Notes under the pieces: generated by a model
Seen by the model: only the letters and a program-made list of their open reading frames with translations
Told to the model about the DNA's origin: nothing
The model's database searches: none
Shown here: positions 1 through 64,000 of the stretch, piece by piece
Numbering within the stretch: position 1 is the first letter of the stretch
How the letters are laid out: each line of letters begins with the position of its first letter
Translations under genes and position numbers: made by a program
Origin: Bacillota bacterium
GTDB taxonomy: Bacteria; Bacillota; Clostridia; Monoglobales; Firm-18
Assembly (NCBI GenBank): GCA_022706765.1
Contig: JAKJBX010000002.1
Span: 1 to 64,000 of the forward strand
Direction: 5' to 3'
DNA length: 64,000 nt

Positions 1-885
1 GATCGCCGCCGTATCGTCGATAAAAATCTTGGCGCCCGCCAGCACCGTAATGGCGGTGACCAGCTGCGACCAGTCCGCAGCCTGCATCTCGCCCCTGCGG
101 ATCTTGTTGTTTTCGATCAGCGCTTCGGAAAACCACACCCTGTTGGCGATTTCTTCTTTGCTCATTTCCAAGCTGAAAATCGCCACCTTCGCCCCCGTTT
201 TGAGCGCGGCGTTTTGCGCGATGTTCAGCGCAAGGCTGGTCTTGCCCATAGCGGGACGTGCCGCAAGGATAATGAGGTTGGCTTTGTTAAAGCCGCCGAT
301 TTTGTCATCGAGCAGATGAAAGCCCGTTGCGAGACCGGTCAGCTTGGTTTTAAGCCTTGCGCGCTCGGAAATCTTCGCATGGCTGACGCTGATAACGTCG
401 CGCAACACGGTGAAGTCTGAAAACTCGTGGTTTTGCGCAATATCAAAAATTTTCTGCTCGGCAATGTCGAGGACCTTTTCGGTGGTCTCCTCGCCTTCGT
501 ATGCCAGAGCGGAAATCTCGTTGGCGATGTGGATGAGCTTGCGGCGTGTGGAATAATCCGCCACAATTTTGGCATAATGCCGGACATTTGCGGTGGTGGG
601 GACGGCGTTGGCGATCTCGACAAGGTACAGCTCCCCACCCGCCTTTTCAAAGGTGCCCCGCGCTTTGAGCTGTTCGGCGAGGGTGATGATGTCGAGCGGT
701 CTGTCCATGTTGAACAGGTCTAAAATCGCATCGAAAAGCTCTTTGTTCTTCGGGTCGTAAAAGTCGTCGGGGCGCACAAGCTGCATGACTGTTCCGACGC
801 ACTCCGCATCAAGCAGCATTGCGCCGAGGACGGATTGCTCCGCAGTCAGGTTGTAGGGCGTTACACGAATGTTCGAGGTTTCCAT
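1..885 (-). CDS. dnaB: Replicative DNA helicase DnaB (3' part cut off by window edge)
   Basis: This is the N-terminal 295 residues of the hexameric helicase that unwinds DNA at the replication fork; the family is usually about 440 residues, so the end lies outside the window. The protein opens METSNIRVTPYNLTAEQSVL, typical of the N-terminal primase-interaction domain. The RecA-like ATPase domain follows with Walker A AARPAMGKTSLAL, then FSLEMSKEE and the beginning of Walker B, IDDTAAI. The ATG is preceded by GGAAAGGGGG. It is last in a minus-strand run yybS-gdpP-rplI-dnaB, the same order as in Bacillus subtilis (dnaB here corresponds to B. subtilis dnaC). Identity is near certain. Confidence 0.96.
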   Translation of the reverse strand, partial: METSNIRVTPYNLTAEQSVLGAMLLDAECVGTVMQLVRPDDFYDPKNKELFDAILDLFNMDRPLDIITLAEQLKARGTFEKAGGELYLVEIANAVPTTANVRHYAKIVADYSTRRKLIHIANEISALAYEGEETTEKVLDIAEQKIFDIAQNHEFSDFTVLRDVISVSHAKISERARLKTKLTGLATGFHLLDDKIGGFNKANLIILAARPAMGKTSLALNIAQNAALKTGAKVAIFSLEMSKEEIANRVWFSEALIENNKIRRGEMQAADWSQLVTAITVLAGAKIFIDDTAAI

Positions 886-923
886 GACCGCAGTCTTGCC
901 CCCTTTCCAAGCGTCAAAGTACG

Positions 924-1370
924 TTACTGTGCCGAAACAGTGACCTTTACGGTGGCGCTGACCTCGGGGTGCAGCCACACGGCGACCTCCTGGGTGCCGA
1001 CGTTCTTGATGCCGTCATGGAGGTCGATCCAGCGTTTGTCAATGTCGATTTTATGCAGCTTTTTGAGCGCCTCGGAGACATCCTTGGCGGTCACCGAGCC
1101 GAAGAGCTTACCGTTTGCCCCCGCCTTTGCGGTTAGCTTCACCTCGGTGGCGGCAAGCTTTTCCGCCATCCTTTTGGCGGCGTCAAGCGCCAACTCCTTA
1201 CGGTGGACGGCAGCGTCCGTCTTGGCTTTGAGCAGGCTGAGCGCCTGCGGCGTCGCCTCTATGGCGATGCCCTTGGGGATCAGGGAATTGCGCGCGAAGC
1301 CATCGGCGACATTGACGACCTGCCCCTTAACGCCGGTACCTTTTAAGTCCTGTGTTAAAATGACTTTCAT
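924..1370 (-). CDS. rplI: 50S ribosomal protein L9
   Basis: L9 binds 23S rRNA near the base of the L1 stalk and helps keep the reading frame. The 148-residue product begins MKVILTQDLKGTGVKGQVVN and continues VADGFARNSLIPKG, the conserved N-terminal domain; the long helix and C-terminal domain follow, and the length is normal. An in-frame ATG four codons earlier (1380-1382) adds MVII. Family alignment favours 1370, but the GGAAAGG ribosome binding site lies only 3 bases before the upstream ATG and 15 before the family start. That site and the upstream ATG belong to a 75-bp repeat also found at the PBP gene, so either start may be used. It lies between gdpP and dnaB. Confidence 0.95.
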   Translation of the reverse strand: MKVILTQDLKGTGVKGQVVNVADGFARNSLIPKGIAIEATPQALSLLKAKTDAAVHRKELALDAAKRMAEKLAATEVKLTAKAGANGKLFGSVTAKDVSEALKKLHKIDIDKRWIDLHDGIKNVGTQEVAVWLHPEVSATVKVTVSAQ

Positions 1371-1375
1371 AATGA

Positions 1376-1450
1376 TGACCATTCGCCTTTCCGGCTCACA
1401 AGATCATATGAGGGTTTGACCGCGCGCTTATCGTGAGCCGGATAAGGCGT
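1376..1450 (-). repeat. 75-bp palindromic repeat carrying a ribosome binding site and ATG, copy 1
   Basis: Read on the minus strand, an arm CCTTATCCGGCTCAC is followed by a loop region and the opposing arm GTGAGCCGGAAAGG, then CGAATGGTCA. The second arm is also the ribosome binding site, and the element ends on ATGGTCA four codons before the family start of rplI. A copy of equal length lies at 58692-58766, with the same position relative to the PBP start. The 16-base stretch between GGTCAA and the second arm differs between the copies; nearly everything else is identical. Confidence 0.8.
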
Positions 1451-1531
1451 TAAAATGGTCACTGCCCCAAAATGCGGGCGCACAGCGCCTTCCTTTTTCC
1501 TTTCGCATTTTATGTGCAACCGCCGGGGATA

Positions 1532-1555
1532 AAGTTTGAAACAAGTTTCAAACTT
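1532..1555. other. Perfect 10-bp inverted repeat just after gdpP
   Basis: AAGTTTGAAA and TTTCAAACTT flank a CAAG loop two bases past the gdpP stop codon. No T-run follows on the minus strand, so it is more likely a processing or stabilising hairpin, or a weak attenuator between gdpP and rplI, than a full terminator. The rest of 1451-1531 shows nothing clear. Confidence 0.6.
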
Positions 1556-1557
1556 CG

Positions 1558-3546
1558 TTATTCCTTTATCGAATTATCAATGGACTCTTTGAGCAGCGCC
1601 ACAGCCTTCGTCATCGAGGTGTTGGGCAGCTGTGCGCCCGCAACGGTCAGGTGTCCGCCGCCGCCGAGGCGTTCGAGCACCATCTGCACATTGACGACGC
1701 CGAGTGAGCGTCCGCTGATGACGACGGAGCCGCCGCTCTTACACAGCACAAATGACGTAGTGATACCGGCGATGTTCAAAAGCTCGTCGGATGCGGTGCT
1801 GGTGACGATGGTCGGGAGCGGCTCGTCCTCGCTCCACTGTGAAATAGCGATGCCGTCCTTGTAGACCTTGGCGTTTGCCACGATTTTCGCACGCTTGACA
1901 TAGTCGTCAAGGTTGCTTTGGAACATCCGTTTTACGGCGGTGGTATCGACGCCGTGACCGCGCAGGAAGGAGGCGGCTTCAAAGGTTCTGACGCCGGTTT
2001 TTGCGGTAAAGTTCTTGGTATCGATGGTGATGCCCGCATACAGCGCCAGCGCCTCGCTTGGGGTGAGGTAGGGCGTTTCTTCCATATATTGAATGATCTC
2101 CGTCACCATCTCACTGGCGGAGGAGGCATACGGCTCGTTATAGGACAAAACGGTGTTGCTGATAAAATGCTCTCCCCGCCTGTGGTGGTCTATGACGACC
2201 TTATCCTTGACGACTTCAAGCAGGCGCTGTGATTCGACGATCTCGGGGTTGTGCGTGTCGACGATGATCAGCAGCGAATTGCTGCCGTACATTTGCAGGG
2301 CGTCCGCCTCGGAAATGAAGAGGTCGCTGTATTCGGCGTCGTTTTCAAATATCTTGATGATTTCGGTATAGTTTTTCTGCATCTGACCGATGACGATATA
2401 GACCTTGCCGCCCCGGTTGCGCACCATGCGCGACATGCCGACGGCTGCGCCGAGGGAATCGGGGTCGGGCGTCTTATGCCCCATGATGAAAACGGTGTCC
2501 GCATTATCAATCAGCTCACGCAGCGCAAACGCCACGACGCGGGGCTTGACCTTGGTGATTTTTTCAAAGCCTTCGGTGCGCCCGCCGAAGAAACGGAAGC
2601 TTTCGCTGTCCTTAAAGACCGCCTGGTCGCCGCCTCTGCCAAGCGCCATGTCCACGGCTGCCTTGGCAAACGCATCGCTCTCCCGCACATCGCCGCCCCT
2701 GCCGATACCGATGCTCAGCGTGACGGGAATTTTGTTGCCGACCTGGATCTCACGCACCAGGTCGAGGATTTCAAACTTGGCGTCGATAATGCTTTGCAGT
2801 GAGGCGTTTTCAAAGACGATGTAAAACTTGTCCTTGTCGTATTTCCGGTATATGCCGCCGATTTTCCCCAACCAGGCGGAAATGCTCTGCTCGATGGCGG
2901 CGGTCAGCCCCGCACGGGATTCCTCGGGGGTGTTTTTCATCAAATCTTCCAAATTGTCGATCATCAGCTCACAGGACAGCGCCTTGCTGTTCTCATAGAG
3001 CGCCTTGCTCATAAATTCCTGTGTGCGGTCGATCCAGTACAGCACGATAGAATAGTCCGCAGAGGCTTTATCGCTTTGGTTGACGACGTTGCCGACCACC
3101 TCATAGTGCCTGCCGCCGTGCTCGACGAAAATCGAGATGGCGTTTTTCATTTCAAGGATTTTGAGTAGTCCGATGCCGGGGAAAACGGACTGGATCTGCT
3201 TTTCGAGGATCTCCTCGCCCGTAACCTCCAAGAACCGGCGGTTATACCAAATGACCGTGCCGGACAGCGAAAGCATCAGCATCGGCAGCGGAAAGTGCAA
3301 AAGCGAATCCTTAGTCGCATTGTCGAGGTGGATGGTCAAATCCTCGATATAGCCGGTGATCTGACGCTGGCGTTCCCGCTTGTCAAAAACAAAGTGTATG
3401 CCCAAAACGGCAAGGATGAGCATCTCGAGCAACCCGACATAATAATGCCCCTGCAAAAAGCTTGCGACTGCAAAGACCGTGATGACGATGAAATACATAC
3501 GCACACCGGCGGTCGCCCGTTTTATAAAATTGTTATTGTCCATCAT
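1558..3546 (-). CDS. gdpP: Cyclic-di-AMP phosphodiesterase GdpP (PAS, degenerate GGDEF, DHH/DHHA1)
   Basis: GdpP is a membrane-bound enzyme that hydrolyses c-di-AMP to pApA and so affects potassium balance, wall stress and beta-lactam tolerance. The 662-residue product has two N-terminal membrane segments (about residues 17-54), a PAS-like region, and a degenerate GGDEF domain without an intact GGDEF motif. A DHH phosphoesterase follows, with GHKTPDPDSLGAA near 360 and VIDHHRRGEHF near 454; a DHHA1 domain ends the protein with GGGGHLTVAGA near 628. The ATG at 3546 is chosen because GGGAGG lies 9 bases upstream; it overlaps the end of yybS by 14 bases, suggesting coupled translation. Length and synteny match B. 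subtilis yybT/gdpP. Confidence 0.95.
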   Translation of the reverse strand: MMDNNNFIKRATAGVRMYFIVITVFAVASFLQGHYYVGLLEMLILAVLGIHFVFDKRERQRQITGYIEDLTIHLDNATKDSLLHFPLPMLMLSLSGTVIWYNRRFLEVTGEEILEKQIQSVFPGIGLLKILEMKNAISIFVEHGGRHYEVVGNVVNQSDKASADYSIVLYWIDRTQEFMSKALYENSKALSCELMIDNLEDLMKNTPEESRAGLTAAIEQSISAWLGKIGGIYRKYDKDKFYIVFENASLQSIIDAKFEILDLVREIQVGNKIPVTLSIGIGRGGDVRESDAFAKAAVDMALGRGGDQAVFKDSESFRFFGGRTEGFEKITKVKPRVVAFALRELIDNADTVFIMGHKTPDPDSLGAAVGMSRMVRNRGGKVYIVIGQMQKNYTEIIKIFENDAEYSDLFISEADALQMYGSNSLLIIVDTHNPEIVESQRLLEVVKDKVVIDHHRRGEHFISNTVLSYNEPYASSASEMVTEIIQYMEETPYLTPSEALALYAGITIDTKNFTAKTGVRTFEAASFLRGHGVDTTAVKRMFQSNLDDYVKRAKIVANAKVYKDGIAISQWSEDEPLPTIVTSTASDELLNIAGITTSFVLCKSGGSVVISGRSLGVVNVQMVLERLGGGGHLTVAGAQLPNTSMTKAVALLKESIDNSIKE

Positions 3547-4342
3547 CGTCGTTAACCTCCCGATGCCCGTACAGACGGCGGAAATCTCGCAGCGAATCCG
3601 CGGCAGCAACGAACACCATCAGCATAAGTGCCATCAGCAGCCCGCCGGACAGTACAGCAGCTGCGGCTATGTAAAGCGCAAACCTCAGCCAGGCGTTTTT
3701 GAGCTTCCTTCTGAGGAAGAAGTCTATCATCGAAATGCCGCACAGTATCGCGACGCCGCTGAGGATGATCGCAATATTTGTAAAGGCGGCGGAAATCATT
3801 TGGCTTTTAATCAGTCTCGGCAGCAGGAGGGCGAGCGCAAGGATAAATGTCGCCGACCGTCGCAGAATTAGCTCGGAAAACAGCGGGAAATGCGACACAT
3901 CCCTCTTTGAAAGCGCCACTACCTGCTTGGTCAGCATATAAATCACAAAGCTCGCAAGCAGCGTGTAGAGAATCAGCATGGCAGGGAACGACAGGATGTA
4001 CGCCTCTTTGACGGCTTCGATGCTTTGCATCAGGAGATCTTGCGCCTTTTGGGCGTTCTCGGTCGGGATGCCGCCGAACAGCCCGTACGGCTGACCTGCT
4101 GCGGCGTCGCCGAGCATTTTGCCGAGCGCCGCAAACACCTCGTCGATGTAAACGGAGATGACCTTCGTGCCGCTCATCAGATTGGCACGGTAAATGCCCG
4201 TCAAAAAAGACGCCAAAAACGCACCCGCCGTGGCAAAAACGCCGGAAAAGAACGGCGTCTTATATTTAAACGTCATCATAATGATCAGGATTGCCGACGC
4301 AAACAGAGCGACCGACAAAAATCCTAACAAACCTATCAGCAT
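3533..4342 (-). CDS. yybS: YybS-family membrane protein (DUF2232)
   Basis: This is a 269-residue protein made almost wholly of membrane segments (about seven or eight), beginning MLIGLLGFLSVALFASAIL. Its position directly before gdpP, with overlapping reading frames, matches the yybS-yybT pair of Bacillus, and it belongs to the DUF2232 integral membrane family. Its molecular function is unknown; the fixed neighbourhood suggests a link to c-di-AMP turnover, ribosomes or replication, but that is inference. A GAGG-type ribosome binding site lies 7 bases before the ATG. It heads the minus-strand operon, so the promoter should lie in the AT-rich region 4343-4480. Confidence 0.85.
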   Translation of the reverse strand: MLIGLLGFLSVALFASAILIIMMTFKYKTPFFSGVFATAGAFLASFLTGIYRANLMSGTKVISVYIDEVFAALGKMLGDAAAGQPYGLFGGIPTENAQKAQDLLMQSIEAVKEAYILSFPAMLILYTLLASFVIYMLTKQVVALSKRDVSHFPLFSELILRRSATFILALALLLPRLIKSQMISAAFTNIAIILSGVAILCGISMIDFFLRRKLKNAWLRFALYIAAAAVLSGGLLMALMLMVFVAAADSLRDFRRLYGHREVNDDDGQ

Positions 4343-4481
4343 AATCTATCCTCACACACAGTCATTCATTCCCCGGCAAAGGCTTTTGTCAGGAAATCCT
4401 TTCAAATAAAGGTAATCTATATTATAACATTATATTTTAAGAAAAGCAATTTTTTTTGAAAATTTTTAATATTACCAAAAA

Positions 4482-4514
4482 ATGACAATTATTTTGTGCC
4501 CGCTGTATTATAAT
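4482..4514 (+). promoter_or_regulatory. Candidate Spo0A-type spoIIE promoter with 21-bp spacer
   Basis: ATGACA at 4482-4487 and TATAAT at 4509-4514 are separated by 21 bases. B. subtilis spoIIE has near-consensus sigma-A hexamers with this same over-long spacing, which makes the promoter dependent on phosphorylated Spo0A. No convincing Spo0A box was found by eye, so the assignment rests on spacing and position, about 90 bases before the TTG start. The flanking 4343-4481 is a very AT-rich divergent promoter region with yybS; a weak fragment of the dispersed core element (ATTCCCCGGCAAAGGC) sits near 4364. Confidence 0.5.
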
Positions 4515-4604
4515 TGCCTTATGACGCCAAAAAGGGCGCAGGCACAGGCAAGAAGCCTTTGCTGTCAAGCAGGGACGATCACGTACGAAAGAGGAGGTTG
4601 CAGG

Positions 4605-6719
4605 TTGGAAAGGGTACATATCACTTCGACATACGCATTAAAGGGCAATGCAGAGGGCGAGTTTTTAAAAAGCCGCATAGCGGCGGCTGTAGCGGTTTAT
4701 TTGCTCGGAAGGGTCGTGATGTTTGATGCGGCGGCGCCCTTCGGGCTTGCGTTTTTGGCAGCTTACATCACGTTTGACAAAAACGTGTCATGGCGCTACA
4801 TCGCCGTGGCGGTGATGGCTTTTTTGGGCACCGTCACTTCGGGGGCGGAGCTTTCACCCGTCAAATATATGCTGGCTTTTGTGCTGTTCGGCTTGATATT
4901 TGTGTCGGTAACGACGCTGACTGACAGGCGGAGCGGCTTTGCCGTGACCTCGATGGCGGGGGTAGCAATGATGATTTCAGGCGTCATATTTTCCGCCCAA
5001 AGCGGACCGGGGTTTTATGACATTTTCATGCTCCTTATCGAGAGCTTTTTATGCGTGGTGGCGGCAAACCTCCTAACAGGCGTGATGCCGCTGCTGCTCA
5101 CAAGTCGGGGCAGGGAATACGGTGCCGCCCGAACGGTAGAGGAACTCGCCGGCATTTTTTTGCTGTGCACGCTGGCGGTGCTGGGTGTTTCAAGCATCAG
5201 CATCGGCGGTGTGGGGCTGGGTGAGGCTGCTGCTGCCGTGCTCATCATGCTGCTCGGACTTGCGGGCGGCATGACGGGCGGAGCGGTGGGCGGCATAGCG
5301 CTCGGTATCCTGTTCGGGTTGACGAGGTTCCCGATGGCGGAGGTCGTTGGGGTATTCGGCGTGTGCGGATTTGCCTGCGGCATGGCAAGGCGCTGCCACC
5401 GCGTGGGTGTCATTTTGGCGTTCTTTGTCGCCAACTCGGCCATGTCGCTGTATTTTAACAGGGCGTCGAGCGGCATATTCGGCATCATAGAGATCCTGAT
5501 TGCGGTGGGGCTTTTGTGCCTGACGCCCAAAAGCGTCGTCAGCGGCTTTGAGAAAGCTGTGTCGTCATACGGCGGCGCAGGGTCAGACAAGTCCGTCCGG
5601 TTTGCGTCGCAACGGCTTTTTGCCGCGGCAAGTGCGCTGTCGGGGGTCGCCACCACCATCTCGGAGGCGGTCAGCACTGAGAAAAATCAAAATTTTGAGG
5701 ACATCGCCACCTTTTTTGATAAAACGGCGGACAAGGTGTGTAAGCGCTGCGGTCTGAAATTCATCTGCTGGGAAAAGCAGTTCAACGCAACCTACGACTA
5801 TATGATGAAGCTGACGCCCACGCTGGTGGAAAACGGGTGCGTTAAGGAGGAGGACCTTGCGCCGCCGTTTCGCAGCCGCTGCATCAAGAGCAGGGAATTT
5901 ACCGAGGAGCTGAGCAGGCTGTACGGTAAACATAAAATCGATATGCAGTGGAAGCACCGCCTGATGGGCAGCAAGGAGATCGCCGCCGAGCAGCTTTGCG
6001 GTATGGCGAAAATTGTGGACAAGCTGGCGTCCGAGCTATGCGGCGCCATGCAAAGCCGCACAGCCGTCCACGAAAAGGAAGCGTATGCGGTCAGTGTCGG
6101 CTCGTCTGGGCGTGCAAAGGACGGTCAGACCCAGAGCGGAGACAATTCTCTTTGCCTGCCGATATGCGGCAGCAAGTATGTGCTGATCATCAGCGACGGT
6201 ATGGGCAGCGGCAGTCAGGCGGCGGGACAGTCGCAGACGACGGTGCGGCTGCTCGAACAGCTTTTAGGGGCAGGCTTTGACCGCCAGGGCGCCATGAAGC
6301 TCATCAATTCGGTGCTGCTTATTCGGGAGAACGAGGAGTGCTTCGCGACGATCGACGTGACTGTGCTGGATCTTCTCAGCGGCGAGGCGGAGTTCATCAA
6401 AATCGGGGCGAACGCCACCTATATCAAGCATGGTGGCGCCGTTGAGGAGATTGTGTCCTCGACGCTTCCTGCAGGGATACTGAGCGACGTCGACATCGAA
6501 ACGTCGAGCAAACGCTTGACGAGCGGGGACTATGTGGTAATGCTCAGCGACGGGGTCCATGGCGGAACGGACGACTGGATGTCCGGCTTTCTGTCGTCCA
6601 TCGGCGAGGAAAGCCCGCAGGAGGTGGCTGACAGGATCATGGCGGAAGCGACCACCCGCAAAAACGGTATAGCCGGCGACGATATGACGGTGGTCGTGGC
6701 TCTGCTGTCGGAAAAATAA
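4605..6719 (+). CDS. spoIIE: Stage II sporulation protein E (SpoIIE), PP2C phosphatase
   Basis: SpoIIE sits at the asymmetric division septum, interacts with FtsZ and dephosphorylates SpoIIAA to release sigma-F in the forespore. The 704-residue product has about ten N-terminal membrane segments (to roughly residue 312), a central regulatory region with several cysteines (CKRCGLKFICW), and a C-terminal PP2C domain with IISDGMGSGSQA near 527, MLSDGVHGGTDDW and AGDDMTVVVALL. I place the start at TTG 4605 because GAGGAGG lies 7 bases upstream; the longer in-frame ORF from 4482 would begin at the proposed promoter -35. It is a strong marker that the organism forms endospores. Divergent from yybS. 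Confidence 0.95.
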   Translation: MERVHITSTYALKGNAEGEFLKSRIAAAVAVYLLGRVVMFDAAAPFGLAFLAAYITFDKNVSWRYIAVAVMAFLGTVTSGAELSPVKYMLAFVLFGLIFVSVTTLTDRRSGFAVTSMAGVAMMISGVIFSAQSGPGFYDIFMLLIESFLCVVAANLLTGVMPLLLTSRGREYGAARTVEELAGIFLLCTLAVLGVSSISIGGVGLGEAAAAVLIMLLGLAGGMTGGAVGGIALGILFGLTRFPMAEVVGVFGVCGFACGMARRCHRVGVILAFFVANSAMSLYFNRASSGIFGIIEILIAVGLLCLTPKSVVSGFEKAVSSYGGAGSDKSVRFASQRLFAAASALSGVATTISEAVSTEKNQNFEDIATFFDKTADKVCKRCGLKFICWEKQFNATYDYMMKLTPTLVENGCVKEEDLAPPFRSRCIKSREFTEELSRLYGKHKIDMQWKHRLMGSKEIAAEQLCGMAKIVDKLASELCGAMQSRTAVHEKEAYAVSVGSSGRAKDGQTQSGDNSLCLPICGSKYVLIISDGMGSGSQAAGQSQTTVRLLEQLLGAGFDRQGAMKLINSVLLIRENEECFATIDVTVLDLLSGEAEFIKIGANATYIKHGGAVEEIVSSTLPAGILSDVDIETSSKRLTSGDYVVMLSDGVHGGTDDWMSGFLSSIGEESPQEVADRIMAEATTRKNGIAGDDMTVVVALLSEK

Positions 6720-6810
6720 GTATATTTTTCGCATAATTGGCAATAATGACAATCAAAGGCAATAAACATACGCAAACAGTCTTTGCGTAGTTCAGGAAAG
6801 GACTGAAAGC

Positions 6811-7029
6811 ATGACGAGCAAAAGCGCCAGGAAGGTGGTCATTATCAACGACATAAAAAGCGCCCGTATAGAGCAGGCGATTTTTATCTTGAAGGACAGC
6901 GAAAGCATTGACTGCACCTCGTCGATACTTGACGAGGCAAACAAAATCGTGCAAAACTACATCCGTCAGGTCGGAGGGAGCGGTTACCGCAGCGTCAAGG
7001 CAAAGCGTAAGTGGTTTTGGGAAAAATAG
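6811..7029 (+). CDS. Small conserved-looking protein of unknown function downstream of spoIIE
   Basis: This is a 72-residue, basic, soluble protein beginning MTSKSARKVVIINDIKSARI and ending in an aromatic-basic tail (KAKRKWFWEK). An AGGAAAGG ribosome binding site precedes the ATG and a strong terminator overlaps the stop codon, so it is very likely a real gene. I recognise no domain. Its place 90 bases after spoIIE, with only a small hairpin between, suggests co-transcription and perhaps a sporulation role, which is inference only. Confidence 0.7.
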   Translation: MTSKSARKVVIINDIKSARIEQAIFILKDSESIDCTSSILDEANKIVQNYIRQVGGSGYRSVKAKRKWFWEK

Positions 7030-7054
7030 TGCACCCTCACAGCAAGGGTGCACT
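7028..7054 (+). terminator. Terminator after the 72-residue gene
   Basis: AGTGCACCCT pairs with AGGGTGCACT over 10 bp with a 7-base loop, followed by ATTTAT. It begins inside the stop codon of the gene at 6811. Confidence 0.8.
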
Positions 7055-7068
7055 ATTTATCAACTTAT

Positions 7069-7131
7069 AGGAAATTACGCAAAATCGGTGTAATTTCCGC
7101 GCTCCGGCGAAGTGAATTCATCTGCGCTCGA
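7069..7131 (-). repeat. Dispersed 120-bp multi-hairpin repeat (family R1), truncated copy A
   Basis: This shares the GGAAATTACGC / GCGTAATTTCC hairpin and the following CGCTCCGGCGAAGTGAATTC block with copies at 26442, 47434 and 56374, but lacks the distal half. On the minus strand it lies about 22 bases after the stop codon of the TM2 gene, in the same orientation relative to a gene as two of the other copies. Confidence 0.7.
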
Positions 7132-7153
7132 ACGTTTTGTTCACACAATGGCG

Positions 7154-7489
7154 TTAAATCAACGACATCAGCTTATTATAATTGAGTTCTTTTGTTTTGC
7201 CGGATATTATGAACCAGTCGATGACGGTCAGTATGCCGCAAAGCCCGCCGGTCAAGAGTTTTAAAACGCCCATGCCTGTGTCGCCGATCATGAATCTGTC
7301 GACGCCGAATGAACCCAAAAAAATAGAAATCAAAAGCAGCGTTGTCGGGTCTTTGAATTCAATCATTGAAAGGGCAGAAAACCTTGAATCGTCAAGTGCG
7401 GCGAGCCTGTCTTTTAAGAAAGCCATTTTTTCTTCGGGGAAAAACTTCTTGTTGGTCATTATAAACATATCCAATTTATTGATATCCAT
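7154..7489 (-). CDS. TM2-domain membrane protein
   Basis: The 111-residue product has a charged N-terminal half (MDINKLDMFIMTNKKFFPEE) and a C-terminal TM2 domain: a membrane segment LLLISIFLGSFGVDRFMIGD, a glycine-rich turn, and a second segment LLTGGLCGILTVIDWFIISG. The G-x-D-RF signature followed by D-W in the second helix is the hallmark of this two-helix family. Its biochemical role is unknown. An AAAGGAGAG ribosome binding site lies before the ATG. It stands alone, with its 3' end next to repeat copy A. Confidence 0.85.
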   Translation of the reverse strand: MDINKLDMFIMTNKKFFPEEKMAFLKDRLAALDDSRFSALSMIEFKDPTTLLLISIFLGSFGVDRFMIGDTGMGVLKLLTGGLCGILTVIDWFIISGKTKELNYNKLMSLI

Positions 7490-7573
7490 AATTTCGCTCT
7501 CCTTTTTGAGGGTATTATACTATTCTCGACAAAATTTGTCAATCTTTTTGCCAAAGCGGTTTGCTGCGGGTTT

Positions 7574-7906
7574 TCAGGCGGGTATGGCGTTGCTTAGCAG
7601 TCTGACGATGTAAGTGACGAAAAATAATACCGCAAGCAAAACCAGCAGCACGTTTGTAAGCCGCGTTCTTTTACTGCGGTATGCTAAAAAGAACACAAAG
7701 GGCATCAAAATGGTCAGAGGATGATAATAAAACGCACCTTTGAAGTTGAGCGTCAAAAGGCATAAAGCGCTCCTCGTCATCCCGCAGGTCGGGCATGGAA
7801 CGCCTGCCAGCCATCTGACCGGGCAGGGCAGATGTAACAGGTTGATTAGCAGTGCATACAAAACTGCCGCTGCAACAGCAAAAAGCACACGTCTTTTTGT
7901 TCCCAC
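7574..7906 (-). CDS. DUF2752-family membrane protein
   Basis: This is a short membrane protein with the family signature CPVRWLAGVPCPTCGMTRS, cysteines that probably bind a metal or form a disulfide, between hydrophobic helices; three membrane segments are visible. Function is unknown in the family. The start is uncertain. GTG 7906 gives 110 residues and a normal family N-terminus just after the ymdB stop codon, whereas TTG 7942 would overlap ymdB by 35 bases; neither has a good ribosome binding site. It is the last gene of the rny-ymdB run on the minus strand and probably depends on translational coupling. Confidence 0.8.
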   Translation of the reverse strand: MGTKRRVLFAVAAAVLYALLINLLHLPCPVRWLAGVPCPTCGMTRSALCLLTLNFKGAFYYHPLTILMPFVFFLAYRSKRTRLTNVLLVLLAVLFFVTYIVRLLSNAIPA

Positions 7907-7907
7907 G

Positions 7908-8681
7908 TCATGAAATACTGATGCGCTCAATGGCGGTCGCAAGCCCCGAGCTTTCGTCCACGCAGACGATTACACCCGAAAGCGTTACGGGATTGTCCGA
8001 AATCTCGAATTTCTGGTGGATGTTTGTCAAAAACTTTTGGACGATGATTTCCTTTTTCACGCCGATAACGCTGTCGGAAGGACCCGTCATACCGATGTCG
8101 GTGATATATGCCGTGCCGCCGCCGAGGATGCGCTCGTCGGCGGTTTGTACGTGTGTGTGTGTTCCGACGACCGCCGACACACGACCGTCAAGGTAATAGC
8201 CCATGGCGATCTTTTCGCTGGTCGCTTCGGCGTGGAAGTCCACAACGATGATGTTGGTTTCTTTTTGGATTTTGGTTAAAGCGGCGTCGATGCCGCGAAA
8301 CGGGCAGTCAAGGTTTTCGAGGTGCACCCTGCCCAATGCGTTTATAACGCCGACGGTATAGCCGCCAACCTCTGCGGTGATGTATCCGAAGCCCGCCGTT
8401 TTCGGAGGATAGTTTACAGGTCTGATGATGGCAAGCCCCTCGCCGAGCAGGTCCGCCGTATCCCTTTTATTGAAGGCGTGGTTGCCGAGGGTGATGACGT
8501 CGACTCCCGCGTCGAGCAGCAGGTTTGCCGACCCTCTTGAAATGCCGTTGCCATTGGCGGTGTTTTCGCCGTTGGCGATGCAAAAGTCAATATCGTGCAG
8601 CTTTTTAATGGATTTAAGGTGACCTGTGACAAAATCTACCCCGATTTTGCCTATGATGTCACCGATGATAAGAATTCTCAT
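7908..8681 (-). CDS. ymdB: YmdB-family metallophosphoesterase
   Basis: The 257-residue enzyme belongs to the TIGR00282/YmdB family of calcineurin-like phosphoesterases. The B. subtilis member cleaves 2',3'-cAMP in vitro and affects biofilm and motility decisions. The dimetal motifs are all present: GDIIGKIG at the N-terminus, NGENTANG, GNHAFNKRD, DFHAEATSEK and GTHTHVQT. Length and start (MRILIIGDIIG) are normal. It follows rny by about 180 bases on the same strand, the same order as Bacillus rny-ymdB. That gap holds the rny terminator, so ymdB may also have its own promoter. Confidence 0.92.
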   Translation of the reverse strand: MRILIIGDIIGKIGVDFVTGHLKSIKKLHDIDFCIANGENTANGNGISRGSANLLLDAGVDVITLGNHAFNKRDTADLLGEGLAIIRPVNYPPKTAGFGYITAEVGGYTVGVINALGRVHLENLDCPFRGIDAALTKIQKETNIIVVDFHAEATSEKIAMGYYLDGRVSAVVGTHTHVQTADERILGGGTAYITDIGMTGPSDSVIGVKKEIIVQKFLTNIHQKFEISDNPVTLSGVIVCVDESSGLATAIERISIS

Positions 8682-8770
8682 AGTACTCTCCGTTTCTAAC
8701 AGGTATAAATAACAGCACTATATTAGCACAAATGGCAGAATAAGTCAATCATAATCTGGCGGCGACCGGT

Positions 8771-8845
8771 GCAAAAAAAGTGCCGCAAGCCTTTACGCAG
8801 GAATTAAAGAAGCCCGTGCCGCAATTGACAGCGGCACGGGCTTTA
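8771..8845 (-). repeat. Hairpin-core composite element (family R2), diverged copy, with rny terminator as hairpin 1
   Basis: On the minus strand, a 13-bp stem at 8810-8843 (AAGCCCGTGCCGC with its complement, 8-base loop) followed by TTCTTT forms a good terminator for rny. It is followed by ATTCCTGCGTAAAGGCTTGCGGCACTTTTT, a diverged form of the R2 core in which part of the core and the second hairpin appear to be deleted. The order matches the other copies. Confidence 0.6.
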
Positions 8846-8857
8846 ACAGTTATCGCA

Positions 8858-10417
8858 TTATTTTGCGTATTCAATCGAGCGAAGCTCTCTGATGACATTA
8901 ACTTTGATCTGACCCGGATATTCCATCTCCGCTTCAATGCGCTTGACGATATCCCTTGCCAGCAGCACTGTTCCGTCATCGGTGACGTTTTCCGGCTTGA
9001 CCATGATGCGCACTTCCCGTCCCGCCTGAATGGCAAAGGATTTGTCGACGCCCGCAAAGGAGTTTGCGATCTCTTCGAGCTTTTCAAGCCGCTTGATGTA
9101 GGTCTCGATATTCTCCCGCCTTGCGCCGGGGCGTGCGGCGGAAATCGAATCGGCAGCCTGAACCAAACAGGCAACCAGTGTGTTGGGCTGAACATCGCCG
9201 TGGTGCGCCATGATGGCGTGGATGACCTCGTCGTTTTCCTTGTACTTCTTGGCAAGGTCCGCGCCGATGGTGACGTGTGAGCCCTCGACCTCATGGTCGA
9301 TGGACTTGCCGATGTCGTGCAAAAGCCCCGCCCTTTTGGCGATAGCGATGTCGCCGCCAAGCTCGCCCGCCATAATGCCGGCAAGGTGCGAGACCTCGAT
9401 GGAATGCTTCAGCACGTTCTGACCGTAGCTTGTCCTGTATTTGAGCTTGCCCAGAAGTCTGATAATCTCGGGGTGCAGACCATGCACGCCCGTTTCAAAG
9501 GTGGCATGCTCGCCCTCCTGCTTAATGATGTTCTCGACTTCCTTCTTGCTGCGCTCGACGGTTTCTTCGATGCGTGCGGGGTGGATCCTGCCGTCGGTGA
9601 TGAGCTTTTCGAGGGTAAGGCGTGCAACCTCGCGCCTGATGGGATCAAAGCCCGAAAGGATAACCGCTTCGGGCGTGTCGTCGATGATGAGGTCAATGCC
9701 TGTCAGCGTTTCGAGCGCACGGATATTTCTGCCCTCGCGCCCGATGATCCTGCCCTTCATTTCGTCGTTAGGCAGCGGCACGACAGACACAGTCGTCTCG
9801 GCGGAATGGTCGGCGGCACAGCGCTGGATAGCGCCGGCGACGATTTCTTTCGCCTTGCTTTCGGCGTCCTCTTTCGCCTTGTCCTCGATTTCTTTAATCA
9901 TTATTGCCGCTTCGTGACGCACTTCGTTTTCGATGTTTTTCAGCAAATACTCCTTGGCTTCCTCGGCGGTAAAGCCCGAGATTTTTTCAAGCAGGTCGAT
10001 TTGCTTCTGATGGGTCTTTGCAATATCGGCGATTTTGTCGTCAATCTCTTTGTTTTTTTTGGTGAGGGTTTCCTCTTTTTTTTCTAAATTCTCGACTTTT
10101 TTGTCAAGCGTTTCTTCTTTTTGCTGGACCCTGCGCTCCTGCCTTTGCAGCTCGATGCGCCGCTCCTTTACTTCCTTATCGATCTCTGCACGCTGCCGCA
10201 GCACATCCTCCTTGGTTTCGAGAAGGACTTCGCGTTTTTTGTTTTCCGCCGCCTTTTCGGCGTCACTGATGACCTTTTTTGCCTGTTCTTCGGCGCTGCC
10301 GATTTCAGCCTCTGCAATTTTTCGTCTATATGCAATTCCGAGACGGAATGAAACAGCTGAGCCAACAACGATCAAAACCACAGCGATGATAAGCAGAACA
10401 GTCAATAGCGTTTCGAT
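8858..10417 (-). CDS. rny: Ribonuclease Y (apparent ATC start)
   Basis: RNase Y is a membrane-anchored endoribonuclease that starts mRNA decay in Firmicutes. The product of about 519 residues has an N-terminal membrane helix ([19 protein letters not shown]), a long charged coiled coil (about residues 40-190), a KH domain with [15 protein letters not shown], and an HD domain with [12 protein letters not shown]. There is no in-frame ATG near the N-terminus. GGAGG at 10426-10430 lies 8 bases before ATC 10417, which fits family N-termini. GTG 10426 overlaps that ribosome binding site, TTG 10405 is 20 bases away from it, and TTG 10468 has none. I therefore favour ATC, with the exact start uncertain by about 20 residues. 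Confidence 0.93.
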
Positions 10418-10490
10418 ATGTAACACCTCCGAATATATAATAAGCTGTATTATCGTATAATCCGACAAAATAATAATACAACACGATTAT

Positions 10491-10519
10491 ATTTTAATCT
10501 CTTTTGTGCATATTGTCAA
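10491..10519 (-). promoter_or_regulatory. Sigma-A-type promoter for rny
   Basis: On the minus strand, TTGACA (10514-10519) and TAAAAT (10491-10496) are separated by 17 bases. Transcription would start near 10484, giving a leader of about 67 bases before the proposed ATC start. Confidence 0.65.
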
Positions 10520-10610
10520 GATGATTTTTGCTTGACAATAAAGATGCGGATGAAAAAGTGTTCGAGCGCGTACGCGCTTTGTTATGCGCTTGTATTTAAT
10601 CCTAATGAAT

Positions 10611-10654
10611 ATAACCTCCCGTTTGTGGCAATAATCACGGCAACGGGAGGTTAT
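10611..10654 (+). promoter_or_regulatory. Perfect hairpin that sequesters the spoIIR ribosome binding site
   Basis: ATAACCTCCCGTT (10611-10623) pairs perfectly with AACGGGAGGTTAT (10642-10654) across an 18-base loop, and the second arm holds the GGGAGG ribosome binding site of spoIIR, 8 bases before its ATG. If the transcript starts upstream of 10611, translation should be blocked unless the hairpin is opened. A second palindrome, AGCGCGTACGCGCT, lies at 10565-10578. Confidence 0.75.
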
Positions 10655-10657
10655 TTT

Positions 10658-11287
10658 ATGGTCAAATCGTACTTACTCAAAGCCAAACAAAAGATTTTAC
10701 TGTCTCTGTTTATCGGGCTGGTGACAACGGGCGCCGCCATGCAATACCTTTGCACCGTCAAGGCGGACATCGCGCAAAGCGTCGTGCGGCTGCACGTCAT
10801 CGCCGAAAGCGATAGCGACGAGGACCAGCAGCTAAAAATCAAGGTGCGGGATGCGGTCATCGCCTGTTTGAAGGACAAGCTGGACGGGGCGGAAAGCACG
10901 GACGAAACCAAGGCAATTATTGCCGAAGCGCTGCAAAGCATCGCCGATGCGGCAAGCGCGGAGGTTGCGGCAAACGGCTATGACTATCCGGTCACCGCAC
11001 AGCTCGGGCGGTTTGACTTCCCCACGAAGCAGTATGATACGGTGCAGCTGCCGGGCGGAGAATACGACGCGCTGCGCATCATTATCGGCAGCGGGGGCGG
11101 CAGGAACTGGTGGTGCGTCCTGTTCCCGCAGCTTTGCCTGACAGGCAGCGGCGGGACAATGCCCGAAAAAGGGGAGCGGCAGCTTAAAAACGTGCTGACC
11201 GAAGATGAATACAGCATCGTCACCGCCTCGCAGGAAAGCAGCACCCCTGTGAAAATCAAGTTCCGACTGCTCGAATGGTTCCGATAA
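10658..11287 (+). CDS. spoIIR: Stage II sporulation protein R (SpoIIR)
   Basis: SpoIIR is made in the forespore under sigma-F, secreted into the intermembrane space, and triggers SpoIIGA to process pro-sigma-E in the mother cell. The 209-residue product has an N-terminal membrane or signal segment (ILLSLFIGLVTTGAAMQYL) and the family motif VVRLHVIAESDSDEDQQLK followed by VRDAVIACLKDKL. ATG 10658 is chosen because GGGAGG lies just upstream; an ORF extending back to 10532 lacks family similarity. The C-terminal part includes GRNWWCVLFPQLCL, as in other SpoIIR proteins. It is divergent from rny. Its ribosome binding site lies in a 13-bp hairpin. Confidence 0.93.
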   Translation: MVKSYLLKAKQKILLSLFIGLVTTGAAMQYLCTVKADIAQSVVRLHVIAESDSDEDQQLKIKVRDAVIACLKDKLDGAESTDETKAIIAEALQSIADAASAEVAANGYDYPVTAQLGRFDFPTKQYDTVQLPGGEYDALRIIIGSGGGRNWWCVLFPQLCLTGSGGTMPEKGERQLKNVLTEDEYSIVTASQESSTPVKIKFRLLEWFR

Positions 11288-11326
11288 ATCAAACGCCTTT
11301 GGCTCAAAGCCAAAGGCGTTTGATTT
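11286..11326. terminator. Bidirectional terminator between spoIIR and crcB
   Basis: A 19-bp perfect stem (AAATCAAACGCCTTTGGCT with its complement) and a 3-base loop, flanked by A-rich and T-rich ends, overlaps the stop codons of both convergent genes. Confidence 0.9.
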
Positions 11327-11708
11327 ACATAGCCATATGTGACTTGAATGTCCGTGCGATCGCCATACCCGCATAGACGCCTGCCAGGCAGACGACTACG
11401 CTCAACACCGTATAGGCGGCGCCGGTAAAGAACCTGCCCCTTTGAAACAGCACCGCCGTTTCCAAGGAAAATGCGGAAAAGGTGGTGAAGCCGCCGCAAA
11501 GCCCCGTCCTTAAAAACAACGCCGCATTGGGCGAAAGCGCCCCTTTGCCGACAGAAAATTCAGATATGACGCCGATTGCCACCGCACCCGTAAAATTGAT
11601 GAGCATGGTCATCAGCGGATAGTCCCCTGGTGTGGGAACAAGCCCCAAGGCATAGCGCAAGACCGAGCCGATAAAACCGCCCGCCCCCACAAGCACGATT
11701 GCCGACAT
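11325..11708 (-). CDS. crcB: Fluoride ion channel CrcB/FluC
   Basis: This is a 127-residue, four-helix membrane protein of the Fluc family, which exports fluoride as an antiparallel dimer. The signatures are GGFIGSVLRYALG, the NFTG motif in MLINFTGAVAIG, and RTGLCGGFTTFSAFSLE, which holds the phenylalanines and the break that binds sodium. Only one copy is present, so a homodimer is expected. A GGGGGC ribosome binding site lies before the ATG. I looked for a fluoride riboswitch in the 260 bases upstream and saw none; a copy of the R2 element occupies that space. Confidence 0.93.
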   Translation of the reverse strand: MSAIVLVGAGGFIGSVLRYALGLVPTPGDYPLMTMLINFTGAVAIGVISEFSVGKGALSPNAALFLRTGLCGGFTTFSAFSLETAVLFQRGRFFTGAAYTVLSVVVCLAGVYAGMAIARTFKSHMAM

Positions 11709-11736
11709 ATCAAAAGCCCCCTAACATCTGCAAATT

Positions 11737-11843
11737 AAAAAAGTACCTTGCGGCACTTTTTGGTGCGTAGCCGTAAGCCTTTGCCAAGGAATAATTAAAT
11801 GTTGTTATGTGATAGGAAATTCCTGTTTCCTATCACATAACAA
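11737..11843 (-). repeat. Hairpin-core composite element (family R2), complete copy
   Basis: On the minus strand, hairpin 1 is an 18-bp perfect stem at 11802-11843 with a 6-base loop. The core ATTCCTTGGCAAAGGCTTAC and GGCTACGCACC follow, then hairpin 2 at 11737-11761 (AAAAAGTGCC / GGTACTTTTT), which can act as a terminator. It fills the gap between the trxA terminator and crcB. Confidence 0.8.
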
Positions 11844-11845
11844 AA

Positions 11846-11879
11846 GCCGATGTTTCTGCGCCAAACAGAAAACATCAGC
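11846..11879 (-). terminator. trxA terminator
   Basis: On the minus strand, GCTGATGTTTTCTG pairs with CAGAAACATCGGC, followed by TTTTGTT. Between it and the trxA stop (11880-11971) nothing else is seen. Confidence 0.75.
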
Positions 11880-11971
11880 TTTATTTCGGCTATTCTTTTC
11901 CGTAGCAAGTCAATCATACCACTACGTTCGTGGGGTTGTCAAGCCCCGCTTCTGAGCGTCTTTTCAAGAGG

Positions 11972-12286
11972 TTATACGCTCAGCATGTCGAGCAGCGCCT
12001 GCTTTGGCTTTGCGCCGACGGAAGAGTTGACCACCTTGCCGTTTTTGAATACCATAATAGTCGGGATGCTCATTACCTTAAATTGTGACGCAAGCTCGGG
12101 CTGTTCGTCAACGTTGACCTTCCCGACCTTCGCTTTGCCGACCACCTCGGTTCCGATTTCCTCGACGACCGGTCCGACCATCCTGCACGGCCCGCACCAC
12201 TCCGCCCAAAAATCCACCATGACCGGCTTATCGCTGTTTAAAACCTCAGCCTCGAAATTTTCCTTCGTAATTTTAACAGTGCCCAT
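11972..12286 (-). CDS. trxA: Thioredoxin
   Basis: This is a 104-residue cytoplasmic disulfide reductase with the active site WAEWCGPCRM, the cis-proline motif SIPTIMVFKNG, and a complete thioredoxin fold length. ATG 12286 is chosen over an in-frame TTG three codons earlier because AAAGGAG lies about 10 bases before the ATG and only 1-2 before the TTG. It is a single-gene unit with its own terminator. The reductase partner is not in this window. Confidence 0.95.
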   Translation of the reverse strand: MGTVKITKENFEAEVLNSDKPVMVDFWAEWCGPCRMVGPVVEEIGTEVVGKAKVGKVNVDEQPELASQFKVMSIPTIMVFKNGKVVNSSVGAKPKQALLDMLSV

Positions 12287-12365
12287 TTGTATCAAACTCC
12301 TTTATAAGTAGTATGTGTGTTATACTTACATTATAAACGAATTTTATCATGACTCCGTGACTAAA

Positions 12366-13064
12366 TCACAAAAACCGGCTGCATTGCGGTTTTTTGGCGC
12401 CGACCTTGTCGTACGGCAGCGAAAAGACGATGACGCCGCTCGAATACGGGGCGATGTCGTATTGCTGGTAATAGACCTGCAAATACTTGGGCGTTAGGTT
12501 AAAGCTTTGGGGATTGAAGGTCTGGGCGATCAGCTTTTTGTAGTCGTCAAAGTAAATCCCGGGATTTTCCGCCATGTTCTTTTCCGCCTGGCGGGTGATT
12601 TCGCGGATAACGGCAGGCTTCCAGTTTGCGCCCCTGTCAAAAAGGTCGCCCATTTGGAGCCGCCGCCCGGTCTGCAAATTCCAGTTGTCCGACGTCCTGA
12701 CGGTATTGCCGTGTGCGCCGCCGGTGAATTCGTATTGGTCGGTATAGGTGCTCAGCGTACAGTCCTCGTTCATCGTCACGGTGTATTTCATCACCGCCTC
12801 GTACGGAAAGAACGGAAAGCCGTTTGCCACGGCGTTTTTGTACTGCGTAACCGCATTGGGATAAAGCGTCCGCACGGCGTAACGGAAAAACTGCATCGCT
12901 GTATTTTTATAGTGCAGGTTGATGCGTGTCTGGACAAAACCACCCATCGCAAGGAGAATGCTTGGGTATTCGATGTCAACGGTCAGCATCACCTTGTTAT
13001 CGTATGTAAAGCTGCGTGAGATTTTTTGCGTGCTGATGACGGCACGCGTATTTTTTATGTTCAT
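12366..13064 (-). CDS. RsiV-like protein (DUF4163/DUF3298), without membrane anchor
   Basis: The 232-residue product resembles the extracytoplasmic part of RsiV, the Bacillus anti-sigma factor that binds lysozyme: a DUF4163-like N-terminal half, then DUF3298 with YEFTGGAHGNTVRTSDNWN, LFDRGANW and a final FSLPYDKVGA. Unlike RsiV there is no anti-sigma domain, membrane segment or signal peptide; it starts MNIKNTRAVISTQKISRSF. It could be cytoplasmic or leave by another route, and its function is unknown. ATG 13064 is supported by AAGGAGG; upstream in-frame codons lack such support. No sigma factor gene is nearby. Confidence 0.75.
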   Translation of the reverse strand: MNIKNTRAVISTQKISRSFTYDNKVMLTVDIEYPSILLAMGGFVQTRINLHYKNTAMQFFRYAVRTLYPNAVTQYKNAVANGFPFFPYEAVMKYTVTMNEDCTLSTYTDQYEFTGGAHGNTVRTSDNWNLQTGRRLQMGDLFDRGANWKPAVIREITRQAEKNMAENPGIYFDDYKKLIAQTFNPQSFNLTPKYLQVYYQQYDIAPYSSGVIVFSLPYDKVGAKKPQCSRFL

Positions 13065-13192
13065 AAACTTTTCCTCCTTATGCACAGTATATGCGACGGG
13101 AGGAAATATGCGCATAGTTTCCCAAATTACGCCGTTTGAGCGGCCCTCACAGCCTTTTTTGTCTGTTTCAACAGGATTGTCACATTTGATGG

Positions 13193-13222
13193 TTGAAAAC
13201 CTTTACTTTAATGTGATATAAT
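13193..13222 (+). promoter_or_regulatory. Promoter for the isomerase-like gene
   Basis: TTGAAA (13193-13198) and TATAAT (13217-13222) are 18 bases apart, about 40 bases before the start codon. Confidence 0.7.
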
Positions 13223-13262
13223 AACAAACAGTATAATACTTACATTTTAGGAGGTCATGTTC

Positions 13263-14228
13263 ATGAAGTTAGGTGTAATGAATCCCGTGCTGTACGCAAT
13301 GGCACTTGAAGAAGCGGTAGCATACCTTGGTAGCCTCGGCGTGCAGACCATTGAGATCGGCGCAGGCGGCTATCCCGGCAAGACGCACGTCGATGCAAGG
13401 GAATACCTTGACAACCCGTCAAAGATAGAGGATTTGAAGGGTCTGCTGCAGGCGAACAACCTTGAAATATCGGCGCTCAGCTGCCACGGCAACCCTGTGC
13501 ATCCGGACAAGGCGGTTGCCCAGGGCTTCCACGACGACTTTGTTGACACGGTGCTGCTTGCTGAAAAGCTCGGAGTCGATACGGTCATCACGTTTTCGGG
13601 CTGCCCGGGCGGAAGCGAGGGCGCAACACAGCCCAACTGGGTCACCTGCTCATGGCCGAACGAATATTTAGACGTTTTAAACTATCAGTGGAACGAGGTT
13701 TTAATTCCCTATTGGAAGGAAGCGGTGAAGCTTGCCAATGCGCACGGCGTGACCAAGATCGCCCTCGAAATGCACCCGGGCTTTTGCGTCTACAACCCGT
13801 CGTCGCTTTTGAAACTGCGTACGGCGGTCGGCGACACCATCGGCGCAAACTTCGACCCCAGCCACCTGTTCTGGCAGGGCATCAAGCCCGCTGAAGCGAT
13901 CAAGGCGCTTGCGGGTGCGATCCACCACTTCCACGCAAAGGACACCAAGATCGACGAGGCAAATACCGCCGTCAACGGCGTGCTCGACACCGGCAGCTAC
14001 ACCAACCTTTTGGGACGCTCGTGGAGCTTCAGGACGGTCGGCTACGGCAACGGCGATGCGGTGTGGAAAGAAATCATCAGCGCCCTGAAAGCCACGGGCT
14101 ATGACGGCGCTATCAGCATCGAGCATGAGGATCCGCTGATGTCGCCCAAGGAAGGGCTTGAGAAGGCGATCGCATTCTTAAAAGGCGTGCTGATATTCGA
14201 GCAGGCGGGCGAGATGTGGTGGGTATAA
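13263..14228 (+). CDS. Sugar phosphate isomerase/epimerase (xylose isomerase-like TIM barrel)
   Basis: The 321-residue protein belongs to the AP-endonuclease-2/xylose-isomerase-like superfamily. The metal-binding glutamate and histidine positions of the barrel are visible in IEIGAGGYPGK, LSCHGNPVHP, ALEMHPGF, NFDPSHLFWQG, HHFHAKDTK and SIEHEDPLMS. Substrates in this family are usually sugars, inositols or keto sugars; the sequence does not settle which. ATG 13263 is preferred to ATG 13257 because AGGAGG is 8 bases away rather than 2. A strong promoter lies upstream. Only 18 bases separate it from the giant secreted protein, so the two may be co-transcribed. Confidence 0.85.
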   Translation: MKLGVMNPVLYAMALEEAVAYLGSLGVQTIEIGAGGYPGKTHVDAREYLDNPSKIEDLKGLLQANNLEISALSCHGNPVHPDKAVAQGFHDDFVDTVLLAEKLGVDTVITFSGCPGGSEGATQPNWVTCSWPNEYLDVLNYQWNEVLIPYWKEAVKLANAHGVTKIALEMHPGFCVYNPSSLLKLRTAVGDTIGANFDPSHLFWQGIKPAEAIKALAGAIHHFHAKDTKIDEANTAVNGVLDTGSYTNLLGRSWSFRTVGYGNGDAVWKEIISALKATGYDGAISIEHEDPLMSPKEGLEKAIAFLKGVLIFEQAGEMWWV

Positions 14229-14246
14229 TTTAGGAGGGGAAAATTG

Positions 14247-17200
14247 ATGAAAAAGTTTAAGGCGAACAAACTGTTATCCGTAGTTGTTGCGCTGACAATG
14301 CTGGTATCAACCTTATCCTTCACAGCGTTTGCGTCAGAGAAAAAGGAAACATTTGAAAAAGCGCCGGTGACTGCTATCGAACAAAAACAGGCAGAAACGG
14401 CGGAAAATGCCGAAAAGGAACAGTCAGAGCAGGAACAGGAATGGCTCAGTTTACAGCAGTCCCGCGCACAAGCACGTCAGAGCTTCCAAAGCGCTCCGCT
14501 TGAAAGCGTCGGTATTTTGGTGAACGCGGCAGAGTATACGATTACCGGCACTGTTTACCGCCCGTCGGGAAGCGCGACCGCAAAGGCATTGACGGTATGG
14601 GTATCCGCCTATACGTCCGCGCTGGACAGCGACAACCAAATCATTGGAACCAGCCTTGCGTCAGGAACGACGCCGCAGGTGCAGGTGACGATACCTGCGG
14701 GATCGACATCCGCCGGCTATACCCTGAGGGTCAACAGCGGGAAGTATATTGTATGCGCCCGCCTTATGACAGGCGTTTCCGATATACTGAACAACTGGGT
14801 TTACTACCGGGCTTCCGGCAGCACCGACGTCGAATATGCGGCGGATGTGCTGAATGTCACGGCGAATCAGACCGGAAAGAACATCACGCTGCAAAAGGCT
14901 GACCGGAGCATTTCCGGACGCATAACACTCCCGTCGGGACAAACCGCGCCGTCGGGCGGCGTTTCTTTCGATGTGTTTGCTGAATATTATGATTATACGG
15001 AAGACGGCGGCGATTTTTTCTATGCGAGCTATATCATCCCCGCAGGGCAGGCTTATGCCGACTATACGTTAGGCGTTAATCCCCGCAGCGGCTATCGCGT
15101 CGAGATAAAATCCGACGCGTATATCGGCGGATATTATGCGGGAGGGACCGCGCTGGAAACATGGTACGATTCAGCGACGCCGCTTAATACGGTATCTGCG
15201 TCAATCACGGGTATTAATGCCTATTTAAAAGCCGGCAAAACCATAACGGTCCAGCTGAACTTTGCGGCGGCAGCCGCCGCCTCGGGCAGCCTGATTTTTG
15301 CATGGTATGACGGCAGTGTTGATCCCAACTATGCCTATACGAAAGACTCACGTTGGGTAAATTATTCGGCGGGGCAAACCTCCGCTTCGGTTGCGTTTGT
15401 CGTCGACCAGTCCGTGTACAGCCAAATGCTCGTAAGCTATACGGACATCAGCGGTCTGTCGGGCTATTCGAGTGATTTGTTAAACGCTAAATATTATCGC
15501 ACCACCAACGGCATAACCTCCAAGAAGAGCGAGGCGAGCAAAATTGCCGTTGCGTCCGTTTCGACGGTGACGATTACAGAGCCTCCCGCCTATACGGTTT
15601 CCGGTACCTATGACCTGAACGGGTTTGTACCCGGCGGCAGCGACCCCATATTTGTCGCGGCGGAATTTACGAACGGTGCTGTTTACGGGGCATATTATTG
15701 CCCTGCCGCGGGTGCGTCCGGCGGTGCGTTTGCGTTGAAGGTCCCGCAGTTTGAGGCAAACAACTCCTATGTGCTTTCCGCGTCAAGATGTAAAGCGTAT
15801 GGTCAGCTCATTGGCGGGACGACGGGCTATTCGGCGTCATCCACGCTGACAGGGAATGCCACGGGCAAAACCGTCAGCCTTGCCGCGGAATCCGGCGGCG
15901 ACCTGGTCGAGATTTCGGGAACCTATACATTGCCGGCCGCCGCAGACAGGGACGGGGTCATTATAAATTTGGAATTTAGCAGCTACACCGTTCCTTATTA
16001 CAATACCCGCACCCAATACTACATCCCCAAGGGAACGAGCGCCGTAAACTACAAATTGCGTGTTCCGGCGCCGTACGGGACAATATGGGCAGATCTTATC
16101 CACGCTCCCGAGGCGGTATATCGCTCCGCACGTATAAACGTGGACGGGCAAACGACGGGACTGAACATCACGGCGCAGAACGCTGTGCTCATCACCGGCA
16201 GGATTTCAAGACCGGCGGGCGATTCGGCATCCGCGGCAGTATCAGGATCCGTTCGTTTTGAGGGCAACGTGTATGAGTCCTCATCCGTCAGCATACCGAT
16301 AGGCGTTTCTTTTGCCGATTACAAGCTCAAGCTGCCTTATGGCGCAGGGGTCGGAATCGTCGGGTTCAACCAATATTACGATTCACTGAACGCCGACTAT
16401 TTGCCGGATGCGTATTACGTTGCCGGCGGTGCGTCGAGCTACAACTGGGATGACGCCACAGATATAACCGTCGGAACGTCAAATATGACAAACATCAACA
16501 TCACCCTGATTAAAGCCAAAACGCTCAGCGGGAGCATTACCCTCCCCGCGGGCGCATATGTCAACTCGGGCATTGTGCAGGTACGTGTTGAAGCAAAGTT
16601 TGACAATACGGGCTATACATATAACACATATGTGGACATCGGACCGGGCATGACGAATATTCCTTATGTCATCGCCATTCCGCCTGATTTGGATGAAGAC
16701 ACCTGGATAGAAGTTAGGGTAGACAATTATGGAAACGCCGACACGAATTTGATGGTCGGATACAGCTACTATTACCGCAACGGAAGCTTGACAAGGGAAT
16801 TTGACCAGAGGAGCTATATCAACGTCCCTGTCTCCGGAAAAACAGGGGTGAATTTTACGCTGCCCTATGCCAAGGCGGTGGTCAGGGGTTCCGTTACCCT
16901 TCCGGAAGAGGTCTCCTCCGGCTATTACTATTTTTATATGAAGGTTTTGTGTGTAAATTCGGGGAATGTTTATGAAACCAGCGCTTATGTTGATACGTCC
17001 TGGGGCTTGACCGTGCCGTTTACGGTGACTATTCCTTTCGAGGAAACCGACACGGCCTATAAATTCAATTATGTGTCATACAGCACAGGTTTCAGAGCCG
17101 ATTTGTATGTCAACGGCGACGGCTCCTTCGCGGCGAATTGGGATGCTGCGGACACCTATCTGTTTACGGCAAACAAACAGTTCCATTTCACGCCGCGTTA

Positions 17201-18263
17201 TACCGCGCCCGTTCAGATGACCTATACGCCGATAACCCTGCCGTATTCCGGAACGGGGACAATTTCCAGCGGCGAAGATGCGTTGTCGCTCAATGGAAAG
17301 GCGGCGAAAGGGTATGCGTTTAACGCTACGGCGGGGCAGGAAATTGTCATTACGCTGAATTCAACCGCGTTTGACGCCTATTTGTATTTGCTGGATTCGG
17401 CTAAAAACGAAATCACGCATGACGACGACGGCGGTTTCGGCTCTAATTCCCAAATCACATACACCATCCCGTCCGACGGCGTTTACTACATCCAGGCGAC
17501 CCAGTATTCCGAAACGGGTGGGGATTTTGAAATCCGTGTGTTTGAACAGGCACCCATACCTCAGATAATCTATACGCCGATCACCTTGCCGTATTCCGGA
17601 ACGGGGACAATTTCCAGCGGCGAAGATGCGCTGTCGCTCAATGGAAAGGCGGCGAAAGGGTATGCGTTTAACGCCACGGCAGGGCAGGAAATTATTATTA
17701 CGCTGAATTCAACCGCGTTTGACGCCTACCTGTATTTGCTGGATTCGGCTGAAAACTACATCACCTCTGACGACGACAGCGGCGGAAACCGTAATTCCAG
17801 GATCGCATACACCATCCCATCCGACGGCGTTTACTACATCCAGGCGACCCAGTATTCCGAAACGGGCGGGGACTTTGAAATCCGCGTATTTTCACCGACC
17901 ACCGTACGACCGATAGATTATGTTGACGACGTTGTGCTGAATATGTACAATGAGAATTACAATCCGGTGGACTTTATCGGGGATGCGGCATCCTTCTATA
18001 TGTACTTATATAAAGCGGACACCGCCTCATCGCTTGACGTTGACGTGTGCGTTGCGCAGTATTCAAAAGAAGGGAAACTTCTTTCGATGACCACCATTCC
18101 CTATAACGCCAACGCAGGTCACGAATACGTGCTGGTCAACAGCCTCCTGCCGGCTGCGGCGGAGGAAGGCGCATACAATGTCGTGCTGGTGTGGAAAAAC
18201 GGCACAATGGAGCCGGTCGTATCCAGAATTAAAGGGAACGCCTGGACACCCGCTGCGCCTTAG
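14247..18263 (+). CDS. Large secreted multidomain surface protein with two PPC domains
   Basis: The 1338-residue product begins with a classic signal peptide (MKKFKANKLLSVVVALTMLV, ending FTAFAS) and an acidic, Glu/Gln-rich linker. About eight diverged modules of 100-150 residues follow, each opening with a phrase such as YTITGTVYRPSG, SISGRITLPSG, TLSGSITLPAG or VVRGSVTLPEE, resembling carboxypeptidase-regulatory beta sandwiches. Two nearly identical pre-peptidase C-terminal (PPC) domains come next (about residues 990-1220), then a C-terminal domain of roughly 110 residues. I see no protease, SLH, LPXTG or dockerin motif, so anchoring and substrate are unknown; adhesion or carbohydrate binding is a guess. 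AGGAGGGG precedes the ATG. Confidence 0.8.
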   Translation: MKKFKANKLLSVVVALTMLVSTLSFTAFASEKKETFEKAPVTAIEQKQAETAENAEKEQSEQEQEWLSLQQSRAQARQSFQSAPLESVGILVNAAEYTITGTVYRPSGSATAKALTVWVSAYTSALDSDNQIIGTSLASGTTPQVQVTIPAGSTSAGYTLRVNSGKYIVCARLMTGVSDILNNWVYYRASGSTDVEYAADVLNVTANQTGKNITLQKADRSISGRITLPSGQTAPSGGVSFDVFAEYYDYTEDGGDFFYASYIIPAGQAYADYTLGVNPRSGYRVEIKSDAYIGGYYAGGTALETWYDSATPLNTVSASITGINAYLKAGKTITVQLNFAAAAAASGSLIFAWYDGSVDPNYAYTKDSRWVNYSAGQTSASVAFVVDQSVYSQMLVSYTDISGLSGYSSDLLNAKYYRTTNGITSKKSEASKIAVASVSTVTITEPPAYTVSGTYDLNGFVPGGSDPIFVAAEFTNGAVYGAYYCPAAGASGGAFALKVPQFEANNSYVLSASRCKAYGQLIGGTTGYSASSTLTGNATGKTVSLAAESGGDLVEISGTYTLPAAADRDGVIINLEFSSYTVPYYNTRTQYYIPKGTSAVNYKLRVPAPYGTIWADLIHAPEAVYRSARINVDGQTTGLNITAQNAVLITGRISRPAGDSASAAVSGSVRFEGNVYESSSVSIPIGVSFADYKLKLPYGAGVGIVGFNQYYDSLNADYLPDAYYVAGGASSYNWDDATDITVGTSNMTNINITLIKAKTLSGSITLPAGAYVNSGIVQVRVEAKFDNTGYTYNTYVDIGPGMTNIPYVIAIPPDLDEDTWIEVRVDNYGNADTNLMVGYSYYYRNGSLTREFDQRSYINVPVSGKTGVNFTLPYAKAVVRGSVTLPEEVSSGYYYFYMKVLCVNSGNVYETSAYVDTSWGLTVPFTVTIPFEETDTAYKFNYVSYSTGFRADLYVNGDGSFAANWDAADTYLFTANKQFHFTPRYTAPVQMTYTPITLPYSGTGTISSGEDALSLNGKAAKGYAFNATAGQEIVITLNSTAFDAYLYLLDSAKNEITHDDDGGFGSNSQITYTIPSDGVYYIQATQYSETGGDFEIRVFEQAPIPQIIYTPITLPYSGTGTISSGEDALSLNGKAAKGYAFNATAGQEIIITLNSTAFDAYLYLLDSAENYITSDDDSGGNRNSRIAYTIPSDGVYYIQATQYSETGGDFEIRVFSPTTVRPIDYVDDVVLNMYNENYNPVDFIGDAASFYMYLYKADTASSLDVDVCVAQYSKEGKLLSMTTIPYNANAGHEYVLVNSLLPAAAEEGAYNVVLVWKNGTMEPVVSRIKGNAWTPAAP
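17223..17893 (+). repeat. Tandem 348-bp duplication encoding two PPC domains
   Basis: Units starting at 17223 and 17571 are almost identical over long stretches (for example from CCGTATTCCGGAACGGGGAC). They differ mainly in the segment coding KNEITHDDDGGFGSN versus ENYITSDDDSGGNRN. The high DNA identity points to recent duplication or gene conversion. Confidence 0.9.
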
Positions 18264-18354
18264 AAAGCGCTGATATTCTATCAGGCAGGACAGTGCACAA
18301 AAAGATAACGGGCACAGGGCTTGTCAGCGGATTATCCGGCGGAAATATCACTAT

Positions 18355-18386
18355 ACCCCCGACACTGATTTTTTGGCGTCGGGGGT
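18355..18386 (+). terminator. Terminator after the large secreted protein
   Basis: ACCCCCGAC pairs with GTCGGGGGT and TTTCT follows. Elsewhere in the gap 18264-18556 there is a hairpin at 18473-18504 (GCGTTCGA / TCGAACGC) that resembles hairpin 1 of the R1 repeat with compensating base changes; no gene is seen. Confidence 0.75.
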
Positions 18387-18556
18387 TTCTGTCATGTATG
18401 CCTTGGCATCAGCGCAACGGAAAATACCGCACCTGTTGCGCAACGCAAGCATTTGTGGTAAAATAATAAAAAGCGTTCGATCGCGTATACGCTTTCTCGA
18501 ACGCCTCCGCTAAATTAAAAAAACAAGCGGAAGCTTTGAAAGGGGGAATCAGGCTT

Positions 18557-18988
18557 ATGGACCAAATGACAATCTTTTGGATTTTTGTTGCAGTGGTGAT
18601 GGGCGTTGTCGAAGCGGCAACCATGACGCTTGTGTCGATATGGTTCTGTATCGGTGCGGTTGCGGCAGCCATCACCTCAACCTTCACAGATTCCGTACTC
18701 ACACAGTGCGTCGTCTTTGTCGTTGTGACAGCGGTCACGCTTGCGGTGACAAGGCCGCTGGCGGGCAGACTCACAAAATGCAGCTTTACCCCGACCAACG
18801 TCGACAGGGTGATCGGAATGGATGCACGGGTCACCCAAACGATCGACCCTATTGCGGGCACAGGTCAGGTCAGTATCGGGGGACAGATTTGGAGTGCAAG
18901 GAGCGAGGACTCGGACGTCATCGCTGAGCAAACCCTTGTCACCGTCGTAAAAATTTCCGGCGTACATGCAATTGTACGCACAAAATAA
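18557..18988 (+). CDS. NfeD-like membrane protein
   Basis: The 143-residue protein has three or four N-terminal membrane segments (IFWIFVAVVMGVVEAATMTL onward) and a C-terminal OB-fold with IGMDARVTQTIDPIAGTGQV and GQIWSARSED, the short NfeD type. NfeD proteins pair with SPFH proteins, and here an SPFH gene starts 17 bases downstream, so the two almost certainly form a membrane microdomain pair. The start is ATG 18557, after AAAGGGGG; an in-frame TTG at 18536 is also possible. Confidence 0.88.
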   Translation: MDQMTIFWIFVAVVMGVVEAATMTLVSIWFCIGAVAAAITSTFTDSVLTQCVVFVVVTAVTLAVTRPLAGRLTKCSFTPTNVDRVIGMDARVTQTIDPIAGTGQVSIGGQIWSARSEDSDVIAEQTLVTVVKISGVHAIVRTK

Positions 18989-19005
18989 AGGAGGGTAAAG
19001 TCATT

Positions 19006-19917
19006 ATGGAATACTTACTTGTCATTCTTTTGTTTTTGGTGGTTGTCGTGATTGTTACCAACATCAAGATCGTGTCGCAGTCCTATGCCTATGTCATCGA
19101 GCGGTTGGGTGCATACGATACCACATGGGGTGTCGGGCTTCATTTGAAAATTCCGTTCATTGAGAGAGTCGCGAAGGTCGTGGTTTTGAAGGAGCAGGTG
19201 GTGGACTTCAAGCCTCAGCCCGTGATCACCAAGGACAACGTCACCATGCAGATCGACACGGTCGTGTATTTCCAGATCACCGACCCGAAGCTGTATGCCT
19301 ATGGCGTTGACCACCCGATGAGCGCCATTGAGAACCTGACGGCGACCACCCTGCGCAACATTGTCGGCGAGATGGAGCTTGACCAGACGCTGACGTCGAG
19401 GGACACCGTCAACACAAAAATGCGTGCGATTTTGGACGAGGCGACCGATCCGTGGGGCATCAAGATCAACCGTGTCGAGCTGAAAAACATCCTGCCGCCC
19501 CGTGAAATCCAGGACGCCATGGAAAAGCAGATGAAAGCGGAACGCGAAAGGCGTGAAGCCATCCTGCGTGCTGAGGGTGAAAAACGTTCGGCGATTTTGG
19601 TGGCGGAGGGCAACAAGGAGGCGCAGATTTTGAACGCCGAAGCGGAAAAGACGTCAGCGATCCTGCGTGCGGAAGCTAAAAAGGAAGCGCAAATACAAGA
19701 AGCCGAGGGTGAAGCGGAAGCCATCCTGAAAGTGCAGGGCGCCCTTGCCGAGGGCATCAAGATGATTAATGAGAGCAAACCCGGCGATGCGGTTATTGCG
19801 CTCAAATCGCTCGAAGCGTTCGCCAAGGCGGCGGACGGCAAGGCGACCAAGATCATTATCCCGTCAAATGTTCAGGGCATTGCGGGGCTTGCGGCATCTA
19901 TTAAGGAAGTCATATGA
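19006..19917 (+). CDS. SPFH/band-7 (stomatin-like, QmcA-type) membrane scaffold protein
   Basis: The 303-residue product has one N-terminal membrane segment (LLVILLFLVVVVIVTNI), a band-7 domain beginning KIVSQSYAYVIERLGAYDTT and containing DVQPVV-like VDFKPQPVITKDN, and a heptad-rich Ala/Glu coiled coil (RRAEGEK and AEAKKEAQ repeats). Such proteins oligomerise into membrane scaffolds and modulate proteases and other membrane proteins. GGAGGGTAAAG precedes the ATG. It forms an operon with the NfeD gene just upstream and is followed closely by yebC. Confidence 0.92.
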   Translation: MEYLLVILLFLVVVVIVTNIKIVSQSYAYVIERLGAYDTTWGVGLHLKIPFIERVAKVVVLKEQVVDFKPQPVITKDNVTMQIDTVVYFQITDPKLYAYGVDHPMSAIENLTATTLRNIVGEMELDQTLTSRDTVNTKMRAILDEATDPWGIKINRVELKNILPPREIQDAMEKQMKAERERREAILRAEGEKRSAILVAEGNKEAQILNAEAEKTSAILRAEAKKEAQIQEAEGEAEAILKVQGALAEGIKMINESKPGDAVIALKSLEAFAKAADGKATKIIIPSNVQGIAGLAASIKEVI

Positions 19918-19936
19918 CCGAAAGGACGAGGCATAC

Positions 19937-20662
19937 ATGTCAGGGCATAGTAAATGGGCGACAATCAAACGTAAAAAGGGCGAGACCGACGCTAAGAGGG
20001 GTAAGATATTCACTAAGCTGGGGCGTGAGATTGCCGTTGCGGTAAAATCGGGTGGAAGCGATCCGGGCTCCAACACCAAGCTGAGGGATGCCATCGCCAA
20101 GGCAAAGGCGAATAATATGCCGAACGATACCATCACCAGGAGCATCAAAAAGGCTGCGGGCGAGGGCAGCGGCGACAGCTATGAAAACATCATCTATGAG
20201 GGCTACGGTCCCTGCGGCGTTGCGGTCATCGTCGAAACACTGACGGACAACCGCAACCGGACAGCAGGCGACATGCGCCACTATTTCGACAAGTTCGGCG
20301 GCAACCTCGGCACCAGCGGCTGCGTCATGTTTATGTTTGACCAAAAGGGCGTTATCGTCATCGAAAGCGACGGCATTGACGAGGAAAAGCTGATGAATGA
20401 CGCCATCGAGGCGGGTGCGGACGATGTGGCGGTTGAGGCGGAATACTTTGAAATCACCACACACCCCAACGACCTGTCGAAGGTGAGGGATGCGCTGGAA
20501 GGCTGCGGCTATACCTTTGCGGAGGCGGAGGTGCAGTACATCCCGCAGACCGACGCAACCTTAACGGACGAAAAGGACATCCTGATGATGAACAAGCTGA
20601 TTGACCATTTAGAGGACAACGACGACGTCCAGGCAGTCTGGCATAACTGGGCGGAGTCGTGA
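19937..20662 (+). CDS. yebC: YebC/PmpR-family regulatory protein
   Basis: The 241-residue protein begins MSGHSKWATIKRKKGETDAK, the invariant start of the YebC/TACO1 family, and continues with ANNMPNDTITRSIKKAAG and YEGYGPCGVAVIVETLTDN. Family members have been described as DNA-binding regulators and as factors that help translation of proline-rich stretches. An ORF extending back into the SPFH gene is ignored because the conserved N-terminus begins at ATG 19937, with AAAGGA upstream. It lies 19 bases after the SPFH gene and may be co-transcribed. Confidence 0.95.
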   Translation: MSGHSKWATIKRKKGETDAKRGKIFTKLGREIAVAVKSGGSDPGSNTKLRDAIAKAKANNMPNDTITRSIKKAAGEGSGDSYENIIYEGYGPCGVAVIVETLTDNRNRTAGDMRHYFDKFGGNLGTSGCVMFMFDQKGVIVIESDGIDEEKLMNDAIEAGADDVAVEAEYFEITTHPNDLSKVRDALEGCGYTFAEAEVQYIPQTDATLTDEKDILMMNKLIDHLEDNDDVQAVWHNWAES

Positions 20663-20719
20663 TTACACCTGTAAAACCTTATACCATAAAGATAGCAAAA
20701 CCTCCTTTGGAAATTTTTC

Positions 20720-20749
20720 TTGCAATTTTTTGTAATATTATGTTATAGT
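20720..20749 (+). promoter_or_regulatory. Promoter of the leucine-rich repeat gene
   Basis: TTGCAA (20720-20725) and TATAGT (20744-20749) are 18 bases apart in an AT-rich gap, 40 bases before the start. Confidence 0.6.
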
Positions 20750-20788
20750 TATTGTAATGATTTTAAAGACTTTCAAAGGAGTTTGTTT

Positions 20789-22531
20789 ATGAATAGATTT
20801 ATCGGCTTGATTTTATCGGCGGTTGTGGTTTTCGGTATAATCAGCGTTACCCCTGGTTGGGGATTTGAGAAAACCGTATTTGCGGAAAAGGACGGAATTT
20901 ATACCTACACCGTTTCGGAGGACAAAGCAATTATTACGAAATGCAGCACCTCGGCAAGCGGTGAGATTACCATTCCTTTAACCCTGGGAGGCTACCCGGT
21001 AACGGGTATCGGCGATTATGCGTTTGACAATCGCTCCGGGCTGACATCGGTCACCATTCCGAGCGGCGTGACAAGTATTGGTAAAGGTGCGTTTTCCAGT
21101 TGTCTCGGACTGACGTCAATCATAATTCCGGGCAGCGTGACAAGCATAGGCGATTGGGCGTTTTACGATTGTACCGGACTGACCTCGGTCACCATTCCGA
21201 ACGGTGTGACAAGTATTGGCAACAGTGCGTTTTACGCTTGTACCGGACTGACATCGGTCATAATCCCAAGCAGCGTGGCAAGTCTTGGAGACGGTGTGTT
21301 TTCCTTTTGCGCCGGGCTGACATCGGTCACAATTTCGAGCGGTGTGACAAGTATTGGCGACAATGTGTTTTCCAAGTGCATCAATCTGCGTTCCATAAAT
21401 GTGGACAGCAATAATCAGCAGTATTCAAGTCAGGACGGAGTGCTTTTTAACAAAGATAAAACCATTCTTATTACATGCCCTCGCGGCGAAAGCGGGGATT
21501 ATTCTATTCCAAGCGGTGTGACAAGTATTAGTGATTATGCGTTTTACGGTTGTTCCGGACTGAAATCGGTCACCATTCCGAGCGGCGTGACAAGTATTGG
21601 CGATTATGCGTTTGCCGGTTGCTCCGGACTGAAATCGGTCGCAATTCCGAGCGGCGTGACAAGTATTAGTGATTATGCGTTTCACCTTTGCTCCGGACTG
21701 AAATCGGTCACCATTCCGAGCGGCGTGACGAGTATTGGCGATTATGCATTTGCCGGTTGCTACTGGCTGACATCGGTCACAATCCCAAGCAGCGTGACAA
21801 GCATTGGCGACAGTGCGTTTTACGATTGTTCCGGACTGACCTCGGTGACAATTACAAGCGGTGTGACAAGTATTGGCGATTATGCGTTTCGCGGTTGCTA
21901 CGGACTGAAATCGGTCACAATCCCAGGCAGCGTGACAAGCATTGGCAACAGTGTGTTTTACGGTTGTTTCGGACTGACGTCGGTCACAATTTCGGACGGT
22001 GTGACAAGTATCAGTGATGATGCGTTTGAAGGTTGCTCCGGACTGACATCGGTCGTAATCCCAAACAGCGTGACAAGCATCGGTTCCAGGGCGTTTTACA
22101 ATTGCTCCGCATTGAGATACGCACTGTTTTTAGGGAACGCGCCGACGGTCGGATCGGGCTTATTCAACTATGTGTCCACGGAGTTTAAGATTTGCGTATT
22201 CGGGAAGGGTACCGGATGGACAACGCCTTTCTGGAAGGGGTACAGCACAAAGATATTTACGCACGATGTGGGGATTATCGACAGGGGAGGCGGCTTGTTC
22301 ACAGCCGTCATTAAAACCCCGAACGAAACAACTGCGACCGCCTTTCTTGCGTTCTATGACGGAGGCAAGCTGATAAAGACGGTGCCGCGAACGGTGGCGC
22401 TTGACCGGAATGTTCAGGACATACCCTTTAACAACGTCGAGATGCCGGACGAAACGGACTCGTACAAGATAATGCTTTTCGACAGCGCGAAGAACATCAG
22501 ACCCATCGCCGAATTTGCGTCTGTACCATAA
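20789..22531 (+). CDS. BspA-type leucine-rich repeat secreted protein
   Basis: The 580-residue product has a signal peptide (MNRFIGLILSAVVVFGIISV, ending VFA). About 16 near-identical 23-residue LRR_5 repeats of the form GLTSVTIPSGVTSIGDYAF run from about residue 75 to 455, split once by INVDSNNQQYSSQDGVLFN, the usual BspA inter-repeat insert. A non-repeat C-terminal domain of about 125 residues has no SLH or LPXTG motif. In this family the proteins are cell-surface adhesins of gut and oral bacteria. At the DNA level the repeats have a 69-bp period and are strongly homogenised. AAAGGAG precedes ATG 20789. It is a single-gene unit. Confidence 0.9.
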   Translation: MNRFIGLILSAVVVFGIISVTPGWGFEKTVFAEKDGIYTYTVSEDKAIITKCSTSASGEITIPLTLGGYPVTGIGDYAFDNRSGLTSVTIPSGVTSIGKGAFSSCLGLTSIIIPGSVTSIGDWAFYDCTGLTSVTIPNGVTSIGNSAFYACTGLTSVIIPSSVASLGDGVFSFCAGLTSVTISSGVTSIGDNVFSKCINLRSINVDSNNQQYSSQDGVLFNKDKTILITCPRGESGDYSIPSGVTSISDYAFYGCSGLKSVTIPSGVTSIGDYAFAGCSGLKSVAIPSGVTSISDYAFHLCSGLKSVTIPSGVTSIGDYAFAGCYWLTSVTIPSSVTSIGDSAFYDCSGLTSVTITSGVTSIGDYAFRGCYGLKSVTIPGSVTSIGNSVFYGCFGLTSVTISDGVTSISDDAFEGCSGLTSVVIPNSVTSIGSRAFYNCSALRYALFLGNAPTVGSGLFNYVSTEFKICVFGKGTGWTTPFWKGYSTKIFTHDVGIIDRGGGLFTAVIKTPNETTATAFLAFYDGGKLIKTVPRTVALDRNVQDIPFNNVEMPDETDSYKIMLFDSAKNIRPIAEFASVP

Positions 22532-22592
22532 ACACCTACACCCCCTGTGTTCTTCACCGGAAGTTTGGCACAATTCGGAATAGCATAAAAAT

Positions 22593-22622
22593 AAAGGGGC
22601 TGACATACAAATCAGCCCCTTT
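22593..22622 (+). terminator. Terminator between the LRR gene and the convergent secreted protein
   Basis: AAAGGGGCTGA pairs with TCAGCCCCTTT over 11 bp. The T-run after it is short on the plus strand (TTTGGATTG), and the A-run at its left end would serve minus-strand transcripts. Nothing else is seen in 22532-22759. Confidence 0.7.
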
Positions 22623-22759
22623 GGATTGTCTGATAACGGTGATTTTGATACCAAATTACACGACAGCGCTCTTGTGTTCCAAGGGAGTACATATTTTTTA
22701 ACGTTTTATAAAAGATTGCTCCGGATATATCGGGATATGTCATTTTACGCTCAATAATA

Positions 22760-23686
22760 TTAATAGGGTATTTTAGGCAAGACGATTGGGCGGTTTTCAT
22801 ATTCTTTATATTTTTGGATGATATCTGCAATCAATTGGCGGTATTCACTTCTTAAATGCGTGTCCTTCGACCACTCATTATTATCACAAATGCCGGAATA
22901 TACCTTACCGTATTGATTGGCAGGGTCTAAGACCAAAAGCGAATAAGGTTTTCCTGCCGAAGTATAATTCAGCGTAAAGTTATCACATGCCAGCTGCATC
23001 ATTATACCGTTCCCTGAAACGGTTTTTGTGATATAAGTCGTTCCTTCGGAAGTGATAACCTCAATACCCTCCGATGTTTCTTTATATATTACCGGTCCTG
23101 TCGTTCCGTTTCCGGACGCATCGGGCGGGGTTTGTGTTTGCCCTGTTTGTATGGCAATATTATTGTTTGCACACAAAGCTTCCAATGTTCTGTCACCGTT
23201 ATAGCTGCCTGCTCTGCCGATAATCACCTTATTTGCGTTTTCGTCCCAATCAACAGAATGCCCGAATGCTTCGGCAATATATCTTGCGGGAAGATAAACC
23301 CTTCCGTCCTTATTTACAGGTATGGTATCCATCTGCAAAACGGGGATATCATCCACATATAATTGTGCGTCATCCGGCTTTACCGAAAGCACATTTGCAT
23401 TTGCAAACTTTTGCATTCTCGCGGAGCTTGCTGTTTCACACCACCAAACGCCATCTTGGGGGATACCCAATGCCGCGCCGAGATACCGGAAAGGAACCAT
23501 GCTTCTCCCGTTATCATCAATATACGGTTCGGCGTCCATCTCATTGACGACTCCATTGATTAAATACTGCCTGACACCAATAGAAAAGCTGGTTTCATTC
23601 TCATCACAATAAACGGAAGATGAAGAAAGCATCAATAACGCCCCGCACAAAAACACAGACAACAATACCGATTTCTTTAACAACAT
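22760..23686 (-). CDS. Secreted protein with copper amine oxidase-like N-terminal domain
   Basis: The 308-residue product has a signal peptide (LLKKSVLLSVFLCGALLMLS, ending SVYC). A copper_amine_oxidase_N (stalk-like) domain follows, with GRSMVPFRYLGAALGI and GRVYLPARYIAEAFGHSVDW, which in Firmicutes is a common wall-associated module and not an oxidase. The C-terminal part (about 130 residues) has no recognised domain. The cysteine at the end of the signal region could make it a lipoprotein, though the lipobox (SVYC) is weak. ATG 23686 is chosen because GAGAAGG lies upstream; an in-frame start at 23716 is less likely. AT-richer than its neighbours. Confidence 0.8.
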   Translation of the reverse strand: MLLKKSVLLSVFLCGALLMLSSSSVYCDENETSFSIGVRQYLINGVVNEMDAEPYIDDNGRSMVPFRYLGAALGIPQDGVWWCETASSARMQKFANANVLSVKPDDAQLYVDDIPVLQMDTIPVNKDGRVYLPARYIAEAFGHSVDWDENANKVIIGRAGSYNGDRTLEALCANNNIAIQTGQTQTPPDASGNGTTGPVIYKETSEGIEVITSEGTTYITKTVSGNGIMMQLACDNFTLNYTSAGKPYSLLVLDPANQYGKVYSGICDNNEWSKDTHLRSEYRQLIADIIQKYKEYENRPIVLPKIPY

Positions 23687-23786
23687 CGTTTCAACCTTCT
23701 CTCTTAAAATACACAATCCATTATATATAACATAGCATAAATTGTCAATACCGCATAGGGTTTGCCATACAAATATTATACCAAAA

Positions 23787-23832
23787 AGACTGTCAAAAAA
23801 GCCAGGCGAAAGCCTGGCTTTTTTGACAGTCT
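23787..23832. terminator. Strong bidirectional terminator downstream of fba
   Basis: A 21-bp perfect stem capped by a GAAA tetraloop contains A6 and T6 runs on its two arms, so it can end transcription in either direction. Confidence 0.9.
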
Positions 23833-23834
23833 GA

Positions 23835-23862
23835 ATCCCCGGCTATGCCGGGGGATTTTTTT
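23835..23862 (+). other. Second GC-rich hairpin with T-run
   Basis: ATCCCCGGC pairs with GCCGGGGGAT around a TAT loop, followed by T7. No plus-strand gene ends here, so its role is unclear; it may be part of a complex 3' end of fba. In 23863-24118 I see no gene I can support. Confidence 0.55.
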
Positions 23863-24118
23863 ATATATGATTTCAGTTATGCAGCGGGCTATTCCCGCAA
23901 AGAGGCTTACGCTATGCGGTTTGGTTGATATGCGGCGCCGTCCATCCGGCACAAACAGTTTGCCCCGATAAATTCGGTAACGATTGTCATTCCCGCCGCC
24001 GCCATGGTGCGCTAAGAAAAGAAAGTCTCCGGCGATGACGCAGAATGCGCAGGTATCATCCCCGCAATGTGTCGGCATTTTTGTCAGCATAATGCAGCTT
24101 CCCCGGTTCATTATGAAC

Positions 24119-25048
24119 TTAAATTTTATTGTCGCAGCCGAGAACGTTGACGATTTTCTTCTTGACGAGGTCCTTAATCGCCGCACGGGCAGGTGTCAGG
24201 TACTGACGGGGGTCAAAGTGATCGGGATGCTCCGCAAAGTATTTTCTGATAGAGCCGGTCATCGCTAAGCGCAGGTCGGAGTCGATGTTGATTTTGCAGA
24301 CCGCCAGCTTTGCCGCATGACGGAGCATATCCTCGGGAACGCCCTGCGCGCCGGGCATTTTGCCACCGTTTGCGTTGATCATGTCGACGTATTCAGGGAT
24401 AACGCTGCTTGCGCCGTGGAGCACGATGGGGAAGTTGGGCAGGCGCTTTTGGATTTCTTCGAGAATATCAAAACGCAGCCTCGGCTCACCCTTGAACTTG
24501 AATGCGCCGTGGCTGGTGCCGATGGCGATGGCGAGTGAATCAACGCCGGTTTTTGTAACGAATTCCTCCACCTCTGACGGGTCGGTGAACTGCGCGTCTT
24601 CGTCGGAAACGTTGACGTCGTCCTCAATGCCCGCCAGCTTGCCGAGCTCACCCTCGACAACAACGCCGTGCGCGTGCGCATAGTCGACGACCTGCCTGGT
24701 CAGCTTGATGTTGTCTTCAAAGGAATGCTTCGAGCCGTCGATCATAACGGACGAAAAACCGCCGTCGATACAGGATTTACAGATCTCAAAGTCGTCGCCG
24801 TGGTCGAGGTGTACGGCAATCGGAAGTCCGGTGTCCTCGATGGCGGCTTCGATCAGCTTCATCAAATAGACGTGCTTGGCGTACTTTCTTGCGCCAGCGG
24901 AAACTTGGAGGATCAGGGGCGCCTTCACTTCGCTTGCCGCCTCGGTAATACCCTGAATGATTTCCATGTTGTTTACGTTAAAGGCGCCGATGGCATATCC
25001 GCCTTCATAAGCCTTCTGGAACATTTCTTTTGTCGTTACGATTGGCAT
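24119..25048 (-). CDS. fba: Class II fructose-bisphosphate aldolase
   Basis: This zinc-dependent glycolytic aldolase interconverts fructose-1,6-bisphosphate with glyceraldehyde-3-phosphate and dihydroxyacetone phosphate. The 309-residue product shows the zinc ligands and catalytic motifs AVHLDHGDDFE, SVMIDGSKHSFEDN, VEGELGKLAGIED, AIGTSHGAFKF, LHGASSVIP and ICKINIDSDLR-like CKINIDSDLR. Length is normal for the short Firmicute type. GAGGTGAT precedes the ATG. It is monocistronic and ends at a strong 21-bp terminator. Because of its short class II form, 1,6-bisphosphate is the likely substrate, but tagatose-type specificity is hard to exclude by eye. Confidence 0.95.
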   Translation of the reverse strand: MPIVTTKEMFQKAYEGGYAIGAFNVNNMEIIQGITEAASEVKAPLILQVSAGARKYAKHVYLMKLIEAAIEDTGLPIAVHLDHGDDFEICKSCIDGGFSSVMIDGSKHSFEDNIKLTRQVVDYAHAHGVVVEGELGKLAGIEDDVNVSDEDAQFTDPSEVEEFVTKTGVDSLAIAIGTSHGAFKFKGEPRLRFDILEEIQKRLPNFPIVLHGASSVIPEYVDMINANGGKMPGAQGVPEDMLRHAAKLAVCKINIDSDLRLAMTGSIRKYFAEHPDHFDPRQYLTPARAAIKDLVKKKIVNVLGCDNKI

Positions 25049-25239
25049 TTTTTATCACCTCATAAATTTTATCTTTTTCATTTTACCAATAATCCCTTAA
25101 AAATGCAAGACTTTTGTGAAAAAAGCAACAAACAATCTTACTAAAATTGTTCCGTCGTTGCCGCCGATATTCGGCAATTTTTGACTTGCATAGCATCTGC
25201 ATATCTTGAAAAAATATTACTGAATAGGAGATGATATTT

Positions 25240-26442
25240 GTGAAACACACAAAACGCATATTTGCCATAACCGCCGCCGCACTCATGCTCCATACGGCGG
25301 CGTATGCCAACGAAGCAAAATTCGTATTCGGCAAGGGACTTTTTGAGATACTAAGACCCAAGCCGGCAAAAGACAATGTGATTGAAACGGTGGTCACGCA
25401 GAACGCGGACGAATTCACCGCACAAAACGGCACACTTTCGGCGACCGAAAACACCCCGGTGAGCGGCTCGCTAAACAGCACGGTACCGGGGCTGGGCGTT
25501 GTGGTGTTCGCCGTCGTAACGCCCCCGACCAAAGGCTCGGTTGTGATAGACGACGCCATGACGGGTGATTTTACCTACACGCCGTATCAGGACCAAACGG
25601 GTGAGGACAGCTTTGTCTTTTCGGCAAGCAACGAAACCCACGGCGAAAAGACCGCCACGGTGACCATCACCATAGCGCCGTCCGGCGCCGCTTCGCCGGA
25701 GCCTTCGCCGACCGCAACGCCGGAGGGCTCTCCGGAACCGGAGGAATCCCCGGGACCGGAGGAGTCACCGACCCCATTCGAATCTCCCGCTCCGACCCCG
25801 ACCGCAACGCCTTCATTTACCTTTAAATATGAAGATATGCTGGGACACTGGGGCGAATACTCGGCGGCAATCCTTGCCGAACGGGATGTTTTAAAGGGCT
25901 TTGAGATCAAGGACAAGTATTTCTTTTATCCTGAGGTAGAGCTGACGAGGGGCGATTTTATTTTATACCTTGTATCGGCAATGGGCATCGACGTCGAGCC
26001 GTATAGGGAAATCGCCTCGCCTTTCACGGACGCAGAAGAAACCCCCGCCTGGATGAATTTACAGGCAAAGGCGGCGTATGATGCGGGCATTATCAAGGGC
26101 TCTGCCGAAAGCGGCGGGCTGTACCTGAAAGCGTCGGAGCTGCTGACGAGGATTGAAGCGATCGCCATGCTGAACAACACCATCAGACCCGACGCCGTCA
26201 GCGTTGACCTACCGACCTACACGGACATGTACCTCGTGCCCGATTGGGGCGTGGTGTATATCAAAAATATGACCGCTTACGGACTGATGAAGGGCTATGA
26301 TGACAACACCGTCCGTCCATTTGCGAAAATTACCCGCGCACAGGCGGCGGAAATAATTTTGCAGACGCTCAAATATAAAGAGGAGCACCCCGAGGTGGCA
26401 AAGGAACTCAAAGCGGAAATGGACAAGAGCATGACGTATTGA
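25240..26442 (+). CDS. SLH-domain surface protein with Ig-like domain
   Basis: The 400-residue product has a signal peptide (MKHTKRIFAITAAALMLHTA), then a cadherin/Ig-like repeat (about residues 60-150) with NTPVSGSLNS, PTKGSVVIDDAMTGDFTYTP and EDSFVFSASN. A Pro/Glu/Thr linker and three SLH motifs follow (DMLGHWGEYSAAILAERDV; PAWMNLQAKAAYDAGIIKG; DWGVVYIKNMTAYGLMKGY). SLH domains bind pyruvylated wall polymers, and a CsaB-type pyruvyl transferase domain is encoded at 42.2 kb. GTG 25240 is chosen because AGGAG lies 9 bases upstream; the ATG at 25231 would touch it. A small hairpin (TTGCCG / CGGCAA, T5) lies at 25158-25184 before the gene. Confidence 0.9.
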   Translation: MKHTKRIFAITAAALMLHTAAYANEAKFVFGKGLFEILRPKPAKDNVIETVVTQNADEFTAQNGTLSATENTPVSGSLNSTVPGLGVVVFAVVTPPTKGSVVIDDAMTGDFTYTPYQDQTGEDSFVFSASNETHGEKTATVTITIAPSGAASPEPSPTATPEGSPEPEESPGPEESPTPFESPAPTPTATPSFTFKYEDMLGHWGEYSAAILAERDVLKGFEIKDKYFFYPEVELTRGDFILYLVSAMGIDVEPYREIASPFTDAEETPAWMNLQAKAAYDAGIIKGSAESGGLYLKASELLTRIEAIAMLNNTIRPDAVSVDLPTYTDMYLVPDWGVVYIKNMTAYGLMKGYDDNTVRPFAKITRAQAAEIILQTLKYKEEHPEVAKELKAEMDKSMTY

Positions 26443-26560
26443 AAAAGCGTTTCGGCGCGCAGCGCTTTCTGAAACGCATCTTCTCACCCTGAGAGGGTAA
26501 GCGCAGGCGGATTCATTTCGCCGGAGCACGGAAATTACGCTGATTTTGCGTAATTTCCTA
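26442..26560 (-). repeat. Dispersed 120-bp multi-hairpin repeat (family R1), copy B
   Basis: It starts at the last base of the SLH gene stop codon and reads, on the plus strand, AAAAAGCGTTTCGGCGCGCA to GCGTAATTTCCTA. At least two stable hairpins are visible: GCGTTTCGG/CTGAAACGC and GGAAATTACGC/GCGTAATTTCC. Confidence 0.85.
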
Positions 26561-26572
26561 CTAAGTGAAAAA

Positions 26573-26613
26573 ACAAAGTGAACGGTCAGCTTATGGCTGA
26601 CCGTTCACTTTGT
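26573..26613 (+). terminator. Terminator downstream of the SLH gene
   Basis: An 18-bp perfect stem (ACAAAGTGAACGGTCAGC with its complement) and a 5-base loop. It follows repeat copy B. Confidence 0.85.
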
Positions 26614-26699
26614 CAAAAACACGGTTTACAAATGATGACTAAAGGTGTAGAATAAAGACAATGGCAGTATTACATCAAAAAATTAAGGAGACCACCAGC

Positions 26700-27527
26700 A
26701 TGAAGTGTATAACGGCTATATTTTGTGCGGCGCTGCTCGCCGCATCGCTTACCTCTTGTACCAAAAACGACGTACCAATGACACGTGCGGGCGATAGGCC
26801 CAAGCTGGTGCTGCTTTCCATGATAGACAGCAATGGCGAGGCTTCAGTCAGACCGTCATATCCGCCCGGTGCGAAAACTGTTCCTTACAGAATGGCAAAC
26901 TATACGGACGAAGCTTGCCACATTGTACTTATCCCAAAATTGGAGCGTAATCTTGGCTTGCAATTTGAGGACAAATGGGAGGAAGTGCCGTTTAAAGACG
27001 GTATTGGATTCTGCGGAACGCCCGACACGATAGACGGCGGCGAGGTATATGACGGTGAAGTTGACTTATCAAATTTCAATGATTTGCCCACAGGATGCTA
27101 TCGGCTGAGCTTTGAAAGCTTTGATAAAACAAACGTCATGTCCGCCGAATTTATTTTGCAAAACGACAAGAAAGCCGACGGGGAAATCACGCTGACGCAG
27201 CTTTTGGGCGCAAACGCGGAGCATACGAAGAAAATCACGCTGTCCATGAACGGCACAACCGTTACGGCGAACGTGCGGAAGTTTTATGCCATTGCGGACA
27301 GCATCATGCTCACATCACAGCTTGAAGCGAAGCAGGCGGAACAGGTCGGCTTGTTTATCACCGCTGAAAAAACAGACGGAACATTTGAATATGCCTATAT
27401 CACCGCAAGCGGCGAAGCGGACAAATACAGTCCGCTTATGAGCCGGCTGCCCTGTGCCATGTATATCGCAAACGATACCGAAATGCTTGCCGGATTATTT
27501 GCGAATATCGCAAGCATATCCGATTAG
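26700..27527 (+). CDS. Putative lipoprotein of unknown function
   Basis: The 275-residue protein carries a lipoprotein signal: MKCITAIFCAALLAASLTSC with lipobox LTSC at residues 17-20. The mature part is soluble, rich in beta-type sequence, with blocks such as VPYRMANYTDEACHIVLIPK and GGEVYDGEVDLSNFNDLPTG that suggest immunoglobulin-like folds as in intracellular proteinase inhibitor or bacterial Ig-like domains. I do not recognise a family with confidence. ATG 26700 is chosen because AAGGAG lies upstream and the signal starts there. It is followed after 11 bases by the convergent hlyIII gene. Confidence 0.75.
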   Translation: MKCITAIFCAALLAASLTSCTKNDVPMTRAGDRPKLVLLSMIDSNGEASVRPSYPPGAKTVPYRMANYTDEACHIVLIPKLERNLGLQFEDKWEEVPFKDGIGFCGTPDTIDGGEVYDGEVDLSNFNDLPTGCYRLSFESFDKTNVMSAEFILQNDKKADGEITLTQLLGANAEHTKKITLSMNGTTVTANVRKFYAIADSIMLTSQLEAKQAEQVGLFITAEKTDGTFEYAYITASGEADKYSPLMSRLPCAMYIANDTEMLAGLFANIASISD

Positions 27528-27538
27528 GTATAGGGGAG

Positions 27539-28183
27539 TTATGACGTTGTGGTTGCGAGGAAATAAAAAACCATAAAATAATGCGACGCTGCGCCGAGCA
27601 GCACTAAAATGTGAAAGAACTCGTGAAAGCCGAATGACGAAAAGAATCGGGGTCTTTTGAGCGCATAAACCACGCCGCCCACTGTGTAAAACAGCCCGCC
27701 GAGCAGCAGCAGGAACATCCCTCCGAACTGTATTGCCTTTGCCAAGGGACGCGCCGCAAAGATGATCGACCAGCCCATCACGATATAGATGACGGTCGAC
27801 ACGATCCTGAACCGTCCGGTGTAAAAGGTTTTGAGGACGATCCCGCACAGGGCGAACGCCCATATGCCGATGATGTATCCCCATTTGAGCCTGCCCGAAA
27901 ACGCGGCGGCGAGGATCGGTGTATATGTACCGGCAATGAGCACGAAGATCATGCAGTGGTCGATGATATGGCACACCCTGACGAGACGCTTTGGACCGGT
28001 CACCAGATGATAGGTGCCGCTTGCCGCAAACAGCAGGGTCATGCTGATGCCGAAAATCAGGCAGACGACCAGCCTCTCGGCGTCGCCGCCCCACCCGACC
28101 GCTAAAAATACCGTGCCGGCAATTGCGGCGATTGCACCGCCAACGTGGGTGAAGCCGCTGACCGTGTCACGAAAAACCTTCAT
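27539..28183 (-). CDS. Hemolysin III / PAQR-family membrane protein
   Basis: This is a 214-residue protein with seven membrane segments and the PAQR family zinc-site motifs: SGTYHLV near the second helix, HIIDHCMIFVLIAGTYTP, and the C-terminal HEFFHILVLLGAASHY. Family members are named after a Bacillus cereus hemolysin and are distant relatives of adiponectin receptors; the true bacterial function is unsettled and may involve lipid hydrolysis or membrane homeostasis. AAGGGG precedes the ATG. It lies downstream of the Rrf2-type regulator on the same strand, 38 bases away. Confidence 0.92.
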   Translation of the reverse strand: MKVFRDTVSGFTHVGGAIAAIAGTVFLAVGWGGDAERLVVCLIFGISMTLLFAASGTYHLVTGPKRLVRVCHIIDHCMIFVLIAGTYTPILAAAFSGRLKWGYIIGIWAFALCGIVLKTFYTGRFRIVSTVIYIVMGWSIIFAARPLAKAIQFGGMFLLLLGGLFYTVGGVVYALKRPRFFSSFGFHEFFHILVLLGAASHYFMVFYFLATTTS

Positions 28184-28220
28184 GGCTATCAGCCCCTTAA
28201 TATGCGTTATTTATGATGCA

Positions 28221-28634
28221 TTATTTACATGATATGTTTTTGCACAGCTCGTCGAGCGTGATATTATCCACGACCTCGTCGATGGCGGATTTTAATTTAT
28301 GCCAAACATATGCGGCTGCGCATTCGCTGCCTTTTTCGCAGCTGTTGTGGTCTTCGGCGCACTGCGTCGGCGAGATCGAGCCTTCCAGAGCACGTAAAAT
28401 CATGCCGGCAGTGATTTCGCTGCCGGGCAGATTGAGCACATAGCCACCGTGCGGACCCCTGATGCTGCGCACCAAACCCGCCGAGTTCAGCTTTTTGAGA
28501 ATGTGTTCGAGGTACTTTTCGGAAAGCCCCTGATTTCCGGCTATTTCACGCAGGGGCAGCGCCTTGCCTGTTTGGTTGAGGGCGATGTCTATCATGGCGC
28601 GAAGCCCGTACCTGCCCTTGGTTGAAATCCTCAT
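28221..28634 (-). CDS. Rrf2-family transcriptional regulator (IscR/CymR-like)
   Basis: The 137-residue protein begins MRISTKGRYGLRAMIDIALN and has the winged-helix region with LPLREIAGNQGLSEKYLEHI and GLVRSIRGPHGGY. Three cysteines (CAEDHNSCEKGSEC) have the spacing of iron-sulfur cluster ligands in IscR-type members, so it may sense iron-sulfur or redox state; CymR-type cysteine regulators lack these ligands. No iscS or cys genes lie adjacent, so the target is unknown. It is followed by hlyIII and preceded by ilvE on the same strand. Confidence 0.9.
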   Translation of the reverse strand: MRISTKGRYGLRAMIDIALNQTGKALPLREIAGNQGLSEKYLEHILKKLNSAGLVRSIRGPHGGYVLNLPGSEITAGMILRALEGSISPTQCAEDHNSCEKGSECAAAYVWHKLKSAIDEVVDNITLDELCKNISCK

Positions 28635-28679
28635 AATTCACTCCGCTCCGCCGACCGGTGGGCAAACATTGTTCATTCG

Positions 28680-29744
28680 TCAAACTTTGGTCGTCCAGCC
28701 GAAAGTATCGGCAAGCCTGCCGCTTTGCAGACCCGTGATGGTGTTATAGGTTTCCTGTGCGATTTTGCCCGTTTGGTTGCCGTTGATGACGATTTTATCG
28801 CCGCCCCAGTTCAGCTCGCCGATGGGGCTGATGACTGCGGCGGTGCCGGTTCCGAACGCTTCGTCCAGCCTGCCTGCCTTGTGCGCGTCATAAACCTCCT
28901 GGATGCTGATGACACGCTCCGTCACCGTCATGCCCTGCGAACGCAGCAGCTCAATGACGCTCATGCGCGTGATGCCGGGAAGGATGCTGCCTTGGAGCGC
29001 AGGGGTGATGACCTCTCCGCCGATGACAAAAAACACGTTCATGGTGCCGACCTCTTCGATGTTTTTGCGCTCCACGCCGTCGAGCCACAGCACTTGCGTA
29101 TATTTGGCGTCCTGCGCTTCCTGTTGCGCTTTGAGGCTTGCCGCGTAGTTGCCCGCTGTCTTGGAACAGCCGATGCCGCCCTTAACCGCACGGACGTATT
29201 TGTTTTCGACCCAAATCTTAACGGGATTGACACCCTCGGGGTAATACTGACCGCTAGGCGACGCAATGATGATGAACTGGTATGTATGCGACGGGTGTAC
29301 GCCGAGGAAGGGGTCGGTGGCGATGATAAACGGGCGCAGGTAAAGCGATGTGCCCTCCGATGACGGCACCCAGTCACGTTCGACGCCCACAAATTCCTTT
29401 AACGCCGCAACGCCGAAATCCACGTCGATCGGGGGGATGCAAAGGCGTTCGTTGCTGACGTTGATGCGCTCCATGTTCTTCTCGGGTCTGAACAGCAGGA
29501 TCTCGTCGTCGACCGTCCTGTACGCTTTGAGCCCCTCAAAGATGGTCTGCCCGTAGTGCAGAACGGTGGTCGAGGGATCGAGCAGCAGCGGCCCGTACGG
29601 CACGATTCGAGGGTCATACCAGCCCTTTTCGGTGGAATAATCCATAATAAACATGTGGTCGGTAAAAATCTTACCGAAACCCAGTGCGCTCTCGCTTTCC
29701 GGCTTTGCCTTGGGCGAGGTTGTCCTTTGAATGGTGATTGTCAT
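28680..29744 (-). CDS. ilvE: Branched-chain amino acid aminotransferase
   Basis: This is a 354-residue fold-type IV PLP enzyme, of the longer type II class, that transfers amino groups between glutamate and the branched-chain keto acids. Motifs include DPSTTVLHYGQTIFEGLKAY, RPFIIATDPFLGV and KGGIGCSKTAGNYAASLKAQ, which holds the PLP-binding lysine, and the PLP-phosphate loop EAFGTGTAAVISPIG. AAGGAGATGAAGTC precedes the ATG. No other branched-chain genes lie alongside and there is no room upstream for a T-box leader. It directly follows the rapZ gene, within 72 bases that include a fragment of the inverted-repeat element. Confidence 0.94.
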   Translation of the reverse strand: MTITIQRTTSPKAKPESESALGFGKIFTDHMFIMDYSTEKGWYDPRIVPYGPLLLDPSTTVLHYGQTIFEGLKAYRTVDDEILLFRPEKNMERINVSNERLCIPPIDVDFGVAALKEFVGVERDWVPSSEGTSLYLRPFIIATDPFLGVHPSHTYQFIIIASPSGQYYPEGVNPVKIWVENKYVRAVKGGIGCSKTAGNYAASLKAQQEAQDAKYTQVLWLDGVERKNIEEVGTMNVFFVIGGEVITPALQGSILPGITRMSVIELLRSQGMTVTERVISIQEVYDAHKAGRLDEAFGTGTAAVISPIGELNWGGDKIVINGNQTGKIAQETYNTITGLQSGRLADTFGWTTKV

Positions 29745-29766
29745 GACTTCATCTCCTTGAAATTGG

Positions 29767-29820
29767 GCATAGGGTGTTGAACATACACAGTCCCTGCGGT
29801 GTAGTTTTTGTGCGTTTTAA
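29767..29820. repeat. Solo end related to the 276-bp inverted-repeat element
   Basis: Starting GCATAGGGTGTTGAAC and running through TCCCTGCGGTGTAGTTTTTG, this is a diverged match to the left end of the element at 35002-35277. It includes the rapZ stop codon. Confidence 0.55.
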
Positions 29821-30674
29821 CCGTTTTTATAGTCACGGTGCGTCGCATGCACACGGTATTTTCCTTCCTGAATGTGCTTGACCAAAAGCTCGGCAAAGGT
29901 GACCGAGCGGTGTCTGCCGCCGGTGCAGCCGATAGCAATGACCACCTGAGATTTTCCCTCCTCGATGTAATAAGGGATAAGGAAATCCACCATATCCACC
30001 AGCTTGTCGTAGAACGCCTTGCTTTGCGTAAATTTCATCACAAAGTCCGACACAGGCGCTTCAAGTCCGCTTTTTTCTTTTAATTCAGAGATATAATACG
30101 GGTTTGGCAAAAAGCGCACGTCAAACACCAGATCGGCGTCGAGCGGGATGCCGTACTTAAAGCCGAAAGACACGACGTTGACCGTGATGCGCTTATTCAA
30201 GTCGCTTTCGGAAAAGATGTCCAAAAGCTGCCGTTGAAGCTGCATCCGGCTAGTCGAAGACGTGTTGACGACGTGCGTTGCGGAGTCCTTGACCTCGCTC
30301 AAAAGCGCACGTTCCCTGGCGATCGCCTCGGGCAGCCGGTCGTCCACCGAAAGCGGATGCTTGCGGCGGGTTTCCTTGTAACGCTTGATCAGCGTTTCGT
30401 CGTTTGCCTCTAAAAACAGCACCTCATAGGCGTAGCCGTTGCGTTTTAATTCCCTCAGGTTTTCCGAAAGCTCGCCGAACATATCGCCGCTGCGGATGTC
30501 GCAGACCATGGCGACCCGGTTGAGCTTGCCCTGTGAGCTGAAACACAGCTCGGCAAATTTTGAAATGAAGGAGGGCGGCATATTGTCCACACAATAATAG
30601 CCGGCGTCCTCCAAGATATTGACCGCCTGGCTCTTGCCTGCGCCCGAAAGCCCTGTAATGATCACGAACCGCAT
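29817..30674 (-). CDS. rapZ: RapZ/YvcJ-family nucleotide-binding protein
   Basis: The 285-residue protein has Walker A ITGLSGAGKSQAVN at the N-terminus, a Walker B-like region, and the conserved C-terminal domain with VSFGFKYGIPLDADLVFDVR, FLPNPYYI, IGCTGGRHRSV and THRDY. In E. coli RapZ guides small-RNA turnover in amino sugar synthesis; in Bacillus YvcJ is an ATP/GTPase tied to competence, and the ligand here is not known. Its ATG overlaps the end of murB by 13 bases, so translation is probably coupled. The usual next genes yvcK and whiA are absent; ilvE follows instead. Confidence 0.95.
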   Translation of the reverse strand: MRFVIITGLSGAGKSQAVNILEDAGYYCVDNMPPSFISKFAELCFSSQGKLNRVAMVCDIRSGDMFGELSENLRELKRNGYAYEVLFLEANDETLIKRYKETRRKHPLSVDDRLPEAIARERALLSEVKDSATHVVNTSSTSRMQLQRQLLDIFSESDLNKRITVNVVSFGFKYGIPLDADLVFDVRFLPNPYYISELKEKSGLEAPVSDFVMKFTQSKAFYDKLVDMVDFLIPYYIEEGKSQVVIAIGCTGGRHRSVTFAELLVKHIQEGKYRVHATHRDYKNG

Positions 30675-31561
30675 ATTTTCACCTCAGTTTCCAACCATAC
30701 GCCGAATTTCTGATAGACCGTGTCCTGCACATACCTGATCAGTGAAGCGACATCGTCAAATGTTGCGGTGCCGTCGTTTATGATAAAGCCGCAGTGCTTT
30801 TCCGACACCTGTGCGCCGCCGATGCGATGCCCCCGAAGTCCTGCGTCGTCGATCAGCTTCCCCGCAAAGTAGCCTTCGGGGCGCTTAAAGGTGCTGCCTG
30901 CGCTGGCACATTCGAGGGGCTGCTTGTCACGCCTGCACTGCGAAAGGCAGCGCATTCTTTCTTGGATGGCGCTCTCGTCCTTTTGAAAAAGACGGATCTT
31001 TGCACCGGTGACGATCCACTTTTTGCCGCTGAACACGCTTTTTCGGTAGCCGAAGCTGTGCTCAGCCGTCTCGCACAGGTCGCCGTTTTCGTCAATGTAG
31101 GTAGTCGAGACGACCACGTCTTTCATCTCGCCGTCGTATGCGCCGGCGTTCATCACGACCGCACCGCCCAGCGTGCCGGGGATGCCGGCGGCGAACTCAA
31201 AGCCGCCGAGGGAATGTTTCAGCGCAACGGACGCTATCGCCGACAGAAGCGCGCCGCTTTGGCAGCTCAGTACATTGTCCTGTGCAGATATAGTATTCAT
31301 ATTATTGCTGATTTTTATAACAACGCCCCGGATTCCGCTGTCCTTTACCAAAAGGTTCGAGCCGTTGCCCATGACGAACACCGGCACACCGGTGATTTCC
31401 TTAATGACCCGTGAAATTTGCATCGGGTCGGCGGGCAAAAGCATAAAATCGGCAGGACCGCCAATCTTGAAGGTCGTGTGATTTTTCATCGGTTCATCTG
31501 TCAGGATTTGATCTTTGGCAAAGATGTTATCAAGCTGTGCTTTTACAGATGAATTGTTCAA
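30662..31561 (-). CDS. murB: UDP-N-acetylenolpyruvoylglucosamine reductase
   Basis: MurB uses NADPH and FAD to make UDP-MurNAc, the second committed step of peptidoglycan synthesis (MurA is encoded at 54.9 kb). The 299-residue type II enzyme shows NHTTFKIGGPADF, FVMGNGSNLLVKD, AGIPGTLGGAVVMNAGAY, the catalytic ASAGSTFKRPEG, and AGLRGHRIGGAQVSEKHCGF. The start is TTG 31561, with AGGAGG 7 bases upstream. It is the fourth gene of the hprK operon. Confidence 0.96.
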   Translation of the reverse strand: MNNSSVKAQLDNIFAKDQILTDEPMKNHTTFKIGGPADFMLLPADPMQISRVIKEITGVPVFVMGNGSNLLVKDSGIRGVVIKISNNMNTISAQDNVLSCQSGALLSAIASVALKHSLGGFEFAAGIPGTLGGAVVMNAGAYDGEMKDVVVSTTYIDENGDLCETAEHSFGYRKSVFSGKKWIVTGAKIRLFQKDESAIQERMRCLSQCRRDKQPLECASAGSTFKRPEGYFAGKLIDDAGLRGHRIGGAQVSEKHCGFIINDGTATFDDVASLIRYVQDTVYQKFGVWLETEVKICGS

Positions 31562-31585
31562 AAAACTACCTCCTATGGTGTGCTT

Positions 31586-32527
31586 TTAGAATCCGAGCGC
31601 TGCGGCGCCGATAATGCCCGCGTCGTTGCCGAGCTGTGCGATGCGGATCTCGGTCTGCGCAACGTCCCGGGTGTACACCTCACGTTCGATGATTTTTTTC
31701 AACGGTGCAAGCAGGTAATCGCCCTCTTTTGACACGCCGCCGCCGATGACTAAGACCTCGGGCTGGAACAGGTTGATCATGTTCACAAGCCCAGCCGCAA
31801 GATACTTGATGTATTGCAAAACGACCGCCGTGCCGGCAGGGCAGCCAGCACGCATGGCGTCAAAGGCGGTTTTACCGCTGATGTTTTCAATGTTATGCCC
31901 CGTCAGCTCGCTCAGCTTGCTGTCGGGGTTGTTGAGTATGGCTTCTTTTGTCTGATGCTTGAGCGCATTCGCCGAGGCATAGCGCTCATAGCAGCCTTTC
32001 CTGCCGCAGCTGCACTGCTCGCCGTCCACAACGATGACGGTGTGTCCGCACTCGCCGCCAGCCGAATTAAAGCCGCCGTAAATCTTTTTGTTGATGATGA
32101 TGCCGCTTCCCACGCCCGTGCCGATAGTGATCATCACGGAGTGGTCGGCGTCTCTGGTCGCACCGCCGTATGCTTCGCCTAATGCCGCGCAGTTCGCGTC
32201 GTTTTCAATGAAAACAGGGAGCGCAATGTCCTCCTGCATCCATGCGCGCACGGGCGTGTGGCGCATATTGATGTTGACGGAATAGATAACTTTGCCGCTT
32301 TTGGCGTCGATCGTGCCGGGCGAACCGATACCGACCCAGCTGACCTGTGAAATGGCGGTGTTGGTGTCCGTCAACACCTTTTGGCACAAAAGAGCCATGT
32401 CACGGACGATTTCCCTGTCCGTCCTCGCGGCGCCTGTGGGGATGCTCTCCTTATGCACGAGATTAAACTTGTCGTCGACAAGCCCTGCCGCAATATTGGT
32501 TCCGCCCAGATCCACACCGAGATACAT
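31586..32527 (-). CDS. ROK-family glucokinase
   Basis: The 313-residue protein has the ATP phosphate-binding motif DLGGTNIAAGLVD, a sugar-binding ENDANCAALGEA, GTGVGSGIIINKKIYGG, and the ROK zinc-binding signature CSCGRKGCYERYAS. It probably phosphorylates glucose, though ROK kinases for N-acetylmannosamine or other sugars look similar. It lacks the N-terminal winged helix of ROK repressors. Its place between hprK and murB links it to carbon status and wall precursor supply. GGGAGG precedes the ATG. Confidence 0.9.
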   Translation of the reverse strand: MYLGVDLGGTNIAAGLVDDKFNLVHKESIPTGAARTDREIVRDMALLCQKVLTDTNTAISQVSWVGIGSPGTIDAKSGKVIYSVNINMRHTPVRAWMQEDIALPVFIENDANCAALGEAYGGATRDADHSVMITIGTGVGSGIIINKKIYGGFNSAGGECGHTVIVVDGEQCSCGRKGCYERYASANALKHQTKEAILNNPDSKLSELTGHNIENISGKTAFDAMRAGCPAGTAVVLQYIKYLAAGLVNMINLFQPEVLVIGGGVSKEGDYLLAPLKKIIEREVYTRDVAQTEIRIAQLGNDAGIIGAAALGF

Positions 32528-32540
32528 ATGTTTTTCCTCC

Positions 32541-33251
32541 CTAAATGCTGAGTTTTAAGAAATCCGTGATTTTTTCAAGCGAGGTGTTCATGACCAAAGC
32601 CTCGTCAAAGCCCGCCTCATCAAGCAACGTCAGTGCAGAGTCCACATTGCCGACGTTGCGGCAGATATGGCTGTCGCTCGACACCACCAGCGGTACGCTG
32701 TGCTTTTTACAAAATGTGACGACCTCAAAGCAGCGCCGCTTCATGGCGTCTTTTTTGAAGTCGAGGGTCGAGGCGTTTATCTCGATCAGCTTGCCGGTTT
32801 CCTTTGCCTTTTTGACGACGGCTTCGATGTCAAACTCAGTTTGCTCACGTCCGATATGCCCTAAGATGTGCACATAAGGGTTCTCCATAATATTCATGAG
32901 CACCTTGGTGTGCATGCGTGCGTTTTTCGGCTCGAACTGGCTTTGGTGGATGGATGCAATCACAATATCCAGTCTTCCCAGTATGTGTGCGTCAAGGTCG
33001 ATCGTCCCGTTTTCGTTTTGGATGGTACACTCGGCGCCCCGCAATATGGTCACGCCGCTGAGCTTTCGGGGTACGATACGCAGGTTGCTGAAATGGTAAG
33101 GGTGCGCGCCGTCCGCGACACCGGGCGCATGGTCGGTAATGGCGATTGCCTGTAAGCCCTTTTGCGCCGCCTCGTCGGCATATTCTTTAATTGTGCTGTA
33201 CGCATGTGTGCTTGCCACCGTGTGGCAATGCAGGTCAGTCAGTACCGTAAT
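32541..33251 (-). CDS. PHP-domain phosphoesterase (YcdX-like) with apparent ATT start
   Basis: The protein of about 236 residues is a PHP metal-dependent phosphatase related to E. coli YcdX. The essential first metal motif DLHCHTVASTHAYS lies upstream of the first in-frame GTG (33218), so translation must begin earlier. Between the hprK stop codon and that motif the frame reads ATC ACG ATT ACG GTA CTG ACT with no ATG, GTG or TTG. AGGAG lies 9 bases before ATT 33251, which I take as the start. Other motifs: AITDHAPG, ILRGAECTI, IASIHQSQ, ILGHIGR, IEINAS and VVSSDSHIC. It is in the same reading frame as hprK, separated only by its TGA. Confidence 0.9.
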   Translation of the reverse strand: MTVLTDLHCHTVASTHAYSTIKEYADEAAQKGLQAIAITDHAPGVADGAHPYHFSNLRIVPRKLSGVTILRGAECTIQNENGTIDLDAHILGRLDIVIASIHQSQFEPKNARMHTKVLMNIMENPYVHILGHIGREQTEFDIEAVVKKAKETGKLIEINASTLDFKKDAMKRRCFEVVTFCKKHSVPLVVSSDSHICRNVGNVDSALTLLDEAGFDEALVMNTSLEKITDFLKLSI

Positions 33252-33257
33252 CGTGAT

Positions 33258-34205
33258 TCACTCCTGTTCTATGGACCTTTCAAGTCCCTCCATCAACCGT
33301 TTGTTCAGCGCCTCCGCTGCATTGTAGCCCATGCGTTTTTGGCGGTTGTTCATGGCGGCGATCTCGATGATGACCGCAAGATTTCTGCCCGGCTTTACCG
33401 GGATGACGATCGATGGGATCTCAATGCCGAGTATCTCGGTGTATTCGTTCGTCAATCCTAAACGGTCGTAATGTTTGCCGTCCTCCCAGGCTTCGAGGTT
33501 TAAAATGAGGTCGATTTTTTCGGTGTCCTTGACCGAGCCGATTCCGAAAAGCCGCTTGACGTCAATAATACCTATGCCTCTGATTTCGATAAAATGCCGG
33601 ATGATTTCGGGTGCGCTGCCGATCAAGGAGATTGCCGAAACCTTTTTGATTTCGACGGCGTCGTCGGCGACGAGGCGGTGACCTCTTTTGAGCAGCTCGA
33701 CGGCGGCCTCGCTTTTGCCGACACCGCTTTCGCCCAGCAGCAAAACACCCTCACCGTAGACCTCGACCAAAACGCCGTGGCGTGTCAGCCTGGGCGCCAG
33801 CTCGGTGTTCAAGTAGGCGATCAGCGCGCTCATAAAGGAGGAAGTGGACAGCGTCGTCCGAAGGATCGGTACGTTATATTTTTCGGCGATCGGATACATT
33901 TCGTCAAAAATGTCCAGCCCTCTGGTGACGACCAACGCCGGAATTTTTTGTGAAAACAGACCGTCAAACTTTTCCTCACGCTGTTTTGGGGTCTGGTTTT
34001 TCAGGTAGGTATGCTCGACCATACCGAGGATTTGGATACGTCCCGAGTCAAAATAGTCGTAAAAGCCCGTGATTTGCATACCGGGTCGGTTGAGGTCGGC
34101 GCAGGAGATCCGGATTTCCGAAACATCCGCACCGCAGTAGACACGCTCTAACCTGAACCTGTCGATGATTTCTTCGAGTTTGACCGAAAAGCACAGCTCA
34201 TCCAT
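33258..34205 (-). CDS. hprK: HPr kinase/phosphorylase
   Basis: HprK phosphorylates Ser46 of HPr, the signal for carbon catabolite control in Firmicutes. The 315-residue product has the N-terminal domain and then the P-loop GESGVGKSEAAVELLKRGH, the catalytic VADDAVEIKK, and the signature IRGIGIIDVKRLFGIGSV. It heads a minus-strand operon with the PHP phosphatase, ROK kinase, murB and rapZ. The upstream gap of about 260 bases contains four hairpins; no cre site was recognised. Confidence 0.96.
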   Translation of the reverse strand: MDELCFSVKLEEIIDRFRLERVYCGADVSEIRISCADLNRPGMQITGFYDYFDSGRIQILGMVEHTYLKNQTPKQREEKFDGLFSQKIPALVVTRGLDIFDEMYPIAEKYNVPILRTTLSTSSFMSALIAYLNTELAPRLTRHGVLVEVYGEGVLLLGESGVGKSEAAVELLKRGHRLVADDAVEIKKVSAISLIGSAPEIIRHFIEIRGIGIIDVKRLFGIGSVKDTEKIDLILNLEAWEDGKHYDRLGLTNEYTEILGIEIPSIVIPVKPGRNLAVIIEIAAMNNRQKRMGYNAAEALNKRLMEGLERSIEQE

Positions 34206-34232
34206 GTAAACAACTCCTTAATCCTTACGATT

Positions 34233-34423
34233 ATACCATATCCTCTGATTGCATCCGCCTTCGGCGTAAGGAAGGATATGGTGAAATTCGCTACGCTCAT
34301 TATACCATAATTCCGAAGGAATTATGGTATAATTGCCCATGTGCGTTTCGGCGTCAGCCGAAAATTTCGCACAGGCGATAAATTCCGCGCGGAGCGTATA
34401 ATATCCGCTTGCGGATATTATAC
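34233..34423. repeat. Cluster of four palindromes between hprK and the DUF4364 gene
   Basis: Four inverted repeats stand side by side: ACCATATCC/GGATATGGT with a long loop; a 15-bp perfect stem at 34300-34332 (TTATACCATAATTCC); GTGCG...CGCAC with an inner TTTCGGC/GCCGAAA at about 34341-34371; and a 13-bp stem at 34396-34423 (GTATAATATCCGC). Several arms contain ATTATAC or TATAAT strings, so they could also act as promoters for hprK. The gap 34206-34468 has no gene. Confidence 0.7.
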
Positions 34424-34468
34424 CACAAAATGCCTCATGCGGTCAATGTGAAAGCGTTCGAAGCCAAG

Positions 34469-34984
34469 TCATTCCACAATCTTTTCGAGTATCGTTTTAT
34501 ACAAATCCGCTGACCCGTTTTGAAAGCGTGCCAAAATGGCTTCCGCCGACTTTCGGCTGCCCGCAAAAAGGTTGATTTCCAGCAGCGGCACGCCCCGCTC
34601 GTAGAGCCCGCACTTAACGAGGTATTTGCGTGTGTCGATCGGTACGATGTCCGCCACGATCTCCTGACCCCGTGCGATGGTGCTGAGCGTTTTTTCAGCG
34701 CTGTCCAAGATGTTGTCACGCACGCTGAGCGGAATCTTATCCTTAAAATAGCCCAAAAGCTCCCTGCCCTTTGCGGTGATGTCATAGCAGATCTTGCCCT
34801 CGATCTCCACGGTGGTGATCATCCCGAGGTCTTGCATGTCCAAAATGAAGTCCATCATCGTGAAGTAGTCCAAAACCTCGCTCCAAACCAAAACCTCAAA
34901 CAAGCGCTCCTGCGGCATTGAGATTTCAAATTCTTTGAGCGTATAAAGAATAATCAGCCTGATTTGCACATCATCGTAATGCAT
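34469..34984 (-). CDS. DUF4364-family protein
   Basis: The 171-residue protein looks like a winged-helix DNA-binding protein: MHYDDVQIRLIILYTLKEFE and the wing-like GMITTVEIEGKICYDITAKG, followed by a helical C-terminal half. Families of this type (DUF4364) are found across Clostridia with unknown targets. AAGGA precedes the ATG. It is transcribed alone, between the inverted-repeat element and the palindrome cluster; autoregulation or control of hprK is conceivable but not shown. Confidence 0.8.
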   Translation of the reverse strand: MHYDDVQIRLIILYTLKEFEISMPQERLFEVLVWSEVLDYFTMMDFILDMQDLGMITTVEIEGKICYDITAKGRELLGYFKDKIPLSVRDNILDSAEKTLSTIARGQEIVADIVPIDTRKYLVKCGLYERGVPLLEINLFAGSRKSAEAILARFQNGSADLYKTILEKIVE

Positions 34985-35001
34985 TTTTTAACATCCTTTA
35001 T

Positions 35002-35277
35002 GCATAGGGGAGTCGAACCCGCACAGCCCCTGCCGTATAATTTTTGCGTATTTTATCGTTGTCGTCCTTGCCTTGCGTCAGGAGAGGGCTTCGTCCTCCG
35101 CCGAAAAAATCCATCCAAAATTCCGGCGGCAGGGGTGCTGCGCAGTTTTGGGCGAGCGGATTTTTGTTCAGGCAAGTAAAATCACGCAGGTAATACTTTG
35201 TGTATTGCCAAGGGATTTTGCACCGCATGGGCATAAATCCGCCGCTCAAAACCTATGTGGGTTCAACTCCCCTATGC
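35002..35277. mobile_element. 276-bp MITE-like element with 24-bp terminal inverted repeats
   Basis: The left end GCATAGGGGAGTCGAACCCG matches the right end (reverse strand) GCATAGGGGAGTTGAACCCA, with 21 of 24 bases identical overall. The interior encodes nothing recognisable; an 83-codon frame crossing it appears spurious. The right end touches the bioY stop codon. Related fragments occur at 29767 and perhaps 27531. The ends resemble a tRNA T-arm (GGGTTCGACTCCCC), which may be chance. Confidence 0.65.
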
Positions 35278-35832
35278 CTATGCCTGCGGCAAAAGATTGA
35301 GTTTAAAAAGACGACCCTTTAATTCATAGGCAAGCAGTGCGGATACCGCGATTTTCACCAAATCCAGCGGTATATACGGATAGATTGCGGCTGCCAGCGC
35401 CTTTTGAAGGCTCATATGCGTTTGCAGCATCAGCCACCATGTGCCGAGCGAATAGCAGATCGCAAGCCCGGTGAGCAGCACCAGTATCATGCCGAAGCGA
35501 CCCTTGACCTTCAATTTTTCCATCAACAGACCCATCACCATCGCCATCAGGATGTATGACATGATATAGCCGCCGGTTGGTCCCAAAACCTTTTGCACGC
35601 CGCTGCCGAAATTGCTGAATACGGGTGCGCCGCAAAGCCCCAAAAGCACATAGATGACCTGCACCAGCGTGCCCCGCTGCCAGCCGAGCAGCAGCGTTGA
35701 CAAAAACACGCCGAATATCGACAGCGTGATCGGCACGGGGCTGATCGGTATGTTGATGGAGATGACCGAAAAGATCACCATAACGGCGGTGAATACTGCG
35801 ATGAGCGTTAAATCCTTTGTTGCGATTTTCAT
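35278..35832 (-). CDS. bioY: Biotin transporter S component BioY
   Basis: BioY is the substrate-binding membrane subunit of an ECF-type biotin importer. The 184-residue protein has six membrane segments and the motifs DLTLIAVFTAVMVIFS, PVPITLSIFGVFLSTLLLG, LGLCGAPVFSNFGSG, GPTGGYIMSY and YPYIPLDLVKIAVSALLAY. The EcfA/T energising module is not in the window and must be shared from elsewhere. It is the last gene of ygiQ-folD-bioY, 30 bases after folD. AAGGAGAGG precedes the ATG. Its stop codon lies at the edge of the MITE-like element. Confidence 0.93.
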   Translation of the reverse strand: MKIATKDLTLIAVFTAVMVIFSVISINIPISPVPITLSIFGVFLSTLLLGWQRGTLVQVIYVLLGLCGAPVFSNFGSGVQKVLGPTGGYIMSYILMAMVMGLLMEKLKVKGRFGMILVLLTGLAICYSLGTWWLMLQTHMSLQKALAAAIYPYIPLDLVKIAVSALLAYELKGRLFKLNLLPQA

Positions 35833-35862
35833 AGTTTTTTCCTCTCCTTGGGTATGTGTTTT

Positions 35863-36711
35863 TTATCGCTGCTTCAATGCTGCGCTTTTGACCGTGTTTT
35901 TCATCAGCATGGCAATGGTCATCGGACCGACGCCGCCCGGTACGGGCGTGATTGCCGACGCTTTTTCGGCGCAGCTTTCAAAGTCCGCGTCGCCGACCAG
36001 GGTCTTGTCCGCTAAGCGGTTGATACCCACGTCGATGACGACTGCGCCCTCTTTGATCATGTCGCCCGTGATCATCTGCGGTCTGCCGACCGCGGCGACC
36101 ACGATGTCGCCCCTGCGGACGACCTCCGCCAGATTTTGCGTCTTAGAGTGACAGATAGTAACGGTGCCGTGCTTGTGCAAGAGCAGCATGGACATCGGCT
36201 TGCCGACGATGTTGCTCCTGCCGATGATGACACACTCCTTGCCTGCAATGTCGATGCCGCTTTCGGCGATCAGCTCCATAATGCCCGCAGGCGTGCAGGG
36301 CGCGAAGTCATAGTTGCCTGTCATGATCCTGCCTACGTTCACGGGGTGGAAAGCGTCAACGTCCTTGTTCGGCGTGATGGCGTTGATCACGGCGTCCTCG
36401 TCGATGTGCTTCGGCAGCGGGAGCTGTACCAGGATGCCGTCGATGTCGTCTTTTTCATTCAAGGTTTTGACCAGAGCCAGCAGCGCCTCCTGTGTGGTGT
36501 CGCCGCTGAGCGCGTATTCCTCGGAATAGATGCCGGTTTCCTCACAGGCTTTCTTTTTAGCGTTCACATACACCCTGCTGGCAGGGTCGTCGCCGACGAT
36601 CACCACGGCAAGCCCGACCGGCTTACCGCTTGCCCTCAGGGCGGCGACCTCTTGGCGAAGCTGTGCCTTTATTTTTTGGGAAACCGCTTTCCCGTCGAGT
36701 ATCATTGCCAT
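35863..36711 (-). CDS. folD: Methylenetetrahydrofolate dehydrogenase/cyclohydrolase FolD
   Basis: This bifunctional enzyme oxidises 5,10-methylene-THF and hydrolyses the methenyl form to 10-formyl-THF for purine and formyl-Met synthesis. The 282-residue product shows [20 protein letters not shown] with the catalytic lysine, [46 protein letters not shown] and [23 protein letters not shown] precedes the ATG. Its first 89 bases overlap the 3' end of ygiQ in another frame, so the two must be translationally linked. Confidence 0.96.
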
Positions 36712-38464
36712 GTGCGTTGCCTCCTATTAAGCTGCCGATCAGGTCCGGTCTCCCCGCCTTTATCAGCGCCTTTTTCACCAGATGATAGTTTTGGGGCTTC
36801 CGGTACTGCAAAAGCGCCCGCTGCATCTGCTTTTCTTCATATGACTTCGGAACATAGACCCGCTCCATAGTGCGGGGGTCAAGCTCCGTATAATACATAC
36901 AGGTGGAGATCGTGCCGGGGGTGGGGTAAAAGTCCTGCACCTGCTCGGGGCTTATGCGGTTGTCACGCAGGTACAGCGCCAGCGCGACGGCGTCGTTCAG
37001 CGTGCTGCCGGGATGCGACGACATCAGGTACGGTACAAGGAACTGCTTTTTGCCGAGTTTTGCGTTGATGTCATAGAACCTGCCGCTGAATTTATTGTAG
37101 ACTTCCTTTGAAGGCTTGCCCATGCGCTTTAACACGCCGTCCGATATGTGCTCGGGAGCGACCTTGAGCTGTCCGCTGGTGTGGTGCTCGACCAGCTCCC
37201 TGAAAAAGGTGTCGTCGGGGTCGCACATCATATAATCAAAGCGTATGCCCGAGCGGACGAACACTTTTTTGACCCTGTCAAGGCTTCGCAGCTTGCGCAG
37301 CAGCGCAAGGTAGTCCTTGTGGTCGATTTTCAGGTTCTTGCAGGGTGCTGGAAACAGGCACTGGCGGTTTGTGCAGGCGGTTTTTTTGCCGCACGGTCCG
37401 CTTCTGAAATTAGCGGTCGGACCGCCGACGTCGTGGATATAGCCTTTGAAATCCTTATCCCACACCATTTTTTTCGCCTCAGCAAGGATGGAGCTGTGGC
37501 TTCTCGACGTGACGATGCGCCCCTGATGGAAGTTGATGCTGCAAAAGTTGCAGGCGCCGAAGCAGCCTCGGGAGGAGGCGATGGAAAACTTAACCTCCGT
37601 GATTGCCGGCACGCCGCCCTCCGCCTCGTAATCGGGATGATAGGTGCGCATGTACGGCAGGGCATAGACCTTGTCCAGCGCGCTTTGCGACAGCGGCTCG
37701 GCGGACTTGTTCACCACCAGCCATTTATCCATGTGCCGCTGGGCGATGCGTCCCTCGGTTTCATATTGCAGCCGTGTGGCAAGCGCGTATTGGCGCTTGT
37801 CGGCACGCACGCTTTCAAAATCGGGTATCTCTGCGGCGTCCCCGAGCTTTTCACTTTGCACAAAGGCTGTGCCGTCGATGCCGGTGATGCTTTTGATCTT
37901 TTCGCCAGCCGCCAGCCTGTTTGCGATTTCAACGATCTGCCTCTCACCCATGCCAAAGACCAAAATGTCCGCACGGGAGTCCAAAAGGATCGAGCGCCTG
38001 ACCTTATCGTCCCAGTAATCATAATGCGCAAAACGCCTCAGGCTCGCCTCCACGCCGCCGATGATGACCGGTACGTCGCCGTACGCCTCGCGGATACGGT
38101 TGCAATAGACGATGGTCGCCCTGTCGGGGCGCTTGCCCGCCTTGCCGCCAGGCGAGTAGTAATCCTCGCTGCGCAGTTTTTTTGCGGCGGTATAGTGACA
38201 GACCATACTGTCCATGTTGCCCGAAGCGACCAGCATGGCAAGCCGGGGTCTGCCGAGGCGCATGAAGTCGGTTTTGTCCCGCCAGTCAGGCTGGGCGATG
38301 ATGCCCACCGTAAAGCCGGCGTTTTCCAGCACCCGGGAGATGACGGCGTGACCGAAAGAGGGATGGTCGACGTAGGCGTCGCCCACCACAAAGACAAAAT
38401 CCAGAGCGTCAATCCCACGCTGTGCCATATCGTTTTTTGAAACCGGCAAAAATTGATTATCCAT
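36623..38464 (-). CDS. YgiQ-family radical SAM protein
   Basis: The 613-residue protein belongs to the UPF0313/YgiQ family of radical SAM enzymes of unknown substrate. It begins [13 protein letters not shown] and [13 protein letters not shown], has the cluster motif [16 protein letters not shown] near residue 300, KPTANFRSG-like [14 protein letters not shown], and ends with [14 protein letters not shown] before a basic tail. That tail of about 28 residues overlaps folD and is probably lineage-specific. ATG 38464 matches family N-termini but has no ribosome binding site; a promoter lies so close that the transcript is probably leaderless. Confidence 0.92.
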
Positions 38465-38471
38465 AGCGTAT

Positions 38472-38500
38472 AGTATATCAAATAAATCGGGTATATGCAA
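38472..38500 (-). promoter_or_regulatory. ygiQ promoter, probably leaderless
   Basis: On the minus strand, TTGCAT (38495-38500) and TATACT (38472-38477) are 17 bases apart. The expected start of transcription is at about 38465, next to the A of the ATG at 38464. Confidence 0.6.
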
Positions 38501-38541
38501 TACGCACAGTGCCAAAATAATCATATCATGGCAATTTGCTC

Positions 38542-38570
38542 TTGCATATATTTTATAAATTCGGTATAAT
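38542..38570 (+). promoter_or_regulatory. Promoter of the NUDIX gene
   Basis: TTGCAT (38542-38547) and TATAAT (38565-38570) are 17 bases apart, leaving a leader of about 90 bases. It is divergent from the ygiQ promoter. Confidence 0.7.
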
Positions 38571-38668
38571 AAACGCAGGCATTTTTATATAAAACATCTG
38601 CGGTGTGCCGAAAATGTTCGTATATGTTGTCTATATCATGTGATCTTTAAATGAAGTGAGGTGCCGAA

Positions 38669-39106
38669 GTGCAGGTTGGTTTTTATGAAAAGGTTGAGGA
38701 TTCGGCTCTAAAATATGCGGTTGTAGTGGCGCGGTATCATGGTAAGTGGGTGTTCTGCAAACATAAGGCACGTCATACTTTTGAGATCGCAGGCGGGCAC
38801 AGGGAAGAAAATGAAAGCATCGACGAAACTGCGAAACGGGAGCTTTTTGAGGAAACCGGCGCATTAAAGTACGATCTGCACCGGGTTGGTGTGTATTTTG
38901 TTGCCGATAAAAACTGCATCATTAATGAAAGTGCGGAAAAAAGCTTCGGAATGCTGTACTATGCAAACATTCAGGAATTCGGTGATTTGCCGGATATGGA
39001 AATGGAAAAGGTTGTGGTTTTGGATGAACTTCCGACAGCGCTTACCTATCCGTTGATTCATCCAAAATTGATTGAGCGTGTAGCGCAATTAGGTTATGTC
39101 AAATAA
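38669..39106 (+). CDS. NUDIX hydrolase
   Basis: The 145-residue protein has a complete NUDIX box, GGHREENESIDETAKRELFEETGA (written here as consecutive parts GGHREENESIDE and TAKRELFEETGA), which binds magnesium and hydrolyses nucleoside diphosphates linked to another group. The fold around it (KYAVVVARYHGKWVFCKHK; FEIAG) resembles MutT-like members. The substrate cannot be told from sequence. The start is GTG 38669, with GTGAGG 7 bases upstream. Monocistronic by promoter placement, with comM 50 bases downstream. Confidence 0.9.
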   Translation: MQVGFYEKVEDSALKYAVVVARYHGKWVFCKHKARHTFEIAGGHREENESIDETAKRELFEETGALKYDLHRVGVYFVADKNCIINESAEKSFGMLYYANIQEFGDLPDMEMEKVVVLDELPTALTYPLIHPKLIERVAQLGYVK

Positions 39107-39157
39107 ACGGTGATTTTTAGTGCGGGGTAAAAGACAAACGGGGAAACGGGTGATACA

Positions 39158-40690
39158 GTGATTGCAAGGGTTAAAAGCTGCGGGCTTTCGGGGCTTGACG
39201 GCTACATTGTCGATGTTGAGGTCGACATCTCGATGGGCTTGCCGGCGTTTGACATTGTCGGGCTGCCCGACACCGCCGTGCGTGAGAGCAAGGAGCGTGT
39301 CCGTGCCGCAATGAAAAACAGCAGTTTTGCGCCGCCCGTCAAGCGGATCACGGTCAACCTTGCGCCCGCCGACAAAAAGAAGGAGGGGCCGTCCTATGAC
39401 CTGCCAATCACCCTGGCGATTTTGGCGGCGTCCGAACAAATCAAAGCGCAGAATCTCGGCGATTATATGTTTTTGGGGGAGCTTTCCCTCGACGGACAGC
39501 TCCGCCCGGTAAGCGGCGCACTGCCGATGGTGATTTGCGCCGCCCAAAACGGCGTCAAAAATGTCGTTCTGCCGAGGGGCAACGCCGACGAAGCGGCGGT
39601 CGTGGGCGGCATCAACGTGTTCGGGGCGGACAACCTATATCAGATCATCAAGCACCTGCGGGGTGACGAGCCGATGACGCCGAACACGGTGGACGTCGCA
39701 TCGCTCTTTAACGTGCGCAGCAGCTATCTTGTGGACTTTGCCGACGTCAAGGGACAGCAGAATGTCAAGCGCGCCATGGAGGTCGCGGTGGCGGGCGGAC
39801 ATAACATCATTATGATCGGCTCACCGGGCAGCGGAAAATCCATGCTGGCGCAGCGTCTGCCGACCATATTGCCTGACCTCACCTTTGACGAGGCGCTCGA
39901 AGTCACTAAAATCCATTCGATTGCGGGCACCCTGCCCGAGCATACCTCGCTGCTCACCACCAGACCATTTCGCAGCCCGCACCACAGCATCTCCGCGCCG
40001 GGGCTTGCGGGCGGCGGTACCATTCCGCGCCCGGGGGAGCTGAGCCTTGCTCACAACGGCGTACTGTTTTTGGATGAGCTGCCCGAGTTCGGGCGTGATG
40101 TGTTGGAGGTGATGCGCCAGCCGCTCGAAGACGGCGTCGTGACCATTTCTCGTGTCAACGGCACGATTACATACCCCTCACGCGCAATGTTTGCGGCGTC
40201 GATGAATCCCTGCCGCTGCGGCTACTACGGCGACAGCGTCCGTGAATGTACCTGTACGCCGCCGCAGATTTCCAAGTATGTCGGCAAAATCAGCGGACCG
40301 CTGCTCGACCGTATCGACATCCACGTCGAGGTGGCGTCGGTGAAGTACGGCGACCTTGAATCCGCCGAAAAGACCGAAACCAGCGCCGAAATTAAGGAGC
40401 GGGTGAACAAAGCCAGACAAATCCAGCTTGAACGCTATAAAAACGACGGACTTTTTTGCAACGCGCAGCTGTCATCGTCCGCCATACGGAAATATTGCGC
40501 CCTGTCCGCCGAGGAAAAGGCGCTGCTGCGTGCTGCGTTTGACAACCTCGGGTTGTCCGCCCGGGCGCATGACAGGATCTTAAAGGTGGCGCGCACGGTT
40601 GCCGATTTGGACGGAAGCGAGCGGATACACACCGCCCACCTTGCCGAGGCGATACAGTACAGGAGCTTGGACAGAAAGTATTGGCAATAG
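39158..40690 (+). CDS. comM: ComM/YifB-family Mg-chelatase-like AAA+ ATPase
   Basis: The 510-residue protein starts MIARVKSCGLSGLDGYIVDV, with an N-terminal S5/LonC-like domain (GLPDTAVRESKERVRAA; KKEGPSYDLPITLAILAAS). A Mg-chelatase AAA+ core follows (MIGSPGSGKSMLAQRLPTIL; RPFRSPHHSISAPGLAGGG; GVLFLDELPEFGRDVLEVMRQ) and a C-terminal domain with AASMNPCRCGYYGD. In Vibrio, ComM is a hexameric helicase that extends branches during natural transformation. The start is GTG 39158. It ends at the first hairpin of an R2 element, which begins at its stop codon. Confidence 0.94.
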   Translation: MIARVKSCGLSGLDGYIVDVEVDISMGLPAFDIVGLPDTAVRESKERVRAAMKNSSFAPPVKRITVNLAPADKKKEGPSYDLPITLAILAASEQIKAQNLGDYMFLGELSLDGQLRPVSGALPMVICAAQNGVKNVVLPRGNADEAAVVGGINVFGADNLYQIIKHLRGDEPMTPNTVDVASLFNVRSSYLVDFADVKGQQNVKRAMEVAVAGGHNIIMIGSPGSGKSMLAQRLPTILPDLTFDEALEVTKIHSIAGTLPEHTSLLTTRPFRSPHHSISAPGLAGGGTIPRPGELSLAHNGVLFLDELPEFGRDVLEVMRQPLEDGVVTISRVNGTITYPSRAMFAASMNPCRCGYYGDSVRECTCTPPQISKYVGKISGPLLDRIDIHVEVASVKYGDLESAEKTETSAEIKERVNKARQIQLERYKNDGLFCNAQLSSSAIRKYCALSAEEKALLRAAFDNLGLSARAHDRILKVARTVADLDGSERIHTAHLAEAIQYRSLDRKYWQ

Positions 40691-40777
40691 GATATGAAAT
40701 TTCATTCCGTATCCTAAATTAAAAATTCCTTGGCAAAGGGTAACGGCTGCGCAGCTAAAACCGCACGGCGGTTTTGA
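40689..40777 (+). repeat. Hairpin-core composite element (family R2), complete copy
   Basis: Hairpin 1 (40689-40715, AGGATA/TATCCT with an inner ATGAAATTTCAT) starts at the comM stop codon. The core ATTCCTTGGCAAAGGGTAAC GGCTGCGCA follows, then hairpin 2 AAAACCGC/GCGGTTTT-type (AAAACCGCACGGCGGTTTT). Confidence 0.8.
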
Positions 40778-40800
40778 CGAATGTTGGAAAGGAAGCATCT

Positions 40801-41289
40801 ATGTTAAACATTGTATTGGTCGAGCCTGAAATTCCGCAAAACACGGGCAATATCGCAAGAACCTGTGCGGCAACGGGCGCAAGGCTCCACCTTGTTAAGC
40901 CGATGGGCTTCGAGATCGACAGCGCCAAGTTAAAGCGTGCGGGTCTGGACTATTGGTGGTTGGTAGACATCATTTACTATGACAGCTTAGATGATTTTTT
41001 AAAGGTGCACAAGGACGATCAGCTTTTTTACCTCAGTACCAAGTCGCAAAGGGTATACAGCGAGGTGTCCTATCCCGAGGACGCCTACCTTGTTTTCGGC
41101 AGGGAAACCAAGGGGCTGCCCGAGCGGCTTCTCAGCGAAAACTATGAGCGCTGTATCAGGATCCCGATGGTCGATGACGCGAGAAGCCTGAATTTGTCGA
41201 ATGCGGTGGCGATTGCCGCATATGAATATTATAGGCAGAAGGGTTTCGGCGGATTAAAGCTGGGAGGGTATTTGCATGAGAACGGTTAA
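40801..41289 (+). CDS. trmL: tRNA (cytidine(34)-2'-O)-methyltransferase TrmL
   Basis: This SPOUT-class enzyme of 162 residues methylates the wobble ribose of tRNA-Leu. Signatures are IVLVEPEIPQNTGNIARTCA, MGFEIDSAKLKRAGLDYW, YLVFGRETKGLPE and RIPMVDDARSLNLSNAVAI, which forms the trefoil knot. ATG 40801 is chosen because GGAAAGGA is upstream and the family starts at that point. It overlaps the next gene degV by 14 bases. It likely starts an operon trmL-degV-GT/csaB. Confidence 0.94.
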   Translation: MLNIVLVEPEIPQNTGNIARTCAATGARLHLVKPMGFEIDSAKLKRAGLDYWWLVDIIYYDSLDDFLKVHKDDQLFYLSTKSQRVYSEVSYPEDAYLVFGRETKGLPERLLSENYERCIRIPMVDDARSLNLSNAVAIAAYEYYRQKGFGGLKLGGYLHENG

Positions 41290-42142
41290 AATCATCACAG
41301 ACAGCGCGAGCGATTTGCCAGCGCAGTATTTTGAAAAATACGACGTCGCCATGTTGCCTATGGGCGTTGTGGTCGGCGACAAGACCTACCTCGACAGAGT
41401 CGAGCTTTGCTCGAAGGATTTTTTTGATATGATGAAGCGGGACCCGGACCTGCTGCCCAAAACGGTGATGCCGTCGGCGGAGGCTATGACGCAGGAATTC
41501 CGCAAAAATTTAGAGACGTTTTCGCACCAGATATTCGTTTCTATTTCTTCCAAGGGCAGCGGTACCTATGACGTGGCGCGCATGGTCAAGGAAAGCATAG
41601 AGGACGAACTGGGGCGCCCGTCCAACATCACCCTGGTTGACAGCTATTCTTTCTCGGCGGGCTACGGCATCATCGTCGCCGAGATGGCAAAGCTTGCCTA
41701 TGAGGGCGCCGGCTTTGACGCCGTTATGGCAAAGTATCATGAAATGAAAGACAGCGTCAAGGTGCTGCTGGTCGTCGATGATTTGAAGCACCTGCAAAGG
41801 GGCGGCAGGATCAAGGCGTCCGTTGCGCTCATCGGCGGTATGCTCGGGATCAAGCCTATCCTCACCATTAAAGACGGGCTGATCGACAGCTTCGGCAAGG
41901 AGCGGGGCAAGCGCAGGGCGATGGAAAGGATGCTGGAAACCCTGCTCGCCGACGTCAAAACGCCTGAAAAGACACGGGTGTGGCTGATTCAGGCGGATGC
42001 GCAGGAGGACATGCAATTTTTGAAACAGATGGTCACCGACCGGATGACGCCGCTTGAAATCGTGGAATGTGAGATGGGCGCATGTGTCGGCTCCCATGCG
42101 GGCGGCGGACTGGTCGGCTTGGTATATACCGTAGAAGGATAG
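41276..42142 (+). CDS. DegV-family fatty acid-binding protein
   Basis: The 288-residue protein begins MRTVKIITDSASDLPAQYFE and contains SISSKGSGTYDVARMV, VDSYSFSAGYGIIVAEMA, LKHLQRGGRIKASVALIGGMLGIKPIL and VGSHAGGGLVGLVY, the DegV fold that binds a long-chain fatty acid. In Gram-positive bacteria DegV/FakB proteins present fatty acids to the FakA kinase; a FakB role is likely but FakA is not in the window. Its start overlaps trmL, and GGGAGGG lies upstream. Confidence 0.92.
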   Translation: MRTVKIITDSASDLPAQYFEKYDVAMLPMGVVVGDKTYLDRVELCSKDFFDMMKRDPDLLPKTVMPSAEAMTQEFRKNLETFSHQIFVSISSKGSGTYDVARMVKESIEDELGRPSNITLVDSYSFSAGYGIIVAEMAKLAYEGAGFDAVMAKYHEMKDSVKVLLVVDDLKHLQRGGRIKASVALIGGMLGIKPILTIKDGLIDSFGKERGKRRAMERMLETLLADVKTPEKTRVWLIQADAQEDMQFLKQMVTDRMTPLEIVECEMGACVGSHAGGGLVGLVYTVEG

Positions 42143-42198
42143 GCAACCCGCACAAAACGGGCTTCTTAGGGGTTGCCGATAATATGGAGGGCGTTGCT

Positions 42199-44427
42199 TT
42201 GAAAATTCTCATGGTGCTGATGGGCCTGGACATCGGAGGTGCGGAAACGCATGTCGTCGAGCTGTCAAAGGCGCTTGCTCTGCGCGGGCACGACATCACG
42301 GTCGTGTCGAGCGGGGGCATATTTGTTGATGAATTGCTGCGTGCCGGTATGCGGCACGTCAAGCTGCCGCTGGGCAGCAGACGGCTTGTAAAGCTGCTGA
42401 AATCCTATATCGGTCTCAGAAGGCTCCTGAAAGCGGAGCATTTTGACCTTGTCCACGCCCATGCGAGGATTCCCGCTTTTCTGTGCGGGATTTTGCACCG
42501 GCGGATGAAGTTCCCGTTCATCACGACGGCGCATTGGGTGTTCAAGACGGGACCCATCCTAAACCTGATGACCGACTGGGGCGAACGCACCATTGCGGTC
42601 AGTGAGGACATCCGGACATACCTCATGGACAATTACGGCGTTTTGCATAACCATATTACCGTGACGATCAACGGCGTCGACACCCAAAAGTTCTCGCCCG
42701 ACACCCCGCCCGGCAGCGTGGTTGCGGAGTTTGACATGCAGCCGTCTGCGCACCGGGTGGTGTATGTCAGCCGCATGGACACCGACCGCAGCGCCGTGGC
42801 GCACAATCTGATCGCCATCACACCGGCTTTTTGCAATAAATACGCCGATTTTGAGCTGGTCATCGTCGGCGGCGGCAACGACTTTGCGGCGGTGAAAGCC
42901 GAGGCGGAGGCGTGCAACAAAAAGGTGGGGCGGCGGGCGGTCATCATGACAGGTCCCCGTGCGGACATTAACCTGTTCGTTGCGGCGTGCGACGTCTTTG
43001 TGGGGGTCAGCAGGGCGGCGCTCGAAGCTATGGCGGCGGCAAAGCCCGTGATCATAGCAGGCAACGAGGGAAACATCGGACTTTTCAGCGAGGACAAGCT
43101 CCCGCTCGGCATCGCCACAAATTTTTGCTGCCGGGGCTGCGCCATACCGACCGACGAATCGCTGATGACCGACATAGACGTGGTGTTTTCGATACCGCAG
43201 GAGGCGAGGGAGGCTCTTGGCACCTACAACAGAAGCGTTATTGAGCGGCTGTTTTCCGGCAGCAGGATGGCGGACGACTGCGAAAGCGCCTATACCGACC
43301 TGCTGTCGATCGACCGTCGGCGTCCGTACGATATTTTGATTTCAGGCTATTACGGCTACAAAAATACCGGCGACGACTCGCTCTTGCAGGCGATCATCCA
43401 AAACCTTTCCGAGATCAAGCCCATGGTTGACATCACCGTCCTGTCCAAAACCCCTGCCGAAACGGCACGGCTTTACGGCGTACGAAGTATCCACCGGTTC
43501 AATGTGTTTCGGGTGCTGTCTGCTATGCGCCGTGCAAAGCTCTTGATCAGCGGCGGCGGAAGTCTTGTTCAGGACGTGACCAGTACCAAATCGCTGTATT
43601 ATTACTTGATGATCATTTCGGCGGCAAAGAAGCTGGGGATGCGTGTGATGGTGTACGCCAGCGGCATAGGACCTATCAACGTGCGCAGGAACAGGGCGTA
43701 TGCGGCGAGGGTTTTGGACCATGCCGACCTCATTACCCTGCGTGAGCACGCCTCAAAGGACGAGTTGAAAGCCATGGGCGTCACGAAGCCGCCCGTCTGT
43801 GTGACCGCCGACCCCGCATTTTCACTCAAACAGGCTGATGAGGCCGCCGTGAGCAGGATATGCGCCAGAGAAGGGCTGCCGGGCAAGCAGGGGTATTTTA
43901 TCGTCAGCGTCAGACCCTGGGAGCGTGCGGGGGTGGATTTGCACAGTGTCCTTGCGCAGCTTTGCGATGATATTTCGGAAAAGTATGGTCTCACACCGGT
44001 ATTTGTGCCGATGCAGCGCAGCTGGGACACCGAAGTTAACCGCCGTATCGCCGGACTCATGAAGAGACATTCCGTCCTGCTGCGGGGCGCGTATACCGGC
44101 AGCGAGCTGATGGGCGTCATCGCCGGCGCACGGCTTGTGGTGGGCATGCGCCTGCATACCTTGATTTATGCAATGGCGGCGTGCGTCCCCGTTTTCGGGC
44201 TGTCCTACGACCCGAAGATAGATTCGGTGATGGGCTACCTGAACCAGCAGGCGATGGCAAACGTTGAACGCCCCGACCTCGACGGGATGAAAGCGTCGGT
44301 CGACGGCATCATGCAAAACTATGACGTCATTCGGGAAACGCTCTCCCGGGAAGCCCAAACCATGCGGCTGTTGACCAAGCGTGACGCCGGGTATGCCATC
44401 GGGCTGACAGCGGGTGAAACCCCTTAA
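42199..44427 (+). CDS. Fusion of a GT4 glycosyltransferase and a CsaB-type polysaccharide pyruvyl transferase
   Basis: The 742-residue protein joins two enzymes. Residues 1 to about 370 are a GT4 glycosyltransferase: LMGLDIGGAETHVVELSKAL, NGVDTQKFSPD, and VFVGVSRAALEAMAAAKPVI, in place of the usual E-x7-E motif. Residues 375-735 are a polysaccharide pyruvyl transferase: ISGYYGYKNTGDDSLLQAII, LISGGGSLVQDVTS, ASGIGPI, SVRPWERA and VGMRLHTLIYAMA. CsaB adds pyruvate ketals to wall polymers, the ligand of SLH domains such as that of the protein at 25.2 kb. I choose TTG 42199, 8 bases after GGAGG, over ATG 42184. Confidence 0.9.
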   Translation: MKILMVLMGLDIGGAETHVVELSKALALRGHDITVVSSGGIFVDELLRAGMRHVKLPLGSRRLVKLLKSYIGLRRLLKAEHFDLVHAHARIPAFLCGILHRRMKFPFITTAHWVFKTGPILNLMTDWGERTIAVSEDIRTYLMDNYGVLHNHITVTINGVDTQKFSPDTPPGSVVAEFDMQPSAHRVVYVSRMDTDRSAVAHNLIAITPAFCNKYADFELVIVGGGNDFAAVKAEAEACNKKVGRRAVIMTGPRADINLFVAACDVFVGVSRAALEAMAAAKPVIIAGNEGNIGLFSEDKLPLGIATNFCCRGCAIPTDESLMTDIDVVFSIPQEAREALGTYNRSVIERLFSGSRMADDCESAYTDLLSIDRRRPYDILISGYYGYKNTGDDSLLQAIIQNLSEIKPMVDITVLSKTPAETARLYGVRSIHRFNVFRVLSAMRRAKLLISGGGSLVQDVTSTKSLYYYLMIISAAKKLGMRVMVYASGIGPINVRRNRAYAARVLDHADLITLREHASKDELKAMGVTKPPVCVTADPAFSLKQADEAAVSRICAREGLPGKQGYFIVSVRPWERAGVDLHSVLAQLCDDISEKYGLTPVFVPMQRSWDTEVNRRIAGLMKRHSVLLRGAYTGSELMGVIAGARLVVGMRLHTLIYAMAACVPVFGLSYDPKIDSVMGYLNQQAMANVERPDLDGMKASVDGIMQNYDVIRETLSREAQTMRLLTKRDAGYAIGLTAGETP

Positions 44428-44481
44428 AAAGCCTCTGTGCAATTTCTACAAAAATATTTTAGAAAAATAGGACTTTTTCTA

Positions 44482-44534
44482 TTGACACACAGGATATGGT
44501 GTTGTATAATTGTTCTATCCACTAAATGTAGTAT
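44482..44534 (+). promoter_or_regulatory. nrdD promoter with two NrdR boxes
   Basis: TTGACA (44482-44487) and TATAAT (44505-44510) are exactly 17 bases apart. A NrdR-type palindrome ACACAGGATATGGTGT (44487-44502) occupies the spacer, and a second, CCACTAAATGTAGTAT (44519-44534), lies 32 bases downstream. NrdR boxes have consensus acaCwAtATaTwGtgt and normally occur in pairs about three helix turns apart. By my count the two sites match at 13 and 12 of 16 positions. Confidence 0.75.
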
Positions 44535-44579
44535 GTTAAAGTGACCGAGAACGATTTTCTATGAAAGGAAGTAAACACC

Positions 44580-46892
44580 ATGATTACGATCGTTAAGCGT
44601 GACGGACGTGTTACGGCATTTCATTATGAAAAAATTGCCGACGCTTTGATGAAAGCATTTGAGGCAAGCGGCGCAAAGAAGGACTATGATTATGCACTCA
44701 GGCTTGCCGAAAAGGTGCAGTCTAAAATAATGGAAGCGGGCATTGATTCCCCCACCGTGGAGCAGGTTCAGGATTTTGTTGAGAACGTGCTGATGGAAAG
44801 CGGGCATGTCCGCACCGCCAAGGCGTACATTTTGTACAGGGCGGAGCGCACACGCTCCCGTGAGATGAACACACGCCTGATGAAGATTTACGAGGACATC
44901 ACCTTTAAGGCGTCGAAGGAGAGCGACATCAAGCGTGAGAACGCCAATGTCAACGGCGACACCGCCATGGGCACCATGCTCAAATACGGCTCGGAGGGCG
45001 CAAAGCAGTTTTTTGACATGTTCGTGTTAAAGCCCGAGCATTCCGAGGCGCACCGCAACGGCGACATCCATATCCATGATTTGGACTTCCTCACCATGAC
45101 CACCACCTGCTGCCAGATCGACCTTATCCGGCTTTTTAAGGACGGTTTCTGCACGGGTCACGGCGTGTTGCGCGAACCGAACGACATCGCAAGCTATGCG
45201 GCGCTTGCCTGCATCGCCATACAGTCCAATCAAAACGACCAGCACGGCGGACAGAGCGTGCCGAACTTTGATTACGGCATCGCCCCTGGCGTCGTCAAGA
45301 CCTACCGCCGGAAGTACCGCCACAACCTCGCCAAGGCTTTGGAGCTTTTGGGCGGCGTCATCATAGAGGACGGCGAGCTCAAAGCCATTCAGAACGGGCT
45401 GTTGGAAAAAGGACTTGTGCTGCGCATGGAGGACTATAAAAAGTATTGCGAGGCGGAGCAAAAGCCGCTTGCCGAAAAGGGCATCGACAAGGAATTGATT
45501 AAAAAATGCCAAAAATACGCACTGGAAAAATCGCTGGTCGAAACCGACCGCGCGACCTTCCAGGCGATGGAGGCGCTTGTCCATAACCTCAACACCATGC
45601 ACTCCCGTGCGGGCGCGCAGACGCCGTTTTCGTCCATCAACTACGGCATGGACACCTCGCCCGAGGGCAGAATGGTCATCAAAAACATCCTGCTGGCGCA
45701 GGAGCAGGGGCTTGGCGGAGGTGAAACGCCGATCTTCCCGATCCACATCTTCCGTGTGAAAGAGGGGGTCAACTACAACCCCGATGACCCGAGCTACGAC
45801 CTGTTCCGCCTGGCAATGCGTGTCAGCGCAAAACGGCTGTTCCCCAACTTTTCATTCCAGGATGCGCCCTTTAACATCAAATACTACAAGCCCGGGCATC
45901 CCGAGACGGAGATTTCCTACATGGGCTGCCGCACGAGGGTCGTCGGCAACGTCTATGACCCTGAGCGTGAAATATCGTTCAGCAGGGGCAACCTCAGCTT
46001 TACCTCCATCAATCTGCCGAGGATTGCGATCAAGGCGAACAAGCGCATCGACTGGTTCTTTGAGGAGCTGGACAAAAAGATTGACCTGTGCATTGACCAG
46101 CTGATGGAGCGCTTTGAGATACAGGCGGCAAAGAAGGTGCGTAACTATCCCTTCCTGATGGGGGAAGGCGTTTGGCTTGACAGCGAGAAATTAAAACCCG
46201 ACGACGAGGTGCGGGAGGTGTTGAAGCATGGCACGCTCACCATTGGTTTTATCGGTCTTGCCGAAACGCTTGTAGGTCTGACGGGTAAGCATCACGGTGA
46301 AAGCGAAGCCTCGCAGAACTTAGGACTCGATATCGTTGCCCATATGCGTGACCGCATGGACCAGGAAAGCAAAAAGCGGGGACTGAACTTTACACTGATC
46401 GCCACCCCTGCCGAGGGGCTGTCGGGCAGGTTCGTCAAGATCGACCGGAAGCTTTTCGGCGAGATCGCAGGCGTCACCGATAAGGAGTATTACACCAACA
46501 GCTTCCACGTTCCGGTCTACTACCCCATCGGTGCGTTTGACAAAATCAAAATCGAGGCGCCGTACCACGCGCTGACCAACGCCGGACACATCACCTATGT
46601 CGAATTTGACGGCGATGCGGCGAACAACCTGACAGCGTTTGAAAAGGTTATCCGTACGATGCACGACGCAGGCGTGGGCTATGGCTCGATCAACCATCCC
46701 GTCGACCGTGACCCGGTCTGCGGCTATAACGGTATTATCGGAGATTCCTGCCCGAAGTGCGGACGAGAGGAGTCGGACATCGGTTTTGAGCGCATCCGCA
46801 GGATTACGGGATATTTAGTCGGCAACTTGGAGCGCTTTAATAACGCCAAGCTGTCGGAGGTTAGGGACAGGATAAAGCACAACGCAAAATGA
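44580..46892 (+). CDS. nrdD: Anaerobic ribonucleoside-triphosphate reductase
   Basis: This glycyl-radical enzyme reduces ribonucleotides to deoxyribonucleotides without oxygen. The 770-residue product has an N-terminal ATP-cone (MITIVKRDGRVTAFHYEKIA), HIHDLDF, QNDQHGGQSVPNFDYG, the zinc site CGYNGIIGDSCPKCG near the end, and the glycyl-radical loop RRITGYLVGNLERFNNAK near residue 750. GAAAGGAAG precedes the ATG. It lies 32 bases upstream of nrdG. Its promoter carries two apparent NrdR boxes. Its presence indicates an anaerobic or facultative lifestyle. Confidence 0.97.
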   Translation: MITIVKRDGRVTAFHYEKIADALMKAFEASGAKKDYDYALRLAEKVQSKIMEAGIDSPTVEQVQDFVENVLMESGHVRTAKAYILYRAERTRSREMNTRLMKIYEDITFKASKESDIKRENANVNGDTAMGTMLKYGSEGAKQFFDMFVLKPEHSEAHRNGDIHIHDLDFLTMTTTCCQIDLIRLFKDGFCTGHGVLREPNDIASYAALACIAIQSNQNDQHGGQSVPNFDYGIAPGVVKTYRRKYRHNLAKALELLGGVIIEDGELKAIQNGLLEKGLVLRMEDYKKYCEAEQKPLAEKGIDKELIKKCQKYALEKSLVETDRATFQAMEALVHNLNTMHSRAGAQTPFSSINYGMDTSPEGRMVIKNILLAQEQGLGGGETPIFPIHIFRVKEGVNYNPDDPSYDLFRLAMRVSAKRLFPNFSFQDAPFNIKYYKPGHPETEISYMGCRTRVVGNVYDPEREISFSRGNLSFTSINLPRIAIKANKRIDWFFEELDKKIDLCIDQLMERFEIQAAKKVRNYPFLMGEGVWLDSEKLKPDDEVREVLKHGTLTIGFIGLAETLVGLTGKHHGESEASQNLGLDIVAHMRDRMDQESKKRGLNFTLIATPAEGLSGRFVKIDRKLFGEIAGVTDKEYYTNSFHVPVYYPIGAFDKIKIEAPYHALTNAGHITYVEFDGDAANNLTAFEKVIRTMHDAGVGYGSINHPVDRDPVCGYNGIIGDSCPKCGREESDIGFERIRRITGYLVGNLERFNNAKLSEVRDRIKHNAK

Positions 46893-46924
46893 TGCCGTAA
46901 AAAGATAGAGGAAGGTGATGTGCG

Positions 46925-47416
46925 GTGATCAGAATTTCGGGTATTGCGCCCGAATCCATCGTTGACGGTCCGGGGATACGCTATACGGTGTTCACGCAGG
47001 GCTGTCCGCACAGGTGCGAGGGCTGCCACAACCCCGAAACGCACGACCCGTCGGGCGGCTATGACATCACCGCCGGCGAGATCCTCCAAAATATCCGAAA
47101 AAATCCGCTGCTCGACGGCGTCACGCTGTCGGGCGGTGAGCCTTTTATGCAGCCGAAGCAGCTTTTGCCCCTTGTCAGGAAAGTCAAGGAAGAGGGTCTG
47201 TCGGTCATCGTATACAGCGGCTATACCTTTGAAGAGCTGATGAGAAATGCTGACGCCGTGGCGCTTTTGCAGTACGCCGACATTTTGATAGACGGCAGGT
47301 TCATCCTTGCCGATCGCAGCTTGGAGCTGTTGTTCCGAGGCTCGAAGAACCAGCGAATTATCGACGTACCAAAGTCGCTGTCAGAGGGGAAAGCGGTTTT
47401 AGCGGATTTGCGGTGA
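46925..47416 (+). CDS. nrdG: Anaerobic ribonucleotide reductase activating protein
   Basis: NrdG is a radical SAM enzyme that places the glycyl radical on NrdD. The 163-residue product has the cluster motif CPHRCEGCHNPETHD, TLSGGEPFMQP and VYSGYTFEEL. The start is GTG 46925, with GGAAGGTGATG upstream. It follows nrdD directly as usual. An R1 repeat copy starts 18 bases after its stop codon, with no separate terminator seen. Confidence 0.96.
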   Translation: MIRISGIAPESIVDGPGIRYTVFTQGCPHRCEGCHNPETHDPSGGYDITAGEILQNIRKNPLLDGVTLSGGEPFMQPKQLLPLVRKVKEEGLSVIVYSGYTFEELMRNADAVALLQYADILIDGRFILADRSLELLFRGSKNQRIIDVPKSLSEGKAVLADLR

Positions 47417-47433
47417 GCGTTTTGCTCATTTAG

Positions 47434-47550
47434 AGGAAATTACGCAAAACCGGCGTAATTTCCGCGCTTCGGCGAAATGAATCCGCCTATGCTTACCCTC
47501 GCGGGGAGAGAAGATGCGTTTTGGAAAGCGCTACGTACTGAAACGCTTTT
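47434..47550 (+). repeat. Dispersed 120-bp multi-hairpin repeat (family R1), copy C
   Basis: It runs from AGGAAATTACGCAAAACCGG to GAAACGCTTTTTC and is nearly identical to copy D at 56374 and, reversed, to copy B at 26442. It ends 8 bases before the promoter of the cation exporter gene. Unlike the others it is not in the 3' orientation of a preceding gene. Confidence 0.85.
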
Positions 47551-47558
47551 TCAAGCGC

Positions 47559-47587
47559 TTGACATCTGACAGATTATGGTGTATAAT
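47559..47587 (+). promoter_or_regulatory. Promoter of the riboswitch-cation exporter unit
   Basis: TTGACA (47559-47564) and TATAAT (47582-47587) are 17 bases apart, a consensus sigma-A promoter. Transcription would start about 10 bases before the riboswitch. Confidence 0.85.
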
Positions 47588-47604
47588 GTATTTAATGTAA
47601 TATT

Positions 47605-47697
47605 AACAGGTCGTGTACAAAGCATTGTGCACTGACCGGGTCGGATTTCCGACAGCGAGTGATGACTCGTGGGACGCTTTTTGTTCCACGAGTTTTT
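47605..47697 (+). ncRNA. NiCo (czcD-motif) riboswitch with terminator
   Basis: A four-helix junction can be drawn. P1 is AACAGG with the later TTTGTT; P2 is GTGTAC/GTGCAC; P3 is GTCGG/CCGAC; P4 is GCGAGT/ACTCGT around GATG; with GGGAC after P4. This is the layout of the czcD/NiCo riboswitch, and the gene downstream is a cation diffusion facilitator, as in known cases. A terminator stem ACTCGTGGGA/TTCCACGAGT plus T6 shares bases with P4 and P1, so metal binding would favour read-through. I could not test the motif with a covariance model. Confidence 0.75.
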
Positions 47698-47772
47698 TAA
47701 CAAAGCGATAAATTGCTTTGTTAAAAAAGATTAATTCATTCCTTAGCAAAGGCGTTAAGTCAGCGCACCCTG
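47693..47772 (+). repeat. Hairpin-core composite element (family R2), degenerate copy
   Basis: Hairpin 1 is a 14-bp perfect stem (TTTTTTAACAAAGC, 47693-47728) that shares its T-run with the riboswitch terminator. The core ATTCCTTAGCAAAGGC follows and then decays; hairpin 2 is lost. Confidence 0.6.
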
Positions 47773-47798
47773 CAAGAGATTTTTATAACGGAGGCATT

Positions 47799-48701
47799 AT
47801 GCACAGCAATGAAAGAAGCAGTATTATAAACCGTGTGTCAGTGGTATCCATCCTCACAAACGGAACCTTGTCGGTCATCAAGCTGATTGCCGGCGTATTC
47901 GCGTACAGTCAGGCGCTTATTTCCGACGGCGTGGATTCGCTGGCGGATGTTTTGATGACCCTGATCGTGCTGGCGGGCGTCAACATGGGCAAAAAGTCCA
48001 AGGATGCCAACCACCCCTACGGGCACGAGAAAATCGAGAGCATGGCAGCCATCTTGCTGTCCTCTGTTTTGTTGGTTACGGCGGGCGGCATCGCCTTCAA
48101 GGGCGTTAACAGCATCAACCACATCATTGCAGGCGGTGAGGTGGAGACGCCTAAGCTCTATGCGCTCATCGTTGCGGCAGTGTCGATTGCCTCCAAGGAG
48201 CTGCTATACCGCTATGCCAAAAAGGCGGCAAAAAAAACCAACAGCTCTGCACTGATGGCGGATGCGTGGAATTTTCGCACCGACGCCATCGCCTCTGTCG
48301 GCAGCTTTTTGGGCGTGGGCGGTGCGATTGTCGGTATCCCGCTGCTCGATCCTATCGCTTCGCTGTTCATCGCTGTTTTAATTGTACGTGTGGCGGTGAA
48401 AATCGGTATCACGGCAATCAACGAGGTCACAGACCATGCGGCGGACGATGCAACGCAGCAGATGATTTACGACACGATTGCTATGGTCAAGGGCGTATGG
48501 TATATTGACGAGCTGCGCACACGGCTGCATGGCAGCAGGCTGTGCGTGGACGTGGACATTGCCGTAGACGGTCAGATTTCGGTCGAACAAGCGCACGGGA
48601 TCGCCGACCAGGTCAGTGAGGCGGTGTATGCGTGCAGCCTCGGCGTGAAGCAGTGCATGGTGCATGTCAATCCATACAAACCTGAGGGAGACGAACAATA
48701 G
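47799..48701 (+). CDS. Cation diffusion facilitator (metal exporter), probably cobalt/nickel
   Basis: The 300-residue protein has six membrane segments and a C-terminal cytoplasmic domain. The metal site in helix 2 reads DGVDSLADVLM. In helix 5 it reads ADAWNFRTDAIAS, where the usual His or Asp four residues before the last Asp is Asn. These exporters exchange divalent metals for protons. The NiCo-type leader argues for cobalt and/or nickel, but sequence alone does not exclude manganese, iron or zinc. ATG 47799 is chosen because GGAGG lies 6 bases upstream, and the longer ORF would run into the leader. Confidence 0.92.
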   Translation: MHSNERSSIINRVSVVSILTNGTLSVIKLIAGVFAYSQALISDGVDSLADVLMTLIVLAGVNMGKKSKDANHPYGHEKIESMAAILLSSVLLVTAGGIAFKGVNSINHIIAGGEVETPKLYALIVAAVSIASKELLYRYAKKAAKKTNSSALMADAWNFRTDAIASVGSFLGVGGAIVGIPLLDPIASLFIAVLIVRVAVKIGITAINEVTDHAADDATQQMIYDTIAMVKGVWYIDELRTRLHGSRLCVDVDIAVDGQISVEQAHGIADQVSEAVYACSLGVKQCMVHVNPYKPEGDEQ

Positions 48702-48801
48702 GGGAACAACGGGGACAAGCGGTCATGGTTGTTCTCATTGCATGGTTATTATTGGATTTTTGGGCATAAAATTTTTGACAAACCGTCCCTGTTATCCGCA
48801 A

Positions 48802-48839
48802 AAAAATCCTACTTGCCTTGATAGGCAAATCGGATTTTT
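48802..48839 (+). terminator. Terminator downstream of the cation exporter
   Basis: AAAAATCC and TTGCC pair with GGCAA and GGATTTTT across a small internal loop, ending in T5. Confidence 0.8.
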
Positions 48840-48986
48840 CTATGGTTGAGTTTCTATGGAAACGCTAAAATAAATATATTGCAGTTAAGGGGCGAGTGGT
48901 TGTATTTGCTCCGCAAATCTTTACCGGCAAGTATGCCCTAGGCGGTGGTGCATTTATAAAATTTTCCATTATGGCGCAAAAAAATA

Positions 48987-49016
48987 CCGCCACATACCAT
49001 TTCTGATATGCGGCGG
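48987..49016 (-). terminator. Terminator of the small membrane protein gene
   Basis: On the minus strand, CCGCC-CATA pairs with TATG-GGCGG, followed by TATTTTTTT. In 48840-48986 no gene is seen. Confidence 0.7.
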
Positions 49017-49033
49017 AAAAATTAACTTTACCA

Positions 49034-49396
49034 TTACTTTTTTAATAATAGGTAGATGGCACAAAAAAGCCCGATAGCTAAGCAAAAAGATGCAATAATA
49101 ATTATTGGAACATTTCTGTTGTTATCATTTATAAAATATATGATTGATATGGTCGCCATATACAAATATAAAGCTATAGAAACAGTATAATGCACATTAG
49201 GTTTTTTCATGAATATGAGGCGTAATGCAACATCTAATAATAGGAATATAGGTATTATCAATCCAAATCCGGAAAATTTCACGGGTAATTTTCTTGTTAA
49301 TTCCGGATTCATTCCTAAAAACAAATTACTTAGAAATACAATACCTGCATTAATGAATAATAAAATCCAATTTAAACAAGCAATAAAATTAGTCAT
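49034..49396 (-). CDS. Small four-helix membrane protein, possible immunity protein
   Basis: The 120-residue protein has four hydrophobic segments (MTNFIACLNWILLFINAGIV; FGLIIPIFLLLDVALRLIF; and two more) and is much more AT-rich than its neighbours, so it looks recently acquired. I recognise no family. It starts 13 bases after the end of a toxin-like fragment on the same strand, the arrangement of toxin and immunity genes in polymorphic toxin loci. This makes a membrane immunity role plausible, by inference only. GGAG precedes the ATG and a terminator follows. Confidence 0.65.
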   Translation of the reverse strand: MTNFIACLNWILLFINAGIVFLSNLFLGMNPELTRKLPVKFSGFGLIIPIFLLLDVALRLIFMKKPNVHYTVSIALYLYMATISIIYFINDNNRNVPIIIIASFCLAIGLFCAIYLLLKK

Positions 49397-49409
49397 TATG
49401 CTCGCTCCT

Positions 49410-49661
49410 TTATTTAATTCCGTATTGTGGCACTACTGTAACTACCGTGTCAACATTAAAACCACTTCCTACGGGAATAACACCCGCACTTTTAATATAG
49501 CTTTTTAATGCCCCAGATGGAGTTAAGGCATAAGCTCTTGTGTTGTAATAATCTGCAAAGCCTTTATCTCCTGTGCTACCGCTAAAGTTTCCACCATCAT
49601 ATGGCACCCCTTTGGAAGTTTTAGCAAGCGGATGTGTATGTGTACGAATACACCACACCAC
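49410..49661 (-). pseudogene. Truncated C-terminal toxin-like fragment with JAMM-like motif
   Basis: The 83-codon frame reads VWCIRTHTHPLAKTS and FSGSTGDKGFADYYNTRAYA, then LTPSGALKSYIKSAG. The HTHP with a later S-x-x-D is the pattern of JAMM/MPN metalloproteases found at the C-terminus of Rhs-type polymorphic toxins. The frame opens with a GTG that has no ribosome binding site, and an in-frame TGA lies just upstream, so the body of the original gene is missing. AT-rich and probably foreign. The gap 49662-49791 shows no gene. Confidence 0.6.
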
Positions 49662-49791
49662 CCCGACTCATACCTTGAAGAACAACGGGAGCGATTCTCA
49701 TTGTCACAAATTTTTCGCGACTCCCCCCGTAATCCCCGTTATTCTCGCTATTTGTAATACAGATGTTCCTTTTGACTTGCTGTCTCGGTCG

Positions 49792-50742
49792 TCATTCGTC
49801 CTCGAAGTTTACACATTCCGAAATGATGTAGAGCGGGCGGTTCCTGCTCTCGTCGTAAATCCTGCCGATGTATTCCCCGACGATGGAAACCGATAAAAGC
49901 TGAACCCCTGCAAAAAAGGTGATCGCCGTCATCAGCGACGTCCAGCCGGGGCTGATGGTACCCTTTTGCATCAGGTGCATGATGAGCGCATAAATCAAAA
50001 TTGCCGCTGCGACCAGCATGGCGCAAACACCCAAAAAGCCGACAAGCTTCAAGGGCTTGACGGAAAACGAAATGATGCCGTCCCAGGCGAATTTCAGCAT
50101 TTTCTTCAAGGGATATTTGGTGTCGCCCGCCAAACGCTCGTCACGCTCATATTCGATCGGCGCTTGCTTAAAGCCCAGCCAGCTGACGATTCCCCGGATG
50201 AAACGGTTGCGCTCGGGCAGCTGCTTGAACGCCTCGACTACCTTGCGGTCCATCAGGCGAAAGTCGCCGGTGTCGGTCGGGATTTTCACGTCGGAAAGCG
50301 ACGCAAGCACCCGGTAAAAGCACTTGGCGGTCAGCAGCTTGAACCATGTTTCACCCTTGCGTTTTTTGCGCTTGGCGTACACGACCTCTATGCCCTCGCG
50401 CCACATATTTACCATTTGTGGGATTAACTCCGGCGGGTCCTGCAAATCGGCGTCTATTACCACGACACAGTCGCCGCCCGCACGGCTCACGCCTGCGGTC
50501 AGCGCCATCTGGTGTCCGAAGTTCCTCGAAAAGCTGATGATTTTCACATGTCTGTCCGCTGCCGCCAGTTCTTTCAGTATCGGCAGGGTCTGGTCGGCGC
50601 TGCCGTCATTGACGAATATCAATTCATAAGGGGCGCCCATGCCCTGCATCACGGCTGTCAGACGCTGATAGCACGTCTTGGCGACCAGCTCCTCAAAGTA
50701 CATGGGTATAACCACCGAAATCAAACCGTCGTTCAATGTCAT
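49792..50742 (-). CDS. GT2-family glycosyltransferase (DPM1/GtrB-like)
   Basis: The 316-residue protein begins LISVVIPMYFEE, a GT-A fold, with YELIFVNDGSADQTLPILKE, VVIDADLQDPPELIPQMV and TGDFRLMDRKVVEAFKQLPE. Two C-terminal membrane helices (LVGFLGVCAMLVAAAILIYA; LMTAITFFAGVQLLSVSI) and the end motif GEYIGRIYDESRNRPLYII follow. Such enzymes move a sugar from a nucleotide donor to undecaprenyl phosphate for wall polymer decoration or lipid-linked glycans. The sugar is unknown. Transcribed alone, toward the AT-rich patch. Confidence 0.92.
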   Translation of the reverse strand: MTLNDGLISVVIPMYFEELVAKTCYQRLTAVMQGMGAPYELIFVNDGSADQTLPILKELAAADRHVKIISFSRNFGHQMALTAGVSRAGGDCVVVIDADLQDPPELIPQMVNMWREGIEVVYAKRKKRKGETWFKLLTAKCFYRVLASLSDVKIPTDTGDFRLMDRKVVEAFKQLPERNRFIRGIVSWLGFKQAPIEYERDERLAGDTKYPLKKMLKFAWDGIISFSVKPLKLVGFLGVCAMLVAAAILIYALIMHLMQKGTISPGWTSLMTAITFFAGVQLLSVSIVGEYIGRIYDESRNRPLYIISECVNFEDE

Positions 50743-50809
50743 CCGCCTCGCTTTATATATGATTTAAACTGTTTGCGCTCATTATACCACTATCGGTTTC
50801 AAATGACAA

Positions 50810-51691
50810 TTAAAACATGGAAATCTGCGGGTCGTCATAGCCTTGCTTGTAGCCGGAGATGATGTCGCGCATTTCATACGGCATCCCGAGACTGTCGCAT
50901 TTTTTGCGAAAGACCGTCCACAGCGCGTCGGCATTGGGCGAATGGCATGCATAGTCATTGCCGAATCGCTTGATGTATTTTTCCCGGGCGGCGGGAAAGC
51001 GCGTATCCAGCATTTTGTAGAACCACTGCCTTTGATTTTGGCGCAGCGTCACGCCGAATGCGGGATAGATGAATTTTGCGCCGCTCTCATGGGCGAGCTT
51101 GATGATGCCGGTGATGTTTTCTTCTGTGTCCTCAATGAAGGGCAAAACCGGCATCATCAGTATCCCGGAAAAAATGCCCGCCTCGGACAGCCTGGCGATT
51201 GCGCCGAATCTTTCGGAGGAGGGCGCGGCATTCGGCTCGATTTTGTGGCACAGGGCATCGTCGGCAGCCGTGACGGTCATCTTGATGAGCGCCGGACTGT
51301 GAACGGCAATGCGTTTTAAAATATCAATGTCACGGGTAACCAAATCGCTCTTTGTGGCAATGGCGGCGCCGAAACCATAGCGGTCGAGAAGCGTCAGCGC
51401 CCCGCGTGTAAGGTTATGTTTCTTTTCGTACGGGTTGTAGGGGTCGCTCATGGCACCCGTTCCCACAACGCCCTTTTTGCGCTTTGCGCGCAGTTCGGAC
51501 GCAATCAAATCCAAAGCGTTTTCCTTTGCGCGCACCTCGTCAAAGCGTTCTATACCGTAGACCTCGCTGCGGCTGTCGCAATAGATACAGCCATGGCTGC
51601 AACCCCTGTAAATATTCATGTTGTAGTTGACGCCGAACCACTGGTTGTTTTCGGCATAGCCTGACACAATCGACTTTGCGGGAATGTACTC
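50810..51691 (-). CDS. SplB-like radical SAM protein
   Basis: The 293-residue protein has the cluster motif YRGCSHGCIYCDSRSEVYG, VVGTGAMSDPYNPYEKKHN, and GILMMPVLPFIEDTEENI. This groups it with the small radical SAM proteins (Rv2578c type) related to spore photoproduct lyase by name and motif. A direct DNA repair role is not shown; it is shorter than SplB. ATG 51691 is chosen because GAGG lies upstream and the family starts near MEYIPAKSI. It lies after the ftsZ terminator on the same strand. Confidence 0.88.
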   Translation of the reverse strand, partial: EYIPAKSIVSGYAENNQWFGVNYNMNIYRGCSHGCIYCDSRSEVYGIERFDEVRAKENALDLIASELRAKRKKGVVGTGAMSDPYNPYEKKHNLTRGALTLLDRYGFGAAIATKSDLVTRDIDILKRIAVHSPALIKMTVTAADDALCHKIEPNAAPSSERFGAIARLSEAGIFSGILMMPVLPFIEDTEENITGIIKLAHESGAKFIYPAFGVTLRQNQRQWFYKMLDTRFPAAREKYIKRFGNDYACHSPNADALWTVFRKKCDSLGMPYEMRDIISGYKQGYDDPQISMF

Positions 51692-51719
51692 CATGGATAA
51701 AACCTCGTTAAACAAGATA

Positions 51720-51750
51720 AGGTGACCCAAACATTGTGAAAGGGTCACCT
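51720..51750 (-). terminator. ftsZ terminator
   Basis: AGGTGACCC and GGGTCACCT form a 9-bp stem with a 13-base loop; on the minus strand TATCTTGTTT follows. Confidence 0.65.
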
Positions 51751-51781
51751 CCGAATTGTGTTTTTTATGTATAAAATGCGG

Positions 51782-52849
51782 TTACCGTCTCAAAAACGGC
51801 GGAACATCAATGTCCTCGTCATCGCCGATGATTGAGATGAAAGGGGACTCCGCCCGTTTATCCTCGCTCAGCTTTTTGCCCAGCGGATTAAATGAGGTGG
51901 CGCTTGCATTTTCAAAGCCGGTCGCAACGACGGTCACTTCGATTTCGTCGCCCAAAGATTCCTTGATTGACGCACCGAAGATGAAATCCGCATCTGAATC
52001 GGCAAGCTCCTGAACGATTTCGCTCGCCTTGCCGATTTCGAGCATACCCATCGCAGAGCCGCCCGAAATATTAAGCAGTATGCCCTTCGCACCCTCGATA
52101 GAGGTTTCAAGGAGCGGACTGTTGATCGCCATTCTTGTGGCTTCCTCCGCCCTGTTTTTGCCGGTCGCACGACCGACGCCCATGTGCGCATAGCCGGTGT
52201 TTTTCATCACGCGCTTAACGTCCGCAAAGTCTAAGTTGATCAGCCCGGGGACGACAATCAGCTCCGAAATGCCCTGCACGCCGTGCTTTAACACATCGTC
52301 GGCGAGCCTGAAAGCATCGAGCACCACCAAATCGTCTTCGAGCAGCTTGTCATTGGGGATGACCACCAGCGCGTCACAGGCGTCTTTGAGTTCGGCAATG
52401 CCGACCTCCGCCTGCACCATGCGCTTCCTGCCCTCAAAGGTGAAGGGCTTTGTCACGATGGCGACAGTCAGGATACCAAGCTCCTTGGCGACGCTTGCGA
52501 CAATGGGGGCTGCGCCTGTTCCTGTGCCGCCGCCCATGCCTGCGGTCACAAAAACCATATCCGCCCCGCGCAGCGTTTGCGCAATATCCTCGCGGCTTTC
52601 CTCGGCGGCTTTTTTGCCGATTTCGGGGTCGGCGCCCGCACCGAGACCACGGGTCAGCTTTTCGCCGATTTGGATGGCGTTTTGGGCATTGGTATATTTA
52701 AGCGCCTGCTTGTCCGTGTTGATGGAAATAAATTCAATGGATTTAAGACCGACTTCGATCATCCTGTTCACGGCATTGTTACCGCCGCCGCCGACACCGA
52801 CAACCTTAATGTGCGCAACGTGCTCGTTTTCAATTTCAAACTCTATCAC
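51782..52849 (-). CDS. ftsZ: Cell division protein FtsZ
   Basis: FtsZ is the tubulin-like GTPase that forms the division ring. The 355-residue product has [15 protein letters not shown], the GTP signature [13 protein letters not shown], the T7 loop with [11 protein letters not shown], and a C-terminal peptide ending DVPPFLRR that binds partners such as SepF or FtsA. The start is GTG 52849 with AAGGAGG 8 bases upstream. The neighbouring order is murA-divIB-DUF881-sbp-ftsZ; ftsA is missing from its usual place. Confidence 0.97.
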
Positions 52850-52959
52850 GAAAAAGTCCTCCTTACGTAGAATTCAGAACTCGTATCACATAAGTGTTTC
52901 ATTATTATTACATTATATTAAACTTCTTCGCATTTGTAAAGGAAAAAAAGCAAAATAAT

Positions 52960-53337
52960 TCAAGATTTTTTTTGTGTTGGGCCGGACGATGGTCTGTTCA
53001 GCAAAAAGCGACGGATAACGGCAAAATTTTGGAAGAATCGCGTACCGAAAACGATGACGGCGGCGAGGTAAATGTCCACATCCAAGAGCTTGCCGATGTA
53101 GGTCAGCAGCATGGCGAGCAGCGCATTGCCAAAAAAGCCGGTGATAAAGATTTTCATCTTAAAATTGTTGTTGATGGTTGCGGCAAAGCCGCCGAAAACT
53201 GAATCAAGACCGGCTAAAATTGCGATAGCGATGTACGGGGTCAGCGTCGAGGGCAGCCCCGACGGGATAAACAGCCCCGCAACAACGCCTATGAGCAACG
53301 ATGCGATAATGATCAGCGGAAACATGATAATCTGCAT
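52960..53337 (-). CDS. sbp: Small basic protein Sbp (DUF1290)
   Basis: The 125-residue protein has three or four membrane segments and the family motif IPIPSGLP-like LFIPSGLPSTLTPYIAIAIL, AGLDSVFGGFAA and VIVFGTRFFQN. It is found beside divIB and ftsZ in many Firmicutes (ylxW-ylxX-sbp region of Bacillus), but its role is unknown. AAAGG precedes the ATG. The gap to ftsZ (52850-52959) is AT-rich and may hold an extra ftsZ promoter; I could not place one firmly. Confidence 0.9.
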   Translation of the reverse strand: MQIIMFPLIIIASLLIGVVAGLFIPSGLPSTLTPYIAIAILAGLDSVFGGFAATINNNFKMKIFITGFFGNALLAMLLTYIGKLLDVDIYLAAVIVFGTRFFQNFAVIRRFLLNRPSSGPTQKKS

Positions 53338-53372
53338 ATACTATCAGCCTTTCTTTTAAAGTGATTACCGAT

Positions 53373-54098
53373 CTATTGCGCAGCTTGCAGAGGTATCGCA
53401 TGCTTGAACGAAATGTTGCCTTTATAAGCGTTCACCGTCACCTTGCTCGCTTTTTTGATGGTGATTTCAATGCCGTAGTAGCGCAGCGTGTCGTACACGC
53501 CGTCGCGCATGAGCAAGGCGTTTTCCATATTGACAGGATCGCCGATTGCAATGATCTCGAAGGGCGCGGCGGTCCGGTTGTTGTTGACGCTGACGGTTGC
53601 TCCGGCACAGCGGATCTCCGAAGTGGAGATGATGCGTTCGCCGTTTAGCTGCATAGCCTCCGCTCCCGCGTCACGCAGCTCGTTCATCAGCCAAAGGACA
53701 TCCGCATCATGCACAACGTAGAGGTTCGGGTCGATGTTGCCGGTGTTCTCGGCTTTGCTGTCCCGCAGGGTCACGATGATGCCGCTGCCCTCAACAGACG
53801 TCAGCCCCGCAAGCAGCTCCGCACGTTCAAGCTGTTTCAAAAGCGTTTTGGAATAATCGCTGCTTTCCGCCGCATCAGTCTTAAACGCCGCCAAATCTTC
53901 TTTTAGCTGCATGACCTGTTCGGCATACTTCAAGTTATTCTCCTGCGCCTGACGCAGTTGTTTTTGAATTTCCTCCGCACGGAGCGTGTTTGGATTGTTC
54001 ACCCTGTTGTAGCTGACGCTCCTGATTTGCAGAGTGATGGTGAATGCCAAAACCAGACAGACAGACCCGATGGCGATTTGTGCATGTATCATTTTCAT
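53373..54098 (-). CDS. DUF881 (YlxW/YlxX)-family membrane protein
   Basis: The 241-residue protein has one N-terminal membrane segment (IHAQIAIGSVCLVLAFTITL), a coiled coil (AEEIQKQLRQAQENNLKYAE), and the DUF881 domain with GSGIIVTLRDSK, VHDADVLWLMNELRDAGAEA, NGERIISTSEIRCAG and NNRTAAPFEIIAIGD. Bacillus has two paralogues here; this cluster has one. ATG 54098 is chosen because GGTGGAG lies 9 bases upstream; the longer ORF runs into divIB. Function unknown, presumed linked to division. Confidence 0.9.
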   Translation of the reverse strand: MKMIHAQIAIGSVCLVLAFTITLQIRSVSYNRVNNPNTLRAEEIQKQLRQAQENNLKYAEQVMQLKEDLAAFKTDAAESSDYSKTLLKQLERAELLAGLTSVEGSGIIVTLRDSKAENTGNIDPNLYVVHDADVLWLMNELRDAGAEAMQLNGERIISTSEIRCAGATVSVNNNRTAAPFEIIAIGDPVNMENALLMRDGVYDTLRYYGIEITIKKASKVTVNAYKGNISFKHAIPLQAAQ

Positions 54099-54126
54099 GT
54101 TGTAATGCTCCACCCTTTCGTTATCA

Positions 54127-54921
54127 TTACTCTGCCGAATCCCGGTGAATCGCTTCGGCAGGGGTTCGGATATCCAAAAACCCTTTGGGATTCGCACCGA
54201 GCTTTTCATTGATGGTTTGCATCGCAAAAGCGATGCGGTAGTCGATGTCCTTAATGCCGCCGACCAAAATTTTGAGCGAATTGTTATAGTAGATCGTCAG
54301 CCTTTCAGTGTCGGTGATGTCGACGATCGTGATTTTGTCCGCCGCGCCGTTTGCGTCCAGTGCCGTTAAGCACGCCGCCAAAAGCGGGATTTTTGCCGCG
54401 TTGTCGGCGGCTGCCGTTTGTCCACCCTTGAATTCCGTGACGCCTGTCCCTTGGACGACGGGCGCCGCTTTGTCCGGCGGGGTCTGCGCAAGCTCTAACA
54501 TCTTGCCGCTTTCATCAATATATATATAGCGCTCTTCCAGCGGAATATACCCATGAACGCTGCTCTCGACGACCCTGATTTCAATTTTATTCGGGAGCCT
54601 GCGCCGTACCTCGGCGGATTTTATGTACGGTATCGCCGACACAAGCCGTTCGGCTTTTGCGGTGCTTGTCCGAAAAATGTTATAGCCGATGCTGACGGTC
54701 GAGGCGGCAAAGAGCACACTGTCCGAAACCTTTTCGTTGCCGGTGCAGACGACCTCGCTGACACTAAAAAGCGGCGCAAAGCCGAGAAACACCGACAAGC
54801 ACAACAGCAGGAAGGCGAAAGCCAGCGCCCGCCTCCGCCTGCGGTTGCGTCTGATTCTTTTTTTATAATCTTTCACACGGACGTTCCTGCCGTCATGTGT
54901 GGTTTTGCTGACGTAATCCAC
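54127..54921 (-). CDS. divIB: Cell division protein DivIB/FtsQ
   Basis: The 264-residue protein has a very basic N-terminal cytoplasmic tail (KKRIRRNRRRRRALAFA), one membrane segment (FLLLCLSVFLGFAPLF), a POTRA domain (VSEVVCTGNEKVSDSVLFAA), and a beta domain ending with YRIAFAMQTINEKLGANPKG. It connects the FtsL/FtsB complex and septal wall synthesis. The start is GTG 54921, following AAAGGGTGG. It lies 3 bases after murA and before the DUF881 gene. Confidence 0.92.
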   Translation of the reverse strand: MDYVSKTTHDGRNVRVKDYKKRIRRNRRRRRALAFAFLLLCLSVFLGFAPLFSVSEVVCTGNEKVSDSVLFAASTVSIGYNIFRTSTAKAERLVSAIPYIKSAEVRRRLPNKIEIRVVESSVHGYIPLEERYIYIDESGKMLELAQTPPDKAAPVVQGTGVTEFKGGQTAAADNAAKIPLLAACLTALDANGAADKITIVDITDTERLTIYYNNSLKILVGGIKDIDYRIAFAMQTINEKLGANPKGFLDIRTPAEAIHRDSAE

Positions 54922-54924
54922 TGT

Positions 54925-56181
54925 TTAATCCACCCTTTTAATTTCTGCCCCAAGGCTTTTAAGACCCGTGTCAAATCCTTCGTATCCCCTGTCGAGGTGA
55001 CAAAGCCCGTCAACCTCGGTAATACCGTCGGCGCTCAGCCCCGCAATGATGAGTGCGGCAGCGCCCCGAAGATCGGTCGCCGTTGTCTTTGCGCCCGACA
55101 GCCGCTTAACGCCCTTGACGACGGCAATGCGTCCGTCGACCACGATATCTGCGCCCATGCGGTTCAATTCCGTCACGTGCTTGAAACGGTTTTCAAACAT
55201 ATTTTCGGTCACGATGCTGGTGCCGTCCGCAATTGAGAGCACCGACATGACCGGCGATTGTGCGTCGGTGGGAAAGCCGGGGTAGGGAAGCGTCCTGATA
55301 TAGTCGATCGGCAGCGGGCGGCCGAGCGCCTCGACGGTCAATGTATTTGCGCCGTCCTGCCTGATCCTGCACCCGCAGTCTTTAAGCGCCGAGATAATGG
55401 ACTGTATGTGCGTGGGCACCACGTTGGTCACAGAGACTTTTCCACCGGCGATCGCCGTCGCGCAAAGGTATGTTGCCGCAACGATCCTATCCGGGATGAC
55501 GGTGTGCTCGACCTCGCCGAGCGCAGGCACGCCCTCTATGGTGATGGCTGCGGTTCCCGCGCCCGAGATTCTGGCGCCCATCTTGTTCAGATAGCTTTGC
55601 AGATCGGCGATTTCAGGCTCCTTTGCGGCGTTGGTGATGGTGGTCACACCTTTGGCGAGCGCTGCGACCAGCATGATGTTTTCGGTTGCGCCAACGCTGG
55701 GAAAGTCCAAATGAATATCGTCGCCGCAAATATCCCCTACCTCGCAGTTTATGTATCCGTGTGACTCTTCAACCGTAATGCCAAGCTGCCGAAACGCCTT
55801 TAAATGGAGGTCGATCGGTCTGGGCCCCAGCTCGCAGCCTCCCGGCATGGAGATGGTGACCTTTCTGTGCCGTGCAATCATGGCGCCTAAAAATATGATG
55901 GACGACCGCATTTCCCGCATCAGGGTTTCCGGAATGAATTGGGTGGAGATGCTGGCGGAATCAACAGTCAGCGTGTTGCCCTCCCAAACGATGCCGCAGC
56001 CTAAGCCTTTTAAAATCTCGATGGACGAAAAGACGTCCTTGATCCTCGGGCAGTTGTGAATGATATTCCTGCTGCCGTTTAGGACGGTGGCAGCCAGTAT
56101 GGGAAGCACTGCGTTTTTCGACCCGTGAACAGACACCTCGCCGTTTAGGCTCCGACCACCCTCTATTATCATTTTACTCAT
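54925..56181 (-). CDS. murA: UDP-N-acetylglucosamine 1-carboxyvinyltransferase MurA
   Basis: MurA transfers enolpyruvate to UDP-GlcNAc, the first committed step of peptidoglycan synthesis. The 418-residue product shows LNGEVSVHGSKNAVLPILAA, the catalytic cysteine loop MPGGCELGPRPIDLHLKAF (the target of fosfomycin), LDFPSVGATENIML and PGFPTDAQSPVMSVLS. The start is placed at ATG 56181 on family grounds; TTG 56193 lies only a base or two after GGAGAGG, so the exact start is not certain. It begins the division cluster. Confidence 0.95.
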   Translation of the reverse strand: MSKMIIEGGRSLNGEVSVHGSKNAVLPILAATVLNGSRNIIHNCPRIKDVFSSIEILKGLGCGIVWEGNTLTVDSASISTQFIPETLMREMRSSIIFLGAMIARHRKVTISMPGGCELGPRPIDLHLKAFRQLGITVEESHGYINCEVGDICGDDIHLDFPSVGATENIMLVAALAKGVTTITNAAKEPEIADLQSYLNKMGARISGAGTAAITIEGVPALGEVEHTVIPDRIVAATYLCATAIAGGKVSVTNVVPTHIQSIISALKDCGCRIRQDGANTLTVEALGRPLPIDYIRTLPYPGFPTDAQSPVMSVLSIADGTSIVTENMFENRFKHVTELNRMGADIVVDGRIAVVKGVKRLSGAKTTATDLRGAAALIIAGLSADGITEVDGLCHLDRGYEGFDTGLKSLGAEIKRVD

Positions 56182-56257
56182 GTTGGGTATCAATCCTCTC
56201 CGTATATCTTTGCACTAACATCATATGCAAATCATACGGTTTTGTGATTTGGAGAGG

Positions 56258-56364
56258 ATTTATATGGTCGAAAATCCAAGGAATTTCCGACCATATAAAA
56301 GTATTAATTCATTCCTTGATAAAGGGTTTCGGCTACGCACCAAAAAGTGCCGAAGGTACTTTTT
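56258..56364 (+). repeat. Hairpin-core composite element (family R2), complete copy
   Basis: Hairpin 1 is a 12-bp stem (TTTATATGGTCG, 56258-56299). The core ATTCCTTGATAAAGGGTTTC GGCTACGCACC follows at 56311-56341, then hairpin 2 AAAAAGTGCC/GGTACTTTTT. It lies between the PBP gene and murA. Confidence 0.8.
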
Positions 56365-56373
56365 TAAACTTAT

Positions 56374-56491
56374 AGGAAATTACGCAAAACCGGCGTAATT
56401 TCCGCACTCCGGCGAAATGAATTCGCCTGCGCTTACCCTCGCGGTGCGAGAAGATGCGTTTCGGAAAGCGCTGCGCGCCGAAACGCTTTTT
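56374..56491 (+). repeat. Dispersed 120-bp multi-hairpin repeat (family R1), copy D
   Basis: It is nearly identical to copy C and, viewed on the minus strand, begins exactly at the stop codon of the PBP gene, as copy B does at the SLH gene. Confidence 0.85.
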
Positions 56492-58686
56492 TATACGTTC
56501 GGGTCCCCCAAATCGACGGGCGTCGGCGAGGGCGAGGGAACAGGCGAATGGTTAGGTGCACCGGAGGGCTTCGGTGAAGCGTCGGGCTGCACCCCTTCTG
56601 TTATTTCACCCTCTTCCGGCAAGCCTTCTTCGTCTTCGGGAACCTCCTCGGGGATGTGTCCGTCACAGACCTCGGTCGGCTGTGTGCCCGATTTGAAATA
56701 GCTGGTGCGCACCGAGCCGCAAAGCTCACCGGGCAGCTTGCCCGTTTCGGTGCAGTAGGTTGCCGAAACAATGCCCGTAGCGGAATCAAAGCCCTTTGCG
56801 GGGAGCTTTTTATCAGCGTGTATCTGCTGCATAACCTTTTTCCATACGGGGATACAGGGGTTTCCCGCAAAGAAGCTCATCGAGCGGGGCGTGTCACAGC
56901 CGACCCAAACGCCGGCGACATAGTACGGTGTAAAGCCGACAAACCATCTGTCCACGTCCTTGTCGGTGGTGCCGGTCTTGCCGCCCGTAGCATAATTTCC
57001 GTTAAACTTCGCCGAACCGCCCGTGCCATAGTCGACAACACCCTTTAACAGGTTCGACATAATTGCGGCGGTCTGTTCCGACATGGCTTTTTTGCTCTCC
57101 CGGACGTTTTCAAGCAGCACCTTACCGTTGCTGTCGAGAACACGCGTATAACTGACCGGCTTGGTATAGACGCCCCTGTTGGCAAACGGCGCATAGGCTG
57201 CCGTCAGCTCCAAGGGGGAAATGCCGTGTGAAATGCCGCCGAGCGCCGTGGCAAGGTTTTTGTCCGCGTCGGTCAGCGACGTAATGCCCAAATTGTTGCG
57301 CATAAAGTTTACTGAAACGCTGGTGCCCAGCCTTTCGAGGATCTGAACTGGCACCGTGTTAATGGAGATCTCAACCGCATAGCTGACCGCGACGGGACCC
57401 TTAAAGCCGGCGTAATAGTTCTTGGGCGACCATTTGCCAAAGGTGATTTCCTTATCCTCATACACGGTTGCGGGCGTGATCAGGTTGTTTTCAACGGCGG
57501 GCGCATACACGGCGATAGGCTTGATGGCGGAGCCGGGCTGCCTGAACGACTGGGTCGCACGGTTTAAGGTCCGGCTGGCGGTTTTCTCGCCCCGCCCGCC
57601 TACAATTCCCTTAATCTCACCCGTTTTCGGGTCGATGACGACCATCGCCGATTCGGGGAAAACGCCCTGCGGCGCTTTTTGGAAGCTTGCGGGATCGGCA
57701 TACACCTTGTCCATGGCGCCCTGTACGACGGGGTCGACCGTCGCATAGATCTGCAAGCCGCCGGAGAACAGCATCTTTGCCGCAACGGCTTCGGAATAGC
57801 CCTTCTTTTCACGCAGGTCACGCAGCACGTCGCTGACGACCAAATCCACAAAATACGACTGCTTGCTCGCCTCGTCCCTTGCCTTGCCGACGAAAACCAG
57901 CGTCTCCGCCTTGGCGGTTTCATAGGTATCCTCGTCGATAAAGCCGAGTTCCAGCATCTTGCCGAGGATCAGCTCCTGCTTTTCCTTGTTGTTTTCGGGG
58001 TTGATCAGCGGGTCGTACCGTGAAGGAAGCTGCGTGATTCCGGCGATGGAAGCAGACTCGGCAATGGAAAGCTCCGCAACTTCCTTGCCGAAATAAAAAT
58101 GCGCGGCGCTCCCTACGCCGTAACAGCCCTGGCTCAAATAGATGGTGTTTATATAAAGTTCAAGCACCTGCTGCTTGGAGTATTTTTTTTCAAGGTTGAC
58201 GGCGCGGATGATTTCCTTGACCTTTCGGGTCGGCGTCACGTCCTTGTCGCCCGTCAGGTTCTTGATCAGCTGCTGAGTGATGGTGCTTGCGCCCCTGCCG
58301 TCTCTTCTCAGGACATAGTCAAACACGGCTTTTGAGGTGCTCTTGATGTCAAAGCCCGAATGATTATAAAACCGTTCGTCCTCAATGGCGACAAATGCGT
58401 TGCCGAGGTATTTGGGGGTGTCCATGATGTCGACCCACACACGGTTTTCCTCGCCGTACAGCCGCTCATATTCGGCGTTGCCGCCGGTAGCCGGATCAGT
58501 ATAATAGACAAAGGAAGTAGCGTTTAATTGCAATTCGTCGATATTAAGCTCGGCAGTCGTGTCAATAAATCCAAGCAGCGCGCCGGCAAGGATACCGAAC
58601 GTCACGACGACGCCCACAAGCGTCACGCCTAAAAAGATTCTTATGAACAATTTGACGGACTTAGATAATTTAATGGGTTTAGCCAT
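56491..58686 (-). CDS. Class A penicillin-binding protein (PBP1a type)
   Basis: This is a bifunctional peptidoglycan synthase of about 731 residues. It has an N-terminal membrane segment, a GT51 transglycosylase domain (AIEDERFYNHSGFDIKSTSK; GASTITQQLIKNLTG; YINTIYLSQGCYGVG), and a transpeptidase domain with the serine motif RQPGSAIKP, SIN, and KTGTTDKD. The C-terminal tail is rich in Pro, Glu and Ser (PEDEEGLPEEGE; SPVPSPSPTP). Family grounds favour ATG 58686 (MAKPIKLSKSVK); an earlier in-frame ATG at 58698 belongs to the 75-bp repeat that also supplies the ribosome binding site. Confidence 0.95.
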   Translation of the reverse strand: MAKPIKLSKSVKLFIRIFLGVTLVGVVVTFGILAGALLGFIDTTAELNIDELQLNATSFVYYTDPATGGNAEYERLYGEENRVWVDIMDTPKYLGNAFVAIEDERFYNHSGFDIKSTSKAVFDYVLRRDGRGASTITQQLIKNLTGDKDVTPTRKVKEIIRAVNLEKKYSKQQVLELYINTIYLSQGCYGVGSAAHFYFGKEVAELSIAESASIAGITQLPSRYDPLINPENNKEKQELILGKMLELGFIDEDTYETAKAETLVFVGKARDEASKQSYFVDLVVSDVLRDLREKKGYSEAVAAKMLFSGGLQIYATVDPVVQGAMDKVYADPASFQKAPQGVFPESAMVVIDPKTGEIKGIVGGRGEKTASRTLNRATQSFRQPGSAIKPIAVYAPAVENNLITPATVYEDKEITFGKWSPKNYYAGFKGPVAVSYAVEISINTVPVQILERLGTSVSVNFMRNNLGITSLTDADKNLATALGGISHGISPLELTAAYAPFANRGVYTKPVSYTRVLDSNGKVLLENVRESKKAMSEQTAAIMSNLLKGVVDYGTGGSAKFNGNYATGGKTGTTDKDVDRWFVGFTPYYVAGVWVGCDTPRSMSFFAGNPCIPVWKKVMQQIHADKKLPAKGFDSATGIVSATYCTETGKLPGELCGSVRTSYFKSGTQPTEVCDGHIPEEVPEDEEGLPEEGEITEGVQPDASPKPSGAPNHSPVPSPSPTPVDLGDPNV

Positions 58687-58691
58687 TGTTG

Positions 58692-58766
58692 TGACCATTA
58701 GCCTTTCCGGCTCACTGAATTTTATAGAAGCTTGACCACGCGCTTATCGTGAGCCGGATAAGGCGT
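58692..58766 (-). repeat. 75-bp palindromic repeat carrying a ribosome binding site and ATG, copy 2
   Basis: This has the same length and arms as the copy at 1376-1450, ending AATGGTCA at the same distance before the family start codon of the PBP gene. Nearly all differences fall in a 16-base stretch of the loop. Confidence 0.8.
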
Positions 58767-58897
58767 TGCTCTGAACACTATTTATTATAGCATAACTGCG
58801 GCAAAATACAACGCAAAATATGTATATTTTTTGGCTTTTTGTGAAATAATTACCTTAAATTATCTTAAATCATCAAAAGTACACGGGAGGCTTTTAT

Positions 58898-59218
58898 ATG
58901 CGCTCCAAAAAAATGCTGTGGATTGCACTGTCAACCCTGGTCTTTGCTCTGTATTCGTTTGCGCTGCTGAAAGTCGGTATGCACATCGGCTACATCGAAA
59001 GCAGGCAGGCATATGACAGCGCCCCGCAGACCCGGTATGTTGTCAAGGCATATAACGGTATGATTGCGGTCTTTGAGGGCGACGCCGAAACGCCGCAACG
59101 GGTGTTTGACATCCGTGTCGAAACCCTCCGGAAGCAGGACAGGGAACGCTTTGAGGAAGGGGTCGTCATCCTTTCCCTCGATGAGCTTGCCCGGCTTATA
59201 GAGGATTTTGGCAGCTGA
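58898..59218 (+). CDS. BofC C-terminal domain-like membrane-anchored protein
   Basis: The 106-residue protein has one N-terminal membrane or signal segment (MLWIALSTLVFALYSFALLK) and an extracytoplasmic domain with YVVKAYNGMIAVFEGDAETP and RVFDIRVETLRKQDRERFEE, similar to the C-terminal domain of the sporulation protein BofC, which inhibits signalling between mother cell and forespore in Bacillus. Small proteins of this type are common in Clostridia with no proven role. GGGAGG lies 7 bases before the ATG. Its last 23 bases overlap the 3' end of the convergent prmA. Confidence 0.75.
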   Translation: MRSKKMLWIALSTLVFALYSFALLKVGMHIGYIESRQAYDSAPQTRYVVKAYNGMIAVFEGDAETPQRVFDIRVETLRKQDRERFEEGVVILSLDELARLIEDFGS

Positions 59219-60167
59219 CGGCGACCCATTCGCCGTCACACTGCTCAGCAATGACCTCAAAGCCGTTTGCTAAAAGCGCCGCCAGAACGTCGTCCTTCCT
59301 GAAATCAATGATGCCGGAGCAGATGAAAATGCCGCCGTCCTTCATATAGCGGCGCACCTGTGCGGAAAGCGGGATGATCACATCGGCGACGATGTTTGCT
59401 ACCACAATGTCATAGCCGGTCCCGAGCTTTTCTTTCAGCTTTTCGTCCGCCAAAACGTTTCCGCTCATCACGGTGTACCGGTTGTCGCCGATGCCGTTTT
59501 GCCGTGCGTTGGCGAGGGCGATTTCCTCGCAGTTGGGGTCGATGTCCACCGCCGTAGCGGTATTTGCCCCCAAAAGCAGCGATATGATTGAGAGGATACC
59601 GCTGCCGCAGCCGATGTCAAGGACACGGTCGCCGGGCTTGACATACCGTTCCAACGCGCAGACGCACATTTTGGTCGTCTCGTGCGTGCCGGTGCCGAAG
59701 GTCATCCCGGGGTTGACGCTGAATATGATCCTGTCGGTCTTTTCGCTAAGGACTTCCCACTCGGGCTTGATCAGAATTTTTTCGCCGATCGCAATGGGCT
59801 TGAAATATTGCTTCCAGTTGTTCGCCCAGTCGTCCTCGCTGATATTGTCCAGCAAGATGTCGAGCCTGCCGAACCTGCGCTCGGTATCGCCGTCCTTCAT
59901 CTGACCGACGGTCTCCCTGACCAGACGCAGGGTGTCAAGCCCCGATGCGTTGTCGGCAATATAGACCTTGACGCAGGGCTCAGGCGATATTGCGGCGACC
60001 AGCTCGTCGTCGACATAATCCCAGCACTGCCTGTTGTTTTCAAGGAAGTCAAAAAAATCGTCCTTGTCCTCGATTTCGACACCGGAAATGCCGGCGGCAT
60101 ACAGCCTGCCGCAAAGCGGCTCGATGCCCTCGCTTGTGGTGAATATTGACGCCTTGATCCAGTCCAA
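59196..60167 (-). CDS. prmA: Ribosomal protein L11 methyltransferase
   Basis: PrmA trimethylates lysines and the N-terminus of ribosomal protein L11. The 323-residue product has an N-terminal substrate-recognition domain (MDWIKASIFTTSEGIEPLCG) and a SAM-binding domain with NPGMTFGTGTHETTKMC, VLDIGCGSGILSIIS, AVDIDPNC and DIVVANIVADVIIPL. TTG 60167 is chosen because GGAGG lies 9 bases upstream and homologues begin MDWI; TTG 60173 is too close. Convergent with and overlapping the BofC-like gene. Confidence 0.93.
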   Translation of the reverse strand: MDWIKASIFTTSEGIEPLCGRLYAAGISGVEIEDKDDFFDFLENNRQCWDYVDDELVAAISPEPCVKVYIADNASGLDTLRLVRETVGQMKDGDTERRFGRLDILLDNISEDDWANNWKQYFKPIAIGEKILIKPEWEVLSEKTDRIIFSVNPGMTFGTGTHETTKMCVCALERYVKPGDRVLDIGCGSGILSIISLLLGANTATAVDIDPNCEEIALANARQNGIGDNRYTVMSGNVLADEKLKEKLGTGYDIVVANIVADVIIPLSAQVRRYMKDGGIFICSGIIDFRKDDVLAALLANGFEVIAEQCDGEWVAVSCQNPL

Positions 60168-60305
60168 AGGCAAAAACCTCCAAGTATATTATCTTTTCAA
60201 GCTTCATTATACACGATGCCGCAGAATTTTTCAATAAATAAATTGACGATATCCGCCGAATATGGTATGATATTATGCAGAACCACTTGGAGCGGAGTGT
60301 GTGCA

Positions 60306-61115
60306 ATGGCAGGTTTTTTCAACTATGACAAGCCTGGAAAGGGCGTCGAAAAAGAGGAATTCGTTCCGAATTTATCGACCTTTTTCAGGATATTTATCGA
60401 CGGATTTTGGAAGCTGATGCAGCTGAATATGGTGCATTTTATATTCTCGGCGCCGCTGATGGCGGTGCTTTTTTGGGTGATGCCCGTCGGCAGTGCCTCG
60501 GACGAAAATTATGTGTCCAACCTTTTCCGCCTGTGCTTTTTCGGGCTGCTGATCTTGTCAGTGGTGGGCATCCCGCCGCTGATGACGGGGCTGACCTATG
60601 TGCTCAGAAACTATGCGACGGACAGGCACTCGTGGGTGTTTTCCGACTATTTTGAGCATATCCGCAGAAATATCAGGCAGTCCGCACTGCTTCTTATTAT
60701 AGACGTTGCCTTTGGCATTATTGTTCCAACGGCTTTTTATTTTTATTCGAGCGTCATCGGTGTGGAGGGCGCGGCGCCGCATATGAAAAGCTTGGCGTTC
60801 TTTGCCCGGGCGTTCCTGACGGCGGCGGCGGCAGTGTATTTTATGATGCACTTTTACATCTATCAGATGATGGTCACTTTCCGCCTCGGGCTAAAACAAA
60901 TCCTCAAAAACGCCTTGATTTTCACCTTTTCGCACATTTTCAGAAGTCTCGGTATTTTGCTGCTGATTACGGCGCTGGCTGCGGTCGGCATGGGCATTAA
61001 CATCGGCGTCGGCTTGGTTACGGCGATTGTTATTTTGCCTGTGCTCATCGGCTTTATCGTCAATTTTATCGTCAGCCCCGTCATTGCACGGCATATGCTG
61101 ACGGAGGAACAATAG
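60306..61115 (+). CDS. YesL-family membrane protein (DUF624)
   Basis: The 269-residue protein starts MAGFFNYDKPGKGVEKEEFV and has about six membrane segments, with the pattern FFRIFIDGFWKLMQLNMVHF and GIPPLMTGLTYVLRNYATDRH characteristic of the YesL/DUF624 family, in which a T/A-x3-R-x-D stretch is conserved. Function is unknown; Bacillus yesL lies in a pectin-use cluster, but no such genes are here. ATG 60306 is chosen for the family N-terminus; GGAG lies upstream. Confidence 0.85.
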   Translation: MAGFFNYDKPGKGVEKEEFVPNLSTFFRIFIDGFWKLMQLNMVHFIFSAPLMAVLFWVMPVGSASDENYVSNLFRLCFFGLLILSVVGIPPLMTGLTYVLRNYATDRHSWVFSDYFEHIRRNIRQSALLLIIDVAFGIIVPTAFYFYSSVIGVEGAAPHMKSLAFFARAFLTAAAAVYFMMHFYIYQMMVTFRLGLKQILKNALIFTFSHIFRSLGILLLITALAAVGMGINIGVGLVTAIVILPVLIGFIVNFIVSPVIARHMLTEEQ

Positions 61116-61136
61116 CATTGCGGTGAAAAAAGGCTA

Positions 61137-61165
61137 TTGACATCGCAAACAGAATGTCTTATAAT
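61137..61165 (+). promoter_or_regulatory. Promoter of the tRNA gene
   Basis: TTGACA (61137-61142) and TATAAT (61160-61165) are 17 bases apart, 30 bases before the tRNA. Confidence 0.85.
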
Positions 61166-61194
61166 ATTTCTTGGCAACGCCGTTTGCCGGAAAT

Positions 61195-61270
61195 GCTGGT
61201 ATAGCTCAGTCGGTAGAGCAGCTCATTCGTAATGAGCAGGTCGCGGGTTCGAGTCCCATTACCAGCTCCA
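61195..61270 (+). tRNA. tRNA-Thr (anticodon CGT)
   Basis: A complete cloverleaf is present: 7-bp acceptor GCTGGTA/TACCAGC, D-arm GCTC/GAGC, anticodon stem GCTCA/TGAGC with loop TTCGTAA (anticodon CGT, reading ACG), a T-arm with TTCGAGT, and an encoded CCA end. The T-stem (GCGGG with CCCAT) contains a C-A mismatch and a G-T pair, which is unusual. It has its own promoter and a 22-bp terminator. Confidence 0.95.
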
Positions 61271-61272
61271 AA

Positions 61273-61322
61273 AAAACTGCCATCTGCTAAGAAAAAATAA
61301 TTTCTTAGCAGATGGCAGTTTT
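61273..61322. terminator. Terminator after tRNA-Thr
   Basis: A 22-bp perfect stem (AAAACTGCCATCTGCTAAGA and complement) with a 6-base loop; A- and T-runs at the ends let it serve the convergent Xre gene too. Confidence 0.9.
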
Positions 61323-61345
61323 GCATGATACCTTTTTTACTTTAA

Positions 61346-61582
61346 TCACTTTAAAATTTCATCATAAGTTGTTTTCAAAACATCTCTAATTCCTTTTAGC
61401 TGGGTTGCATAAATATGCTGAATCCCACGTTCAATTTTCACCAGAGATTCTCTGGTCATATGAATGCCTCGGAGCTGTAACTGAGCGACCATGTCGGTTT
61501 GCTTTATTTTTTTCCGCTTTCTGATGTCCCTGATGTTCTTGCCAATATGAATAGCATCTTGTTTGATTTTTTGCTCAGCCAT
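61346..61582 (-). CDS. Xre-family helix-turn-helix regulator
   Basis: The 78-residue protein is one HTH_3-type domain: IGKNIRDIRKRKKIKQTDMVAQ, then the recognition-helix region LRGIHMTRESLVKIERGIQ and ATQLKGIRDVLKTTYDEIL. GGGAGG precedes the ATG. It is AT-rich and divergent from the small cysteine-rich gene at 61707, which may be its target; that is inference. Confidence 0.88.
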   Translation of the reverse strand: MAEQKIKQDAIHIGKNIRDIRKRKKIKQTDMVAQLQLRGIHMTRESLVKIERGIQHIYATQLKGIRDVLKTTYDEILK

Positions 61583-61706
61583 ACGTATGCACCTCCCAAA
61601 TAAGGACTTAAATTGGTTCTTTATCTTGATTATATGTAGCTTGTGTATTATAATGGGACTGGTATTAGTCCAGTTTTTATCAGGAGCTTGAAAGGATGCA
61701 CATGAT

Positions 61707-61892
61707 ATGTATTGCCAAAACTTGTTCTGTGTTTACTATGAGGATGAAAAATGTACGCTTGATGAAATAACCTTGGATATTCACGATGGTTGTCAAGAAT
61801 GTATTTATGTGTCCATTGAAGATGAAATGCTAAAAAGGGAAAGACAAAAAATTTTAAGCATGTTACGAAGAAAAGTATTGCATTTTATTTAA
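61707..61892 (+). CDS. Small cysteine-rich protein of unknown function
   Basis: The 61-residue protein begins MYCQNLFCVYYEDEKCTLDE and continues with CQECIYVS, giving five cysteines in a CxxxxC...C...CxxC pattern that suggests a zinc or iron-sulfur site. Similar small proteins occur in Clostridia but I know of no function. AAAGGA precedes the ATG. It is divergent from the Xre regulator. The 390 bases after it hold two R2 elements and no gene. Confidence 0.7.
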   Translation: MYCQNLFCVYYEDEKCTLDEITLDIHDGCQECIYVSIEDEMLKRERQKILSMLRRKVLHFI

Positions 61893-62045
61893 AGTTGTAG
61901 TAAAATGTCAATGGTAAAACGGATGGGTTTAAAGCAAGCGCGTTTTATGGCTGATCGGTTGGCATAGAGTATTGCGGTCAAACAGATATGTTGTTTGATG
62001 AAAGCGAGACTCTTACTGTGTGTTTTCCGCACGGTAACGGTCTGT

Positions 62046-62257
62046 TTTTTTGTAAGAATGGGAAATGGAATTTCCCGTTTTTACAAAAAACATTGATTTA
62101 TTCCTTGGCAAAGGCTTGCGGCTGCGCACCTAAAACGCCAAAGGCGTTTTGATGTAAGAGTGGGAAATGAAATTCTCTATTCTTACAAAAAGCACTCATT
62201 TATTCTTTGGCAAAGACTTGCGGCTGCGCACTCAAAAGTGCCGCAAGACACTTTTTC
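62046..62257 (+). repeat. Tandem pair of complete hairpin-core elements (family R2)
   Basis: Two units lie head to tail. Unit 1 has hairpin 1 at 62046-62090 (TTTTTTGTAAGAATGGGAAA with TTTCCCGTTTTTACAAAAAA), core ATTCCTTGGCAAAGGCTTGC GGCTGCGCACC from 62100, and hairpin 2 AAAACGCC/GGCGTTTT. Unit 2 has hairpin 1 at 62154-62186 (GTAAGA/TCTTAC), a core from 62202, and hairpin 2 AAAAGTG/CACTTTT. Hairpin 1 of the two units is related in sequence, so the whole unit was duplicated. Confidence 0.85.
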
Positions 62258-62290
62258 AAAATAAACACATGACAAAAGGAGATGTATTTA

Positions 62291-63469
62291 ATGGAGGAAC
62301 TTTTTGCGGGAGTGATAGGCTTTGCGGCAAATTGGTGGCAGTATTTGCTGATGTATTTGATCGGCGGGGTGCTGATCTATCTTGCCATCAAGAAAGACTA
62401 TGAGCCGATGCTGCTTTTGCCGATCGGTTTCGGTGCGATTCTTGTTAACCTTCCTACCGGCGGCGGCGAAACCATTTTCGGTACGGTATGGGAAATGGAA
62501 CACGACAATGAAATTGTGTCCGGTGTGCTTAAACTGTTTTTTGACGGCGGTATTTTGACTGAAATATTTCCCGTTCTGATATTCGTTGCGGTCGGCGCGA
62601 TGATTGACTTTTCACCGCTTTTGCAGGACCCCAAGATGATCTTCTTCGGTGCGGCTGCGCAGTTTGGTATATTCTTTACCATCATCGCGGCGCTGCTGTT
62701 GGGCTTTGACCCTAAATCAGCGGCTTCCATCGGTATCATCGGTGCGGCAGACGGACCGACCTCGATTTTTGTAGCGTCCCGGTTTGCCAAGGACTTGCTG
62801 GCGCCGATTACGGTTGCGGCGTATTCGTATATGTCGCTTGTTCCCGTGATCATGCCGCCGGTTATCAAGGCGCTCACCACCAAAAAAGAGCGCATGATCA
62901 GAATGGAGAACCACGGCAAGAGAATTCCGCGCCTTGTTCTGATTTTGTTCCCGATTTTGATCACGATCATTTCGGGTATCATTGCTCCCATCAGCGTACC
63001 GCTTATCGGACTGTTGATGTTCGGCAACCTTATCCGTGAATGTCTGGTGCTCGACAAGCTGTCCAAGGCGGCGCAGAACGAGCTTGCAAGCCTTGTCACC
63101 CTGCTGCTGGGCATCACTATCGGCGCGAGTATGCATTATTCAAAGTTCCTGACATTACAGACGGTCGGCATCATGCTGCTGGGTCTTGTGGCGTTCATCT
63201 TTGACGTTGCCGGCGGCGTGCTTTTTGCAAAGCTCATCAATGTATTCAGCAAAAAGAAGGTCAATCCGATGATCGGTGCGGCAGGTATTTCGGCATTCCC
63301 CATGGCGTCCCGAATTGTCCAAAAGCTTGCCAAGGAGGAAGACCCCTATAACTTCATCCTGATGCCTGCGGTCAGCGCAAACGTTGCGGGTCAGCTCGGC
63401 TCGGTCATAGCGGGCGGTATGGTTTTGGCGCTTGTTCCGTGGCTGATGAAGCTTTTAAATATTGTTTAA
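62291..63469 (+). CDS. Sodium-pump decarboxylase beta subunit (OadB/GcdB/MmdB family)
   Basis: The 392-residue protein with about nine to eleven membrane segments is the sodium channel of biotin-dependent decarboxylase pumps (oxaloacetate, glutaconyl-CoA or methylmalonyl-CoA). Signatures are PIGFGAILVNLP, the re-entrant GIIGAADGPTSIFVASRFA with the essential Asp, and MPAVSANVAGQLGSVIAGG near the end. Which acyl group is processed depends on the alpha subunit, which is not in the window. The start is ATG 62291, about 10 bases after AAAGGA. It is followed by a short gamma-like subunit. Confidence 0.92.
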   Translation: MEELFAGVIGFAANWWQYLLMYLIGGVLIYLAIKKDYEPMLLLPIGFGAILVNLPTGGGETIFGTVWEMEHDNEIVSGVLKLFFDGGILTEIFPVLIFVAVGAMIDFSPLLQDPKMIFFGAAAQFGIFFTIIAALLLGFDPKSAASIGIIGAADGPTSIFVASRFAKDLLAPITVAAYSYMSLVPVIMPPVIKALTTKKERMIRMENHGKRIPRLVLILFPILITIISGIIAPISVPLIGLLMFGNLIRECLVLDKLSKAAQNELASLVTLLLGITIGASMHYSKFLTLQTVGIMLLGLVAFIFDVAGGVLFAKLINVFSKKKVNPMIGAAGISAFPMASRIVQKLAKEEDPYNFILMPAVSANVAGQLGSVIAGGMVLALVPWLMKLLNIV

Positions 63470-63481
63470 GGAGGCAATTTC

Positions 63482-63619
63482 ATGGCTAATTTGGATTTCG
63501 GTTTCAGACTGATGGGCTTTGGCTTAGCCGGTGTGTTCACGGTTCTGATCCTGTTCTATGTGATGATAAAGGTGCTGATGGCGGTGTGCAAGGAGAAACC
63601 GTCGGAGGGCGAAAATTAA
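63482..63619 (+). CDS. Short OadG-like (gamma) subunit
   Basis: This is a 45-residue protein (MANLDFGFRLMGFGLAGVFT and one hydrophobic helix VLILFYVMIKVLMAV, then a charged tail KEKPSEGEN). It starts 12 bases after the beta subunit with GGAGG upstream. The LMGFGLAGVF phrase before the helix is typical of OadG/sodium-pump gamma subunits, which are usually longer, so this is a minimal form. It probably assembles the decarboxylase complex. Confidence 0.8.
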   Translation: MANLDFGFRLMGFGLAGVFTVLILFYVMIKVLMAVCKEKPSEGEN

Positions 63620-63621
63620 TA

Positions 63622-63650
63622 TTGCCTATGCTCCCATGTTGTGGTATAAT
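63622..63650 (+). promoter_or_regulatory. Promoter of the final membrane protein gene
   Basis: TTGCCT (63622-63627) and TATAAT (63645-63650) are 17 bases apart, about 46 bases before the start codon. Confidence 0.7.
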
Positions 63651-63696
63651 ATAGCAAGCATCTCATCTTATATCATCATGTGAAAGGGCGGGCATC

Positions 63697-64000
63697 ATGC
63701 AGAGAATCTTTTATACGATGCTGTTGTATATTGTATTTTTTCTGCTGACATACGGCAGTTTTTCGGAAAACAAAAAAACAAAATCCAAACGAAACATTGG
63801 CGTCTATGTGCTGCTGGCACTTGCGCTGGTGTTTCGTTTGCTTATTTCCGTGACGGTAGAAGGGCACCGCACGGACATTGCCTGCTTCAAGACATGGGCG
63901 GCAAGGCTTGCCGAGGTGGGGACGCAAAATTTTTATGCGCCCGACTACTTTGCCGACTATCCGCCCGGGTATATGCTGGTGCTGTACGTTCTCGGCAAGA
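63697..64000 (+). CDS. Membrane protein, probable GT39/PMT-like glycosyltransferase (5' part only)
   Basis: The first 101 residues are visible before the window ends: MQRIFYTMLLYIVFFLLTYG, a second membrane segment VYVLLALALVFRLLISVTV, then GHRTDIACFKTWAARLAEVG and YAPDYFADYPPGYMLVLYVL. A first loop with Asp-Ile near the second helix, followed by a YPPGY motif, is typical of polyprenol-phosphate-dependent mannosyltransferase-like membrane enzymes. AAAGGGCGGG precedes the ATG, with a good promoter upstream. Confidence 0.75.
   Translation, partial: MQRIFYTMLLYIVFFLLTYGSFSENKKTKSKRNIGVYVLLALALVFRLLISVTVEGHRTDIACFKTWAARLAEVGTQNFYAPDYFADYPPGYMLVLYVLGK

Follow-up and report, generated by a model that had tools for sequence, protein, structure and literature searches.

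In the 64,000-nucleotide stretch of DNA that was analyzed here (the window), the ribosome-binding site of spoIIR lies in one arm of a hairpin whose other arm occupies the spacer of a predicted sigma-F promoter, and we consider it probable, at roughly three chances in four, that this hairpin is a read-through lock built into the promoter. The spacer that separates the -35 box from the -10 box, 15 bases long, would double as the complement of the ribosome-binding site. RNA polymerase carrying sigma-F would start downstream of the spacer and make a forespore mRNA that has a leader of about 15 bases and can be translated; transcripts entering from upstream, whether through read-through, antisense transcription, or spurious starts, would carry both arms, fold the Shine-Dalgarno (SD) sequence into a 13-bp stem, and stay untranslated. 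SpoIIR would be made only from mRNA that sigma-F initiated. SpoIIR triggers the processing of pro-sigma-E, which sets off the mother-cell program, and the control of spoIIR has been described as transcriptional. Leaky expression of SpoIIR should be costly, and a promoter that encodes the silencer of all other transcripts would explain how the trigger is insulated without terminators in compact genomes. The features concerned are the following.

8858..10420, - strand: rny (RNase Y), divergent upstream neighbor (Pfam RNase_Y_N, HD, KH; 5' end approximate)
10607..10611, + strand: -35 box GAATA of the predicted sigma-F/G promoter (motif learned from 198 spoIIR upstream regions)
10611..10623, + strand: left arm of the hairpin (anti-Shine-Dalgarno), ATAACCTCCCGTT, in the -35/-10 spacer
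10627..10635, + strand: -10 box GGCAATAAT, inside the hairpin loop, 15 bases after the -35 box
about 10640..10645, + strand: predicted sigma-F transcript start, placed from the position of the -10 box (leader about 13-18 nt)
10642..10654, + strand: right arm of the hairpin, AACGGGAGGTTAT, which holds the SD sequence
10645..10650, + strand: SD sequence GGGAGG of spoIIR, within the right arm
10658..11287, + strand: spoIIR coding sequence, 209 aa

The identity of the gene is clear from its matches to PF09551 (163.6 bits) and TIGR02837 (170.8 bits, with a cut-off of 151.9). A sequence-only reading of this DNA had described a perfect 13-bp hairpin with an 18-base loop and GGGAGG in the right arm, and both the sequence and the fold bear this out: all 13 pairs are Watson-Crick, three bases (10655-10657) separate the right arm from the ATG at 10658, and the arms reach 10608-10623 and 10642-10657 if one T.T mismatch is allowed. 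The RNA fold of 10590-10680 has an energy of -27.5 kcal/mol (z -4.6), which none of 200 shuffles equaled. Inverted repeats with arms of at least 13 bases and loops of at most 30 did not occur in six Markov randomizations of the 64-kb window, and the real window holds about ten distinct ones, many of them terminator-like, so the repeat at spoIIR is not due to chance, yet such repeats are not unique in the window. The strong repression that the same reading expected from the stem is predicted for longer transcripts, in which the SD sequence is sequestered (unpaired probability of 0.000 for 5' ends at 10560-10612), but not for the predicted sigma-F mRNA. For transcripts starting at 10620-10645 the predicted mean unpaired probability is 0.12-0.32, and a modest residual pairing with the first codons would leave the SD sequence partly free. 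Beyond the other end of the gene, a perfect 20-bp inverted repeat (11285-11327), which begins at the stop codon and separates spoIIR from the convergent crcB, is a probable bidirectional terminator.

Of the 119 ORF starts with an SD sequence that were scored in the window, the SD lock of spoIIR is the fourth strongest, and the two strongest are copies of a dispersed leader element. A 76-nt element is present at 1376-1451 (-) and 58692-58767 (-), with further copies (L314-L331) that bring the number in this genome to about 19, 76-88% identical to the first copy; about 20 copies are found in a genome of the same family (G001). Nearly every copy lies directly over a gene start; among the genes, Pfam identifies those for ribosomal protein L9 and a class A PBP, and a look at the sequences suggests FabF, SecE, P-II, DNA polymerase I, FtsY, FeoB, and others. 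Its TCCGGCTCAC/GTGAGCCGGA hairpin ends at the ribosome-binding site, and the first codons are conserved (often M-V-I-I-M). It has no match in Rfam and is a candidate for a new leader RNA or a mobile start-site element. The window also contains a dispersed palindromic repeat, GGAAATTACGC...GCGTAATTTCC (7056-7128, 47421-47551, and 56361-56491; 79-89% identical), a NiCo riboswitch at 47592-47679 (+, 40.7 bits), 348-bp direct repeats at 17213-17915 inside a 1339-aa ORF (14244-18263), and an array of 69-bp direct repeat units at 20999-22162.

The promoter was recognized with a motif of two blocks, TGTATAAA ... TGKCAATAMT, learned from 198 dereplicated spoIIR upstream regions. A score of at least 11 bits was reached by 139 of the 198 real regions and by 6 of 198 randomized ones. 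The window promoter scores 22.3 bits against the motif learned from its relatives, matches GNATA-N15-GGNAATANT exactly, and shows the sigma-F-dependent pattern GNATA-N15-GGNNANANT near the start of spoIIR, and we predict it to be of near-perfect sigma-F/sigma-G type. The left arm shares its first base with the end of the -35 box and stops three bases short of the -10 box. Because the -10 box lies in the loop, past the left arm, the predicted spoIIR mRNA would lack that arm wherever its exact start may be, and no opener would be needed.

This arrangement speaks against the view that the hairpin forms in the main spoIIR mRNA as a regulated translational lock that RNA, protein, or another cue opens. 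The stem is certainly very stable, and a weaker hairpin over the ribosome-binding site in B. subtilis sigG mRNA lowers translation 2-4 fold (PMC5942855). Against this, the promoter boxes overlap the left arm, a search of the hairpin site with Rfam 15 at gathering score gave no regulator match, and across relatives only the pairing and the promoter are conserved, not the sequence of the arms or the loop. We regard a regulated lock as very improbable. The earlier proposal of a lock within the spoIIR mRNA that a trans-acting RNA or protein must open does not agree with a sigma-F/G promoter that puts the start downstream of the left arm, and the aside in the same proposal, that a promoter in the loop region would skip the left arm and permit translation, matches the sequence found here.

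To examine whether the two arms fit each other more widely, 222 spoIIR loci were collected, oriented by the motif, and given start codons, and 198 dereplicated regions were used. Each right region (-22..+3) was folded against its own left region (-80..-23) and against that of every other locus. This swap test retains promoter motifs and composition and isolates the fit between the two arms of a single locus; it was used instead of covariation counting because gaps split the arms in a MAFFT alignment of the three family members. The real pairs averaged -11.74 kcal/mol, compared to -9.02 for swapped pairs (sd 0.18; z -15.3), a mean gain of 2.72 kcal/mol. At p<=0.05 there were 53 significant loci among the 198 (9.9 expected), and at p<=0.01 there were 21 (2 expected). 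When only the promoter spacer was paired with the SD region, Watson-Crick helices of at least 10 pairs occurred in 3.9% of real and 0.09% of swapped combinations. The stems are unrelated in sequence between loci, as in L051 (ACAGCACCGTCTATAC/GTATAGGCGGTGCTTGT) and L087 (AATCTCCCTGTTT/AAACAGGGAGATT). Together, these comparisons point to selection, beyond chance, for arm pairing at spoIIR, with sequences that differ between species. The sequence-only reading had held that a transcript start downstream of 10623 would mean that the hairpin is absent from the mRNA or not selected; the hairpin does lie outside the predicted sigma-F mRNA, but the second part fails because the pairing is strongly conserved across species while the sequence changes.

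Locks are unevenly distributed. About three quarters of the spoIIR loci show no significant lock, and on a FastTree phylogeny of the proteins the 53 locked rows require at least 33 changes, which means that the lock is often gained and lost or often crosses the detection threshold. In locked loci with a confident promoter, the left arm lies mostly (at least 59% of its pairs) upstream of the predicted start in 49 of 50 and wholly upstream in 38 of 50. Swapped stems, however, also lie mostly upstream (88% of pairs versus 96% for real ones) and are wholly upstream in 73% versus 78%, so short leaders largely account for the exclusion of the left arm, which is not diagnostic alone. Five loci (L165, L187, L196, L162, and L216) show a variant arrangement: their left arm is the -10 box itself (GTCAATAC), which pairs with GTATTGAC just before the start codon.

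The relatives closest to the window that could be compared belong to the same family but to other genera, as no other genome of the genus was among those listed. In two of them the promoter is the same and a stem begins at the corresponding position behind the -35 box, with bases that differ from those of the window stem. The stem is AAAACCCCTC/GAGGGGTTTT in L018 (stretch GAATAAAACCCCTC...GAGGGGTTTT) and AAAACCTTCCG/CGGAG(G)GGTTTT in L006 (stretch GTATAAAACCTTCCG...CGGAGGGGTTTT). The stem has been re-made in two other genera of the family, but it is absent from the same-family loci L002, L015, and L019.

The palindromic sequence overlaps the promoter, and it could also be a DNA operator or form a cruciform. 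The antisense strand likewise shows an excess of pairing (36 versus 55 loci), as any inverted repeat would. However, the arm sequences vary from species to species and from gene to gene within one genome, the SD sequence is usually covered by one arm, and interior mismatches on the sense strand are G.U rather than A.C (16 versus 4 overall, p 0.012; within locked loci 9 versus 3, which is not significant). The G.U excess and the position of the SD sequence in the stem favor pairing of RNA rather than DNA, and an operator or cruciform seems highly unlikely to us.

A more serious competitor is intrinsic termination: the inverted repeat and its T-rich tail would stop transcripts that come in from upstream, and the sigma-F transcript, lacking the left arm, would escape. 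Over the nine bases that precede the start, locked loci have 4.25 T compared to 2.56, and L070 and L108 have a short loop and, following the stem, 6-7 consecutive T. An intrinsic terminator should have a GC-rich stem, a short loop, and an uninterrupted U-run; in the window, however, the loop has 18 bases and the T run is interrupted (TTATTTTATG), and a terminator scan reported nothing at this site. Pairing with the A-rich bases that follow the -35 box should likewise produce the T bias. We consider a terminator unlikely as the main explanation. It would have the same insulating purpose at the level of transcription and could act together with a translational lock, and in some relatives part of the effect may be terminator-like.

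The read-through lock presupposes incoming transcripts. Since rny, the upstream neighbor, is divergent, the window offers no obvious source of read-through, and any incoming RNA there would have to come from antisense or spurious transcription. A sigma-70-like match on the + strand at 10413-10441 (10/12) is a candidate source of incoming transcripts and no more. A palindrome at 10511-10540, TATTGTCAAG/CTTGACAATA, places TTGACA on both strands, and one of these is the -35 box of the likely rny promoter. Across the loci, locks were more frequent where a codirectional upstream gene ended no more than 200 nt from the start codon (39 of 110 versus 14 of 88, Fisher p 0.002), but after tree correction the association was not significant (median p 0.25-0.38); a test of upstream-gene orientation gave p 0.037 before tree correction.

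The same design recurs at other sigma-F genes of this genome, which were sought by their promoter pattern. There are four exact matches to GNATA-N15-GGNAATANT, and three of them carry locks: spoIIR (-26.6 kcal/mol), murA (-23.3 kcal/mol), and the gene for a SpoIIQ-like M23 protein (-24.7 kcal/mol), whose best NCBIfam model is SpoIIQ, below the cut-off (66.7 versus 250 bits). The fourth match (L335, -13.3 kcal/mol) and the one-mismatch promoter sites before SD-bearing starts (-5.9 to -17.6 kcal/mol) have no locks. The sigG gene, directly behind sigE, is also locked (GAATAAAAACACCCCGGAAGG ... CCCTTCGGAGGTGTTTTTTTG; -32.8 kcal/mol for the fold of the surrounding stretch); its -10 box is poor by the motif (2.6 bits), and the predicted promoter rests on the -35 box and on position. 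In the class sample, the gain over swapped pairs was 4.97 kcal/mol for sigG, 2.25 for spoIIQ-like genes, 1.29 for spoIVB, and 0.32 for gpr, an order in keeping with early sigma-F genes and not with late forespore ones.

We tentatively extend the proposal to the regulon, and think it nearly an even bet that sigma-F promoters in many Clostridia (at spoIIR, sigG, spoIIQ, and murA) carry an anti-Shine-Dalgarno sequence in or around the -35/-10 spacer that has repeatedly re-evolved. If this rule is true, translation would require initiation at that promoter and would amount to a check of which polymerase made the mRNA, and the overlap of promoter and lock would be a sequence signature for finding sigma-F genes. 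Chance self-complementarity of the SD sequence and a pyrimidine-rich spacer would agree with the fact that most spoIIR loci have no significant lock, and a mild excess is seen at control gene starts too (43 significant of 400 other gene starts in the same loci versus 20 expected, mean gain of 0.68 kcal/mol). Genes downstream of spoIIR in L036 (near 4735) and L100 (near 4647) have an SD lock beside sigma-F/G-like boxes, and these may explain part of the control excess. Chance is contradicted by the swap test (z -15), by the recurrence at four sigma-F genes of this genome, and by the arms re-made in two related genera, and we give it hardly any credence.

No report of such a lock at spoIIR was found in the literature searched, which included few subscription papers. 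The closest precedent is sigG (spoIIIG) of B. subtilis. As set out in PMC5942855, which credits the idea to Masuda 1988 and Sun 1991, the proposed arms come together and block the ribosome-binding site solely in mRNA that reads through from the sigE operon upstream; mRNA made from PsigG, the sigma-F promoter of the gene itself, cannot form the hairpin. Read-through transcripts of spoIIGA-sigE-sigG have been reported in B. subtilis and C. acetobutylicum (PMC3789822). At spoIIR, too, the arms are predicted to pair only in incoming transcripts. The gene is a different one, the lock has been re-made with differing sequences in many Clostridia and is present at several sigma-F genes of one genome, and spoIIR in the window, unlike B. 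subtilis sigG, has no codirectional upstream gene. The spoIIR lock would extend the 1988 proposal to other genes and to a whole class. A second, small hairpin inside B. subtilis sigG mRNA resembles it in that occlusion of the ribosome-binding site lowers the expression of a forespore regulator (PMC5942855), but that hairpin forms in and damps the sigma-F mRNA itself, whereas the sigma-F mRNA of spoIIR should be free of the stem. In phage T4, the late genes I-TevI, e, soc, and segB have hairpins over their ribosome-binding sites; their late mRNA lacks the 5' arm, and their early read-through mRNA is untranslatable (PMC2988022). As judged from its sequence, spoIIR resembles them in having its own promoter placed such that the mRNA lacks the 5' arm; T4 differs in using phage late promoters and an RNA polymerase program and no sporulation sigma factor. 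In the fold-back inhibition of the IS10 and IS50 transposases, external transcripts fold over the transposase start and internal ones do not. This resembles the spoIIR lock in its dependence on transcript origin and differs from it in belonging to a mobile element. The lock proposed at spoIIR is of a known kind, at a new gene, and probably far more general than has been recorded.
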